Source: a virus. Taken from it: a DNA stretch of 46,010 nucleotides. This document shows positions 1 to 46,010 of this stretch, in pieces. Below the pieces are notes generated by a model, which saw only the letters and a list, made by a program, of their open reading frames with translations, did no database searches and had not been told where the DNA came from. The DNA lies in the IMG/VR virus record IMGVR_UViG_3300046755_000117, positions 1 through 46,010 of that record; one strand, written 5' to 3'. The translations under genes were made by a program, and so were the position numbers. Numbering within the stretch: position 1 is the first letter of the stretch; each line of letters starts with the position of its first letter.

Positions 1-3000
1 ATCATGTGCTACATCATAAAGTAAAACACGAGCATGACTATCGGATGATAGGTAAGGGTCAATATATGCTACTGTAGGTGCTTGAGAAGCCGATAATCCC
101 ATCGCTTCATAATTTAATTCAATTGTTTTGTTTACATGTTGAACAAAATTAATTGCAGTTTCTAAACATGAATCACCAATTAAGAAATTTTCAAGAGGAA
201 TAGAATCACGAGGGCGACTTGCTAGTTGCCCTTGACCACCATTAAATGCTTTGTAAACTTGTCCTTCATTAAATACTCCACGACTTTTACAAAATAAACC
301 TTCTACAGCATGAGCATTATTCATGGTCATATTCATCCAAACAGTATCACCATTTCTTAGTCCACCTGCGGCATAAGGATTACACCAAGTTCTGTTTAGT
401 ATTGCATCGGCATCATTAGCAATAACACTGTTGATACCTATTCTTAAAATATCATTGTTACTAATAGCACTTACATTGTTTGTTGTTAGTTTTATTAAAC
501 AATCACTACCCGAAGTTACATCTCTATAATGTTCCGAGTGGACATATTTTACTACTCCTACATAAGCAATAGCACCACTAGTATCTTCCCTGTAAATCAT
601 ATCACCGGGTCTTATATTCACACCGAGACTATTTGCCGCCGGATTACGATAGGGACCATTATCAAAGACTATTTCATCAGTGCTACCTGCTGAATAAGTA
701 TCAGCAAATTCATACACTTCATCATCTACAACAGGGCGAAAAGTGCTGACTGTTAATTCTTGAATAGTTGTTTGAGCAAAACTCGATAAAGCCAAATGAC
801 TTCTGCCTATTTTTTCTAATCTAAATTCTATATCTTTTAGACTTGGAACTGTGACACCTGTGCCAAAATGAACTAATACTGTATTATTAGTTGTACTATC
901 AAATGAATATTGGTTGTTAAATTGAGTTCCTAAATATAACACTTCTATCGGAGTTGTTGTAAGTATTTTACCTACAACTAATAAATCACCTATACCTATA
1001 TCGGGATTACCACTAATGTCTAAAGTATAATTAGTATCTATAAAAGAATCTACATTATCTAATTCTAAAGCATATACTTGACTAGATACTTGTTTTGCTT
1101 GTACAATTCTAGCAGATGCTCTTTTAGTTTTTGTACGGGGTGCGTGTGGATTAGAAAGTGGACCGGCTTTAAACTCTACTGCACTTACATATTGGCGTAG
1201 TCCGTAATCAAGATTACCACCTTGAGTTTGCATATTTGCGTTATCGTGATAAAATATAGAGCGACCTTCATAATCCGAAGTTGGTGTATTAACATCCGAA
1301 TTAATAGATTGTAAAGCAGATAAACTTCTACCTGTAGTAAGAGTACATCCGGTAGTTAGTTTGTTTACAAAGTCATCACTAGAAAATCCATGATAACCAC
1401 CATCACCAATAGTTGTAGGTGCATCACGAATTTTTATGAAATCACTTCCTATAGCACTAATATAAGCCCAAGAGCCATCTTCAAGAAATACTTTACTTTC
1501 TATGTTTATACTTTTAAAATTATTAAAATTACCCGATACAGGGGTAGGGAATATGTTTACATTATCTACATGTAACTGTAAGAAATCACCATCTTTTACT
1601 ATTTTAGTAATGAATGTTTTAGTTGGTGAATTTTTGTTATCATAAGCAGAAATTACCTCTCTATCATTAGGAGGTAAATCATCTACTCTTCTACCCACAG
1701 GTGACGGATTCCATGTATGTGCAGTATAAGTAGCATCTAAATGTAATTTCATACTGTTATCCGGGCCGGGGAATATACCGTTATTTTTTTGACTAAAGAA
1801 CTGTTGAGGGAATATAGGTATTTCTACCATCGCACGAGTACTTGCGTATTGAGTACCCAACTGATAATCATGAGTTACATCATCTATTGCTTGGAACAAT
1901 CTATCATTTACTGTGCTTCCATCTTCACACATATTTTCAAGATTAAAATTATCATCATTAAATAAAATTTCATTTATACTATATGTATCCTTAGTAGCAT
2001 TATTAATTAGGCTAACTCCTATACACCATTCGTTAAATGTAGAAAATACTTCATCACTTGCTGAAAGATATTTTCTTTGTGCAATAGCATCGGTATCATC
2101 AAATACAAAACCTGCACCTACTTTACTTGTATATTCGGCACTACCCCCACTTTGTAAAAATATTCTACCTTTTTTCGGGAATGCGTATGTACCCCAAGAT
2201 TGTATATCCTCGGATTTATTATTAAGAGGTTGAACCGATATTGTTTTAGCGGCATCTAATGTACAAACTGATATTGCCTGTACCGCACAATTTCTTCTTG
2301 TAGAACCCGGTAATCGCATCAATGGGCTAGGGTCGTATGTTGGTTTAGTGTTAATAGCACCTTGACCCGGACCGCCGAGTGTCACAGATACTACAGGTGC
2401 GTCTACATCCACTTCCTTTACTACATGAGAATCCGGTGAGCCACTACCTGTAAAAGTAACATTTTCGTTTATGGCTTCTTCTGCTACACCACTAGCAGTA
2501 ATTTGAGTTACAATGTTATTATCTTCATTAGCGTCTATTTGCTTAACTGACCTTATTCTAGTTCTACTCATTAAGTAATACAAAGAAATTATGTTTGCTG
2601 TTTCTCCTTTGTCTACACCGTCACGCAGTTTTGCTAACTGATTTGTTCTGCTTTTGTTTGATGGTTGAATATAGATACGAGCAGATGTGTGTTTATTACC
2701 GATATATTCGTTATCAATAATATCAAACATTTCAAATATAGGGCTACCTTGTTGTATTCCTCCTACATCAAATACTCCTGTAGATGAGTTTACTTTTTCA
2801 GCCTTTTTCTTAAACTGATTATTACCTAAATCTTCTAACTTGTTTACTTTGTCTACACCCAAAGGTTCTATACATAATTTGTGATATACAGACTGATGTA
2901 TGCTTTTGTTATGTGAACTAGCAATTACTTGTGGAGTAGTAGCGGGTTGAGCATTAATATCACTTGGCGGTGTATATCCTACAGAATTATCTGCTTTTCT

Positions 3001-5244
3001 AGGAGTAGTAGCATAACTAATTTCAAAATCATATTCTGCACCACCGGCGTTGTCTCCAATCAAACTGTTAGTTTTTTTGAAATATTCAGTTTGATTTGCT
3101 ACATAACTTTCTAATTCAATATATCCACCCGCAGAAAATATGGTACTATCTTTGTTAGCATTTGCTAAGTCTGCTTTTATGACATCTAATACTGTAGTAG
3201 TACCGGTCAATACAGTGTTACCTTTTGGAATAGTTTTCTCAACCATTAACATAGGTGTTGGTGACGCTGATGCGGCTTGCATTGAATCTCCTAACAAGTC
3301 TAAAGCGTTGTAATGTATTTCGACATAAGGTGCGAGATTGTGTGCAGTGCGTAAAGTAGGCACATGGAGTAATGCAATTCTACTTTCTGTTTCGGGGCGA
3401 ATATGGTAATCTCTTTCATCAGTAGTTAAAGTGTCTTTTGTGTAATTTTCGGGTATTGGTCCTTTCAACATAAATGGTTTGTGGTCACTTACATCTATTG
3501 CTATAATTTCTTCTTTCGATGCAGGTAATCCGTTTGTAACTACAAGTGACGCTTTTGCACTATTAACTACATTTATGATTGGTGATTGAGAATTTTCATT
3601 ATAAAAATCTGCCAACTCATTTGGATTAAATAAACGATGTACACCCTTTGCGGTGTTTAAATAATCCATTTGAACAATATCTGCTGAACCTGTAATTACT
3701 TGGTCTATTTGTAATGATGAAGGTCTAGGGTATCTTCGCATATATTCATGACCTTTGATGTGTGAAAACTTATGTCTACCACTGTGACCAATTTGATAAT
3801 TAACATCTAAAGCACTAGGCCATGTAACCGCAAACGGGTTATTAGGATGTGATGTAGTTGTTGCCATTTGAGATGAATATACTATACCATGTTGTTCGTT
3901 AGCAGTTTCATCTAATATCATTTGACCTGTCTTATCTATAATTTGACTGTTAAAATGAGGGGGTTGGTAAGGTTTACCGGTAACCAAATCAATAACTAAA
4001 TCAGCAGGGATAATTACAAAGTAGTTATCCACATCAGTAGTTCTTGAATGTAAAATACCCCTTGAACCACTTGAAGCAATATTGAAATCAATGTGTATAC
4101 TGTTTACTGTAATGACTCCACTAGACCCATTAATGCTTAAAATACGCAATCTTTCCGGTGGGCTTTGATTAGGTTTCTGTGTATTTCTATTGATAGCACC
4201 GGGGTTGATAATTAAGTTGTAAGGAACATGTGGTAAGTATGATGTAGCAACTGTATTGGGGGTAGTAAAATTATTATTTATTTCGTAGTTACCCATGCTG
4301 TAAGGTGATTGAGTAAAATCAATTGTGGGGCTAGTTGAATCGTATTCTTTACCTGTTAATCTTTTAATCAAGGCTTGAGCATCAGTAGCAGGTATAGTTA
4401 AAGTGGTAGTTGTACCATTAGAAGCGGCAGTAAAAGCGGTGAACTCATATTCTTCCTCTATAATGTCTAGTGGTTCTTCAAAACGGTACAAAGCCGTACT
4501 TGATGTACCATTATCCATAGGCACATTAGGTGTAATAATTTGCTCATCAAATTTATTTGCAAAATGTATAGATTCTATTGCACCTCTAAAATCACCACCT
4601 TTTCCACCAATGTAAACATGAGCCGTAGAATCAGTTACCGAAGCATCATTTGGTAAAGATTGAGATATAACTACTTGCCCGTTGATAAACAAAGAAATAG
4701 CATTATCCGATACAGCACCTACTATGTGGTATAGTGGTCTATGATTAAAATTTAAATTTGTAGCATCATTGTAATTACTCAAATCGTAACGATTGTAAGA
4801 GTCGTGTACACCGCCATAATCTTGTTCGGGATATACAACACCATCCCACCTTGTAGTTGCGTCACTAGCAGTGGTAAGTGTATATGCTTTAGTTCCATCA
4901 GTGGTGTCTAAGAAAATAGTAAATTTAGCAGGTCCGGGTGTATCTACAGTACCCATTTCTAATATAAATTGTCTTTCTCTTTCAACAATTACTCCACCAC
5001 AATCGGGTACGACCCAAGCCTCAACAGTAAATTGATTTTCAAATCTACTGTTTATTCTTGTTGTTTCATCTTTACCGTAACCTGTTTTTGATAGAATATC
5101 GGATGGTGTTTTCTTTGTCTTAGTATTTGTAGTTCCAACTGATGATTCATCACCTAACTTAGTAAATCTACCTTGTGGGATAACAATAGATTCACTTACA
5201 CCATCAAAAAAGAAAGCGTGACTTGACCTACCTATCGCTACCAT
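1..5244 (-). CDS. Giant tail adhesin / receptor-binding protein with N-terminal LamG-like domain (partial at left edge)
   Basis: The reverse strand stays open from an ATG at 5244 to the first base of the window: at least 1,748 codons with no stop, so the C-terminus lies outside. Residues about 35-205 read as a laminin-G/concanavalin-like jelly roll (FTVEAWV near the start of the fold, later LFINGQVV and VYIGGKGGDFRGAIE), a carbohydrate-binding fold common in viral tail fibres and adhesins. The rest is long, beta-rich, and rich in Asn, Thr and Ser, with no motif I recognise. It is the last gene of the tail module, after the tape measure and distal tail genes, which is where adsorption proteins sit. 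Role in host-surface binding is inferred from position, size and the lectin-like domain. It could instead be a large baseplate-hub or central fibre protein. Confidence 0.72.
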   Translation of the reverse strand, partial: MVAIGRSSHAFFFDGVSESIVIPQGRFTKLGDESSVGTTNTKTKKTPSDILSKTGYGKDETTRINSRFENQFTVEAWVVPDCGGVIVERERQFILEMGTVDTPGPAKFTIFLDTTDGTKAYTLTTASDATTRWDGVVYPEQDYGGVHDSYNRYDLSNYNDATNLNFNHRPLYHIVGAVSDNAISLFINGQVVISQSLPNDASVTDSTAHVYIGGKGGDFRGAIESIHFANKFDEQIITPNVPMDNGTSSTALYRFEEPLDIIEEEYEFTAFTAASNGTTTTLTIPATDAQALIKRLTGKEYDSTSPTIDFTQSPYSMGNYEINNNFTTPNTVATSYLPHVPYNLIINPGAINRNTQKPNQSPPERLRILSINGSSGVITVNSIHIDFNIASSGSRGILHSRTTDVDNYFVIIPADLVIDLVTGKPYQPPHFNSQIIDKTGQMILDETANEQHGIVYSSQMATTTSHPNNPFAVTWPSALDVNYQIGHSGRHKFSHIKGHEYMRRYPRPSSLQIDQVITGSADIVQMDYLNTAKGVHRLFNPNELADFYNENSQSPIINVVNSAKASLVVTNGLPASKEEIIAIDVSDHKPFMLKGPIPENYTKDTLTTDERDYHIRPETESRIALLHVPTLRTAHNLAPYVEIHYNALDLLGDSMQAASASPTPMLMVEKTIPKGNTVLTGTTTVLDVIKADLANANKDSTIFSAGGYIELESYVANQTEYFKKTNSLIGDNAGGAEYDFEISYATTPRKADNSVGYTPPSDINAQPATTPQVIASSHNKSIHQSVYHKLCIEPLGVDKVNKLEDLGNNQFKKKAEKVNSSTGVFDVGGIQQGSPIFEMFDIIDNEYIGNKHTSARIYIQPSNKSRTNQLAKLRDGVDKGETANIISLYYLMSRTRIRSVKQIDANEDNNIVTQITASGVAEEAINENVTFTGSGSPDSHVVKEVDVDAPVVSVTLGGPGQGAINTKPTYDPSPLMRLPGSTRRNCAVQAISVCTLDAAKTISVQPLNNKSEDIQSWGTYAFPKKGRIFLQSGGSAEYTSKVGAGFVFDDTDAIAQRKYLSASDEVFSTFNEWCIGVSLINNATKDTYSINEILFNDDNFNLENMCEDGSTVNDRLFQAIDDVTHDYQLGTQYASTRAMVEIPIFPQQFFSQKNNGIFPGPDNSMKLHLDATYTAHTWNPSPVGRRVDDLPPNDREVISAYDNKNSPTKTFITKIVKDGDFLQLHVDNVNIFPTPVSGNFNNFKSINIESKVFLEDGSWAYISAIGSDFIKIRDAPTTIGDGGYHGFSSDDFVNKLTTGCTLTTGRSLSALQSINSDVNTPTSDYEGRSIFYHDNANMQTQGGNLDYGLRQYVSAVEFKAGPLSNPHAPRTKTKRASARIVQAKQVSSQVYALELDNVDSFIDTNYTLDISGNPDIGIGDLLVVGKILTTTPIEVLYLGTQFNNQYSFDSTTNNTVLVHFGTGVTVPSLKDIEFRLEKIGRSHLALSSFAQTTIQELTVSTFRPVVDDEVYEFADTYSAGSTDEIVFDNGPYRNPAANSLGVNIRPGDMIYREDTSGAIAYVGVVKYVHSEHYRDVTSGSDCLIKLTTNNVSAISNNDILRIGINSVIANDADAILNRTWCNPYAAGGLRNGDTVWMNMTMNNAHAVEGLFCKSRGVFNEGQVYKAFNGGQGQLASRPRDSIPLENFLIGDSCLETAINFVQHVNKTIELNYEAMGLSASQAPTVAYIDPYLSSDSHARVLLYDVAHD

Positions 5245-5253
5245 ATCTTTCCC

Positions 5254-6651
5254 TCATATTATGAAACTAGCCGGAATAAATTGAATGTTAAAAGAATAAA
5301 CAGGTTCACCACCCACTTGTACAAAAGTAGCCTTAGTTACACCACCTTTAATGAATGACCTGTCATTGTTACTGTCGGGGTTTTCCGGTTCAGTAGAAGC
5401 GGCTACTGCATCTTTTACACTCTTACTTTCTAAAGTTTCAAATGCACCCGTAGGCATAAAAAAGTTTACAGGTTTATACTTACTCCCATCAGTAGCGTTT
5501 ATACTTGAATTAAATGGTATTTGAACACCTATAATATAATCACCATATTTTTCATTAAAACCAATTAGACTTCTAAAACCATCCGTAATGTCTTGTAAAA
5601 ATGTAGGGTTATTTGAATTGTTTAAAGTAGCATATAATGACATTACTTTGTCACCCGCACTCATACCATGAAACATTCCACCCGCATCTTCACCACCACT
5701 AAATGTCTCAAATCGAGGTTTTAAGTCTTTATTAGTGGCTAGTCTAAAGTCGTTTAATTTAGGAGTGCCGGAATTACCATCTTCACCCGCTACAGTTTGT
5801 AAAATACTAACAGCAGTGTTAGGTAAACCCGAACTTGGTGAAGTTACTCTAGTAGCACTAAAACCCGTAACAGGAGTTGATAAACCGCTATCATTAATCA
5901 GTTTAAACAAGTTTGTTGCCATTTGTTCAGCAGTTAAAGCGTCACTAATAGATGCCACAGTAAATGTACCACCACTACCACCGGGTATAGTTAATACATC
6001 ACCAACAGCATGACCCGAACCCGGATGAGTGATTTCAAATGATGTAATTGCACCACTATTTACACCTGTAATGTTTATCTTACAATTTACACCCGAACCT
6101 GTAGTAGCAGTAATTGTTATATCATTTGCAATACTATAACCACTACCACCCACAAGTGTACTAGTAGTCTTAACACCATCAGTGGTCGTTATTGAAAAAT
6201 GATGTCTACTAGATGTATAACCGTGAGATACATCACCCTTTGCCGCATACAATTCAAAATCATCACCTGCTGTGTTTTTTAATTTAATTGGGGTTGTGAG
6301 ACTCGCAATATCATTTAGTGTAATATTATGAAAGCCGTTTTTTATAGTAAATTCATCATCAAATCTTGTATTTACATCAATACCAAAAGTCTCATCTGTT
6401 CTTGAAAAATCAATTATTGCTTTAGATTGTATAGCAGTGCCTATATTCATTAAATCGTCATCGGTAAATACACCTTCTAAAATTATAACAGCCCTTGATA
6501 AGTTAAAGTCTGTGGCGATTCTACTACTACCTGTAAATATAATAGGGGTAGCGTTAAAATTTCTATCTACATCTAAAGTAAGTGTTGTAACAGGAAGTTG
6601 TATTGTTCTACCATCTGCTCTAACGAATCTAACAGGTATATTTTGTGACAT
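5254..6651 (-). CDS. Putative distal tail / tail-tip structural protein (465 aa)
   Basis: The N-terminus (VRFVRADGRTIQLPVT, then a beta-rich stretch with IIFTGSSRIATDFNLSRAVI) looks like a virion structural domain. In the middle, about residues 165-235, is a Gly-rich beta module of the type GSGYSIANDITIT, GAITSFEIT and GSGHAVGDVLTIPGG, a recurrent insertion in structural proteins of marine viruses. The last quarter returns to alpha/beta sequence ending VYSFNIQFIPASFII. The start ATG overlaps the stop of the tape-measure gene by one base, so the two are translationally linked. Its place between tape measure and adhesin argues for a distal tail or hub protein, but no catalytic or family-defining motif is visible. 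Confidence 0.5.
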   Translation of the reverse strand: MSQNIPVRFVRADGRTIQLPVTTLTLDVDRNFNATPIIFTGSSRIATDFNLSRAVIILEGVFTDDDLMNIGTAIQSKAIIDFSRTDETFGIDVNTRFDDEFTIKNGFHNITLNDIASLTTPIKLKNTAGDDFELYAAKGDVSHGYTSSRHHFSITTTDGVKTTSTLVGGSGYSIANDITITATTGSGVNCKINITGVNSGAITSFEITHPGSGHAVGDVLTIPGGSGGTFTVASISDALTAEQMATNLFKLINDSGLSTPVTGFSATRVTSPSSGLPNTAVSILQTVAGEDGNSGTPKLNDFRLATNKDLKPRFETFSGGEDAGGMFHGMSAGDKVMSLYATLNNSNNPTFLQDITDGFRSLIGFNEKYGDYIIGVQIPFNSSINATDGSKYKPVNFFMPTGAFETLESKSVKDAVAASTEPENPDSNNDRSFIKGGVTKATFVQVGGEPVYSFNIQFIPASFII

Positions 6652-7643
6652 TAGAATCGCCCCCTGTGTGTAGAACCACCAATAGAACGAGCAACTTCTT
6701 GCTGAATCATATTACCAATTTCACGAGCCAATGTTCTCTTATCGCTTCTATCAGTAATACCACCGGCATTTACAGTGATATTGAAACTGTTACCACCGCC
6801 TCCACCGCCTTTCAATTCAACGGGTATAGAACGACCACCCGATAGAGGCACTATCGCTTCTGTACCGTGAAGCATAGCAGGGTAACCACTCTTAGGACCG
6901 GAAGCAATACCACCTTCGGAGAAGCCCAAAAACCCACCTACTTTACTAATACCTCCGCCTATAAAGTCACCAACACCGCCTATTACATCACCCACCATGT
7001 CTACAATATCTTTGATAAAGTCAAACAAAGGTTGTAACAAATCCATCACAAAACTTATCGCACTATTAAATCCATCTTTAATAAAATTAAATGCAGTAGT
7101 AAAAGCACCTACTACAGCATCAGCCACACTAGATAATGCCGAACTTATAGCACTTATGGCGTTACTTGTTGGTTCTAATAAATAGTCATTAATTGCGTCA
7201 CTTGCGGCACTATATGCATTACTTGCCCCTTCGGACATTGTATCCCAAGCACCGCCAAGCCAACTGAAAAAACCATCTATAGGTTGTAAGACATATTCAT
7301 CAAACATAATACCTATTGCTTGCCAACATAAATCTGCAAACTCTTTGATACCATCCCAAACACCACCTAACCAATTAAAGAAACCCTCTATCGGGTCTAC
7401 AATCCATTCTTGGAAAATGTTACCTATACCTTCCCAACACTCACTACCGAATGCCTTAATGTCATCCCAAACACCACCAAGCCAATCAAAGAAATCTCTT
7501 AGTGGTTCAATTAGATATTTATTTACAACTGCTTTTATTCCTTCCCATACTTTACTTGCTATTTGACCTATTGCTTGAAATGCCGGTCCGATACCACTAA
7601 CAAGTGTAGACATAGAGGATAGTGTTGCTAATAGTGCCGCCAT
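6651..7643 (-). CDS. Tape measure protein, short, with 37-residue repeats
   Basis: The protein sets tail length and is probably ejected with the DNA. The C-terminal part is the clearest signature: GGIASGPKSGYPAMLHGTEA, then IVPLSGGRSIPV, a poly-Gly linker, FNITVNAGG and a closing amphipathic helix (TLAREIGNMIQQEVARSIGG), an arrangement common at the end of phage tape measures. The first half has three exact-period 37-residue repeats (I45-I81, V82-V118, L119-L155), each with P-x3-x-FF-x-WLGG-x-WD, followed by a hydrophobic helical region (about 160-250). It directly follows the frameshifting chaperone pair, its usual neighbour. At 330 residues it is short for the family; at about 0.15 nm per residue it predicts a tail near 50 nm. 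No lysozyme or peptidase domain is visible. Confidence 0.82.
   Translation of the reverse strand: MAALLATLSSMSTLVSGIGPAFQAIGQIASKVWEGIKAVVNKYLIEPLRDFFDWLGGVWDDIKAFGSECWEGIGNIFQEWIVDPIEGFFNWLGGVWDGIKEFADLCWQAIGIMFDEYVLQPIDGFFSWLGGAWDTMSEGASNAYSAASDAINDYLLEPTSNAISAISSALSSVADAVVGAFTTAFNFIKDGFNSAISFVMDLLQPLFDFIKDIVDMVGDVIGGVGDFIGGGISKVGGFLGFSEGGIASGPKSGYPAMLHGTEAIVPLSGGRSIPVELKGGGGGGNSFNITVNAGGITDRSDKRTLAREIGNMIQQEVARSIGGSTHRGRF
7179..7511 (-). repeat. Three tandem 111-bp coding repeats in the tape measure gene
   Basis: Three in-frame units of exactly 37 codons. They share FFDWLGGVWDDIK, FFNWLGGVWDGIK and FFSWLGGAWDTMS at the same offset. A fourth degenerate start (LEP) follows and a partial unit (VWEGIKAVVNKYL) precedes. 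The DNA has diverged between copies, so the array is old rather than a recent duplication. Confidence 0.85.
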
Positions 7644-7647
7644 CTAA

Positions 7648-7923
7648 TCACTCCCAATCTAAAAATGAATAATCTAACGATACCACTTCTCTATCCCCTG
7701 CTTTTGCTTTTTGTTTTTGTACTTCTCTATTTTTATCTCTATGTTCTCTTACTGCTAAAGCCCATGTCAGTGATTGTTGAAATATCGGTAAGGGCATGTT
7801 GTAAACATCGTGGAGTGATATACCGTAGTGTGATGCTACAATATATGCATATAACTCCGCTTGAAGGGTTAAATCCTCAACTTCTGTATACTGTTTCTTG
7901 TTGAGAAATTTGTTCACCTTCAC
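7648..7923 (-). CDS. Tail assembly chaperone, downstream part made by -1 frameshift (gpGT-like T domain)
   Basis: This 91-codon frame has only a GTG (7923) as start, and it overlaps the upstream gene by 4 bases. More tellingly, it is in the -1 frame relative to that gene, with no stop between the frames from the G7 run at 7941-7947 onward. A -1 slip there would give a fusion of about 215 residues: 118 from the upstream frame, six linking residues (VYNAEK), then this segment. The sequence (LTLQAELYAYIVASHYGISL, then QQSLTWALAVREHRDKN) is helical with a charged tail. That fits the second domain of lambda gpGT-like chaperones, which bring tape measure and tail tube together. It lies immediately upstream of the tape measure gene. 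Independent initiation at the GTG is also possible. Confidence 0.72.
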   Translation of the reverse strand: MKVNKFLNKKQYTEVEDLTLQAELYAYIVASHYGISLHDVYNMPLPIFQQSLTWALAVREHRDKNREVQKQKAKAGDREVVSLDYSFLDWE

Positions 7924-8294
7924 CTTTTCGGCGTTGTAAACCCCCCCTGCAAAGCCTCCGCAATTTCGTTAGGTTGTGGTAAGACTTTAGAGATTTGGTC
8001 TCCAACATACCCACTAAGAGAAATTAATTCACCCGATGTCAAAGCCGGGTTGGTTTCAGTTATCCAATTAGAAAACGCAAACTTCCAATATCCTTTCAAG
8101 TCCATTGTTACATCGCCCTTGTTAATTACAAACATTTCTTGGGCGGCGGCTTGTATATCTAAGAAAGATACATCTCTTACATACACTTCCATAACTAAAT
8201 TTTCATCATTAGGGTCTACCCTAATTTCATGTTTAGTTACATCATTCTTCTTCAATAATAGGCTCTTGTTCTTCACTATCTGTGGTTTGGTCAT
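7920..8294 (-). CDS. Tail assembly chaperone, upstream part (gpG-like)
   Basis: A 124-residue protein with alternating charged beta strands (HEIRVDPNDENLVMEVYVRD), then helices including YWKFAFSNWI and LISLSGYVGDQISKVLP. It sits between the tail tube and tape measure genes, where gpG-type chaperones lie. Its last codons carry the slippery run G_GGG_GGG, so most ribosomes should stop at TGA (7920) and a minority should enter the downstream frame. The ATG at 8294 is preceded by GGAAGTGA at a good spacing. That start overlaps the preceding gene by 53 bases, which is unusually long here; later GTG or TTG starts are possible but lack an obvious ribosome site. The assignment rests on position and frameshift architecture more than on sequence similarity. 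Confidence 0.72.
   Translation of the reverse strand: MTKPQIVKNKSLLLKKNDVTKHEIRVDPNDENLVMEVYVRDVSFLDIQAAAQEMFVINKGDVTMDLKGYWKFAFSNWITETNPALTSGELISLSGYVGDQISKVLPQPNEIAEALQGGFTTPKR
7941..7947 (-). other. Slippery heptamer G_GGG_GGG for -1 programmed ribosomal frameshift
   Basis: The plus strand shows seven consecutive C; in the coding sense this is CAG GGG GGG TTT. With X_XXY_YYZ spacing, both the P- and A-site tRNAs can re-pair after a one-base backward slip, and the new frame is exactly that of the 91-codon downstream gene. A frameshift joining two chaperone frames ahead of the tape measure is a long-standing rule of siphovirus tail modules (lambda G/GT). I did not identify a stimulatory structure. 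Confidence 0.8.
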
Positions 8295-8748
8295 TTATGT
8301 CACTTCCATTGGATGCGGCTACCTCTTCGGTAGGGGCTTCCGGCTCTACATCCGGGGTCGCTTCTGCGAGGCCGTCAGTTTCACCTGTTTCGGTTGTTAT
8401 CCCTTCATCGTTCTGCCTTAAACGCAAAACAAGTTCTGCTTTAGTTCCATATACAGGGAGATTTCTCTCCTTGCAAAGTTCCTTTAATTCAGTAACTTTT
8501 AGGGAATCGTATTGCTGAACATCAGCAGGGAATGGGTTTATTGCCTCTTCTTGTACAAGTGGATTGATTTCTTCTTCGGTAGTTTCTACAGGAGGGTTGT
8601 CTAATTTATCTTGGACAAATGATTCTATTTCATGTCTTGCCATGAGTTCAAGCATTTTATCATCGAACTCTACACCATTGGTTTCGCATACCCATCGAGC
8701 GTAGTTTAGTGCGCCCATTCTTCTATACTTCAACAGCGATTTTCTCAT
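8242..8748 (-). CDS. SAP-domain protein of the tail module
   Basis: The 168-residue protein begins with a basic helical segment (MRKSLLKYRRMGALNYARWV) and has an acidic middle. A SAP-like helix-extended-helix follows at about residues 83-112 (LKVTELKELCKERNLPVYG, then TKAELVLRLRQ). The last 50 residues are very acidic and disordered (many Glu, Pro, Thr). SAP domains usually bind nucleic acid, but in virion and tail-assembly proteins they often occur as small anchoring modules. The gene follows the tail tube gene and its ATG has a strong GAGGTGA site four bases upstream. It may be an assembly factor that binds tail chaperones; that is only inferred from position. Confidence 0.62.
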   Translation of the reverse strand: MRKSLLKYRRMGALNYARWVCETNGVEFDDKMLELMARHEIESFVQDKLDNPPVETTEEEINPLVQEEAINPFPADVQQYDSLKVTELKELCKERNLPVYGTKAELVLRLRQNDEGITTETGETDGLAEATPDVEPEAPTEEVAASNGSDINDQTTDSEEQEPIIEEE

Positions 8749-8757
8749 TATGTCACC

Positions 8758-10686
8758 TCAATATTTTGGTATAGTGTCACGAGCCACTACTTTTATTGCC
8801 TTTGGCATTATTCTTAAAGTAGATTTTACTATACCTTTATCTTCCGGTATTTGTATAGGTGCTTCTACAATATAATAATCATCAATAATAATTACCATCT
8901 TTTCACTATTAGCGGCAGATGTACCACCAATTAAATTCTTTTCAAATTCAAGGAGTATTTGATTTGCGGCATTATTATTTGAAGTAGTACTAAATTCTTG
9001 ACCTGTTCTCATCTTATGGAAAAATATAGGGTCATCTACAGCAATTTCCATAGTCATATCGTAGGTAGTTTGTCCTTCTACCATGAGGCTAACATTTCTT
9101 GAACCGTTAAACGGAACTTGGTCTGTTGTTGCACCGGCTGTTGCTTGAGATGTGCTATTGATAGTGTGGTGTCCAACCATACCAGTAGTTCCATTCAGTG
9201 TGAATGAAAATACTTGAGCGACATTTTGACCCGCTAATTTGATATTACCGTTGTAAAACATAAATGGTTTTTGAGTTCCCTTTCCTATACCCGATACTAT
9301 ACGATTAACTTCGGTATTAGCAGTATCATCAAACATACGATGTGCGGCATATCTTGTAAGAGGTGTTCCTTCTAAACGACCTGTATCGGTATAACAAAGT
9401 GCTGAATTAAAATTAACTGATAATCTTAATGCGGCATCGTTATCTGTAGTCATTGAAAAGTCTGTTACCTTACAACCTCGATATACACGAGTCAATTCTT
9501 TTGAGTCACCCGGTGCGCCTTCTAAATCCGGTCTGCTATTATCGGAGTCTACATCTATTCTTCTTTGAGATACTTCTAAACAAAATGAAGGAAGGATGGA
9601 TTTAGAAAACAATAAATGTTTAACAGGGAAAGTAATTTGGCTAGTAGCAGAAATAGCGGCTATTTTAGTATTAACGATGTCTGAAGGACTACTAAGTTTT
9701 CTAACTACGATTGTAGTAGTTGATGTATCGTGGGGGTATTTTAGTGGCTCATCTAATAATATATCATGGGATATTTTACCTATTACTCTTCTACATTCAT
9801 GAGTTTGCGCTCTATCAAAATCCCCACTAAATGCACCATCCCAAGAAGTTGTATTTTCTTCATGGTCACTCACTATAGATGCAGTTGCAGTATCTTTAAT
9901 TTCTATATAATCCCCTACTTCGACATTAGCAGAAGTAGCGGAAGCAAGTGTTATTCTTGAAGCACCAACAGCCGTAGGACCATCTAATGCAGTATTTTTA
10001 TTACTAGTTTCTTCCGAGTAAATTAATTCATTACCTAGACAATATTTCAACCATCTTGCCGTATGCATGTTTACTTCAAAAGACCCACCTTCGGTAATCA
10101 TTTTACCCGGTACTTGTATAGAAGTATCTCTTCCAAGCCCCACAACATGGTATCTTTTCAAATCTATTTTAGTTTCGGGAAGAGTAATAGCCGATGCTAC
10201 ACCTAAAAATTGGTCTATTTTACAACTTTCTAAGGCGGCAGTATCGGCAACGGTTTTATCGCTATCTTTATCAATTGGTGGAGTTTTGTAAGGTAAAATA
10301 TGCATTACATCACCCGAAGCGAAAGCACTATTACTGTTAGTAGGATGGGCGGTAGTTACCATAGTAGGTGTAATCTCAATACTAATACCGTCATTTTTTA
10401 TAATTGTAAATGTTTTACCACCATTACCTACATTTGCGGCATCAGCATTATCTAAATTTCCACCTGTTTCAAAAACAACTTGAGAACCCACTAACATATT
10501 TACAGGGAATCTAAGACGACTTTGTTCTAAGATATTATTTGTAGTAGTACCAAGAAACCTTATTTCTGTAGTATTATCTGTTGTAGCATACACTTGTACA
10601 GTAGCATCAGTGTGTTTAATTGTTAAACTTGTTTCCGGTGCAAAAGAAACTTCTGCTATATCTCCTTTGTATACTGTACTTGGCAT
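8758..10686 (-). CDS. Putative major tail tube protein (642 aa, oversized)
   Basis: It lies between the tail terminator and the tail chaperones, the usual place for the tube subunit. Tube-like passages include YHVVGLGRDTSIQVPGKMIT at about residues 180-200, RVYRGCKVTDFSMTTDNDAA with LRLSVNFNSAL at about 400-430, and a C-terminal beta region (VNLMVEG-like strands, TLRIMPKAIKVVARD). Typical tube subunits are 150-250 residues, so most of this protein must be inserted domains: a beta-rich block at residues 30-140 and another near 240-360 (IEIKDTATASIVSDHEENT) could decorate the tail exterior. No tail-sheath gene is present, which supports a non-contractile tail. A different tail shaft protein cannot be excluded. 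Confidence 0.62.
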   Translation of the reverse strand: MPSTVYKGDIAEVSFAPETSLTIKHTDATVQVYATTDNTTEIRFLGTTTNNILEQSRLRFPVNMLVGSQVVFETGGNLDNADAANVGNGGKTFTIIKNDGISIEITPTMVTTAHPTNSNSAFASGDVMHILPYKTPPIDKDSDKTVADTAALESCKIDQFLGVASAITLPETKIDLKRYHVVGLGRDTSIQVPGKMITEGGSFEVNMHTARWLKYCLGNELIYSEETSNKNTALDGPTAVGASRITLASATSANVEVGDYIEIKDTATASIVSDHEENTTSWDGAFSGDFDRAQTHECRRVIGKISHDILLDEPLKYPHDTSTTTIVVRKLSSPSDIVNTKIAAISATSQITFPVKHLLFSKSILPSFCLEVSQRRIDVDSDNSRPDLEGAPGDSKELTRVYRGCKVTDFSMTTDNDAALRLSVNFNSALCYTDTGRLEGTPLTRYAAHRMFDDTANTEVNRIVSGIGKGTQKPFMFYNGNIKLAGQNVAQVFSFTLNGTTGMVGHHTINSTSQATAGATTDQVPFNGSRNVSLMVEGQTTYDMTMEIAVDDPIFFHKMRTGQEFSTTSNNNAANQILLEFEKNLIGGTSAANSEKMVIIIDDYYIVEAPIQIPEDKGIVKSTLRIMPKAIKVVARDTIPKY

Positions 10687-10695
10687 TTTATCATC

Positions 10696-11145
10696 TCACG
10701 GTATTAGTTCTGCTAATATTACTACTTCTATTTGGAATGTCATTCGGAAAAGTTGCTTGCTTCTGTCACTTAAATCGGTTCTTGTTTTAAATACGAGCCT
10801 GTCAAAATTTGTTCCATCTCCCTTACGACTTTTGTGAATTACTCTACGAACTTCGTTCTCAAGTGCTTGCAGATGCTTTCTCCCCTTAATTGTTCGCATG
10901 TCTACGGTTATATTTATGCGTGTTGTAACGAAATCATAGAGCAAATCGGGTGCTTCTTCGTTGTGTGCTGTTTCGTAACATAAGACATAATCATGCCGAG
11001 ATAAGTCAAGACGCTTTCCTCTTTCGGGTTGTACCTCGGCTATGTCTATAACAATCGGCCTAATACCGCTTGTGTTGCCCCTATTCCAATCGGTTTGAAA
11101 TAAACCTAACACAACATCTAAACCTTCTGTCCATGTTGCTACCAT
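10696..11145 (-). CDS. Putative tail terminator / tail completion protein
   Basis: A 149-residue alpha/beta protein: an N-terminal helix (WTEGLDVVLGLFQ), then strands (RPIVIDIAEVQ, HDYVLCYETAH, RINITVDMRTI), a helix (RKHLQALENEVRRVIHKS) and C-terminal strands (FRMTFQIEVVILAEL). This order, with the INITVDMRT strand before a long helix, is typical of gpU-like tail terminators that cap the tail tube and join it to the head. It lies between the connector genes and the tail tube gene, as expected. The start ATG is 4 bases downstream of the preceding gene's stop. The call comes from layout and predicted secondary structure. Confidence 0.6.
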   Translation of the reverse strand: MVATWTEGLDVVLGLFQTDWNRGNTSGIRPIVIDIAEVQPERGKRLDLSRHDYVLCYETAHNEEAPDLLYDFVTTRINITVDMRTIKGRKHLQALENEVRRVIHKSRKGDGTNFDRLVFKTRTDLSDRSKQLFRMTFQIEVVILAELIP

Positions 11146-11149
11146 ACTA

Positions 11150-11512
11150 TCACTTCTTCTGTAAGTCCTTTACCGATTTAGGAATAATAAATCCGTTTCT
11201 ATATCTAAATCCTTCTCTATCCATATCGGGGTTTTGCCTAAGCATAGCCTCATCAGTTTGTTTCTTTAAGGTTGAAAGTTGTTTTTCCGTAGCAGGTGTA
11301 TTATTGTTGAAGTCAGTATAACTACCATCATCTTCTTCTCTCAAACCTAAAGCACCGGCTTCAATCTGTTCATATCTATCTCTAAGCGTAGATGGATTAT
11401 TGGAAAATAAATCTCTATGTTCGGCTTGAAATTGATTATCTTTTTCAAACATTTCAATAACTTGTTGGTGAGTTTGTTCACCAAATTTATTGAACTCCCT
11501 ATCGCCCTTCAT
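11150..11512 (-). CDS. Small charged protein between connector and tail terminator genes
   Basis: A 120-residue hydrophilic, helical protein (FGEQTHQQVIEMFEKDNQF; later EKQLSTLKKQTDEAMLRQN) ending in FRYRNGFIIPKSVKDLQKK. Its ATG overlaps the stop of the connector gene by four bases, so the two are probably co-translated. I recognise no family. Position suggests a head-completion or neck component, or an assembly factor. The lack of hydrophobic segments and high charge would also suit a chaperone. Confidence 0.45.
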   Translation of the reverse strand: MKGDREFNKFGEQTHQQVIEMFEKDNQFQAEHRDLFSNNPSTLRDRYEQIEAGALGLREEDDGSYTDFNNNTPATEKQLSTLKKQTDEAMLRQNPDMDREGFRYRNGFIIPKSVKDLQKK

Positions 11513-13107
11513 TCAAACAACACCATCTCTACATAACGAGGTAATGTACGGTCTACATCTGCTTGATATAACTGAACCTTACTTGCTACATCTATATTCT
11601 GTGTTCCTTCCGGTATAAGTACAGAACGGTCATCAGCCATAAGTAATTCAATCGCTACCATCTTGGTACATACATCCTCTATCGCTTTTTCTAAATATCT
11701 TTCACCGTAAATGTATGCAACTTTTATTGCATTCCATTCAAAAAACGGATATGAATTATTAAAGTAAATTATACCCATTTCCGAGTCGAACCACCAATCT
11801 CGAAGTCTTGCTTGGTCACCACTACTACTACCACCCTGTAAATCTATTTTGAAAATATGTTGAGTTAAAAGACCACTAGTGGGCGGAGTACCGCCCGGTG
11901 TAACTGTAGTACAACCGGTAAAAGATGTGGCTGTTTTACTTGTGTAACGAATAATAAATCCACCATATTCAACAACTCCTGCTTCGGCAAAACCGGCGGT
12001 ACTATCCACATCAATAACACCGTTGTTACCCCCAAAAGAGCCACTTCTTCCGCTAACATTTGCAGTAAGTCTTTCGGTTTGTTTAATTTCTATTTCACTT
12101 GAATCTGTAGCAATAGTACAAGTTTCTCCGGCTTTGGTTGCTCTCATACTTGTAATTTTTACTGTACCTGTACCATAATCAGCATTAGCACTTGCTAAAA
12201 ATTCATCACAAATTCTAGTATAATCAGTTCCGCTTGATGCACCCGGTAAAGTATATGTTGGTGTAAAATGTATTTCTTGTTTATTTGTTCTTGCATCTTT
12301 GTTAATTAAATTAGCAAGACTTTGAGCAGATGTTATTTTATCAAAACCCACATCCCAAGTGCTTACACCTTCGGTTAGTATTGCTTGTAATTTTCCACTT
12401 GTACCATTACCCGGAGACAATACTATGTTTTTGTTGTGTAATGCTCTTACATTTTCCGGTAAATGTATCCTCGCTTCTGCCCCACCAATCTCACGATAAT
12501 CGTCACCTTGCCATAATTCAAGGCGTAATATCTGCTGTACATTACGGAAAAGTAACGGCGCAGTTCCTACATAATCTGTATAGTATCTTCTACGATATGG
12601 TTTGTAGGTATCAAAATTAATATATTCTGCTACTACAAGATATGGTCGCCAAGCATTATGGGTTATATTGTCTATTTTATCTTGCATCTTTAGAATTACT
12701 TTATCCACTTTATCTTTAGTTAATCCTCTATTTCTACCATTAGTAAATGATGCTTGGTTTTGTACATACGCATTATCAGCAAGTTGATAATCAGCATGGG
12801 TAAAACTACCTGTAAATACAAGTTTTACACCACTAGCCGAAGATGTAATATCAGTAATTACTTTTTCTAACCCTAAAGGGTCTGCATCCGAATAAATAAG
12901 TATAGTATCACCTATGGCAAAACCATCATTTCTATAATCTCCACCGGTGATAAATACACCATCGGACACACTATCAGCACTTACAAGTATTGCTTCGCTT
13001 GGTCCAATATCAAGTAGGTCTGCTACTTTTTGAGCCGTAGTATACACCGTTGCTGTAGGGTCAAGAGGTCGTGTTTCTACCTCGCCCGGTGAAAATACTT
13101 TCGGCAT
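11509..13107 (-). CDS. Putative head-tail connector / adaptor protein (532 aa)
   Basis: The N-terminal part has a helix around YTTAQKVADLLDIG and beta-rich sequence. Residues about 140-215 (ILKMQDKIDNITHNAWRP, YRRRYYTDYVGTAPLLFRNV, ILRLELWQGDDYREIGG) and the C-terminal helices (EKAIEDVCTKMVAIELLMAD, then RSVLIPEGTQNIDVASKVQL) resemble head-tail adaptors of the gp6/gp15 type, which sit below the portal. Between them is a long insertion of Gly/Thr-rich beta sequence (about 230-430). It lies between the capsid genes and the tail terminator. Adaptors are usually 100-200 residues, so this version is enlarged by inserts, as in the tail tube gene of the same module. Confidence 0.55.
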   Translation of the reverse strand: MPKVFSPGEVETRPLDPTATVYTTAQKVADLLDIGPSEAILVSADSVSDGVFITGGDYRNDGFAIGDTILIYSDADPLGLEKVITDITSSASGVKLVFTGSFTHADYQLADNAYVQNQASFTNGRNRGLTKDKVDKVILKMQDKIDNITHNAWRPYLVVAEYINFDTYKPYRRRYYTDYVGTAPLLFRNVQQILRLELWQGDDYREIGGAEARIHLPENVRALHNKNIVLSPGNGTSGKLQAILTEGVSTWDVGFDKITSAQSLANLINKDARTNKQEIHFTPTYTLPGASSGTDYTRICDEFLASANADYGTGTVKITSMRATKAGETCTIATDSSEIEIKQTERLTANVSGRSGSFGGNNGVIDVDSTAGFAEAGVVEYGGFIIRYTSKTATSFTGCTTVTPGGTPPTSGLLTQHIFKIDLQGGSSSGDQARLRDWWFDSEMGIIYFNNSYPFFEWNAIKVAYIYGERYLEKAIEDVCTKMVAIELLMADDRSVLIPEGTQNIDVASKVQLYQADVDRTLPRYVEMVLFE

Positions 13108-13121
13108 ACATTAAACCTCCC

Positions 13122-13796
13122 TCACTGATTAGGAGGCATTCTATACATCGCCTCTAACATTCTTTCTTGCCGTTCTCTTTCTAGTTCTTGTGGCGTTTTC
13201 TGCATAGCCCGTTCTTGAGGTGTTAATTGTGGTGTATATGGTTCCGGGTATGAAGTCGGCATGTTTTTCAATACACTCCAAGCATCACGCATAATTACAT
13301 TACGAGAAGTCATGATACGACGCAGGTGTTCAGCCTCTTTATCGGGATTGAAAGTATCATCTCTATCTCTAATAACGGTATTGTCCGAGCCTCGCTCTCC
13401 CGTTTTAAATTCTTCATCAGCATCTTCTTCTGCTAATATTTCTTCCATATCTTTACCCGATTTTTCCTCTTCTTCACCTGCAAACTCACTATCAATAGCG
13501 GCTTGCTCACCTGCTACATCGGGCATGGAAAGTGATTCACCGAGAGTTTGCCCTTCAAAGGGTACTCTTTCACCCATGAACTTGATATTATGTGCTTCGG
13601 GATTCGCTACTATGTCACGCATGAGTTTGTCACGAGAAGAAGTAAACTGCTCTCCTTGTGCATCTCCACCTGCACCTCTTAGTTCATTTGCCGCCATACG
13701 GTTAGCAAACTGTTGTAGACGAACTTCTTGTCCATCCGGTGTAAGCACTTTTTGTCTATGTGGTTTCATTGGCATCTTGATTAATATTCTACTCAT
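13122..13796 (-). CDS. Acidic protein with N-terminal MSRILIK tag and DAWSVLK motif
   Basis: I place the start at the ATG at 13796, just after the TAA of the preceding gene and behind AGGATG; an upstream in-frame ATG at 13820 would overlap that gene. This gives 224 residues. It starts MSRILIKMPMKPHRQK, close to the starts of several other proteins here (MVKILVKK, MTKVLIRK, MSKIFVKQ). A central acidic segment (EEEEKSGKDMEEILAEEDAD) is followed by NVIMRDAWSVLKNMP, a version of the DAWxxLLK helix found in other proteins of this window. The C-terminus is a charged helix (ELERERQERMLEAMYRM). No known domain is visible. It is probably a head or neck-associated protein, or a minor scaffold. Confidence 0.5.
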   Translation of the reverse strand: MSRILIKMPMKPHRQKVLTPDGQEVRLQQFANRMAANELRGAGGDAQGEQFTSSRDKLMRDIVANPEAHNIKFMGERVPFEGQTLGESLSMPDVAGEQAAIDSEFAGEEEEKSGKDMEEILAEEDADEEFKTGERGSDNTVIRDRDDTFNPDKEAEHLRRIMTSRNVIMRDAWSVLKNMPTSYPEPYTPQLTPQERAMQKTPQELERERQERMLEAMYRMPPNQ

Positions 13797-13800
13797 ATTA

Positions 13801-14094
13801 TTACATCCTGTTTTCGTCATCTCTATGTCCTAGATTATATTCCATAGGTTTGTCACATGTAGCGCATGTTGCTCTCCACATAAAATGTAGAAATCCACAG
13901 TGCGTACATCTTGTACCCGAACCTATGTTAAGTATATCACCTATATTTTTATTGCGATTTCGTTGTTGAGATGTAACACCCTTTAGTGGATGTTCACTGT
14001 CTGCTACAACGGCTGAATCTGTGTCTAATTTGACACCTTGTTTATTCGCTCTCACTAAGTCGCTAAGGTCTAATTTTTGTAAATCAAACCCCAT
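13801..14094 (-). CDS. Zinc-ribbon protein (97 aa) in the capsid module
   Basis: The C-terminal half has RCTHCGFLHFMWRATCATCD, two CxxC knuckles 13 residues apart that should hold one zinc ion. The N-terminal half is hydrophilic (FDLQKLDLSDLVRANKQGVK). An AGGTGG site precedes the ATG at good spacing. The gene lies between a 57-residue gene and the MSRILIK-tagged gene. A small structural or regulatory role is possible. The zinc site is clear, the function is not. Confidence 0.55.
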   Translation of the reverse strand: MGFDLQKLDLSDLVRANKQGVKLDTDSAVVADSEHPLKGVTSQQRNRNKNIGDILNIGSGTRCTHCGFLHFMWRATCATCDKPMEYNLGHRDDENRM

Positions 14095-14103
14095 TTAACC
14101 ACC

Positions 14104-14277
14104 TCAAGATGTGGTCACAAATATGTAGATATTACCAAGTATTACATGCGGGTCTGCTGACACAGGGGCATTAGCACCTATTGCCGTTACAATAGCAGTT
14201 TCTATAGCGGTTCTCTTAGTAGAGTCGTTAAAGTCTGCCTGTGCAAACGGACCAAGTATCGTGCATGTTTTAGCCAA
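14104..14277 (-). CDS. Small 57-residue protein with TTG start
   Basis: The open frame runs from a TTG at 14277 to TGA at 14104. A GGCGGTGAT ribosome site ends five bases before the start, which supports translation. The protein starts MAKTCTILGPFAQADFNDST, continues with a helix (RTAIETAIVTAIGA) and ends with a beta strand (HVILGNIYIFVTTS). It fills an otherwise empty gap between two capsid-module genes, close after the upstream stop. No family is recognised; position suggests a minor head protein or an assembly factor. Confidence 0.5.
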   Translation of the reverse strand: MAKTCTILGPFAQADFNDSTKRTAIETAIVTAIGANAPVSADPHVILGNIYIFVTTS

Positions 14278-14291
14278 TTAAATCACCGCCC

Positions 14292-14621
14292 TCAAGAACG
14301 GCGACCAATTATTAAAAATGTTCCACCTTTCAAATCTTCATTTCTAATTGGGGGGCTAATCATAAGTGTAGTATCCGAAACTTTTGTACCAAATTCACTC
14401 GTAAACACTATCTGATTATTAGCACCGCCACCATCATTGTCTATATTAGAGACTTGCTCTACAACCATGGAAAATCTACTTGCCGGATTTATTATGAAAG
14501 CATCTATACTTGATAATTTATCACTGAAATCTATGATTCTTTCGCCATCTGTCGTATCATAAGTTCCTGTTACTATCATTCTATCTCCAAACACTGTTGG
14601 TCTTGGGTCTATTGTTACCAT
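14292..14621 (-). CDS. Small beta-rich head-module protein (109 aa)
   Basis: Mostly predicted strands: DRMIVTGTYDTTDGERIIDF, IDAFIINPASRFSMVVEQVS, NQIVFTSEFGTKV and TFLIIGRR. The start ATG overlaps the stop of the upstream gene by one base. The short all-beta fold and its place a few genes after the capsid gene would suit a capsid decoration or minor structural protein. No family motif is visible. Confidence 0.42.
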   Translation of the reverse strand: MVTIDPRPTVFGDRMIVTGTYDTTDGERIIDFSDKLSSIDAFIINPASRFSMVVEQVSNIDNDGGGANNQIVFTSEFGTKVSDTTLMISPPIRNEDLKGGTFLIIGRRS

Positions 14622-14998
14622 TATTCATCACTTCCTGTTATTTCCGTATTTTCTTCTTCACTTAAAACTTCCTCAACTATAGGTGGATTCAAGTGAGATT
14701 TTACTAATTCCAAAGCGGCGGTTTTAGTTAAGTAACCTGCGCCTGTTTTGACTCCGTTATCTTTAAGCCATTTTAGAATATCTTTTCTAGCCCATGCTAC
14801 ATCCGGTATACCGTCATCTTTCAAATCAACAGTTTCTCCTTCATCGCCTTCGATGAGGAAGTTTTTACTATCCAAAGAATGCCTATGAGTATTAAGCCAC
14901 TCTTGAGATACTTCTTCTGTTTTACCCCTAATCCAAACACCTTTACTATCTGTTCTACGGGATTCGTAATAAACCCCCCTATAGGTTACTGTAGGCAC
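14621..14998 (-). CDS. Small head-module protein with HeH/LEM- or SAP-like C-terminal domain (125 aa)
   Basis: The N-terminus reads as beta strands (VTYRGVYYESRRTDSKGVWI). Residues about 68-104 (WARKDILKWLKDNGVKTG, then YLTKTAALELVKSHL) have the helix-extended-loop-helix pattern of HeH, LEM or SAP domains, small modules that often tether viral structural proteins. The tail is acidic. A second such module occurs in the gene at 8242-8748. The gene follows the candidate decoration protein; it may be a minor capsid or head-fibre anchor, which is inference. Confidence 0.45.
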   Translation of the reverse strand: MPTVTYRGVYYESRRTDSKGVWIRGKTEEVSQEWLNTHRHSLDSKNFLIEGDEGETVDLKDDGIPDVAWARKDILKWLKDNGVKTGAGYLTKTAALELVKSHLNPPIVEEVLSEEENTEITGSDE

Positions 14999-15008
14999 TT
15001 AGCCCACC

Positions 15009-15476
15009 TCACATTAGTAGTACTGTTAGGTCACTGTCTGCGGCGGCGTTAGATGGTGTTAGGTTAATCTTTAGAGGGTTTGTACCATCAATTTCAGCAA
15101 CAATTGTATGTGCTACTCTATCATTTCTACCTAATATTGCTATAACCTTACTCACAGGTGTACCATCTTGACCGTCTGTTGAAGTTGTGTCGGTACTGAA
15201 AATAATGTTACCAGCCGAAGCCGCCTTTGCTTGAACTCTCACTGTAACCATTCTCATTGAGCCACCAGCGTTGTTGATAGTGTTGTCATTGGTAGCGGTA
15301 AAACCTGTTAGGTTACCGGGGTATGAACCTGCTGTACCTGCCGCACCATCAAGCCATCGAGTTTCATCAACTAGAGAGCCTGTTCTCATGTCTAGGTCAA
15401 GTAGAATGTCTACATTGTCTATTCCTGTATCGTCTGCTGTTACTGTTAGTCCTTTTCTTGTATCTTTAACTGCCAT
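15009..15476 (-). CDS. Putative capsid decoration protein (155 aa)
   Basis: First gene after the major capsid gene, the normal place for a cement or decoration protein. It is a beta-rich protein with many Thr, Asp and Asn (GLTVTADDTGIDNVDILLDL; MRMVTVRVQAKAASAGNIIF; VAHTIVAEIDGTNPLKINLT) and no Cys. The ATG follows AAGGAGATGATTAAAC, a near-perfect ribosome site, so high expression is expected. No signature sequence decides the family; the call is based on position, size and composition. Confidence 0.5.
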   Translation of the reverse strand: MAVKDTRKGLTVTADDTGIDNVDILLDLDMRTGSLVDETRWLDGAAGTAGSYPGNLTGFTATNDNTINNAGGSMRMVTVRVQAKAASAGNIIFSTDTTSTDGQDGTPVSKVIAILGRNDRVAHTIVAEIDGTNPLKINLTPSNAAADSDLTVLLM

Positions 15477-15513
15477 GTTTAATCATCTCCTTAATATTTT
15501 TCTCCATTAATCC

Positions 15514-16683
15514 TCACTGTAGGTCACGAATTGAACCATGTCCTCCAAAGAAAGTTGTCCAAACTTCTCCCATTGAACGGTACATACCCTCTTGTCCTAG
15601 ACGGTTAATAGCGAATGGGTCACCGGTTTCGATACCGGATTCAAAGTATTGAGTTGGTATAGCAGTTGAGAAGTATGTGTAATCAGTATCTAAGAAATAC
15701 ATACGGGAAATACCGTCTTTTACTATATCCTTAGATGGAATGATTGGTACACCGTTGTAGGTTGCTACGATGAAACCGGCTTCGATACCCGGTACACCCT
15801 TAACACCGTTGTAGGTTGGTGTAACTCTCTTCTCTTCCATGAACCTTTGTTGGCTTTGTAGTAGTTGTTGAAGTCTCATTAGAGTATCATATCCTGTTAG
15901 GATAACCTTTGGATTACCACCACGAACCCAAATCTGTTGGAATAGGGTATCTAGGTGGTCTAAAGATAGAGTCCTTCTGTTAGCCGCATCTTGGTCGCTA
16001 CCACAGTTTACTTCTGCATTTGACCATGAGTTTGCACTTCGGTCAATACTGTAGATGTCAAGGTCACCTGCGCCACAGTGGTCTGCCGTCGCCGCACCTG
16101 TTTCCAAAGAAGTTAGTCCACCGGTTGCACCACCGTCATTTCCGGTGATTCTGTCTAGTGATTCAAAGTCATTACCTGCTACTGTGGCACAGTCTGCTGT
16201 TAGCATTTTGTTAATGTGTTCTGCGTGGTGCTTACCCATTTCTTCCTTTAGTACTGAACGAATGTCACCTAGGCCGTCATCTTTGTCAGCCAAGAACATA
16301 GCGGTTTCACTCATGTCGAATGTGTGAACAACTGTCTTTGGTTTTGCGGCTATGTGTTGGAATTGTGGTTTAGTTGTGTCCGGTAGAGTAGCGTTTTCTG
16401 CTACACCGCCACCCTTAGCAAAGGATGGTCTGTCAGTAATAACTCTCCAACCACTTCTTTCCCATGGTCTCTTAGGTAGAATTGAGAATGCGTTAAACTC
16501 TTGGTTCAACTGTGACCAAACTTTTCTACCGTAGATTGCTTGGTATGTACCTGCTGTAGAACTTAGCATTGGTGCGTCAGCCTTCAACAATTCACTACCG
16601 GAGTAGGAATAGCCCATAGCGTTACCTGCACCGTAAAAGTATCTTTCCATATCTGTTATGTTTCTTATGTAATCTCTTGCCAT
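15514..16683 (-). CDS. Major capsid protein, HK97 fold
   Basis: About 390 residues, directly downstream of the protease-scaffold gene. Features that fit an HK97-type capsid subunit are a variable N-arm (RDYIRNITDMERYFYG), strands around GWRVITDRPSFAKGGG, a long spine helix (IRSVLKEEMGKHHAEHINKM), NPKVILTGYDTLMRLQQLLQ in the axial domain, GFIVATYNGVPIIPSKDI, and a C-terminal tail with YTYFSTAIPTQYFES. I prefer the second ATG (16683) because AAGGAGATGA is then correctly spaced; the first in-frame ATG (16692) abuts that site. The insertion at about residues 175-235 (Gly, Asp and Cys-rich) is likely surface-exposed. About 25 bases separate it from the protease gene. Confidence 0.86.
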   Translation of the reverse strand: MARDYIRNITDMERYFYGAGNAMGYSYSGSELLKADAPMLSSTAGTYQAIYGRKVWSQLNQEFNAFSILPKRPWERSGWRVITDRPSFAKGGGVAENATLPDTTKPQFQHIAAKPKTVVHTFDMSETAMFLADKDDGLGDIRSVLKEEMGKHHAEHINKMLTADCATVAGNDFESLDRITGNDGGATGGLTSLETGAATADHCGAGDLDIYSIDRSANSWSNAEVNCGSDQDAANRRTLSLDHLDTLFQQIWVRGGNPKVILTGYDTLMRLQQLLQSQQRFMEEKRVTPTYNGVKGVPGIEAGFIVATYNGVPIIPSKDIVKDGISRMYFLDTDYTYFSTAIPTQYFESGIETGDPFAINRLGQEGMYRSMGEVWTTFFGGHGSIRDLQ

Positions 16684-16716
16684 ATTAGTCATCTCCTTTT
16701 TCTTAATTTATTATCC

Positions 16717-18138
16717 TCAAGCACCCCTGTAGACACTATTTGCTAGTGTGTGTACCTCATCCCAAGACATGTTGCTCAAGTCTTGAGTAGATGGGATTGT
16801 AACATTTGTTGATAGGTCAGCCTTTGCGATTGTTGTACCTTCTGTAGTTAGGTTGTCAATTCTTTCGGAAAGGTTTGAAATTGCCTTCATGACTTCACTA
16901 ATTGGTTCACGAGCATCGAATTGAGCCTTTTCTGCTTCGGACTTTGCAACTGCTTGTTCATTAGCGAATCTTGAAGCAAAGTGTCCTTCTAGGTCACCAC
17001 GGAATTGTTGTTCCATAGCCGCCGCTTTGTAGACTTCATAAGCCGCCTCAATATCGGTTGGTGAAACACTTGATGGGTGAATGTAGGATTTTGAAAGGTC
17101 AGCCGGACCCATAGCCCCTGCCGGTTGCTTTCCACCACTTTGACTTATTGCGCTAATAGCACCGGTTGATGGGCTACCTGCGGTTTGTCCTCGGCCTCTA
17201 ACTTGTCCGGCGAAGTAATCTGCACCGTCTACTGTATCCGGGTTGTCGAATCCACCAAGTTGTGCTTTTTCAAGAGCATCAAAATGCTGTCTTGCTGAAT
17301 AAGTATCTACACCTGCGGATTTAAGAGTATCTTCCATCCAGTTAAGATATTCGGCACTGATAACATCGCTGTACTCGTTTCCTTTCATGTACTTCATTTT
17401 GTCATCATCTTTTTCTTTCTTTTCTTCTTTCTTTTCATCTTCGGCCTTCATCTTATCATCCTTCTTTTCTTCTTTGTCGTCGGAATCATCTTTCTTACCC
17501 TTGATATGCTCTCGGAGTTGAGGTGGAATTTCACCTTTCTCCATAGCGTCAAGTCTTGCTTCTAGCCTGTTCATTACTGCGTTTAGGTCACTGTCTATAT
17601 CTGTCATATTATTCACATCTTCCTTTAAAATTCTAAATTGTGCTTCCGGGTTAATCCCTTTTTCACAAATTGTAATTTCATGGAGTTCCATTTTACTTAT
17701 TTCTTGGTATTCTCCGTGTTCACCATCAGCCTTTCTAACACGCTTGAAAGCCTGTCCACCAATGGAGAATCCTTGCAAATTACCTTTGCGTATTTCTGCG
17801 GCTACTTCACGAGCCTTTTCTATGTCGTTTCGTAGTTTACAAACTACAAACATTCCTGTGTCGTCTACTTCGGACTTCCACATTCTTCCGTTAGAGTCTA
17901 CATAGTTATCTATGACTTCTCCAACTTGTATATTAGAGTGAGCCAACTGTACATTTCTGTATCTGTCACTCTTCATAAAACCGTCAAATGCATCTTTTAA
18001 TGCACCACGAGTAATCAAATCTCCTTGCTTATCAACAAGTTCTACAGATGCATAACCGGCTACAACTAAATCACTACCACTCTTTAGGACTTTCAATCCC
18101 GTAGATGGTCGCTGTATAGTTAGCATCAATTTACACAA
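16717..18138 (-). CDS. Prohead maturation protease fused to scaffold domain
   Basis: The N-terminal 170 residues are an HK97/U35-type prohead protease: VVAGYASVELVDKQGDLIT, the catalytic His in LAHS (H67), the nucleophile Ser in LQGFSIGG (S125) and ELHEITICEKGINPEAQF. The remaining 300 residues are scaffold-like: a Lys/Asp/Glu-rich stretch at about 215-255, helices, a coiled coil (EVMKAISNLSERIDNLTTE) and a C-terminal tail with NMSWDEVHTLANSVYRGA. The protease should cut the scaffold and itself during capsid maturation. The first start is TTG (18138, with AGGATGA upstream); an ATG four codons in (18126) is equally likely. A promoter-like sequence lies just upstream. The tail motif recurs in the gene at 24508-24846. 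Confidence 0.85.
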   Translation of the reverse strand: MCKLMLTIQRPSTGLKVLKSGSDLVVAGYASVELVDKQGDLITRGALKDAFDGFMKSDRYRNVQLAHSNIQVGEVIDNYVDSNGRMWKSEVDDTGMFVVCKLRNDIEKAREVAAEIRKGNLQGFSIGGQAFKRVRKADGEHGEYQEISKMELHEITICEKGINPEAQFRILKEDVNNMTDIDSDLNAVMNRLEARLDAMEKGEIPPQLREHIKGKKDDSDDKEEKKDDKMKAEDEKKEEKKEKDDDKMKYMKGNEYSDVISAEYLNWMEDTLKSAGVDTYSARQHFDALEKAQLGGFDNPDTVDGADYFAGQVRGRGQTAGSPSTGAISAISQSGGKQPAGAMGPADLSKSYIHPSSVSPTDIEAAYEVYKAAAMEQQFRGDLEGHFASRFANEQAVAKSEAEKAQFDAREPISEVMKAISNLSERIDNLTTEGTTIAKADLSTNVTIPSTQDLSNMSWDEVHTLANSVYRGA

Positions 18139-18151
18139 CTTACTGTCATCC

Positions 18152-18181
18152 TATTTATATTGAACTGATACTTTATGTCTA
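18152..18181 (-). promoter_or_regulatory. Candidate promoter ahead of the protease-capsid operon
   Basis: The 50-base gap between the giant gene and the protease gene contains TATAAATA (18152-18159, coding sense), centred about 29 bases before the ATG at 18126, the distance of an archaeal TATA box to a near-leaderless start. The same gap also reads as a bacterial-type promoter, TAGACA (18176-18181), 16 bases, TATAAA. It is the only sizeable gap in this part of the module and would set a separate late transcript for capsid genes. The sequence alone does not decide which type it is. Confidence 0.42.
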
Positions 18182-18188
18182 AAAGAAA

Positions 18189-21100
18189 TCAGTCTACTTT
18201 GTTAAAATCGGACAACTGCGAAGTATTATCGTTTACCTCTATATGTTTTATTGGTTTTTTCTCTTTTTTGTTTTTCTTAGGCTCAATTTCTTTTTCATCA
18301 CTTCGCTTTCTACCATCATAGTCCGGCATGGTTTCTTCATTAGCCAAACGAGTTGGACCACTTGGAGATTCTATTGGTGTAGCCATATCTATACCCAAAC
18401 CTTTTGGTCCTGTCCATGTCATTTTTTCTTTAGCGAGTGTATCTAAAACACGAGTAATTATCTCTAAGGCTTTCTTAGTAGTTGGTTTTAGTAACCGGTT
18501 ATCATCATCTGCATCTAATATACCTGCTGATTGTTTATCTTGCCGTTTACGGCTTGGAGGCTTTTCATCTAGTACATCTCTTTTAACTAAATGACCATCA
18601 AACATAAGCGGTGCAACGGCACTCCAATATGGATACATACTTTCTGCTAATGTAACAGGATAGTTTGATTTTACCATACCACTCAATGCTGTAGATGGGT
18701 TTTCTAAATACCATAAGTTACCATAACTTACAACATCATATTCTACAGTATCTATATCTTTTAATATAACTTTTAATTTATTATTATCATATTCTATATC
18801 ATGCGGAACTAAAATAGGAGTTAAAGATTTAGTAAGTATATCCAAAGATTCAGCACTAGCCGCACCTTCACCATCACCTTTACCAGTTATTTGTTTCATT
18901 TGAACATTGAAAACATCTCTTCCACCACGAGTTTTCTTTGTAACTCCTGTAATAGATACTCTAACCACATCTCCTACTTTGTATGAATCTGTTTGATTAT
19001 GTATAGTTCCTATATCCATATAGTCTTGTCCATTTACTTCTACTGCTCTATTACCTAGTTTTGAGCCATCTAATATTGGCCCTGCACCTAGTCTATATGT
19101 ATGTGAATTTTTACCTTTTACATCTAATACTATGAAATTATAATCTTTAGTGTTTCTAAGTAGCATCCATTTAGGATGTCGCCTTTCTCCTTTCATGTAT
19201 GTAGATTTACCATCTCTTAGTAAAAGCACCTCATGTTCTTTTTGCAGATTAGATACCGTTTCATCTAAACCTTCTTCATCTGTCATTTTAGTATCATGTG
19301 GACCGGGAATAATTATATTTTCATGACTGTCAAATTGACTTCTTAATAATTTCATTCTTTCAAACATAGTCATATCGCTTACATTGTTAGCGTCATAATT
19401 TAGAATATCTATTATGTTTAATTCATCTTCACCCAAAATACCGTCTATAACATAATCTCTTTTATTTAACTTTGAAAGATTTTCTTTGAATACTTTTTTC
19501 AATCCTACTTTTTTACCATCTTCATCGTATGTAGTAATAGTTTCATCTTCGTTTACAATAATTACTCTCTTACCATCATACCATTTACTAACTACCCACG
19601 AACCACTAAACCCTCTTAGATGGTGTAAATCGCTTATTTCAAAAATACGATGCATTGGTCTAATAGGAGGTGACCATTTTACATCATCGTTTTTCATTAG
19701 TAATATATCGGGATTAAGTAATGATGTGATATATGTAGAAACTTCACTCATAGCAATCGTTGAAGGGTCATCCGATGGAGATAAGTATGTATCCATATTT
19801 ACTCCTTGATGTGCTGAAAGGGTAGTTTGAGGTGGTGGTAAATTTGGTAGTACCTGTTGTACGGTTTCTTCTCCAAACAATGTGTTCAACGCTTCTTCAC
19901 TTACTCTTGGATAAAAGCCCGGTTGAGCATATTCTCCAACTATTGGTTCACCTTCTATGTTAGTTTCAATACCAAACGAAGGTTCTGCTACAAACCCTTC
20001 ATGAATATCTCCTACACCGAATATATTGTAGATAGATGCATTAGTGGGGTTCACTCTACCTATCTTAGAATGAGTACCTAAACCGGCTCTAGCAACTGTT
20101 TCAGTTGTAGGTGCTTCAAATGCGCTTTCTAATATACCACCTTTTTCATCCATTAACTTTCTTTCATCTAACACAATTAAAGAATCTAAATTATTTCTAG
20201 TAGTAGCGGTGACTTTCTTAACCCCTTTACCCATATCTTTTGCACCATGAGCATCAAAGTCTCTAGCGTGGAAAAATTCTAATCCGCTATTTTGCATTGA
20301 TTGTCCAAAGTGTTTTGTGTTAAGAATATGGTTTAATGATTGAGATAATCCGTGTATAGGATTTGCTTTCCAATTCTCATTTTCTTTTCTTGCTCTCTTT
20401 TGTGCAATACTTATTGCGTTATGAATATTTGAATTATGTAAATCATGATGAAACTTATCATTACTGTTTAAATCATCATATTCAGCACCCATAATATCAT
20501 CATTAGGAGTATGTAAATGAGATATATCTGCATTTCCTATTTTTGATAATGTGCCACTTGTAAGTATATTACCCACTGTTGAAACAAATAATGGTTGTTG
20601 TCTCAAAGAAGATTCATTAATAATATTAGCAACATGTTCTTTCATAGCGGGAGTTTTTTCTAAGTTTAACATATTAATTACTTCATCAACTGACATGTTA
20701 CCATCTATTTCTGCACCATTTTCTAGTAAATGATTAGCAATAGCACCATGTTCATTAATTTCTTTTGGTTTTTGACTGACCACATTGTAATCTATTCCGT
20801 AAGTTACAGGAGATAAATCGTGATTGTCAGTTGCTAAAATGTGTCTTTGTGTGTCAGCCAATATTTTTTGTACATTATGTATAAACTGTACAGGGTTGTT
20901 AGGGTCAAAAGCATCGGGTTGTTGTTCAAGAACTAACGGCATTACGACATTTTTAGCATAATCAACAACTGTATCATGATGAGACCGTAGCATATCTAAA
21001 TACTGTTTAGCATTAATTTTCCAATGCGATGTCGGTTTATCTTTCTGTTTTGTAGATAATTGAACTTGATTTAATTGAGTCACAGCATCTTGTAAATCTT

Positions 21101-23759
21101 CTCTCAAACCCATCACTTGCTCTTGTGACAAATCGGGATTCATCATCATTTCATTTATTGAATCAATAGTTTCTCTAATTCTATTCTCTTTTTCAGTAGA
21201 AACAATGTCACCACCAAATCTTAGGATAGACTGAATAGCATCAGTAGATGTTGTTTTAGGTTGGTATTTCTTTTTTGGACCGTCTAATTTTCTTTGATGA
21301 AGTTTAGATGTTATACTTTGTAACTTAGACTTAGCCTCATCTAAATTAACTTTATCATTAACAGCAAAATCGTGGTTATCCATATAATAGTCATGTAGAA
21401 TTTTATAATTTTCATCGTTTTTATCAACAGACAAATTTTCTATAAAATTGTTAATTTTTTTACTATCTGTTGTATTGAGTATTTTACTAACTGAATTTAC
21501 TAATCTAACTATTGGGTAATCACCTGTTTCTATGGTATCTTTGACATTACTATAAGTAGTGGGTTTAGAATCCCATCCCACATAATCTTTGAATTCTTGA
21601 AGGCCGAGACCTGCTGATAATGTTAAGTCACCTGTTAAAAAATCTTTAAGTTGCGCTATGGCTTTTTTCGGTGGAGTAAATGGATGACCGATTCTATTCA
21701 AAAATGTATTATGTAATTGTGCTTTAACGGCTCTTTCGTGTAATCTACTATCACTAGGATGTGTACCATACATAGATGTAGATTTAGGCATAATAGTAGG
21801 ATTAGTTGAAGTGTGTGGCTCTAAATGTTGATTATGTGTACCTAATTGTTGTTTAAAAGCAGGATTTGCTGTTCTTATTGCATATTCGTACATCGGGTTT
21901 ATTGCTGATTTATGCTCGGTATAGTTATTTTTTTCAGTTCGATTAGAAGATTTAGCCGTACCAAAAGGAGAAAATATATTTTGCAAAGGCATTTTTTCGG
22001 GAGTATAATCAAATTTATACTTAGTAGTATCAAAAGCCCCTAGAGGTGGTGCAAACAGTGGACCGAAATGCATTCCTAAAATAGTGTTATCTTGATTTGG
22101 CATCCAAAATTGATAATTATTTTGGTCTGTTTGAAACATGATAGAGTTATCTTTGTCATGTGACATAGAGTGTAAAAATTCAATCCATGTAGAAGGTGAT
22201 ACATTCATACCCGGTATATTAGCATATAAAGAAGAATAAAATTTACCCGGACCGTATGTATATCCATCGGGGTGATTTTCCCAAAATTCTTGTTTTTCTT
22301 CATCGGGATGAGGACCATGTGGTGATTTTAAAAACGCTAAATCATTCACCATTTCTTTTGCTAACTGTTGAACTGTTCCGTTGCGGCGTGCATGGTCTTG
22401 CGTTTTTTCTAATGTTGGTAAATCAATTATCGGCCCATCCATTTTACCATGTATAGGGTGATTCTCAATTAACTGTTTTGTATTAGGGTCAAATCCCGCT
22501 AAGAAAAGTAAATCTTCCATAGAGAGTCTTTTGTGTTTAGATGCTCTTTGTAAATCTTGATAATTATATTTATCTTTAGGTTTTGTTTTATGAATTTCAA
22601 GTGATGGTAGCACTTGTAAAGGTTCTTTATCATCAACAGCATATTTTTCATTAATCTCACTCAATATATAATCAGCGATAGGATAGTCTAACATATCGTT
22701 TTGATTATGGACATATTCTCCTAAAGCACTTCTAATGAATCTGTTTTCACCTTGAGAATAATCTTCTTCATTAGATTGATTTCGATAATGAGCATTACGG
22801 CCAAAATTTTGATTTGACCTAAGCATAAAGTTCATTTCGGGTGTTCTTCTAAGTAAATTATTTACTGCTATTCTAGCAGTAGGTATTTTCTCACCATTGG
22901 GTAATGTAAGTGTTGATTTTTTATCTACACCTTCATGCAACTGTTCTTCAATAGAATCTCTTTCTTCGGGTGTAAACCATTCAAGACCGTACATAAAACC
23001 GTCTAAACCTAATTCTCCTTCTTTACTTGTCCACTCTTTTACTTTATCGTCAAAGTGACTATGACGCAGTTCACCTTCCAATTCCCTGCCTTTCAAACCT
23101 CTACTTTGGAGTTCTGTTTCTAAATCTGCATTTTGCTTTTTCCATTTTCTATAATCTCTTTCGTACAGATGATGTTGATGCTGTGCTACAGTTCCCGGTG
23201 CATTAATATCTCCAAGAATTGGTATAGTTTTAGAACCCACTTTTATGCCGGTAACTAAAGGACTATTTTTTTCTGTCATAGTCTTATACCACTTTTTCTC
23301 CATCTCCATTTCTTGTGTACTTGCACCACCTAACGCAAATGACCTAAGTACTTCAAACATATTTGGTAAACCTGTTGCGTGGTTTATCTGCCTTAATGGA
23401 TGGTTCATTTCATGATAAGGAAAGTGAGTATCTGTGTAAGATGACTTTACATCTGCTCTATAACTAGGAAATATAGAGTGACCTCTACCTTCTCTACGAA
23501 TTAAACCGTTAGCCCAAACATGATTTGTTGGCTCACCAAAAGTAGGCATACTAGCCAATAGATAACCTACTCCTTCCTTTTTATCGAATTTAATTATTGT
23601 TTCAGCAGTATCTTTAAGATTTAAAGAAAATAAATCGCTAGGGGATTTTTCTAAAGATTCCCATGCCATAATGTATTCTGCGGCACTTCGAGATAAATCT
23701 AAACCATCGTAAAGAGATATTACAAACTCATTTTTACGAATGTTAAAATCATCTATCAT
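18189..23759 (-). CDS. Giant 1,856-residue head-cluster protein with a degenerate ATP-dependent DNA-ligase-like module
   Basis: Residues 1-1340 have no domain I recognise: hydrophilic, rich in Asn, His, Asp and Pro, with coiled-coil stretches (about 830-930) and repeated His-containing helices. From about residue 1365 a nucleotidyltransferase-like fold appears: FSGSWVVSKWYDGKRVIIV resembles ligase motif I, YVIDGILGEDELNIIDIL motif III, MFERMKLLR motif IIIa, and EVLLLRDGKSTYMKGERR with KWMLLRNTKDYNFIVLD motifs IV-V. An OB-fold-like part follows (VGDVVRVSITGVTKKTRGG). Motif I reads KWYDG (K1392) instead of KxDG, the motif III Glu is Ile (I1441) and motif V lysines are replaced, so normal ligase chemistry is doubtful. 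The C-terminal 60 residues are Lys-rich. Position between portal and protease suggests a virion-internal or ejected protein. GGCGGTGAAATA precedes the ATG. Confidence 0.7.
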   Translation of the reverse strand: MIDDFNIRKNEFVISLYDGLDLSRSAAEYIMAWESLEKSPSDLFSLNLKDTAETIIKFDKKEGVGYLLASMPTFGEPTNHVWANGLIRREGRGHSIFPSYRADVKSSYTDTHFPYHEMNHPLRQINHATGLPNMFEVLRSFALGGASTQEMEMEKKWYKTMTEKNSPLVTGIKVGSKTIPILGDINAPGTVAQHQHHLYERDYRKWKKQNADLETELQSRGLKGRELEGELRHSHFDDKVKEWTSKEGELGLDGFMYGLEWFTPEERDSIEEQLHEGVDKKSTLTLPNGEKIPTARIAVNNLLRRTPEMNFMLRSNQNFGRNAHYRNQSNEEDYSQGENRFIRSALGEYVHNQNDMLDYPIADYILSEINEKYAVDDKEPLQVLPSLEIHKTKPKDKYNYQDLQRASKHKRLSMEDLLFLAGFDPNTKQLIENHPIHGKMDGPIIDLPTLEKTQDHARRNGTVQQLAKEMVNDLAFLKSPHGPHPDEEKQEFWENHPDGYTYGPGKFYSSLYANIPGMNVSPSTWIEFLHSMSHDKDNSIMFQTDQNNYQFWMPNQDNTILGMHFGPLFAPPLGAFDTTKYKFDYTPEKMPLQNIFSPFGTAKSSNRTEKNNYTEHKSAINPMYEYAIRTANPAFKQQLGTHNQHLEPHTSTNPTIMPKSTSMYGTHPSDSRLHERAVKAQLHNTFLNRIGHPFTPPKKAIAQLKDFLTGDLTLSAGLGLQEFKDYVGWDSKPTTYSNVKDTIETGDYPIVRLVNSVSKILNTTDSKKINNFIENLSVDKNDENYKILHDYYMDNHDFAVNDKVNLDEAKSKLQSITSKLHQRKLDGPKKKYQPKTTSTDAIQSILRFGGDIVSTEKENRIRETIDSINEMMMNPDLSQEQVMGLREDLQDAVTQLNQVQLSTKQKDKPTSHWKINAKQYLDMLRSHHDTVVDYAKNVVMPLVLEQQPDAFDPNNPVQFIHNVQKILADTQRHILATDNHDLSPVTYGIDYNVVSQKPKEINEHGAIANHLLENGAEIDGNMSVDEVINMLNLEKTPAMKEHVANIINESSLRQQPLFVSTVGNILTSGTLSKIGNADISHLHTPNDDIMGAEYDDLNSNDKFHHDLHNSNIHNAISIAQKRARKENENWKANPIHGLSQSLNHILNTKHFGQSMQNSGLEFFHARDFDAHGAKDMGKGVKKVTATTRNNLDSLIVLDERKLMDEKGGILESAFEAPTTETVARAGLGTHSKIGRVNPTNASIYNIFGVGDIHEGFVAEPSFGIETNIEGEPIVGEYAQPGFYPRVSEEALNTLFGEETVQQVLPNLPPPQTTLSAHQGVNMDTYLSPSDDPSTIAMSEVSTYITSLLNPDILLMKNDDVKWSPPIRPMHRIFEISDLHHLRGFSGSWVVSKWYDGKRVIIVNEDETITTYDEDGKKVGLKKVFKENLSKLNKRDYVIDGILGEDELNIIDILNYDANNVSDMTMFERMKLLRSQFDSHENIIIPGPHDTKMTDEEGLDETVSNLQKEHEVLLLRDGKSTYMKGERRHPKWMLLRNTKDYNFIVLDVKGKNSHTYRLGAGPILDGSKLGNRAVEVNGQDYMDIGTIHNQTDSYKVGDVVRVSITGVTKKTRGGRDVFNVQMKQITGKGDGEGAASAESLDILTKSLTPILVPHDIEYDNNKLKVILKDIDTVEYDVVSYGNLWYLENPSTALSGMVKSNYPVTLAESMYPYWSAVAPLMFDGHLVKRDVLDEKPPSRKRQDKQSAGILDADDDNRLLKPTTKKALEIITRVLDTLAKEKMTWTGPKGLGIDMATPIESPSGPTRLANEETMPDYDGRKRSDEKEIEPKKNKKEKKPIKHIEVNDNTSQLSDFNKVD

Positions 23760-23770
23760 TATTTCACCGC

Positions 23771-23941
23771 CTATGATAGCGGTTCAAATAAAGGACATGC
23801 ATGTATGTCCATACCTTGATGTAATTTACAACCCGAAGTATTTGTGCCACCACACTTTCTACATACTATAGGCATTCCCGCTTCTCCCGCTTCTCTAAGT
23901 TTAGAGTTGATATTTGCTTTCTTAACCGCTATAGGTTTCAC
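23771..23941 (-). CDS. 56-residue zinc-finger protein with GTG start
   Basis: The frame runs from GTG at 23941 to TAG at 23771. A GAGGTGGT ribosome site ends a few bases before the start. The product begins MKPIAVKKANINSKLREAGE and carries IVCRKCGGTNTSGCKLHQG and IHACP, giving CxxC, a Cys-x2-His-like pair and one more Cys: a small zinc knuckle. It sits between the 186-residue Cys-containing gene and the giant gene, and its stop lies 12 bases from the next start. No family is recognised; binding of nucleic acid or a capsid partner is possible. Confidence 0.55.
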   Translation of the reverse strand: MKPIAVKKANINSKLREAGEAGMPIVCRKCGGTNTSGCKLHQGMDIHACPLFEPLS

Positions 23942-23950
23942 AATACCACC

Positions 23951-24511
23951 TCAATCAAACTTTTCTTCTCTAACGACTCCTGTGTCGGAGTGCGGGTTTT
24001 GTCTTGATGATAGTCTTTCCATGTTCACCTTAGAATCTGCTTTCTTTCTCTTTGGTTTAGCATCTTCGGCTTCAATAGTTTTACCATTAGTAGTAAAATA
24101 ACCACTCTTAGTCTGTCCACCGGATTCTGCTACGAAGTGAGGATTGATGTCAGTGATTTTTTCGGGTGCGTATCCCGGTTGCGCTTTAGCCATTTTATTC
24201 CCACCCATGCAATTCGCTTTACACATATCTGCTTTGAATTTACCATCTTTACAATGAGGGCATTCTTCTGCTTTTTGAGCCATTCCTGTGTCGTCACCTG
24301 TACCCGGAAGAGGCATCTCACCGACTTCACGCATACCCTCACGAGGTTTTCTCATGCTTTCCATTTTACCTCTTTTTGATGTTCGAGGTGTACCTGCTGA
24401 CAATGGTAGAGTCATTTCTTTCTCTATTCTATTTAGCCTGTCATTCATCGCTTTTGCTTTTTCAAGCATAACTGTAGTTTCATAACTCATCTCTTCAAAT
24501 CTTGGCTTCAT
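23951..24511 (-). CDS. Basic, disordered protein with a Cys cluster (186 aa)
   Basis: The N-terminal 35 residues are helical (YETTVMLEKAKAMNDRLNRI). A Gly, Pro and Met-rich linker follows, then a Cys cluster CPHCKDGKFKADMCKANCMG (about residues 84-103) that should bind zinc. The C-terminus is Lys-rich (AKPKRKKADSKVNMERL). The ATG overlaps the stop of the preceding gene by four bases. It belongs to the run of small genes between portal and protease, where minor head proteins and scaffold helpers are usual. The function is unknown to me. Confidence 0.48.
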   Translation of the reverse strand: MKPRFEEMSYETTVMLEKAKAMNDRLNRIEKEMTLPLSAGTPRTSKRGKMESMRKPREGMREVGEMPLPGTGDDTGMAQKAEECPHCKDGKFKADMCKANCMGGNKMAKAQPGYAPEKITDINPHFVAESGGQTKSGYFTTNGKTIEAEDAKPKRKKADSKVNMERLSSRQNPHSDTGVVREEKFD

Positions 24512-24846
24512 TGTATCACATCTGTCTTTTTTGCTTGGTTTGCTAATTCGTGAATTTCATCCCAATCCATATTGTGGAATTCTTCATTGGTTTGCGGGAT
24601 AGTGGTATTTTGACCTTTTAGAATTGAATTATTATTTAGGTCGTTTCTAAAAGGGTCATCTTGTACATCTTCGGTAAATGGAGTAGTAGTTTTTACCATA
24701 CCCATTTTTCTCAACAATCTTTGAGGGTTGTTAATTATACTTTTAAGACGCTCATTTTCTTGTTTTAAAATCTCTATGTTAGAATCCATAACTTCCATTT
24801 TAGTGATTAAAGCGTTCACTAAAAGTTCGGATTTATCTTCTGTCAT
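24508..24846 (-). CDS. Coiled-coil protein sharing the protease-scaffold C-terminal motif (112 aa)
   Basis: An N-terminal coiled coil (ALITKMEVMDSNIEILKQEN, continuing ERLKSIIN) is followed by a disordered linker. The tail motif IPQTNEEFHNMDWDEIHELA closely matches the C-terminus of the prohead protease-scaffold (IPSTQDLSNMSWDEVHTLA). In scaffolds the C-terminal helix commonly binds the capsid protein, so both proteins may dock on the same capsid or portal surface. Size and coiled coil would suit an accessory scaffold. The homology of the tails is seen in the sequence; the docking role is inference. Confidence 0.55.
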   Translation of the reverse strand: MTEDKSELLVNALITKMEVMDSNIEILKQENERLKSIINNPQRLLRKMGMVKTTTPFTEDVQDDPFRNDLNNNSILKGQNTTIPQTNEEFHNMDWDEIHELANQAKKTDVIQ

Positions 24847-24855
24847 AGTATGACC

Positions 24856-25227
24856 TCAATTTGAATAGCGGCCAAATGTACCTGTACTGCGGCTAAAGTT
24901 AGATTTTCTAATTCCTGTACTAATAGAGCCGGGAAGTCTTTGCCCTTGAATAGAACCTGTCCTTCCTTTTCCTTCGGTGAACTTTATTACAGGAACTCCA
25001 CCTGCATAAATATCATTTACACCTTTAGCGGATTCGGACTTAGCAATAACAGTATTTAGGTCATCTGCAAGGAAATCTGCTAACTTTTGTACTTCTGTCA
25101 AATGCTGTTTTGCAACTTCTGCATTATCTCCTTCAAGGGCTGTTAAAAATCCTTTTTGGGCTTGTTCGAGTTTTCTTGCCATTGGGTGCATTTTGATTAA
25201 ATCCATCTTCATCCCTGCCTGTCTCAC
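24856..25227 (-). CDS. Small helical head-associated protein downstream of portal (123 aa)
   Basis: The N-terminal 75 residues form amphipathic helices (MARKLEQAQKGFLTALEGDN; VAKQHLTEVQKLADFLADDL). The C-terminal 45 residues are Gly, Ser and Arg-rich and disordered (GKGRTGSIQGQRLPGSISTG). The frame opens with GTG at 25227, but ATG codons five and seven codons later (25212, 25206) are equally plausible. It follows the portal gene by about 25 bases. It may be a portal-associated or internal head protein; no family is recognised. Confidence 0.42.
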   Translation of the reverse strand: MRQAGMKMDLIKMHPMARKLEQAQKGFLTALEGDNAEVAKQHLTEVQKLADFLADDLNTVIAKSESAKGVNDIYAGGVPVIKFTEGKGRTGSIQGQRLPGSISTGIRKSNFSRSTGTFGRYSN

Positions 25228-25251
25228 ATACTACTATAATAAAAGCGTTTC

Positions 25252-27039
25252 TTATGCACCTCTAAATCTTCTAGCATTTTGCATGGTGTTTACATTCTGC
25301 TGTCCAAGTGATGGTGGTGGTCCTCTTTGTTGTACACTTGTTACAGGCGCACCACTACCCGGTGAGGTTCTTCTTTCGGGTGCGGCAGGACCACGATTGC
25401 GTATTCCTACACCTTGACCGCCCGGTTGTGGAGGTGGCATTGGCATGTTACCCATCGGCATACCCGGAGGCATACCTCTCATCGGCATACCCGGAGGCAT
25501 ACCACCCATCGGCATACCCGGTGGCATACCCGGTGGCATACCCGGTGGCATTCTTCCTCCACCCGGTGGCATCATTGGCGGTGCGCCGCCCGGAGGTGGT
25601 GCGCCTTGTTGTTGTTCTTCGGGTTTAGGTTTACGATAAACAAATTTAATATCATTACTAGTATCACCATTAACTAATTCCGGTACAAATCCTAATTGAG
25701 CCATTCTTTGTGCTACATTCAACTCTTGCTCATCTCGGCGTAGTCTTGTAATTTCATCTTCTTCTTCATTTGGATAAAGAGTTAATTTCCAATCAAATAC
25801 TCCCATTTGCTTTAGAATCTTAGGGAATAAAACATCAGTATAGATTTTTTGTCCAAACTCTACTGCTCGATTAGTAACAAGAATCTGTAGACCTTCATTG
25901 TTAAGACCACCGGACTTACCATTGTCTACCATAAAAATACTTGATACACCAAAATATGCGGCTATTCTATTTCTTATTTCATCACGAACAGCAATATATT
26001 GCATTTCTTCAAGCGTATCCATAAACTTGACCCAATTTACACCACCTCTACCTGTGCTAGATTCTATACCAACTTTAGGTACATAATGTGGGTCTCTTTC
26101 CATTTTTTCATCTACCGACTTCCAAAACGATTTCATTGACTCAAGATTATCAGTAGTAACAGAAATAATACCTTTTGGCATTCTACGCTTTTGGTATGCA
26201 GTATACATGTAGTTATCCATCGCTGTTAGAGTCATGGCTTGCCGCCACATTGTATTTACCGGTGAACGACCATATAATTTAGATGGATTATATTTACTTA
26301 AATGTAAAACTTCACCTTCAACAAAATATTGTGTTTTACCACTACCTGCCATGTTTACATAGTGTACATCGTGTAAATCGCTACCACAAACTTCGCACTT
26401 ATCATCTTCTGCGTGTGTTTTTACTTGGTCACGATGAATTAAGCAGGTTTTGTAACGACCACCTCTAACCCCTCTTTTATCTGCAACTATTCGCATAAAG
26501 ATTGGGTCACCTCTAATCATTTCTTTTACACGATAGAATGCGACTTCTTTTGTTTCCGGGTCAATATAATACTCTTTTACAAATATTAAGAATGCATCAT
26601 CTACAATATTTAAATCGTTTTCTAACTCATGTAAAATATGTAAAAATTGTTGTTCCATACTGTTTTCTTGTTTAAGTAACCATTTAGCATAAACCAGTTC
26701 TTCTGTTTCCGGTCCTCTAACTTCACCACCGCATGTTTCACAAGTTTCTACATCATGACTGAACTCTTCATCACATTGAGTACATTTCTTATGAAATCGC
26801 TTTTCCCAATAATATCCTCTTCTAAACATCTCTTGTCTAAGTTTAGAAAGAACTGTTCTAAGAATTAAACATTCTGTACTCACAGCATATAGAGCAGGTA
26901 TTGTAATTCCTTGTGCCATTACAGGCTCTTGAATACCACTTGTCCAAAGTGGCATAGTTGGAGTCGGTGATGACTTACGCTTGAAGGGTTTACTCAAAGT
27001 CGAGAGAAACCGACTAATTCTACTTTCATCATCTGCCAT
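25252..27039 (-). CDS. Portal protein with two zinc-binding inserts and a Pro-Gly-Met repeat tail
   Basis: The portal forms the dodecameric DNA channel at the capsid vertex. Portal-like features are the N-terminal crown and wing (ALYAVSTECLILRTVLSKLR), GEVLHLSKYNPSKLYGRSPV (the loop seen before the stem in many portals), EMQYIAVRDEIRNRIAAYFG, VSSIFMVDNGKSGGLNNEGL and EFGQKIYTDVLFPKILKQMG. Unusual are two Cys clusters: C86, C89, C100, C103 and C199, H202, C215, C218, which should each bind zinc in the wing. The C-terminal 100 residues are low complexity (MPPGMPPGMPPGMPMGGMPP), probably disordered inside the capsid. The gene lies four genes after the terminase, and its ATG shares its first base with the stop of the LAGLIDADG gene. 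Confidence 0.82.
   Translation of the reverse strand: MADDESRISRFLSTLSKPFKRKSSPTPTMPLWTSGIQEPVMAQGITIPALYAVSTECLILRTVLSKLRQEMFRRGYYWEKRFHKKCTQCDEEFSHDVETCETCGGEVRGPETEELVYAKWLLKQENSMEQQFLHILHELENDLNIVDDAFLIFVKEYYIDPETKEVAFYRVKEMIRGDPIFMRIVADKRGVRGGRYKTCLIHRDQVKTHAEDDKCEVCGSDLHDVHYVNMAGSGKTQYFVEGEVLHLSKYNPSKLYGRSPVNTMWRQAMTLTAMDNYMYTAYQKRRMPKGIISVTTDNLESMKSFWKSVDEKMERDPHYVPKVGIESSTGRGGVNWVKFMDTLEEMQYIAVRDEIRNRIAAYFGVSSIFMVDNGKSGGLNNEGLQILVTNRAVEFGQKIYTDVLFPKILKQMGVFDWKLTLYPNEEEDEITRLRRDEQELNVAQRMAQLGFVPELVNGDTSNDIKFVYRKPKPEEQQQGAPPPGGAPPMMPPGGGRMPPGMPPGMPPGMPMGGMPPGMPMRGMPPGMPMGNMPMPPPQPGGQGVGIRNRGPAAPERRTSPGSGAPVTSVQQRGPPPSLGQQNVNTMQNARRFRGA
25450..25553 (-). repeat. Short tandem repeats encoding Pro-Gly-Met units in the portal tail
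   Basis: Repeated 12- to 27-base units built on GGCATACCCGG(A/T) as read on the plus strand encode PPGM and MGGMPPGMP. They are in frame with the portal gene and probably arose by slippage. They are coding repeats rather than a CRISPR array: units abut and there are no spacers. Confidence 0.85.
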
Positions 27040-28337
27040 TACAAACTCTCCGCATAATTACCTATTGTATCTGCATCCACGCCCCATTTACTCAAGAAAC
27101 TATCGGCCTTTTTCTTGTCGTCTTTCCAATTGTTATATGTAACGACACGATACAATTCGTCTTTTCTCATCTTATCTTTTTCATCTACAAAGGATAAAAC
27201 AGCCTTTGCTTGCAACGATTTCATTTTTAGATGGGGTAATATACCTTTCAATAATTGCCTTAAATCATTTTTTGATGAGAATATGAGTCGGTGTTGGCTT
27301 CGGACACTGTTTTTATGTATTCTTTGATTTAGAACTAATCTACCACAACCTAGTGCTTTGTGTAACTCTTCACACTGCATACGACCCCTATCACCTGTAG
27401 CGATAAATGTCGCTCTTGGTTCGCCCCTTTCTGTTATGAATATACTACCGTCAGCATCAAGAAAACCTGCGGCATAAGCCCATATATCTTTGATAATTAA
27501 ACCATGAGAATTAATTTTTACAAAGTCACCTCTACTGCTACTTTTGTAAATATCTATCTCTTCACCGTACATTTTCAATAACATACCTACCTTTGTAGGA
27601 GTAACAGATTTAGATATAGTTCCAACACCTCTACGAACTAACTCACGACTACTAAGTGGACCGGATTTTGTTAATTCATCGGAAATAAAATTAAGAGTTG
27701 CTTTATCTGTTTTTGATATACTGTCAATTTGATGTAAAGTGTTAGACCACATTTTACGAGCATCTTTTTTCAACTGTAAAGCATTAGCCCATTCTTTTTG
27801 GTCATCAACTCCCCAATCTAACTTTTCATTTAATAAGTTCAATACAGTCATAGATTTAAGATATAATTGACATGCATTTTGTAAAGAAGATGAACGAGAC
27901 TCACCGAACTTACGAAGTGCTTTTAGGCTTCTATCATTGAGACCTATATTTTTTATTACATCTTCTAAACCTTCACTCCACGAAAGGTTACCAATAGTGG
28001 CCTCTATTTCCATAGATTTTATTGTGCGAATGTCATCAATGATTGCATCAATACTTTCACGATTATCTTTATCTAATCTTCGCATTTTTCTACACATACG
28101 AATTATTGAATTAGCGTCTTTACCGTATGTACTCTCTAACCACCCATCACCGTTAGGTGCAAAACTATACGATTTAATATCGTCATTAGAAAACAAACTT
28201 GATGATTTTTCTATAGGGGCTGTAATAACTGTAAATTCGGGATGCTGTGATAAATTCGATAAAACGCTTTTTGTTAAATCATCAGCAGGTTGTACAGCGA
28301 GGTCGTACTCATCACCTAGTAAAGCACTACCCCACAT
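27039..28337 (-). CDS. LAGLIDADG-type protein with long N-terminal region, in the head cluster
   Basis: The last third has a single LAGLIDADG-type motif, AAGFLDADGSIFI, followed by RATFIATGDRGRMQCEELHK, CGRLVLNQRI and SQHRLIFSSKNDLRQLLKGI, then HLKMKSLQAKAVLSF, the order of a homing endonuclease half-site domain. One motif implies action as a dimer. The first 280 residues are helical and unlike typical homing enzymes; a winged-helix-like stretch (SGPLSSRELVRRGVGTIS) precedes the motif. I prefer the ATG at 28337, behind GGTGGTC; the frame extends to a TTG at 28349. It lies between the DUF-like gene and the portal and interrupts neither. It could be a free-standing homing nuclease, a packaging nuclease or a domesticated DNA-binding protein. 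Confidence 0.68.
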   Translation of the reverse strand: MWGSALLGDEYDLAVQPADDLTKSVLSNLSQHPEFTVITAPIEKSSSLFSNDDIKSYSFAPNGDGWLESTYGKDANSIIRMCRKMRRLDKDNRESIDAIIDDIRTIKSMEIEATIGNLSWSEGLEDVIKNIGLNDRSLKALRKFGESRSSSLQNACQLYLKSMTVLNLLNEKLDWGVDDQKEWANALQLKKDARKMWSNTLHQIDSISKTDKATLNFISDELTKSGPLSSRELVRRGVGTISKSVTPTKVGMLLKMYGEEIDIYKSSSRGDFVKINSHGLIIKDIWAYAAGFLDADGSIFITERGEPRATFIATGDRGRMQCEELHKALGCGRLVLNQRIHKNSVRSQHRLIFSSKNDLRQLLKGILPHLKMKSLQAKAVLSFVDEKDKMRKDELYRVVTYNNWKDDKKKADSFLSKWGVDADTIGNYAESL

Positions 28338-28355
28338 AATGACCACCAAATTGAC

Positions 28356-29390
28356 CTATTTATTTAATGTATTCCAAGCGTCATCAAATGCTTTTTTCTT
28401 GTCATCTTTTGGTTTTTCCATACCTTTAGGTGGCTTACCACCAATGGCGATGACCATTACAACGCCTTTCTTTTTCTTCTTATCATCCATTTTATTCATC
28501 TCCTTTGTTTTCTTTTTTTGTTGCTCTATGAATCTACGGTATATACCTGCTTCTTGTTTTTTACCCATTTCTCTTGCTCTTTGTTCCATAGCAATAGCCG
28601 CTTGAGTTTTGTGAGCATGAGTTCTACTACTGTTTTTGATTTTGCTAACTGACTGTCTTGCTTTTTGAGGATTTTTAAATCCTAAATTATGTATTGTTCC
28701 CTTTGGGTTTTCATCAGTATACAAATCGGAATGCTTCTTTGAACCCGCAGGTTGCCCTTTTTTACGAGGTATACGAGGTGCTTTTAATAATCTAAATGCG
28801 ATTTCTATTGGATTGCCTTTGTAAGTATCAATAAAATCTTGAGAAAACCCATCTGTTTCAGTCATTTTTGGGATACTTTGCATATATCTTTCTCTTAAAG
28901 GTGCATACTTAGGATTAGTCATCATTTGCATAAGTTGATATTCTCCTTCCATTTCTAAAGCATCTTCATATTCATCACGATTTGGATATTCTTCACGAGA
29001 GTAAGGCATATTTAATTCAGCCAATTTATACGCCTCATCTTGTAAAGCCATTATCATATTAAAATCACTCATAGGGTCTTGAGAATCTCCCGGCTTTATA
29101 GTAAAGAAATCTTCCTTTACAATCGTAGGCTTACCACCGACTCCTTGTTTCTTACTACGCTTTCTTTTGGTAGCGGCTCGCTTTTGCCCTTCGGACATTG
29201 AACCGGAAGTCTTTGGAGTTTTACTTGATACTTTCACACTTGGTCTACACTTTGGATAACCTTTGCTTGAAGTCTTGGCTTTTGACCTGCCACACGGTGG
29301 GTGTTTACCATCTTTATTTTTACGAGATACATCAACCCACTTTTCTTTGAACCATCGGTTCAAGTTCTTGCGGATTAATACTTTGGTCAT
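28356..29390 (-). CDS. Basic virus-associated protein of unknown function (DUF5872-like N-terminus), with MTKVLIRK tag and two LLK/DAW motifs
   Basis: The 344-residue protein begins MTKVLIRKNLNRWFKEKWVD and continues SRKNKDGKHPPCGRSKAK, KGYPKCRPSVKVSSKTPKTS and a Lys-Arg stretch. This is the pattern I associate with DUF5872, found in large eukaryotic viruses and some tailed viruses. The middle holds NPIEIAFRLLKAPRIPRKKG, a version of the EPMDIAxxLLK motif. A second conserved-looking block (KHSDLYTDENPKGTIHNLGF, then AHKTQAAIAMEQRAREMG) follows. The last residues AFDDAWNTLNK repeat the DAW motif. AGGTGAGTAG gives a clean ribosome site. The very basic composition suggests a DNA-associated virion protein, perhaps packed inside the capsid. 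The DUF names come from memory. Confidence 0.58.
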   Translation of the reverse strand: MTKVLIRKNLNRWFKEKWVDVSRKNKDGKHPPCGRSKAKTSSKGYPKCRPSVKVSSKTPKTSGSMSEGQKRAATKRKRSKKQGVGGKPTIVKEDFFTIKPGDSQDPMSDFNMIMALQDEAYKLAELNMPYSREEYPNRDEYEDALEMEGEYQLMQMMTNPKYAPLRERYMQSIPKMTETDGFSQDFIDTYKGNPIEIAFRLLKAPRIPRKKGQPAGSKKHSDLYTDENPKGTIHNLGFKNPQKARQSVSKIKNSSRTHAHKTQAAIAMEQRAREMGKKQEAGIYRRFIEQQKKKTKEMNKMDDKKKKKGVVMVIAIGGKPPKGMEKPKDDKKKAFDDAWNTLNK

Positions 29391-29394
29391 CTAC

Positions 29395-29556
29395 TCACCT
29401 TACTGCAACCATTTTTCTAATGTTTTTCTGTTTATCCATTAATGCATAACATGGACATTTAGGTGCAGATGCAGAACATTGATTACCTTCTATCATACAT
29501 ACGCATGGTGTTTTTTTAGTTCCACCACAACAACATTTATCTTTTTTAAGTTTCAT
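29395..29556 (-). CDS. 53-residue cysteine-rich (metal-binding) protein
   Basis: The frame from ATG at 29556 to TGA at 29395 overlaps the stop of the preceding gene by four bases (ATGA). The product, MKLKKDKCCCGGTKKTPCVC and onward to CSASAPKCPCYALMDKQKN, has eight Cys in 53 residues (positions 8, 9, 10, 18, 20, 27, 34, 36). That spacing suggests a two-metal zinc knuckle or a metallothionein-like peptide. An AAGGGGAAG site precedes the ATG. It sits just downstream of the terminase and the small PSAYANG protein. I recognise no named family. Confidence 0.55.
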   Translation of the reverse strand: MKLKKDKCCCGGTKKTPCVCMIEGNQCSASAPKCPCYALMDKQKNIRKMVAVR

Positions 29557-29738
29557 TTTTTCTTCCCCTTTTTCTTAAATTTTCCACGACAATATTGAAC
29601 AGCCCATCCATTAGCATAGGCTGACGGATAAACTTTGAATTTACGCTTTGCCGCCGCTTTACCTTCGGGGCATAGTTTCTTTTCTAAAAAGTCAAACGCA
29701 CTATCCATTCCAATACAATGTCCACATTCACAACTCAT
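29553..29738 (-). CDS. Small conserved virus protein with PSAYANG motif
   Basis: The better start is the ATG at 29738, which overlaps the terminase stop (ATGA) and follows GGGTGATACC; an in-frame ATG at 29750 lies inside the terminase gene. That gives 61 residues. It has an N-terminal CECGHC, then LCPEGKAAAKRKFKVYPSAY and ANGWAVQYCRGKFKKKG. The KFKVYPSAYANG block recurs in small proteins of many tailed and giant viruses, in my memory of those families. The C-terminus is Lys-rich. Its tight coupling to the large terminase suggests a packaging or DNA-associated role, but no function is established here. Confidence 0.6.
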   Translation of the reverse strand: MSCECGHCIGMDSAFDFLEKKLCPEGKAAAKRKFKVYPSAYANGWAVQYCRGKFKKKGKKK

Positions 29739-31222
29739 GGTATCACCCAATCATTTTTCCCATAATTTCTGTGTGGTTTCCCTGTTATCCACTCATCAAA
29801 GCCGGGTAGTACATCGTCAAGAAGTACTACTGAACCTTTGAATTCTTTTGTTCCCCAATTAGCCAAAGCCAATGCCATAGCCAAGTCATCGTGAGTTCCT
29901 ACAGATTCTAGTTTGCCATTCTTTTGCATACCGAATCTGTTTAACTCGGATTCTAACTTGTGTGTAAATTCACGGCTTCGCTCATCACCGTATGGAGTTT
30001 TTATCTGTCCTTGCTCAAACGCCATAAGAAGTGACATGAACATACTCTCCTTTCTTTGGCGTGTTGTCATAAATGTACGAATAGGAATATCCCCTCTCAT
30101 GTCTTGAAGTTCAGCCGCAAACATACGCTGAAAGTTGTTACCTTCAAGTTCAATCAAATCGGGTTGAAACCTGTTATTTAACAGTAAAATTTGTTTTTTC
30201 TGTGCCGCACCACCAAGACCTTTTTCGTGTACAATACCAACTATTTCTTTGATATTATCACCCGGTGGTGTCCTTAATACTAACATAGCAGTAAAGTCGG
30301 CGTTCTTATCCGAAGCGATAGCGGTATCCCATCCGATAAAGTGCTGTCCAAATACCCCTGCCGGATTACCCTCTTCATCGAATTCAGTATCAGCCCTGTC
30401 AAGAAGCACTAACTCTTTATCACGAGCCGCTTCAAGTATAGTAGCAGGGAACATACTCGCTACATCGTGGATAGGTTCACACAGATACTCACGGCTAAAT
30501 TGTATAGCGGGCATTGATAATCGCCTTTGTTCAAGTGCCTCAAGATTCCATCTTTCCGGCCAAAGGGCTATACCTTCCGCATTGATAGCGGGATATGTTT
30601 CTACTTGGAATGTTTCTTTTTCTTCAAGTTCAGCATACAAGTCATTGTAACTAAACGGTGTACCGACCATCATTAGTCGTGCTGTGTGGTGCAGTACCGG
30701 AAGTAATACACCATAGAACCAATCGGCGGCTCTTTGTAACTCTCCACCTGTAGTACCCCACAAGATGTCATCACATACTACTACATCGGGGTGGAAACCA
30801 CGAGTAGCACCACCAACCGACTTAGCCATGATACGGCTACCGTTGGTGAACTCGAAGTATGATTTAGCCCAAGGTCTGCCTTGGTCGGGCTTCAAACCTC
30901 TTAGAATATCAGCACTTTCTATGTTATTACGAATAAATCTCATGTGTTCAAGTGTCTGTTCTAATGAGTGTGAGAAAATCATGATGTGAGTACCGGGATT
31001 GAAAGCGGCTATCCATAGAGCATACGACATAAACAAAGTGGATTTACCGTGGTCACGACTCGCTTTAACGCAGTAGTAACGATTTTCTTTCAATCCTTTA
31101 TCCCACATCTCATGGTGATGACTGTAATGAAAACCAAGTATATCTGTAAAAAAGAACTTAAATGACTTTTCAGCCATCTTTCTATCCATATCTAGGATGA
31201 ACTGTTCCATGTTTTCACTCAT
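29735..31222 (-). CDS. terL: Terminase large subunit (packaging ATPase-nuclease)
   Basis: The motor that drives DNA into the procapsid through the portal and cuts it. Walker A is ASRDHGKST (residues 54-62), Walker B is VVVCDDIL, with the coupling motif near LMMVGTPFSYNDLY. The C-terminal RNase H-like nuclease shows GWDTA (first metal-binding Asp), LIELEGNNFQ and THDDLAMALALANWG (last acidic residues). At 495 residues it has normal length. GAGATGATACT precedes the ATG. It lies downstream of a Pro-rich gene rather than directly after a classic small subunit; the zinc-HTH gene at 36389-37048 is the best candidate partner. Confidence 0.93.
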   Translation of the reverse strand: MSENMEQFILDMDRKMAEKSFKFFFTDILGFHYSHHHEMWDKGLKENRYYCVKASRDHGKSTLFMSYALWIAAFNPGTHIMIFSHSLEQTLEHMRFIRNNIESADILRGLKPDQGRPWAKSYFEFTNGSRIMAKSVGGATRGFHPDVVVCDDILWGTTGGELQRAADWFYGVLLPVLHHTARLMMVGTPFSYNDLYAELEEKETFQVETYPAINAEGIALWPERWNLEALEQRRLSMPAIQFSREYLCEPIHDVASMFPATILEAARDKELVLLDRADTEFDEEGNPAGVFGQHFIGWDTAIASDKNADFTAMLVLRTPPGDNIKEIVGIVHEKGLGGAAQKKQILLLNNRFQPDLIELEGNNFQRMFAAELQDMRGDIPIRTFMTTRQRKESMFMSLLMAFEQGQIKTPYGDERSREFTHKLESELNRFGMQKNGKLESVGTHDDLAMALALANWGTKEFKGSVVLLDDVLPGFDEWITGKPHRNYGKNDWVIP

Positions 31223-31226
31223 AGTA

Positions 31227-32231
31227 TCATCTCAATTTTAGTAAAGTATATGCGGCAAATGTTCCTATTTCATGAGGTGTCATCTTGTAAACTATATCAG
31301 CACCTAACTTTTCAGTAAGTGTGGTAACAAATGAGCGTGTAAATGGTTGTCCGGTTGTAGAGTTAATATTTCTCATAAAATCCGGTTGTACACCCGTTTC
31401 TTGACTTTGAGATTGTGCGGCCATTTGCTCATTCGTTTTTAATGCACTAATGGCTTGTGCTATTTGTTGCGGTGTTTGTTGCGGTGTTTGTTGCGGTGTT
31501 TGTGGTTGTGCAACAGGTTGTGATTGTGCAACAGGTTGTGGTGGTACTGGAATACCATACGCCGAAGGTGGTGGTGGTACTGAAATCCCATACGCCGAAG
31601 GTGGTGGTGGGATAGGTGGCATACCCGGTGGTACTGCTGTTAAATTTGGGTGTCCACCTCCGAGTTGTGGCATGGCAGTTGGAGGTGGTGCAGGTGCGGC
31701 AGGTGCAGGTGGTGGTAGTGTAGGTGCGGGAAGTACAGGTAGTACAGGTGCGGGAGGTACAGGAGGTGCAGGTGCAGGTGCAGGTGCAGGTGCAGGTGCG
31801 GGTGGTACAGGTGCAGGTGCAGGTGCGGCAGGTGCGGGTGGTTTTCGGAATTCGGGTGGTAAAGCCACTTGTTGTACTTTTGCTCTTGATGTCGGTTGCG
31901 GATTAGGATTAGCCGCCTCGCTAATTTTTCTACCCGTTGGGTCAAGTGACTCATAAGTATAACCTGCACTTAAGGGTGCAGATAAATTACCACCTTGCAT
32001 AGAATTTGCTGTTTGTTGCGCTGTTGCTAAACCTGCACCGATTTTACCCGCCATACCTAAAAGACCGGCTATTCTTTGCTTTACTCCAATACCTTTATCT
32101 TTAGACCCTGTAAAAGTTCTAGCAAAATCCATAAAAGATTTACCTTCTTTTGGCATTTGCATCAATTGTGGTTGAACTTGTTTAACAAGCACACCTTTAG
32201 GTGCAGATTTTTTAACAAGAATTTTAACCAT
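31227..32231 (-). CDS. Pro-Ala-rich low-complexity protein with MVKILVKK tag (334 aa)
   Basis: It begins MVKILVKKSAPKGVLVKQ, matching the N-terminal tag of other proteins here. It has a helical segment (VKQRIAGLLGMAGKIGAGLA), then about 150 residues of Pro/Ala (APAPAPVPPAPAPAPAPAP) and a Gln/Thr-rich run (TPQQTPQQTPQQ). The C-terminus is compact and ordered-looking (RSFVTTLTEKLGADIVYKMT, then IGTFAAYTLLKLR). Such architecture suggests two small binding ends joined by a stiff disordered spacer. GAAGTGATATT precedes the ATG. It lies immediately upstream of the terminase gene, four bases away. No domain is recognised. Confidence 0.5.
   Translation of the reverse strand: MVKILVKKSAPKGVLVKQVQPQLMQMPKEGKSFMDFARTFTGSKDKGIGVKQRIAGLLGMAGKIGAGLATAQQTANSMQGGNLSAPLSAGYTYESLDPTGRKISEAANPNPQPTSRAKVQQVALPPEFRKPPAPAAPAPAPVPPAPAPAPAPAPAPPVPPAPVLPVLPAPTLPPPAPAAPAPPPTAMPQLGGGHPNLTAVPPGMPPIPPPPSAYGISVPPPPSAYGIPVPPQPVAQSQPVAQPQTPQQTPQQTPQQIAQAISALKTNEQMAAQSQSQETGVQPDFMRNINSTTGQPFTRSFVTTLTEKLGADIVYKMTPHEIGTFAAYTLLKLR
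31466..31501 (-). repeat. Three 12-bp tandem repeats coding Gln-Thr-Pro-Gln
   Basis: The plus strand shows GTTGCGGTGTTT three times without spacers, in frame with the Pro-rich gene (QTPQQTPQQTPQQ). The copies are identical, so the array is probably young and length-variable. Confidence 0.85.
31765..31800 (-). repeat. Hexamer repeat coding Ala-Pro
   Basis: GGTGCA occurs five times in a row and once more as GGTGCG on the plus strand, encoding APAPAP on the minus strand. It is a simple-sequence expansion inside the Pro-Ala linker. Confidence 0.88.
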
Positions 32232-32235
32232 AATA

Positions 32236-34425
32236 TCACTTCATATTTAATTTAATTACTTTTACCACTTTAGGTTGTACATGATATGCTTTTGCTATCT
32301 TGTGCCAATCACCCATTGATTCATTTATAGAATTAACTTCACCACTTGTAAGACCTACATGTTTGGCTATTTGGTTTATATCAGCAAAAACCGCACCGTG
32401 ATTGATACTTGTATCTAAACTCGCTTCATGAAATTGCATTCTTTCCAAAGCCTTCAATGTTCTATCCATAATTGATAAATGCGAATCTTCGGATTTCATG
32501 TATTGAGTAATTAATTGTTGTCGTGGGTCAGCAATTGCTCTTTGCTGTGCTTGTTCAAATTCAGTTAGTTCTTCCTCTCCGGGTCTAAGACCTACCAATT
32601 GCCTAAACTGTGCAGGGTCTAATGATGCTACACTTGGTCTAAACGCTTGATATGAAGGGTCTATTGGTCTTGGTGGTCGCCGCACAGCAACCGCCGGGCT
32701 TGTGAGTGGGGGTGTTCCGCCGGGTTGAGAAACCGGAAGAGGTCGAGAAACCGGGGTAGACATGCCTGTGTCACCGGCGGAACTAGGAGGTGCATCTATT
32801 GATGCAGGAGGTGCGGATTGAGGTGGAGTAGGCATTCCTTCACTCGCCGCATAATCACTTAAATCATGGAAATATGGTGACATGTGTTCTTCCATACCCA
32901 TACTAGCACCCTCATCGGGGTATCCAAAAATATCAAGATTTTTCATTGGTTCAGTTGGTATATCACCAATTCCCATTTTTACATTATGACCTCTAGCACT
33001 TGCTTGATGGTCGGCTAAGGCTTCGATTATCCCACGATACCTGTCTACTTGACCTAGTGCAGTTTCATTGTGATGTTTAATTCCTAATGTTTCTAATTCT
33101 TCGGATGTAATTTGATGTTCACCGAATTTACTTCGTTCTTCATTACTTCCTACGCCCGATTTACGGGCAAGAGCCATTATTTTACCGGCAGTACTGTGCA
33201 TACCTTGACCGCCTTTTTCTCCCGGTTGAAGAAATCTCATGTGGTCCTCATGTGATATACCATCTTCTCCTGTGCCATAATTTTCCATCATAAGATTGTA
33301 TAAGTTTTTGAAATCACCTTGAAAACTTCTGCCAAACAAATACATCATAGCAGGTGCATGTGCTAAATCTTTGATTAGTGCTTCACGCATGTCGGGTGTT
33401 TGTAAAACTTCTCTTAATGGTCTTTGAACCATATCGGGTTGAGTTAGTTTACCGGATTGATTGTAAGTAATATTAATATCCGGTATGTGTTCTATACCTT
33501 TATCCATTATTTGGTCTATCATGGCATGTGCGGCTTGATATAGTTTAGTTGGGTTTTTACCACCCTTTTTTCCCTGTTGATTTAATTTAGGATAAAAGAA
33601 AGCATCGGGTAAATGGTGTAAGGTTTCCCATGTATGAACCTTTTCCATATCTCCAAAGTATTCATCCGGTGCGCCACCCATCATTTCGGAGGTAACTTGA
33701 CCGGGGTGTTCTCTATGATTACTTCTAACATAAGCACGAACATTTCCGTTTTCATCTATTACATTAGGAACAGTATAATGTGCATACATATATGGATACT
33801 TTACGAATGGCATCTGTTTCCATTCATCTTGTTCTACACCATGTTCATCTTCTAGTACATGTTGTAATTGTTGATGAAAAGGTATTGCATAAGATTCCAT
33901 AAACCTACCAAATGGAGTATCTTTGTAATTTTTATTTGTGTAAGTAGTAATTAAAGTATTATTATGAGTTCTAGTTGGTCTTGTGGCTGATTCTCTATCC
34001 CCGTCACCCGGTGGTAACATTCCGGCTCTTAGTTTTCTCCAAGCCAAATTATCAAACATAGGTAATTGATGAGACTTATCTGTGTGAGTGGCATTGAATT
34101 GCTTTATTGCTTGATTAATTACATCTATTGGACTTCTATTAATATTATTTCTTCGTAAGAAATCTCCTAAATGACTCGCTAAAGCATCTACACCATGTTG
34201 AAAAGAACCAAGTTCTGTGTTGTAAATTTGCTCTCCATGCTCTCCATTTGTCCATTCACCTACCAAAGATTTCCCTCTACCGTCATGAGCAAACAAAGGT
34301 AAATCCATATTTTGTGGTGGTTTAAAGTGCTGTGCCGGTGGGTTACGAAACATTGTCGGTCCTTGTGGAGTATAACCTATCATACTCCATGCTTTTTGAA
34401 GTAAAAAAGGTTTTATTCTTATCAA
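32236..34425 (-). CDS. Large uncharacterised protein (729 aa), candidate virion-internal
   Basis: The start is a TTG at 34425 overlapping the previous stop. It begins MIRIKPFLLQKAWSMIGYTP, a looser version of the N-terminal tag with a KAWSMI echo of the DAWSVL motif. Residues 30-470 look folded and rich in His, Tyr and Met (PFHQQLQHVLEDEHGVEQDE; FVKYPYMYAHYTVPNVIDEN; MYLFGRSFQGDFKNLYNLMM). A Pro/Ser linker (about 520-600) follows, then helices and a C-terminal helix-turn-helix-like stretch (INQIAKHVGLTSGEVNSINE; IAKAYHVQPKVVKVIKLNMK). It is similar in style and composition to parts of the 1,856-residue protein. I recognise no family. Confidence 0.5.
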   Translation of the reverse strand: MIRIKPFLLQKAWSMIGYTPQGPTMFRNPPAQHFKPPQNMDLPLFAHDGRGKSLVGEWTNGEHGEQIYNTELGSFQHGVDALASHLGDFLRRNNINRSPIDVINQAIKQFNATHTDKSHQLPMFDNLAWRKLRAGMLPPGDGDRESATRPTRTHNNTLITTYTNKNYKDTPFGRFMESYAIPFHQQLQHVLEDEHGVEQDEWKQMPFVKYPYMYAHYTVPNVIDENGNVRAYVRSNHREHPGQVTSEMMGGAPDEYFGDMEKVHTWETLHHLPDAFFYPKLNQQGKKGGKNPTKLYQAAHAMIDQIMDKGIEHIPDINITYNQSGKLTQPDMVQRPLREVLQTPDMREALIKDLAHAPAMMYLFGRSFQGDFKNLYNLMMENYGTGEDGISHEDHMRFLQPGEKGGQGMHSTAGKIMALARKSGVGSNEERSKFGEHQITSEELETLGIKHHNETALGQVDRYRGIIEALADHQASARGHNVKMGIGDIPTEPMKNLDIFGYPDEGASMGMEEHMSPYFHDLSDYAASEGMPTPPQSAPPASIDAPPSSAGDTGMSTPVSRPLPVSQPGGTPPLTSPAVAVRRPPRPIDPSYQAFRPSVASLDPAQFRQLVGLRPGEEELTEFEQAQQRAIADPRQQLITQYMKSEDSHLSIMDRTLKALERMQFHEASLDTSINHGAVFADINQIAKHVGLTSGEVNSINESMGDWHKIAKAYHVQPKVVKVIKLNMK

Positions 34426-36389
34426 CCGAAATGCCCCCTCTTACCGGATAGATGCCCCGCAGGGTCAAGACCTAAACGACTTGAATTAGTTTCTAAATTC
34501 TGTGTCGGTCCATCATTTTTCTCATCTTCATCTTCGTGTTGTTGAACACCGGCAGGGTGAGTGGGTACATGACCGTTTTCAAAAGCAGAACCTCCCCCTT
34601 GAACATATTTCATTAATTTATTTCTTTTCTTTTGTAAATCAATTAATCTACGCATTAATTCTAGCATCTCTAATTTTCTAGCATGTCTATTTGCTTTTAG
34701 AATATCACTTTCAGTTCTATCACTACTCATCATAATTTGCGAAGGAGTATCTTCACTTGTCATAATAGGTGCAGGGGGTGCAGGTGGCATCATTGGCATT
34801 TGTGGTGGCATTGGTGGTCTTGGCATACGAGGCATACGAGGCATACGAGGTCTGCGTGGTCTACCTAATCTAGTTAGAGATGGTTGTCTCATTTGACCTG
34901 CTTGACCCGGTAGCATACCTGTTAGTCTACCACCACCGGTAGGACCGGCTACGAAACTTCTAGCACTGTGTCTAGCGTGAGGTGAAAATGTGTTTCTTAC
35001 TCCACCGAGGATTTTTTGTGCTTCTTGTTGCCCCATATATTGACGATACTTTTGTGGGTCTTTACTCATAGGTTGCTTAGTGGCAATACCACGATGGCTC
35101 ATCTCCACAGATAAATGTGGTTTCATCAAACCAGTTCTTTTACCACCTTTGATACCACGCATTCTTGCTTTGAATCTACGCATAGTAGCACCTGCACCAC
35201 CGGATTGACCGCCGGGTGGTTTCTTGAATTGACCGGTAGATGGTCTAAACTCCTGTCTTGCTTCACGGCGACGACGAGCCTGTATCGTTTTTGGAGTATC
35301 ACGCTTTAGTAATTCACTCCAAGCATCATCCATCGGTTCACTCATAGTGAAACCTGTACTTTCGTTGAAATTTGTCCTATCAAAAGAACTTGGTTTATAA
35401 CGATAATAATTTTCAGTATGTGGGTCATCCACATTCCAATGTTCAAATTCTTCTGCCATCTTTTTTCTTGCTACAGTATCGGGATGTAAAGGATGTTTAA
35501 AATCGTCTTTATACGGTGTCAAATCAAAATTTGGGTCTTTCTGTTTCATATCATGAGCATAAAAAATATTTTTCATAACTTGCATTTTTACCTCATGAGG
35601 TAAATCTTCAATTGCGGCAGAAGCATCAAAATAATGTTTAAGATAACGAGCATACTCATCGTAATCTTCATCCGAATAAAGATGGTGTCTATCCGGTGAA
35701 AATAAATTTTGGTAAGCGTCTGTTTCGTATGAGCCTCCGTCTTGGGGAGAACCACTTGCAGGGTCAGTAAAATATGATTCAGGTGCGCTTTGCATCATAT
35801 CTATAATCATTTTTTGTTTTTCACTTAATTCTTTATAAGGAATTAAAGGGTATCCTTGGTCAAAAACATGTTCCATAAAATCATCCATATACATATCGGA
35901 TTGTGTACCCGGATTTTTAAAATTACTCATGTCGGGTACATCATCCTCTTCTTTCAATAATGTAGACCAAGCATCATTCATCGGTTCGCCTGTTCTAACT
36001 GCGGAATTACCCGTACCCATCGCTGAACCTGTGCCTGTTTTTGCACCTGTGGCTAAGTCAAGTAAATGTCCACGACTACCTGCCGGTCCACCTTGAAGAG
36101 ATATTTCACGCTCATCATCACGCTTGTTACCATCATCCAACCCTTCTTCTGTAGGTAATTTAGGACCACTTCCTAATCCTTGTGATGGTTTTATTTTGAT
36201 ATGTTTAATATCTTTGAGTCTTGATTTTCTTTCCTCATCTTTTCTTTGTTTTTCTTCCCTACGCTTATCAGCATCTTCGGGAGATGTAGGGCTATATTTA
36301 CCACCATCTTCGTTAGCCGAACCATACATGTGAGATGACTCGCTTCTTGGCGAGTACATTCTTGTATCCGAGCCTCGACCCATAACCAT
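34422..36389 (-). CDS. Large charged protein with two EPMxDAWxxLLK motifs and a basic Met-Pro-Arg tail
   Basis: I prefer the ATG at 36389, overlapping the TAA of the upstream gene behind GGGGGTAGA; the frame continues upstream to 36437. This gives about 655 residues. Two motif copies, GEPMNDAWSTLLKEEDDVPD and SEPMDDAWSELLKRDTP, bracket an acidic Tyr/His-rich region. The next part is strongly basic (ARRRREARQEFRPSTGQFKK; RRFKARMRGIKGGKRTGLMK), followed by RMPRMPRMPRPPMPPQMPMM and a helix (KLEMLELMRRLIDLQKKRNK). The acidic-then-basic layout suggests a DNA-binding virion protein with a spacer. No enzyme motif is seen. Confidence 0.5.
   Translation of the reverse strand: MVMGRGSDTRMYSPRSESSHMYGSANEDGGKYSPTSPEDADKRREEKQRKDEERKSRLKDIKHIKIKPSQGLGSGPKLPTEEGLDDGNKRDDEREISLQGGPAGSRGHLLDLATGAKTGTGSAMGTGNSAVRTGEPMNDAWSTLLKEEDDVPDMSNFKNPGTQSDMYMDDFMEHVFDQGYPLIPYKELSEKQKMIIDMMQSAPESYFTDPASGSPQDGGSYETDAYQNLFSPDRHHLYSDEDYDEYARYLKHYFDASAAIEDLPHEVKMQVMKNIFYAHDMKQKDPNFDLTPYKDDFKHPLHPDTVARKKMAEEFEHWNVDDPHTENYYRYKPSSFDRTNFNESTGFTMSEPMDDAWSELLKRDTPKTIQARRRREARQEFRPSTGQFKKPPGGQSGGAGATMRRFKARMRGIKGGKRTGLMKPHLSVEMSHRGIATKQPMSKDPQKYRQYMGQQEAQKILGGVRNTFSPHARHSARSFVAGPTGGGRLTGMLPGQAGQMRQPSLTRLGRPRRPRMPRMPRMPRPPMPPQMPMMPPAPPAPIMTSEDTPSQIMMSSDRTESDILKANRHARKLEMLELMRRLIDLQKKRNKLMKYVQGGGSAFENGHVPTHPAGVQQHEDEDEKNDGPTQNLETNSSRLGLDPAGHLSGKRGHFG
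34822..34850 (-). repeat. Three 9-bp tandem repeats coding Arg-Met-Pro
   Basis: GGCATACGA is repeated three times without spacers on the plus strand and encodes the RMPRMPRMP stretch of the large basic protein on the minus strand. Confidence 0.85.
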
Positions 36390-37048
36390 TATTCTACCCC
36401 CATATTTTCGACCAACTGCTTCTTGATTCTTGTCCAAGTTTCCGGGCTTTCTTTACTAAGTTCAATCTGTAATACATTGATAGTTTGATTGACTTGTTGA
36501 TTATCTGTCTTAGCCCCCCATTGGTCTTGGAAGCGAAGTAAATCTTTTACTGTTTCTCTTACTTCTTTGTGTAGAATAACAGCATCACGAACAAAACCAT
36601 CTTCATGAACTGTACCTTCATCTAGTAATTCACTTAATTTACTGTTTAATTTTTCTGCATTAGAACGCAGTAATTGAATCTCTTGACCTGCCGCTAATGC
36701 TACTTCGTATGCCGCAGTTTTTTGCACTAAAGGTTGGAAGTGATGCTTCATGTGATTATAGACTGTTCTTTCAGCGCATCCTAACTCTTCTGCTATTGCA
36801 TGAGTATCAGCACTTCCTTCAAAATATTCTTTTTCATATTCGGCTCTTTTAGAACTTGCACATATAGGACAAGATGGATTAGCCGCCATGTGATATTCTC
36901 CCATGTGATTACGGAAGTGTCTATCAGTAGTATTGGCTCGCCAATTCATCATTTTGTCTACTTCTTTTGGACTAATATGACCGTTCAGTAGTTGTTCTTC
37001 TATTTCATCTCTACTATCACTAGTACAAAGTTTGCAAGAGCGTTTCAC
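36389..37048 (-). CDS. DNA-binding protein with duplicated zinc-HTH modules; candidate terminase small subunit
   Basis: Two similar modules of about 50 residues each start with a CxxC and end with a His pair. The first is CKLC, a helix, VDKMMNWRANTTDRHFRNHM and GEYH. The second is CPICASSKRAEYEKEYFEGS, then AIAEELGCAERTVYNHMKHH, a clear helix-turn-helix. The rest is helical and oligomeric-looking (LLRSNAEKLNSKLSELLDEG; FVRDAVILHKEVRETVKDLL). DNA binding followed by an oligomerisation region and a C-terminal tail is the plan of terminase small subunits, and it lies upstream of terL in the same run. The best start is the GTG at 37048, behind AGGAGGCGA; the frame extends to 37075. A transcription regulator is the main alternative. 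Confidence 0.55.
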   Translation of the reverse strand: MKRSCKLCTSDSRDEIEEQLLNGHISPKEVDKMMNWRANTTDRHFRNHMGEYHMAANPSCPICASSKRAEYEKEYFEGSADTHAIAEELGCAERTVYNHMKHHFQPLVQKTAAYEVALAAGQEIQLLRSNAEKLNSKLSELLDEGTVHEDGFVRDAVILHKEVRETVKDLLRFQDQWGAKTDNQQVNQTINVLQIELSKESPETWTRIKKQLVENMGVE

Positions 37049-37079
37049 TATGCGATTCGCCTCCTGCATGTACACGCTT

Positions 37080-37421
37080 ATGTCTATCCCTTACAAAATG
37101 CTTATGGAGAAAAATAACTTGGAAAGTACTATGTGGAGAGCAAAAAGAGTTGCCGGTGTTCCCCTAAATATGCAGACTCTCAAAAGTCTAACAAGAGCCG
37201 CTACTGATGTAGCACTTAACAACAAAACTCCACCCGAACTAAAGATGCTAAGAGAACAAGTATGCAACTCTTGTCAGTTCGGTGGTAAAAGATGTGATAT
37301 GTGTGGGTGCTTTGTTAAAACTAAAATAAGTTTACTTAACTCAAGTTGCCCCATAGGAAAGTGGCCGTCATCTAGTGATACGACTATAGACTCCACTAAG
37401 CATAAGAAAACTAGCAAATAA
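37080..37421 (+). CDS. Lone plus-strand Cys-rich small protein
   Basis: The only complete plus-strand gene I support: 113 residues from ATG 37080 (a shorter start at 37131, MWRAKRVAGVP, is possible; neither has a clear ribosome site). The C-terminal half has CNSCQFGGKRCDMCGCFVKT, then SSCPIGKW. The pattern CxxC, CxxCGC and CPxGKW is typical of small zinc proteins found in many tailed viruses. The middle is a basic helix (MQTLKSLTRAATDVALNN). It is divergent to the zinc-HTH gene and its end overlaps the oppositely oriented membrane-protein gene by 54 bases. The long conserved-looking Cys pattern, which an antisense shadow would not show, supports it being real. Confidence 0.68.
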   Translation: MSIPYKMLMEKNNLESTMWRAKRVAGVPLNMQTLKSLTRAATDVALNNKTPPELKMLREQVCNSCQFGGKRCDMCGCFVKTKISLLNSSCPIGKWPSSSDTTIDSTKHKKTSK

Positions 37422-37619
37422 ACCTACTAAGAAATATGATATTGTTGAAGAAGGCATAGTACCACCTTTGAAAATTAAAATCATAGACATGACTACAATC
37501 ATAGAAAGAATTTGCACCATAATCATATCTATTATTACGCTTCTATTTGGGTTAAGCACATCTAGTGTAGATGCGGCAAACGATTGCGGTATATATGTTG
37601 AGTATTCTCTATCTATCAT
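37368..37619 (-). CDS. Small two-TM membrane protein (83 aa)
   Basis: Two hydrophobic segments are visible: MIMVQILSMIVVMSMILIF (about residues 32-50) and ISYFLVGLFASFLMLSGVY (about 60-78), with a short charged turn between. GGAGGAAGATAAA precedes the ATG and gives a strong start. The 3' end overlaps the opposing plus-strand gene. Size and topology would allow a holin, but no endolysin is seen nearby and archaeal hosts use other egress routes, so a membrane partner of the nearby GTPase cassette is an equal possibility. Confidence 0.52.
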   Translation of the reverse strand: MIDREYSTYIPQSFAASTLDVLNPNRSVIIDMIMVQILSMIVVMSMILIFKGGTMPSSTISYFLVGLFASFLMLSGVYSRITR

Positions 37620-37620
37620 T

Positions 37621-38235
37621 TTATCTTCCTCCTGTTAGCATTGAACGAGCGAAACTTCCTACTCCGCCTCCAACTTTTTCCATAACACCTTCACTTTGTA
37701 AAGCCGCTAAAGCACCACCCATCATAGATTGTTGTGCTAATGCGGCTAACTGTTGTTGTGTCATTTCACTTTGATTAACTACTTGTTGCGCTGATGCTTG
37801 TAAATTAGTGAATTGACTTGCTATATTTTCTGCGCTCATAGTTTGTAAATTAGCAGGTAATGTAGTAGTATCTATTTTCATAGTGCCATCATCTTCATTA
37901 ATTATGAAAGTAGCGTTTCTTAATATTTCTAAAACACTTAAAGTAACTACACTTCCCATCATTTCAATTAATACTCCCATTTGACTACTTGCAACAAATC
38001 TTTCAATAGTTGCTTGTTGTTTTAATAATTCCATTTGAATTTCTAGTTCACTTGGTGGTTGCATAGGTTGTTGCATAAATTGATTGGCTTGTTGTTGTCC
38101 TCCAAACAAACCTGCCATAAACGGATTAGATTGTTGTTGTTGCGCCCATGGATTGGCTGTTTGCATAGGTTGTTGAGATGAAACTCCTAAGTTTAGAGTG
38201 TTACTATTTTGATTATTTCCATTTAGTCCAAACAT
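37621..38235 (-). CDS. Gln-rich protein with hydrophobic centre (204 aa)
   Basis: The start is taken as ATG 38235, behind AGGAGTGAT; an in-frame GTG at 38244 overlaps the upstream stop. The first 65 residues are Gln, Asn and Met-rich (NPWAQQQQSNPFMAGLFGGQ). The centre is helical and hydrophobic (MGVLIEMMGSVVTLSVLEIL), perhaps a single membrane-active helix. The C-terminal third is Gln/Ala-rich (MTQQQLAALAQQSMMGGALA) ending GSFARSMLTGGR. It belongs to the membrane/GTPase run. A membrane-associated or ejected virion protein is possible; I recognise no family. Confidence 0.48.
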   Translation of the reverse strand: MFGLNGNNQNSNTLNLGVSSQQPMQTANPWAQQQQSNPFMAGLFGGQQQANQFMQQPMQPPSELEIQMELLKQQATIERFVASSQMGVLIEMMGSVVTLSVLEILRNATFIINEDDGTMKIDTTTLPANLQTMSAENIASQFTNLQASAQQVVNQSEMTQQQLAALAQQSMMGGALAALQSEGVMEKVGGGVGSFARSMLTGGR

Positions 38236-38240
38236 CTCTA

Positions 38241-39182
38241 TCACTCCTTCGGAAGAGTATCTATCAAATTAGTGTTTTGATTAACTACTTCTTCTACTTG
38301 TTGGTTTAACATGGCTTGAAAAGCAGGTGTAGGTTGATTAAACATAGCCAATTCATGCTGAAATATTCTTAAATCAAAACTTACAATAGTAATATCATTT
38401 TGCTTAGTCATAGGATTAGTGTAATATTGAATATTAATTCCTTTAGTTTTCCTTGCATCTTTTTCTAATTCAGCAAAAAATGGCTCATATTTTTTTAGCA
38501 TTTCCGGTGTAGGGTCATTTTTCTTTATTGCTGTAATAGGAACTGTGACAATAGATACCCCTTTCTTAACTCTATCTCTAAGTCTTTTAGGATTTGATTC
38601 GCTTATTTTATCTTCTTCTGCTTCCCATTTACAAAGTAAATGATACAAATGCATGTGTTCGGGGCAATATGTACCGCGCATCTTACGACCACTTGTAACC
38701 TTTTCACGAGCAACAAATGCTTCGGGTTCTCCTGTTACCGGGTTTTTCCAATATACATCCCACAAAGATTCTCCAGTATCTTCATCACATATTTTAGCAT
38801 ATAAATTATCATATTGAATTAAATTAGCACAGTCACATCCATCTACTACACATACATGGCTTTGTTTATTATAGCGATATTTTCTCCCAAAAAATAATCT
38901 AAAAGGATTAAATATGCTTCTTTTAGTGGGTGTAAGAAGTTTGTATGCTTGCTTAATGTCTTTTTTTCTTGCTTTGTGAGGATTAGGATGACGACTTGGG
39001 TAAAAATTTACTTTAGGTACTTGTAAATCAGTTTTCTTTGATGCTTCTTGCATAGCCGCTTGTGCGGTTGCTTGTTCAATTAATGCTCTATGAGTTAATG
39101 AATTATTACCTTGCTGACTTAATGCCAATAATTGTGCTTGATTTACTTGTCCTAAACTTTGTTGATTATTACTATTGTACAT
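38241..39182 (-). CDS. Uncharacterised protein with Cys-His cluster (313 aa)
   Basis: The first 50 residues are Gln-rich (NNQQSLGQVNQAQLLALSQQ). A basic segment (PNPHKARKKDIKQAYKLLTP) follows, then a likely zinc-binding region of CVVDGCDC and TYCPEHMHLYHLLCKWEAEE at about residues 110-190. The C-terminal half is alpha/beta, with ISVP-like strands and YTNPMTKQNDITIVSFDLRI. It lies between the AbrB-like gene and the Gln-rich gene, whose start overlaps its stop. No family is recognised; the metal site is inferred from Cys/His spacing. Confidence 0.48.
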   Translation of the reverse strand: MYNSNNQQSLGQVNQAQLLALSQQGNNSLTHRALIEQATAQAAMQEASKKTDLQVPKVNFYPSRHPNPHKARKKDIKQAYKLLTPTKRSIFNPFRLFFGRKYRYNKQSHVCVVDGCDCANLIQYDNLYAKICDEDTGESLWDVYWKNPVTGEPEAFVAREKVTSGRKMRGTYCPEHMHLYHLLCKWEAEEDKISESNPKRLRDRVKKGVSIVTVPITAIKKNDPTPEMLKKYEPFFAELEKDARKTKGINIQYYTNPMTKQNDITIVSFDLRIFQHELAMFNQPTPAFQAMLNQQVEEVVNQNTNLIDTLPKE

Positions 39183-39183
39183 C

Positions 39184-39354
39184 TTATTCCACCTTACTTA
39201 CTTCAAGATAAAATTTATTTTTATTAGTTTTTAATATCCATGTAATCTCATCACCGGCTTTAACATCAATTAATTCAGCCATCGCATTTGGTATGACTGT
39301 TCTTACACATTTTGTGTTTTTATTCACTGCTATTATTTTTGTCTTTTTATTCAT
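39184..39354 (-). CDS. AbrB/SpoVT-like swapped-hairpin DNA-binding protein
   Basis: A protein of 56 residues: MNKKTKIIAVNKNTKCVRTV, then IPNAMAELIDVKAGDEITWI and LKTNKNKFYLEVSKVE. The pattern of a beta strand, IPxxhAxxLxhxxGDxhxW and a final strand is that of AbrB-type swapped-hairpin regulators, which are common in archaea and their viruses and bind DNA as dimers. The best start is one of the two adjacent ATG codons at 39357 and 39354, behind AGGTGAT; the frame extends upstream to 39405 but that part overlaps the GTPase gene. It probably regulates viral promoters. Confidence 0.66.
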   Translation of the reverse strand: MNKKTKIIAVNKNTKCVRTVIPNAMAELIDVKAGDEITWILKTNKNKFYLEVSKVE

Positions 39355-39362
39355 CATATCAC

Positions 39363-40079
39363 CTACGCAGAAAGTAAATCTATTAATGTAGTTTCTACAT
39401 TCCATCCTATTCTTGTAGCCATGAATGACCTCCTAGTAGGTACTCCGGCTTTTTGTAATCTAACTAAATCATCTCTAAATGGGTCAAATACTTTATGTTC
39501 ACCTATTCTATTTTGTTGCCAAAGCATAGCGGCAGTTTCATCAAAAAATCTATCAGCCTTGTTTGCTACAAGCATGACAAGTTTTGGTGCGTATTTTTTA
39601 CCTTTCCATCTACTTTTGAGATTACGATACCTGTATTGTCTATTAATTATACAGTCTACTAAATATTTGAATCCGGCTATTTGTTGTAATGCTTCATCTC
39701 CACCTTTGAAGGCTCTTTCATCGAATATGTATACTACAGCCTCTACTTGTCGAGCAACCATATCGTCTATCCATAGTGACCAAAATCTTTCCTGTCCACC
39801 TAAGTCAGCAGAAAATACTACTCGCCTATCTCCTTTCCATGATATACGCTTTCTAGTAGGTTTTGGTAATAGATATTTTCCAAGTAACCTCATGTGACTT
39901 GTTCTTTCTTCATCGGGTATTTCTTCCATTTCACCGGGTGTAGTCATATATCTGTCTAATGTAGTTTTACCAACCATAGCCGCACCGTATATTCCAACTT
40001 TTCTTGGTCGCCAAGAATTGTATAGATTCTGCCCCCATACCGCAACACCAACTAAAGCAGTACCGGCAGGTTCAACCAT
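39363..40079 (-). CDS. Arf/Ras-like small GTPase
   Basis: All main GTPase motifs are visible in order: P-loop GAAMVGKTT (G32, G37, K38, T39), a Thr/Ser-containing switch I region, switch II ADLGGQERFW (D92, G95, Q96), the guanine-specificity motif VANKADRF (N173-D176) and a closing MATRIGWNV. The DLGGQERFWSLW stretch is closer to Arf/SR-beta GTPases than to bacterial translation GTPases. An N-terminal helix with Trp and hydrophobic residues (TALVGVAVWGQNLYNSW) could act as a membrane anchor, as in Arf proteins. Two membrane-protein genes lie directly upstream and its ATG follows the neighbour's stop (GGTGATTAG), so a membrane-linked switch is likely. Small GTPases are rare in virus genomes of prokaryotes. 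Confidence 0.78.
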   Translation of the reverse strand: MVEPAGTALVGVAVWGQNLYNSWRPRKVGIYGAAMVGKTTLDRYMTTPGEMEEIPDEERTSHMRLLGKYLLPKPTRKRISWKGDRRVVFSADLGGQERFWSLWIDDMVARQVEAVVYIFDERAFKGGDEALQQIAGFKYLVDCIINRQYRYRNLKSRWKGKKYAPKLVMLVANKADRFFDETAAMLWQQNRIGEHKVFDPFRDDLVRLQKAGVPTRRSFMATRIGWNVETTLIDLLSA

Positions 40080-40322
40080 CTAATCACCACTTACCCAATT
40101 TTCTACTTTATTCCAAAACCATTCAACGGTATTTTCCCATATTGAATCTCCACTTTTTAACTCAAAAGCACTAGTAACAAAAATAGCAATAACAACAAAT
40201 AATAATGTTCTCAACCATCCTACACCTTTTTCATAATATGTATCTAACATATTTTGTGTATGCATAGCCCGTAGTGTTGCTTCTGTAGAATCATCAGTAG
40301 GCGTTTTGAATATACGACCCAA
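40080..40322 (-). CDS. Small single-TM membrane protein (80 aa)
   Basis: A hydrophilic N-terminus (MGRIFKTPTDDSTEATLRAM) is followed by one membrane segment (GWLRTLLFVVIAIFVTSAFE, about residues 34-53) and an acidic, Trp-rich tail (NTVEWFWNKVENWVSGD). Its stop abuts the start of the GTPase gene, which suggests co-translation and possibly a physical partnership. No family is recognised. A holin-like role is possible but unsupported. Confidence 0.52.
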   Translation of the reverse strand: MGRIFKTPTDDSTEATLRAMHTQNMLDTYYEKGVGWLRTLLFVVIAIFVTSAFELKSGDSIWENTVEWFWNKVENWVSGD

Positions 40323-40331
40323 CTAATCACC

Positions 40332-40871
40332 TCACTTTTTCTTTTTTTCTTTTTCTTCCTCTTCTTTGATGCCTAAGTTAATTGGTTGCTCTATTTCAGC
40401 ATCATGAGTTGGAATACCGGGATTAAATTGACCGGAATCATATTGTGCGACTATAGATTGCGAACCACCCGGTACACCCCAACTTGGGGGCATTTGACCG
40501 GGGTTTGCCTCCATCCAACGCAACTCACGCTCAAGTTGGGCTTCTTGCATTCTCATTTCCATTTCAACTCTTCTGTTGTCAAATTGTGTTTGCATTTGCT
40601 TGTATCGTGCATCTCTTGACCTTTGTACTCCGGTTGCTCTTACTCTTTCTTGCATATTTTGTTCAAAGAACATTTTAAAGAAATAATAAGCAATACCTTG
40701 TACGAAAAAAGCGGCCATAGCGTAAGTAAACCCATTTAACATAGGTGTATCGCTTATTAACCAAAGTTTTGCATCAAATACCCCTACGGCTAATCCCACT
40801 AAGGCTGATTGGGCTAAAATCAGCCCCATCAATCTTATTTCTGCATCCGAGTCTTGTCCTGTTCCTTGCAT
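40332..40871 (-). CDS. Two-TM membrane protein with cytoplasmic coiled coil (179-183 aa)
   Basis: Two membrane segments (LMGLILAQSALVGLAVGVFD, about 18-37; FTYAMAAFFVQGIAYYFFKM, about 52-71) are followed by a charged coiled coil (FDNRRVEMEMRMQEAQLERE). The tail is Pro/Gly-containing and ends in a Glu/Lys run (KEEEEKEKKKK). The better start is ATG 40871 behind GGTGA; an in-frame ATG at 40883 is also possible. It is the first gene after the AT-rich inverted-repeat region and heads the membrane/GTPase run. It could be a membrane anchor or effector of the GTPase. Confidence 0.55.
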   Translation of the reverse strand: MQGTGQDSDAEIRLMGLILAQSALVGLAVGVFDAKLWLISDTPMLNGFTYAMAAFFVQGIAYYFFKMFFEQNMQERVRATGVQRSRDARYKQMQTQFDNRRVEMEMRMQEAQLERELRWMEANPGQMPPSWGVPGGSQSIVAQYDSGQFNPGIPTHDAEIEQPINLGIKEEEEKEKKKK

Positions 40872-40900
40872 GTTGCTCACCATTGGTCAATTTTGTAGCC

Positions 40901-40908
40901 AATATAAA
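40901..40908 (-). promoter_or_regulatory. TATA-like box ahead of the membrane/GTPase operon
   Basis: TTTATATT in the coding sense lies 18 bases upstream of the ATG at 40883 and 30 bases upstream of the ATG at 40871. This is a plausible distance for an archaeal TATA box giving a very short leader. No good bacterial -35 box is seen at the right spacing. Confidence 0.4.
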
Positions 40909-40920
40909 GATTTCTATTGG

Positions 40921-41009
40921 GTTATCACGATTATCATTTATCATATCATATTTATTGATTATATATTATTATCATATATTATAATAAAGATAATGATAAT
41001 CGTGATAAC
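40921..41009. repeat. Perfect 18-bp inverted repeat flanking an AT-rich spacer
   Basis: GTTATCACGATTATCATT at 40921-40938 is exactly reverse-complemented at 40992-41009. The 53 bases between are almost only A and T. The right arm ends on the stop codon of the 824-residue gene. The gap 40884-41008 holds no gene. The arrangement suits a cruciform, a two-sided operator, a terminator or a replication-origin element. Confidence 0.85.
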
Positions 41010-43483
41010 TATAGTAATGTTCCTTTGTCTTTAAAATGCCTTGCCCGATTAGTATGAGGGCTTTCCGGTACAATGGTATGGTCTTTGGTGTGGCTCATAT
41101 CCGGCCCACCCCTACCCATAATGTGTCTACGCCTACGCTCACGGTTCAACTCTTCACGGTACTTTACTCTCTCCGGTGAAGATTCATATTTCTTGTCGTA
41201 CTCTAACTTGTGTCGCTTGGCTTCGGGGCTTACACGCTCTTTGAGTAGTTGCATAGCAATCTCCATTGGCTCACTTGCGTTTTTTGCTTGCCATTGATAA
41301 AATGGTTGAGTGTGAATTGGAGTTAGTGGGGCGAGATGTACCTTAGCAGTGCCTCCGTGTTTGTTTGGTATTTCTTGACCCGGAGATGACCGCCATGGAT
41401 TTATACCTGTTTCTTGAGCATATTGGTCAAGATTATCCTCAAGAGGTATGGTTTCATCTTGCGGCTCATATATATCCATCATTCTTTCCATCATTTCTTG
41501 ATAAGCCGGACTGTTTGCACCCGTCTTATCCGTTTGTAATTCTTCTCTTGCACGACGGGCAAGTGTATTACTCCCTTGAAGATATAGTGGTTCTTCTTTT
41601 AATAACTGCATAGTGTATTCCATTGGGGTTATTTCACCTTTAAGCATTTTATGGTATAATAATGATTGCATATCATTTTTGTAAGCACATTGTTCACACA
41701 TAAATTCATGATTATCTATACTTCTAATTGGGTTAGCCATTCTTCTATAGACTACAGGTGGTAGACCCGACTCACATCCCGGCATGTTACATACTTCGGG
41801 TGTTGGGCCGGAATTTTTAGAACCCATAAGCGGAGTACCTGTTGATACAGCAATTTCTTGTGGTGGATAATCTCTACTACTGTATGGTATTTCTTCTTTC
41901 AACAACTGAAAAGCGATGTCCATAGGTTCGCTTGCTACTTTTGTGTCTATTTCATCTAAGAGTAATGGATTAGTACCCCTGTATTGTGCGGGTTGTTGCC
42001 ATGAAGTATCTTGTGTACTCACATTAGGAAATTGTGATGCTATATTATGCACTTCGGGAAATCTAGTGGCTAACATTTCAAATGCTTCTTCTTCCGGTAT
42101 GCCAAAAGTATTCATAAAGTGGTCTAAATTTAATTTAGCCCTCATCGCATCAGCCGAATGATAATTTATTGGAATTTCTGCAAAATTTTGTTTTGGTAGT
42201 TCGCCGTAAATTAAACCTTCTCCACCTTCACTACCTGCCCCTTGTCTTTCAGTCCTCCAAAAATCAACTCCGTAATCTTTATCATTATTTCTAATACCTA
42301 ATAATGTAGGTTCAGCCAAAAATGTCACATCTCCCGCTAAAGCACCTAAGCGTGTTGCAGGGTTTACAAAATAAGAATGTATATTATTTTGTGGTGGTCC
42401 AAGTTCTGTTTGTAATCCGGGTATTCTTTTGTATTCCGGTTTTTGTGATGCAGTATTTTTTTCATAAGTTATGTTAGCGGGTTTGTTTAATAATTGTGGT
42501 TGATAGAAACTTGTTTTACGATAATTAGGAATAAATCTTAAAGCATCTAAATCTTCAAAACTTAAACCTGCTTCTCGCATAGTAGGTAAAGAGGCTTTAA
42601 GCAACCGCATAGCGATGTCCATTGGTTCACCTGCTCTAATAGAATCAAGTGTAAACTGTTCAAGTTCTTGCGGGGTCGGGCGATTTAAGTTACCCATATC
42701 ATATTGAGCAAATGGGTCATGTGCTTCTTGTACATCTATTTTATCATCTAATCTAAATGGTAAATGTTGAGTTATACCTTTAGTATCTACATTAGATTCT
42801 GCTAATATCGGTGGGATACCCGCATCCATAATATCTCTTGCTAAATCTTCCGAGTATACACCTAAATCTTTTACATCTCTACTCGGATGGAAAGGTGATA
42901 ATGCTCTTGCTACTTGACTAAATCTTTTAGCAGAAGCAGGTCTAGTGTTTAATTGAACTACATCATTTTCATCTAAATTACCATAAATTATTCCTTCCGG
43001 TTGTAATGTTTTATTAGTAAATCTTTGCGGAGTAAACGCATCACCGGTAAAACCATACAAATTAAGCGGCCTGTTTTTTGTTCCGTCACCAAATGCTCTC
43101 TTGTAACTTACTGGTAAATCGGCAAGATGTTTTTCACTAAAACTAGGATTAAAAGAATATAATTCACTAGGATAAACATGTCTACCGTATAGTGGTAGTC
43201 CTTGATTAGTGCTTAATGGTAATGAGTAATTCTTTATATCATCTTGAAATTGTAAATTGTCTATACTTGCTAATGCTCTTGCTATTGCAGGTGAATTTCT
43301 TACTTGACCTGTTCTCGCATCAGTAGCAGGTTGCATTCTTAATGAATGATAAATAGATGGTTTAGTAGTTACAAACTCTTCGGGTGCATTAAGATAAGTT
43401 TTCATTGGGATAGTTACATCCTCTAAGTATTGCCTATATGCATCACTTAGACTTTGTTTAACAATTATTTTGCCCCGTTTCAA
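41009..43483 (-). CDS. Large modular protein with four EPMDIAxxLLK motifs, a zinc knuckle and an HNH-like C-terminus
   Basis: The frame starts with TTG at 43483, overlapping the previous stop, and reads MKRGKIIVKQSLSDAYRQYL. Four motif copies occur near residues 283 (GEPMDIAMRLLKASLP), 516 (SEPMDIAFQLLKEEIP), 616 (TPMEYTMQLLKEE) and 735 (SEPMEIAMQLLKERVS). They divide the 824-residue protein into modules. A zinc-type pair (CNMPGC and CEQC) lies before the third copy. After the fourth, KYESSPERVKYREELNRERR, GGPDMSHTKDHTIVPE and TNRARHF look like the short HNH-like nuclease tails of some tailed viruses (D, H and N present). The rest is disordered. It may be a cargo or polyprotein cut by the prohead protease. 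Confidence 0.58.
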   Translation of the reverse strand: MKRGKIIVKQSLSDAYRQYLEDVTIPMKTYLNAPEEFVTTKPSIYHSLRMQPATDARTGQVRNSPAIARALASIDNLQFQDDIKNYSLPLSTNQGLPLYGRHVYPSELYSFNPSFSEKHLADLPVSYKRAFGDGTKNRPLNLYGFTGDAFTPQRFTNKTLQPEGIIYGNLDENDVVQLNTRPASAKRFSQVARALSPFHPSRDVKDLGVYSEDLARDIMDAGIPPILAESNVDTKGITQHLPFRLDDKIDVQEAHDPFAQYDMGNLNRPTPQELEQFTLDSIRAGEPMDIAMRLLKASLPTMREAGLSFEDLDALRFIPNYRKTSFYQPQLLNKPANITYEKNTASQKPEYKRIPGLQTELGPPQNNIHSYFVNPATRLGALAGDVTFLAEPTLLGIRNNDKDYGVDFWRTERQGAGSEGGEGLIYGELPKQNFAEIPINYHSADAMRAKLNLDHFMNTFGIPEEEAFEMLATRFPEVHNIASQFPNVSTQDTSWQQPAQYRGTNPLLLDEIDTKVASEPMDIAFQLLKEEIPYSSRDYPPQEIAVSTGTPLMGSKNSGPTPEVCNMPGCESGLPPVVYRRMANPIRSIDNHEFMCEQCAYKNDMQSLLYHKMLKGEITPMEYTMQLLKEEPLYLQGSNTLARRAREELQTDKTGANSPAYQEMMERMMDIYEPQDETIPLEDNLDQYAQETGINPWRSSPGQEIPNKHGGTAKVHLAPLTPIHTQPFYQWQAKNASEPMEIAMQLLKERVSPEAKRHKLEYDKKYESSPERVKYREELNRERRRRHIMGRGGPDMSHTKDHTIVPESPHTNRARHFKDKGTLL

Positions 43484-45609
43484 ACCACTCCCACCCTTGC
43501 TTTCCGATAATCTCTTCTTAAATTGTTTATGTATTCTTCAAATGCTTCATTATTGGGCTTATAACCTCTAGCATTTAGTTCATCATATTTTGCAGATTCT
43601 AGTCTTGCAATATAATCTTCTAATTCTTGAACTCCAATTTTCTTTTTAGTTGGTGTGTCATCACCAAAAGGTAGTTTTGTATTGTAGCGCATTATTTGGT
43701 CTAAAACTCTTCTTCTATTTGTAAATATATTTTCTGCTAATTTTTCTAAATTAGGGTCTGTTACTAAGTTAATTTTTTCATCTAATGTCATAGCAGTGCC
43801 ATCTTCATTTAGCGGGAAACCATGTTTATCTAAATTAAAGTTTAATTCTTTCCTGTCATTTAATTGATTTCCACCATCATAACCATCTTGTGATGTATAG
43901 TATTTTGCAGTATCACTTAAGTCTATACCTTCTAGTGGCATATCGGTAAGGAATGGTAATTTTTCATTTATACTTTTTAATCCGTCTGCATATTGCTTAA
44001 CTGCTTCTTGAAAATCTTGATTATAATAATCTAGTCTATGATTAAGATGTTGTAGTTGAGTATTGACTTTTTCTTTTTCTCCTTCTAAATCATCAATACG
44101 GAATTCTGCGTGTTCTATTGAATCATTATGTTCATCTAAATAATCTTCATTAGTAATTTGACTTGTCATATTATTCAAGTCTTTTATTCTTTTTTGATAT
44201 ATTTCAAGTGATTCATCTAAATCTTTTATTCTATCTTCATTTGTCGCTATGTGTCCTCTAATTGCATTTCGGCCACCATCAAATCCATCTTTATTAAATC
44301 TAAATAGTGATTGTAAGTTAAATCGTTTTCCTGCACCTCTTCTAGTTAATTTAGGTGTTATAGTATTTCTTGTAATACCGGGTTTAAAACCCTCATCAAC
44401 AGTACCTAGTATAGCGGCTACTCTTTGTTCTTGTGACGGTGTTGGGTCGTTTACATCAATAGATATATCACCTCTAACTGTAGCAGGAATATCACCTTTT
44501 GGTATTTCAATTGGTACAAGTCTACTAGGGTCTATTCTTGAATGTATATATCCTTCACTTGTTGATTCTTGTTGTCCTGTAGATGCTCGTTGTTGTACAA
44601 AGTCATCAACAGGATTTAAACCCCTTATACCTAACATTCTTAATTTATGTGGTTCTCTTTCTGATGCTACAATTGCTCTACGAATATCCGGTATTGTTGT
44701 AGGTGAAACAAAACTTCCGGCTTGCGTTCCGCCACGATTTTGTTTACTATGTTCAGCAATAATCATTGGTTTATTAAGTGCGGCAAGGTCTTTAGTTTGG
44801 TCGCTATTATTTAATTCAAATTGCCTCATCATGGGAGGTATTACTTGAGTACGCTCGTACCCTTCGTTTTTTGAATCAGTTTGTGAGCCTATAGGCATAA
44901 GCCCTGCACCAAGCATTAATCTTTTAATATCACTAGCAGACATTTGCTTAACTGCTGTTACAGGAGGTACAGCACCGGGTTTTATTGAGCCATCCGGGTT
45001 AAATGGATTTTCAGTTTGATATGCAGGTAATACTTCGGCTAAACTTCTTTGACGATTAATTTTTAAACTAGGGTGATTTCTTAATATCTCGGTTGCACCT
45101 TCTGCGCCATATCTTCTAACTAAATTGTTAAAAAAGTTTCTCGATGACATTAAATTTTCTCTACGCTTTCCTTTAAAAGATGCCATTAAGTTAGCAAAAT
45201 TATCATCATAAGTACCCGGTAATGTATTTTTTATAGAGCCTTGTTGGTTATTATTTGGACCATACCCACCTACTTGATTAGAAATTTGACGCATAGCCGT
45301 ATTTCTAGTATTTTCAAGGTCATTTTCTATATTTTCAAGTTCAGTTGGATGACTAAAAGCAGTTACATTTGTATAATAATCATCATGTAGCATATCCATA
45401 TATTCTTGTAAGTTAGTAGGTCGAATATTAGATGGGGTATGACCTACATCCATAGGTGCAATTTTATATGAATCACTTTGGTTTTGCAAACTTGCTTCAA
45501 TACCGGGTGTCAATTGAGAAGGGTCATAAGGTACGGTTGGAAATTCGTCTACTCGCCCCATACCGTAGTTTTGTAAGGTGCGCTGTTGTTTAACGAATAT
45601 CTTGCTCAC
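43480..45609 (-). CDS. Large uncharacterised coiled-coil protein with MSKIFVKQ tag (709 aa)
   Basis: The GTG start at 45609 follows AGGTGCGAG. The first residues MSKIFVKQQRTLQNYGMG carry the shared N-terminal tag. The first 450 residues are hydrophilic and mostly disordered (Asn, Gln, Pro, Thr-rich), with short helices such as SRNFFNNLVRRYGAEGATEI. Residues about 460-560 form a coiled coil (DRIKDLDESLEIYQKRIKDL; AEFRIDDLEGEKEKVNTQLQ). A second helical block closes the protein (NEAFEEYINNLRRDYRKARV). It is the first minus-strand gene of this long transcription direction and overlaps the next gene by four bases. No family is recognised. Confidence 0.52.
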   Translation of the reverse strand: MSKIFVKQQRTLQNYGMGRVDEFPTVPYDPSQLTPGIEASLQNQSDSYKIAPMDVGHTPSNIRPTNLQEYMDMLHDDYYTNVTAFSHPTELENIENDLENTRNTAMRQISNQVGGYGPNNNQQGSIKNTLPGTYDDNFANLMASFKGKRRENLMSSRNFFNNLVRRYGAEGATEILRNHPSLKINRQRSLAEVLPAYQTENPFNPDGSIKPGAVPPVTAVKQMSASDIKRLMLGAGLMPIGSQTDSKNEGYERTQVIPPMMRQFELNNSDQTKDLAALNKPMIIAEHSKQNRGGTQAGSFVSPTTIPDIRRAIVASEREPHKLRMLGIRGLNPVDDFVQQRASTGQQESTSEGYIHSRIDPSRLVPIEIPKGDIPATVRGDISIDVNDPTPSQEQRVAAILGTVDEGFKPGITRNTITPKLTRRGAGKRFNLQSLFRFNKDGFDGGRNAIRGHIATNEDRIKDLDESLEIYQKRIKDLNNMTSQITNEDYLDEHNDSIEHAEFRIDDLEGEKEKVNTQLQHLNHRLDYYNQDFQEAVKQYADGLKSINEKLPFLTDMPLEGIDLSDTAKYYTSQDGYDGGNQLNDRKELNFNLDKHGFPLNEDGTAMTLDEKINLVTDPNLEKLAENIFTNRRRVLDQIMRYNTKLPFGDDTPTKKKIGVQELEDYIARLESAKYDELNARGYKPNNEAFEEYINNLRRDYRKARVGVV

Positions 45610-45624
45610 ACTCGCACCTGTTAT

Positions 45625-45659
45625 GGGCGAGGTAGCGATAGCATTTAGAATGCTCGCCC
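45625..45659. promoter_or_regulatory. Inverted repeat in the divergent promoter region
   Basis: The 62-base gap between the divergent genes contains GGGCGAG (45625-45631) and its complement CTCGCCC (45653-45659). A second nested palindrome is GCATT-TAG-AATGC (45641-45653). The layout suits an operator bound by a dimeric repressor controlling both directions, perhaps the AbrB-like protein. No strong TATA box is visible. Confidence 0.45.
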
Positions 45660-45671
45660 TATACGATAACC

Positions 45672-46010
45672 ATGAGCCGACCTGTTGGTGTGCGTAAAGC
45701 CGTACCTTTAGCGGGTTTGGCTATGACCGCACTAAGAGGATTAGCAACTGCGGGTAAAGCCGCAGTAAAAAATCCATTAAAAACATTAGGGGCTAAATCT
45801 GTAGCAGATAAAGTAATAGGCGGAGAAGAAGTTAAGCCTCAAAGTATGGCTCAAACAGGAATGGAAATGCAACAACGACGAGCAGAAATGCAACAACAGA
45901 AAAATCAAGCACAAGCGTCATCGGCTCAAGACATGGCTGACAAAGCCAAAGCCGGTGCAAGTGTATCAAAAGGTGAGTATGTCCATCCTTCTGTACAACA
46001 ACATATAAAA
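45672..46010 (+). CDS. Plus-strand gene running off the right edge (partial, 113 codons seen)
   Basis: From ATG 45672 the frame is open to the last base of the window. It begins MSRPVGVRKAVPLAGLAMTA, with Ala/Leu-rich helices (LRGLATAGKAAVKNPLKTLG), and continues in a Gln/Met-rich coiled-coil-like stretch (GMEMQQRRAEMQQQKNQAQA). No ribosome site is seen before the ATG, so translation may be leaderless. It is divergent to the 709-residue gene and marks the start of an oppositely oriented gene block. The composition resembles other Gln-rich virion proteins here; function is unknown. Confidence 0.55.
   Translation, partial: MSRPVGVRKAVPLAGLAMTALRGLATAGKAAVKNPLKTLGAKSVADKVIGGEEVKPQSMAQTGMEMQQRRAEMQQQKNQAQASSAQDMADKAKAGASVSKGEYVHPSVQQHIK

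Follow-up and report, generated by a model that had tools for sequence, protein, structure and literature searches.

Organization of the locus

The stretch of DNA analyzed here (the window) is a 46-kb virus fragment of 46,010 nucleotides, IMG/VR record IMGVR_UViG_3300046755_000117. Its genes were found in the order terminase large subunit, portal, three small proteins, a giant open reading frame (ORF), S78 prohead protease and HK97-type capsid, and the coordinates of these genes and of the segments of the giant protein are given in Table 1. The giant gene had been predicted to lie between the portal and protease genes, and this location was confirmed, with the three small genes intervening after the portal and the protease adjoining directly. 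A Pfam search of the three small products (186, 112 and 123 aa) gave nothing above the cut-off. Two further proteins are encoded in the interval between terminase and portal (window 27039-28349/28356-29390), one of 436 aa that matches phrog_5046 (HNH-type, E 9e-8), the other a basic protein of 344 aa with DUF5872.

The arrangement is shared by the relatives. In all capsid-anchored contigs having enough upstream sequence, the C-terminal domain of the giant protein was present in an ORF of about 1700-2150 aa immediately before the protease. The giant gene thus stands between the portal and the capsid genes, which is also the position of the MuF / SPP1 gp7 minor head proteins.

Table 1. Positions of the genes and protein segments considered in this study (window coordinates unless a contig is named).
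Feature	Coordinates	Strand	Evidence or remark
Portal protein	25252..27039	(-)	PF04860 E 1.2e-10; phrog_18178 E 7e-67
Three small genes between portal and giant gene	23951..25227	(-)	ORF list
Giant head-cluster protein with pseudoligase	18189..23759	(-)	Single ORF, 1856 aa; full-length IMG/VR relatives with same gene order
Residues 1-1340, N-terminal region	19740..23759	(-)	Mainly helical; AlphaFold of 1-1190
Residues 1360-1540, ligase nucleotidyltransferase (NTase) fold	19140..19682	(-)	PF01068, phmmer, AlphaFold, Foldseek, VIA-align
Degenerate motif I, SKWYDGKR (1391-1398), nucleophile column W1393	19566..19589	(-)	Lys 0/173
Degenerate motif III, VIDGIL (1437-1442), Glu column I1441	19434..19451	(-)	Glu 0/173
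Motif IIIa, NIIDIL (1448-1453), D1451 kept	19401..19418	(-)	Asp 173/173
Degenerate motif IV, EVLLLR (1510-1515), Lys to Arg	19215..19232	(-)	R 168/173, K 4/173
Degenerate motif V, KWMLLR (1530-1535), KxK to LxR	19155..19172	(-)	First Lys column K 0/173
Residues 1541-1640, OB fold	18840..19139	(-)	AlphaFold, VIA-align; lost from one clade
Residues 1641-1856, small beta domain, helices and tail GLGID..TPIESPSGPT...LPDYD	18192..18839	(-)	AlphaFold and family conservation
Prohead protease (S78), directly downstream of giant gene	16717..18138	(-)	PF04586 E 1.4e-10; PHROG head maturation protease
HK97-type major capsid protein	15514..16692	(-)	phrog_24667 E 1e-55; 32-33% identity to Druskaviridae MCP
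Ligase-like protein of about 400-525 aa (relatives)	L332-L339; L340:8597-9937, L341:6135-7394, L342:11851-13092, L344:6092-7309, L345:10672-11922	(+), (-), (+), (-), (+) for L340, L341, L342, L344 and L345	

Ligase fold of the C-terminal part

The sequence matches of the C-terminal part to ATP-dependent DNA ligases are weak and consistent. PF01068 was matched at residues 1447-1531 with E 1e-3, a match that together with its in-frame neighbours exceeds the curated cut-off, and the same family was matched by 40 of the 43 aligned relatives. A phmmer search with the giant protein retrieved archaeal DNA ligases (4eq5, E 8.5e-5). From these 43 relatives, AlphaFold modelled residues 1335-1856 with the NTase and OB folds, pLDDT being mostly 75-90 over the ligase-like part. 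Foldseek again matched this model to 4eq5, the ligase of Thermococcus sibiricus (E 2.2e-13), and VIA-align superposed it on the Pyrococcus furiosus ligase 2cfm with Z 21.4 and rmsd 3.6 over 282 aligned residues, spanning both NTase and OB folds (model positions 6-310, i.e. protein residues 1340-1644). Since the weak but consistent sequence matches agree with these structural scores, the resemblance is, as judged from sequence and model together, homology and not chance. The original prediction had read the whole C-terminal 490 residues as ligase-like; the fold stood and the extent did not, as only residues of about 1360-1640 belong to it and residues 1641-1856 form a separate conserved tail. 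The motif ESPSGPT in this tail also occurs at the C-terminus of the HVTV-1 protease, and this single short match was treated as chance.

Catalytic columns

The catalytic columns were counted in 173 distinct relatives. Because some of the searches for relatives started from family motifs, two others were started from the capsid protein to counter ascertainment bias; no Lys stood at the nucleophile column in the 66 domains examined from the first of these or in the motif I strings read from the other. An altered nucleophile pattern (KxxDG in place of KxDG), Ile for the Glu of motif III and Leu/Arg for the lysines of motif V had all been predicted from the single sequence, and each of these changes was recovered. 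When the protein is aligned by HMM, without gaps, to the ligase motif IKYDGAR, the nucleophile Lys falls on W1393 and not on K1392. Across the relatives this column is occupied by W (86), Y (24), M (24), H (15), L (10), Q (7), F (4) and I (3), and KxDG was found in the motif I region of none of the 173.

The Glu column of motif III, whose register rests on the predicted strand YVIDGIL of the AlphaFold model along with the sequence, holds I, V, T, M or A in all 173. In motif IV (HEVLLLR, 1509-1515) the Lys is replaced by R1515. The first Lys of motif V is L1533 in the window protein and L, M, V or I in every relative, while the second is R1535, its column being Arg in 109 of 173 and Lys in 13. 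No intact catalytic set was found elsewhere in the domain in the 173 relatives. Other columns are kept, namely Arg1398 (170/173) and Asp1451, Tyr1521, Gly1524 and Lys-Trp 1530-1531 (each 173/173).

The giant protein therefore has in common with the archaeal and eukaryotic ATP-dependent DNA ligases (PF01068; 2cfm, 4eq5) the NTase and OB folds and their order, the motif IIIa Asp, the motif I Arg and the STY..G..KW loop, whereas it lacks the Lys nucleophile as well as the Glu of motif III and the KxK of motif V. It differs from them further in that the OB fold is missing in one clade, the domain is fused to an unrelated region of 1,340 residues and the gene is placed among head genes.

These alignments and the model indicate that the C-terminal domain is a pseudoenzyme derived from an ATP-dependent DNA ligase. 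A dead or re-purposed ligase fused to about 1,340 residues of unfamiliar sequence was what had been proposed, and the fold, the 173 relatives and the synteny support it. What has been called the "DNA ligase" of these viruses is, to judge from its residues, almost certainly not a working ligase. The retained Arg1398, Arg1515 and Arg1535 could bind phosphate or nucleotide, so that some activity other than ligation is possible. That the domain is an active enzyme of changed chemistry, working through K1392 or another residue, is very improbable: K1392 adjoins the nucleophile column and the Arg of motifs I, IV and V are kept with Asp1451, but K1392 was rejected as the nucleophile, being one column off and Lys in only 91 of 173 relatives, and none of them has the Glu of motif III or the first Lys of motif V.

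Conservation, loss of the OB fold and charge

The NTase is the best conserved and most strongly purified part of the giant protein. Identity across the group falls to about 20% in the N-terminal part and is mostly 40-55% in residues 1361-1540, and dN/dS is 0.04-0.08 for the NTase as against 0.09-0.23 for residues 1-1340. The segment RDxKSTYMxGExxHPKW is likewise kept under strong purifying selection. A dead domain that is so conserved and so purified has a function.

The OB fold is missing in 43 of the 173 relatives, which retain the NTase and form one monophyletic clade (support 0.996). Members of this clade, among them L126, L138, L184, L192 and L220, keep both NTase and tail in the giant protein. 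The mean net charge in the family is -5.3 for the NTase, which is thus acidic, and +2.4 for the OB fold where it is present, which is mildly basic; the canonical ligase of a related virus has a net charge of +15. The OB fold of ligases usually wraps DNA. The acidic NTase and the dispensable OB fold, as calculated from sequence, argue against simple gripping of DNA.

N-terminal region

Residues 1-1190 were modelled by AlphaFold as one piece on 56 relatives (pLDDT 82, pTM 0.67) and are mainly helical. Foldseek with this model gave no match with E<=0.001 in the PDB or in BFVD (predicted viral structures), and the top VIA-align score (Z 8.9) spans only a 60-residue helical hairpin. No MuF domain was matched in the giant protein by Pfam or PHROG, nor by a clear PDB fold for residues 1-1190, where divergence may hide one. 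A pattern-seeded search confirmed no close homologues in cellular genomes.

The viruses and their published ligase

The capsid and portal proteins have their closest counterparts, 28-33% identical, in Druskaviridae, which are tailed viruses of Haloarcula. The relation of the window to known groups was examined on its long relatives, where family B polymerase (PolB) was found in 12 of 13 and chaperonin in 15 of 15; the combination of PolB and chaperonin has been described for viruses of Marine Group II archaea (PMC5332604). The long relatives show the traits of group A magroviruses (Magrovirales), namely PolB, chaperonin, a length of about 95-116 kb, Druskaviridae-related head genes and a "ligase" beside the prohead protease. 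MCM was looked for as a marker and was absent from 19 long contigs, in which respect these viruses are unlike Aoguangviridae. By their gene content they are like the group A magroviruses, which are common and abundant archaeal viruses of the ocean, and Poseidoniales are given as the magrovirus host in the literature (PMC12999244, PMC5332604). The PolB matches in the contigs of L108/L109 lie in two separate open frames of 349 and 471 aa (G014:73771-74918, G015:29184-30328), which suggests a split, frameshifted or intervening-sequence-bearing gene.

An ATP-dependent DNA ligase is listed among the replication genes of magroviruses, to which a nearly complete replisome is ascribed (PMC12999244, PMC10160649). 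A published group A read spans partial genes for an "ATP-dependent DNA ligase" and a prohead protease (PMC7318539). As this pair of neighbours is the same as here, the annotated group A ligase is, by synteny, very probably this giant ORF. What the literature treats as a replication enzyme is here without its catalytic residues.

A PF01068 search of 31 contigs of 71-116 kb, some of them perhaps incomplete and some near-identical so that the counts are not independent, found a canonical ligase in G022 only; the one case shows that the search is able to see such a gene. This small ATP-dependent ligase is a 379-aa ORF with KFDGVR, DGELY and EGAMVR (L254:2642-3778, on G022, the contig of L192), and was apparently acquired separately. 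Its profile alignment with the pseudoligase was too weak to be of use. Tests for NAD ligase in 13 contigs and for the PF09414 RNA ligase in 21 found neither.

A second ligase-like protein

The replication region of relatives encodes another protein of about 400-525 aa, usually beside an RFC-like clamp loader and without KxDG. Its comparison with the pseudoligase by hhalign gave E 1.6e-6 and probability 90, and with a larger and more divergent set E 7.7e-5 and probability 62; a search of the PDB with it gave no match. It may be a second, more degenerate pseudoligase, which from these profiles is a lead only.

Function of the giant protein

We consider it rather probable that these group A magrovirus-like archaeal tailed viruses have in the giant protein a virus-specific minor head (procapsid) protein, whose pseudoligase is a binding module and not an enzyme. 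It would be made late with the head proteins and would assemble with the portal and procapsid, roughly in the role of the MuF/SPP1 gp7-type minor proteins; we infer its presence in the virion only from gene order, all the sequences being metagenomic contigs. The pseudoligase would most likely bind another virion protein, or possibly the packaged DNA through the OB fold where that is present. Because the NTase is acidic and the OB fold dispensable, protein binding seems at least as likely as DNA binding, which is plausible from ancestry. The pseudoligase is probably a repurposed part of head assembly.

Two known systems are comparable in part. SPP1 gp7 is an internal head protein bound to the portal, encoded just after the portal gene and supporting the start of infection (PMC6316719), and proteins of this type can have C-terminal extensions (PMC6316719, PMC5576092). 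Like the giant protein, SPP1 gp7 and the MuF proteins are encoded after the portal and before the capsid genes, but the giant protein is much larger, has no MuF domain detected and carries a C-terminal domain that is constant and not swapped. The RNA ligase of T4, gp63 (RNA ligase 1), is a member of the nucleotidyltransferase superfamily with a role in virion assembly apart from ligation, in the attachment of tail fibres (PMC3004832); it differs from the giant protein in being small and catalytically active, and it serves the tail fibres without being part of the particle.

The strongest competitor, which we regard as unlikely, is a virion-borne DNA-binding or pilot protein that would be ejected with the genome and whose pseudoligase would hold DNA, such as the end of the genome at the portal. 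The original prediction had likewise suggested a part carried in the virion that binds DNA or nucleotide and may be ejected. The NTase and OB folds of ligases normally wrap DNA, the gene stands in the head cluster, the OB fold is mildly basic where present and phages are known to package large polyvalent effector proteins (PMC5512222), but the NTase is acidic, whereas the canonical ligase of a related virus has a net charge of +15, and 43 of 173 relatives have lost the OB fold.

Still less probable is a non-structural late protein, acting outside the particle, whose pseudoligase would draw in or hold back DNA enzymes of host or virus (host ligase, clamp or terminase) during late replication and packaging. 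Homology to DNA ligases would agree with this, as would the second ligase-like protein beside the clamp loader, by which ligase-derived binding proteins may be a theme. The gene is, however, located between portal and protease in every examined contig with enough sequence, where tailed viruses keep head genes, and a head component is the better match for its size and constant position.

Druskaviridae, the nearest characterized viruses, also have large proteins at the portal-protease place (HVTV-1 gp113-gp115 and HCTV-1 gp106-gp109), but no sequence homology between them and the giant protein was detected, and one is annotated as zeta toxin and none is ligase-like. The zeta-toxin-annotated giant proteins are located at L025:13623-17564 and L028:12929-16561. 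These would favour a MuF-like protein with a polymorphic-toxin or injected-effector tip, a reading to which we give hardly any credence: conservation is highest in the C-terminal domain, none of the sampled relatives has it swapped, it is catalytically dead, and no MuF domain was found.

Significance

1. In the group examined here the annotated ligase gene is a head-cluster pseudoenzyme, and the viruses therefore probably depend on the host ligase, so that one gene moves from the replication list to the structural list.

2. The domain represents a rare case in which the fold of a DNA-repair enzyme has wholly lost its catalytic set and has been exapted as a conserved part of an apparent viral head protein.

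3. With the purified domain, the function of a giant orphan protein that has 1,340 residues of no known fold becomes open to testing.

Taken as a whole, the data may mean that a lineage of ocean archaeal viruses has made a DNA ligase into a non-catalytic part of the head, joined to a protein of more than 1,300 residues without known fold, and retains by its clamp loader another, still more degenerate ligase-like protein; to this full account we give slightly less than an even chance. Contrary to the published annotation, most such viruses would thus have no ligase themselves.
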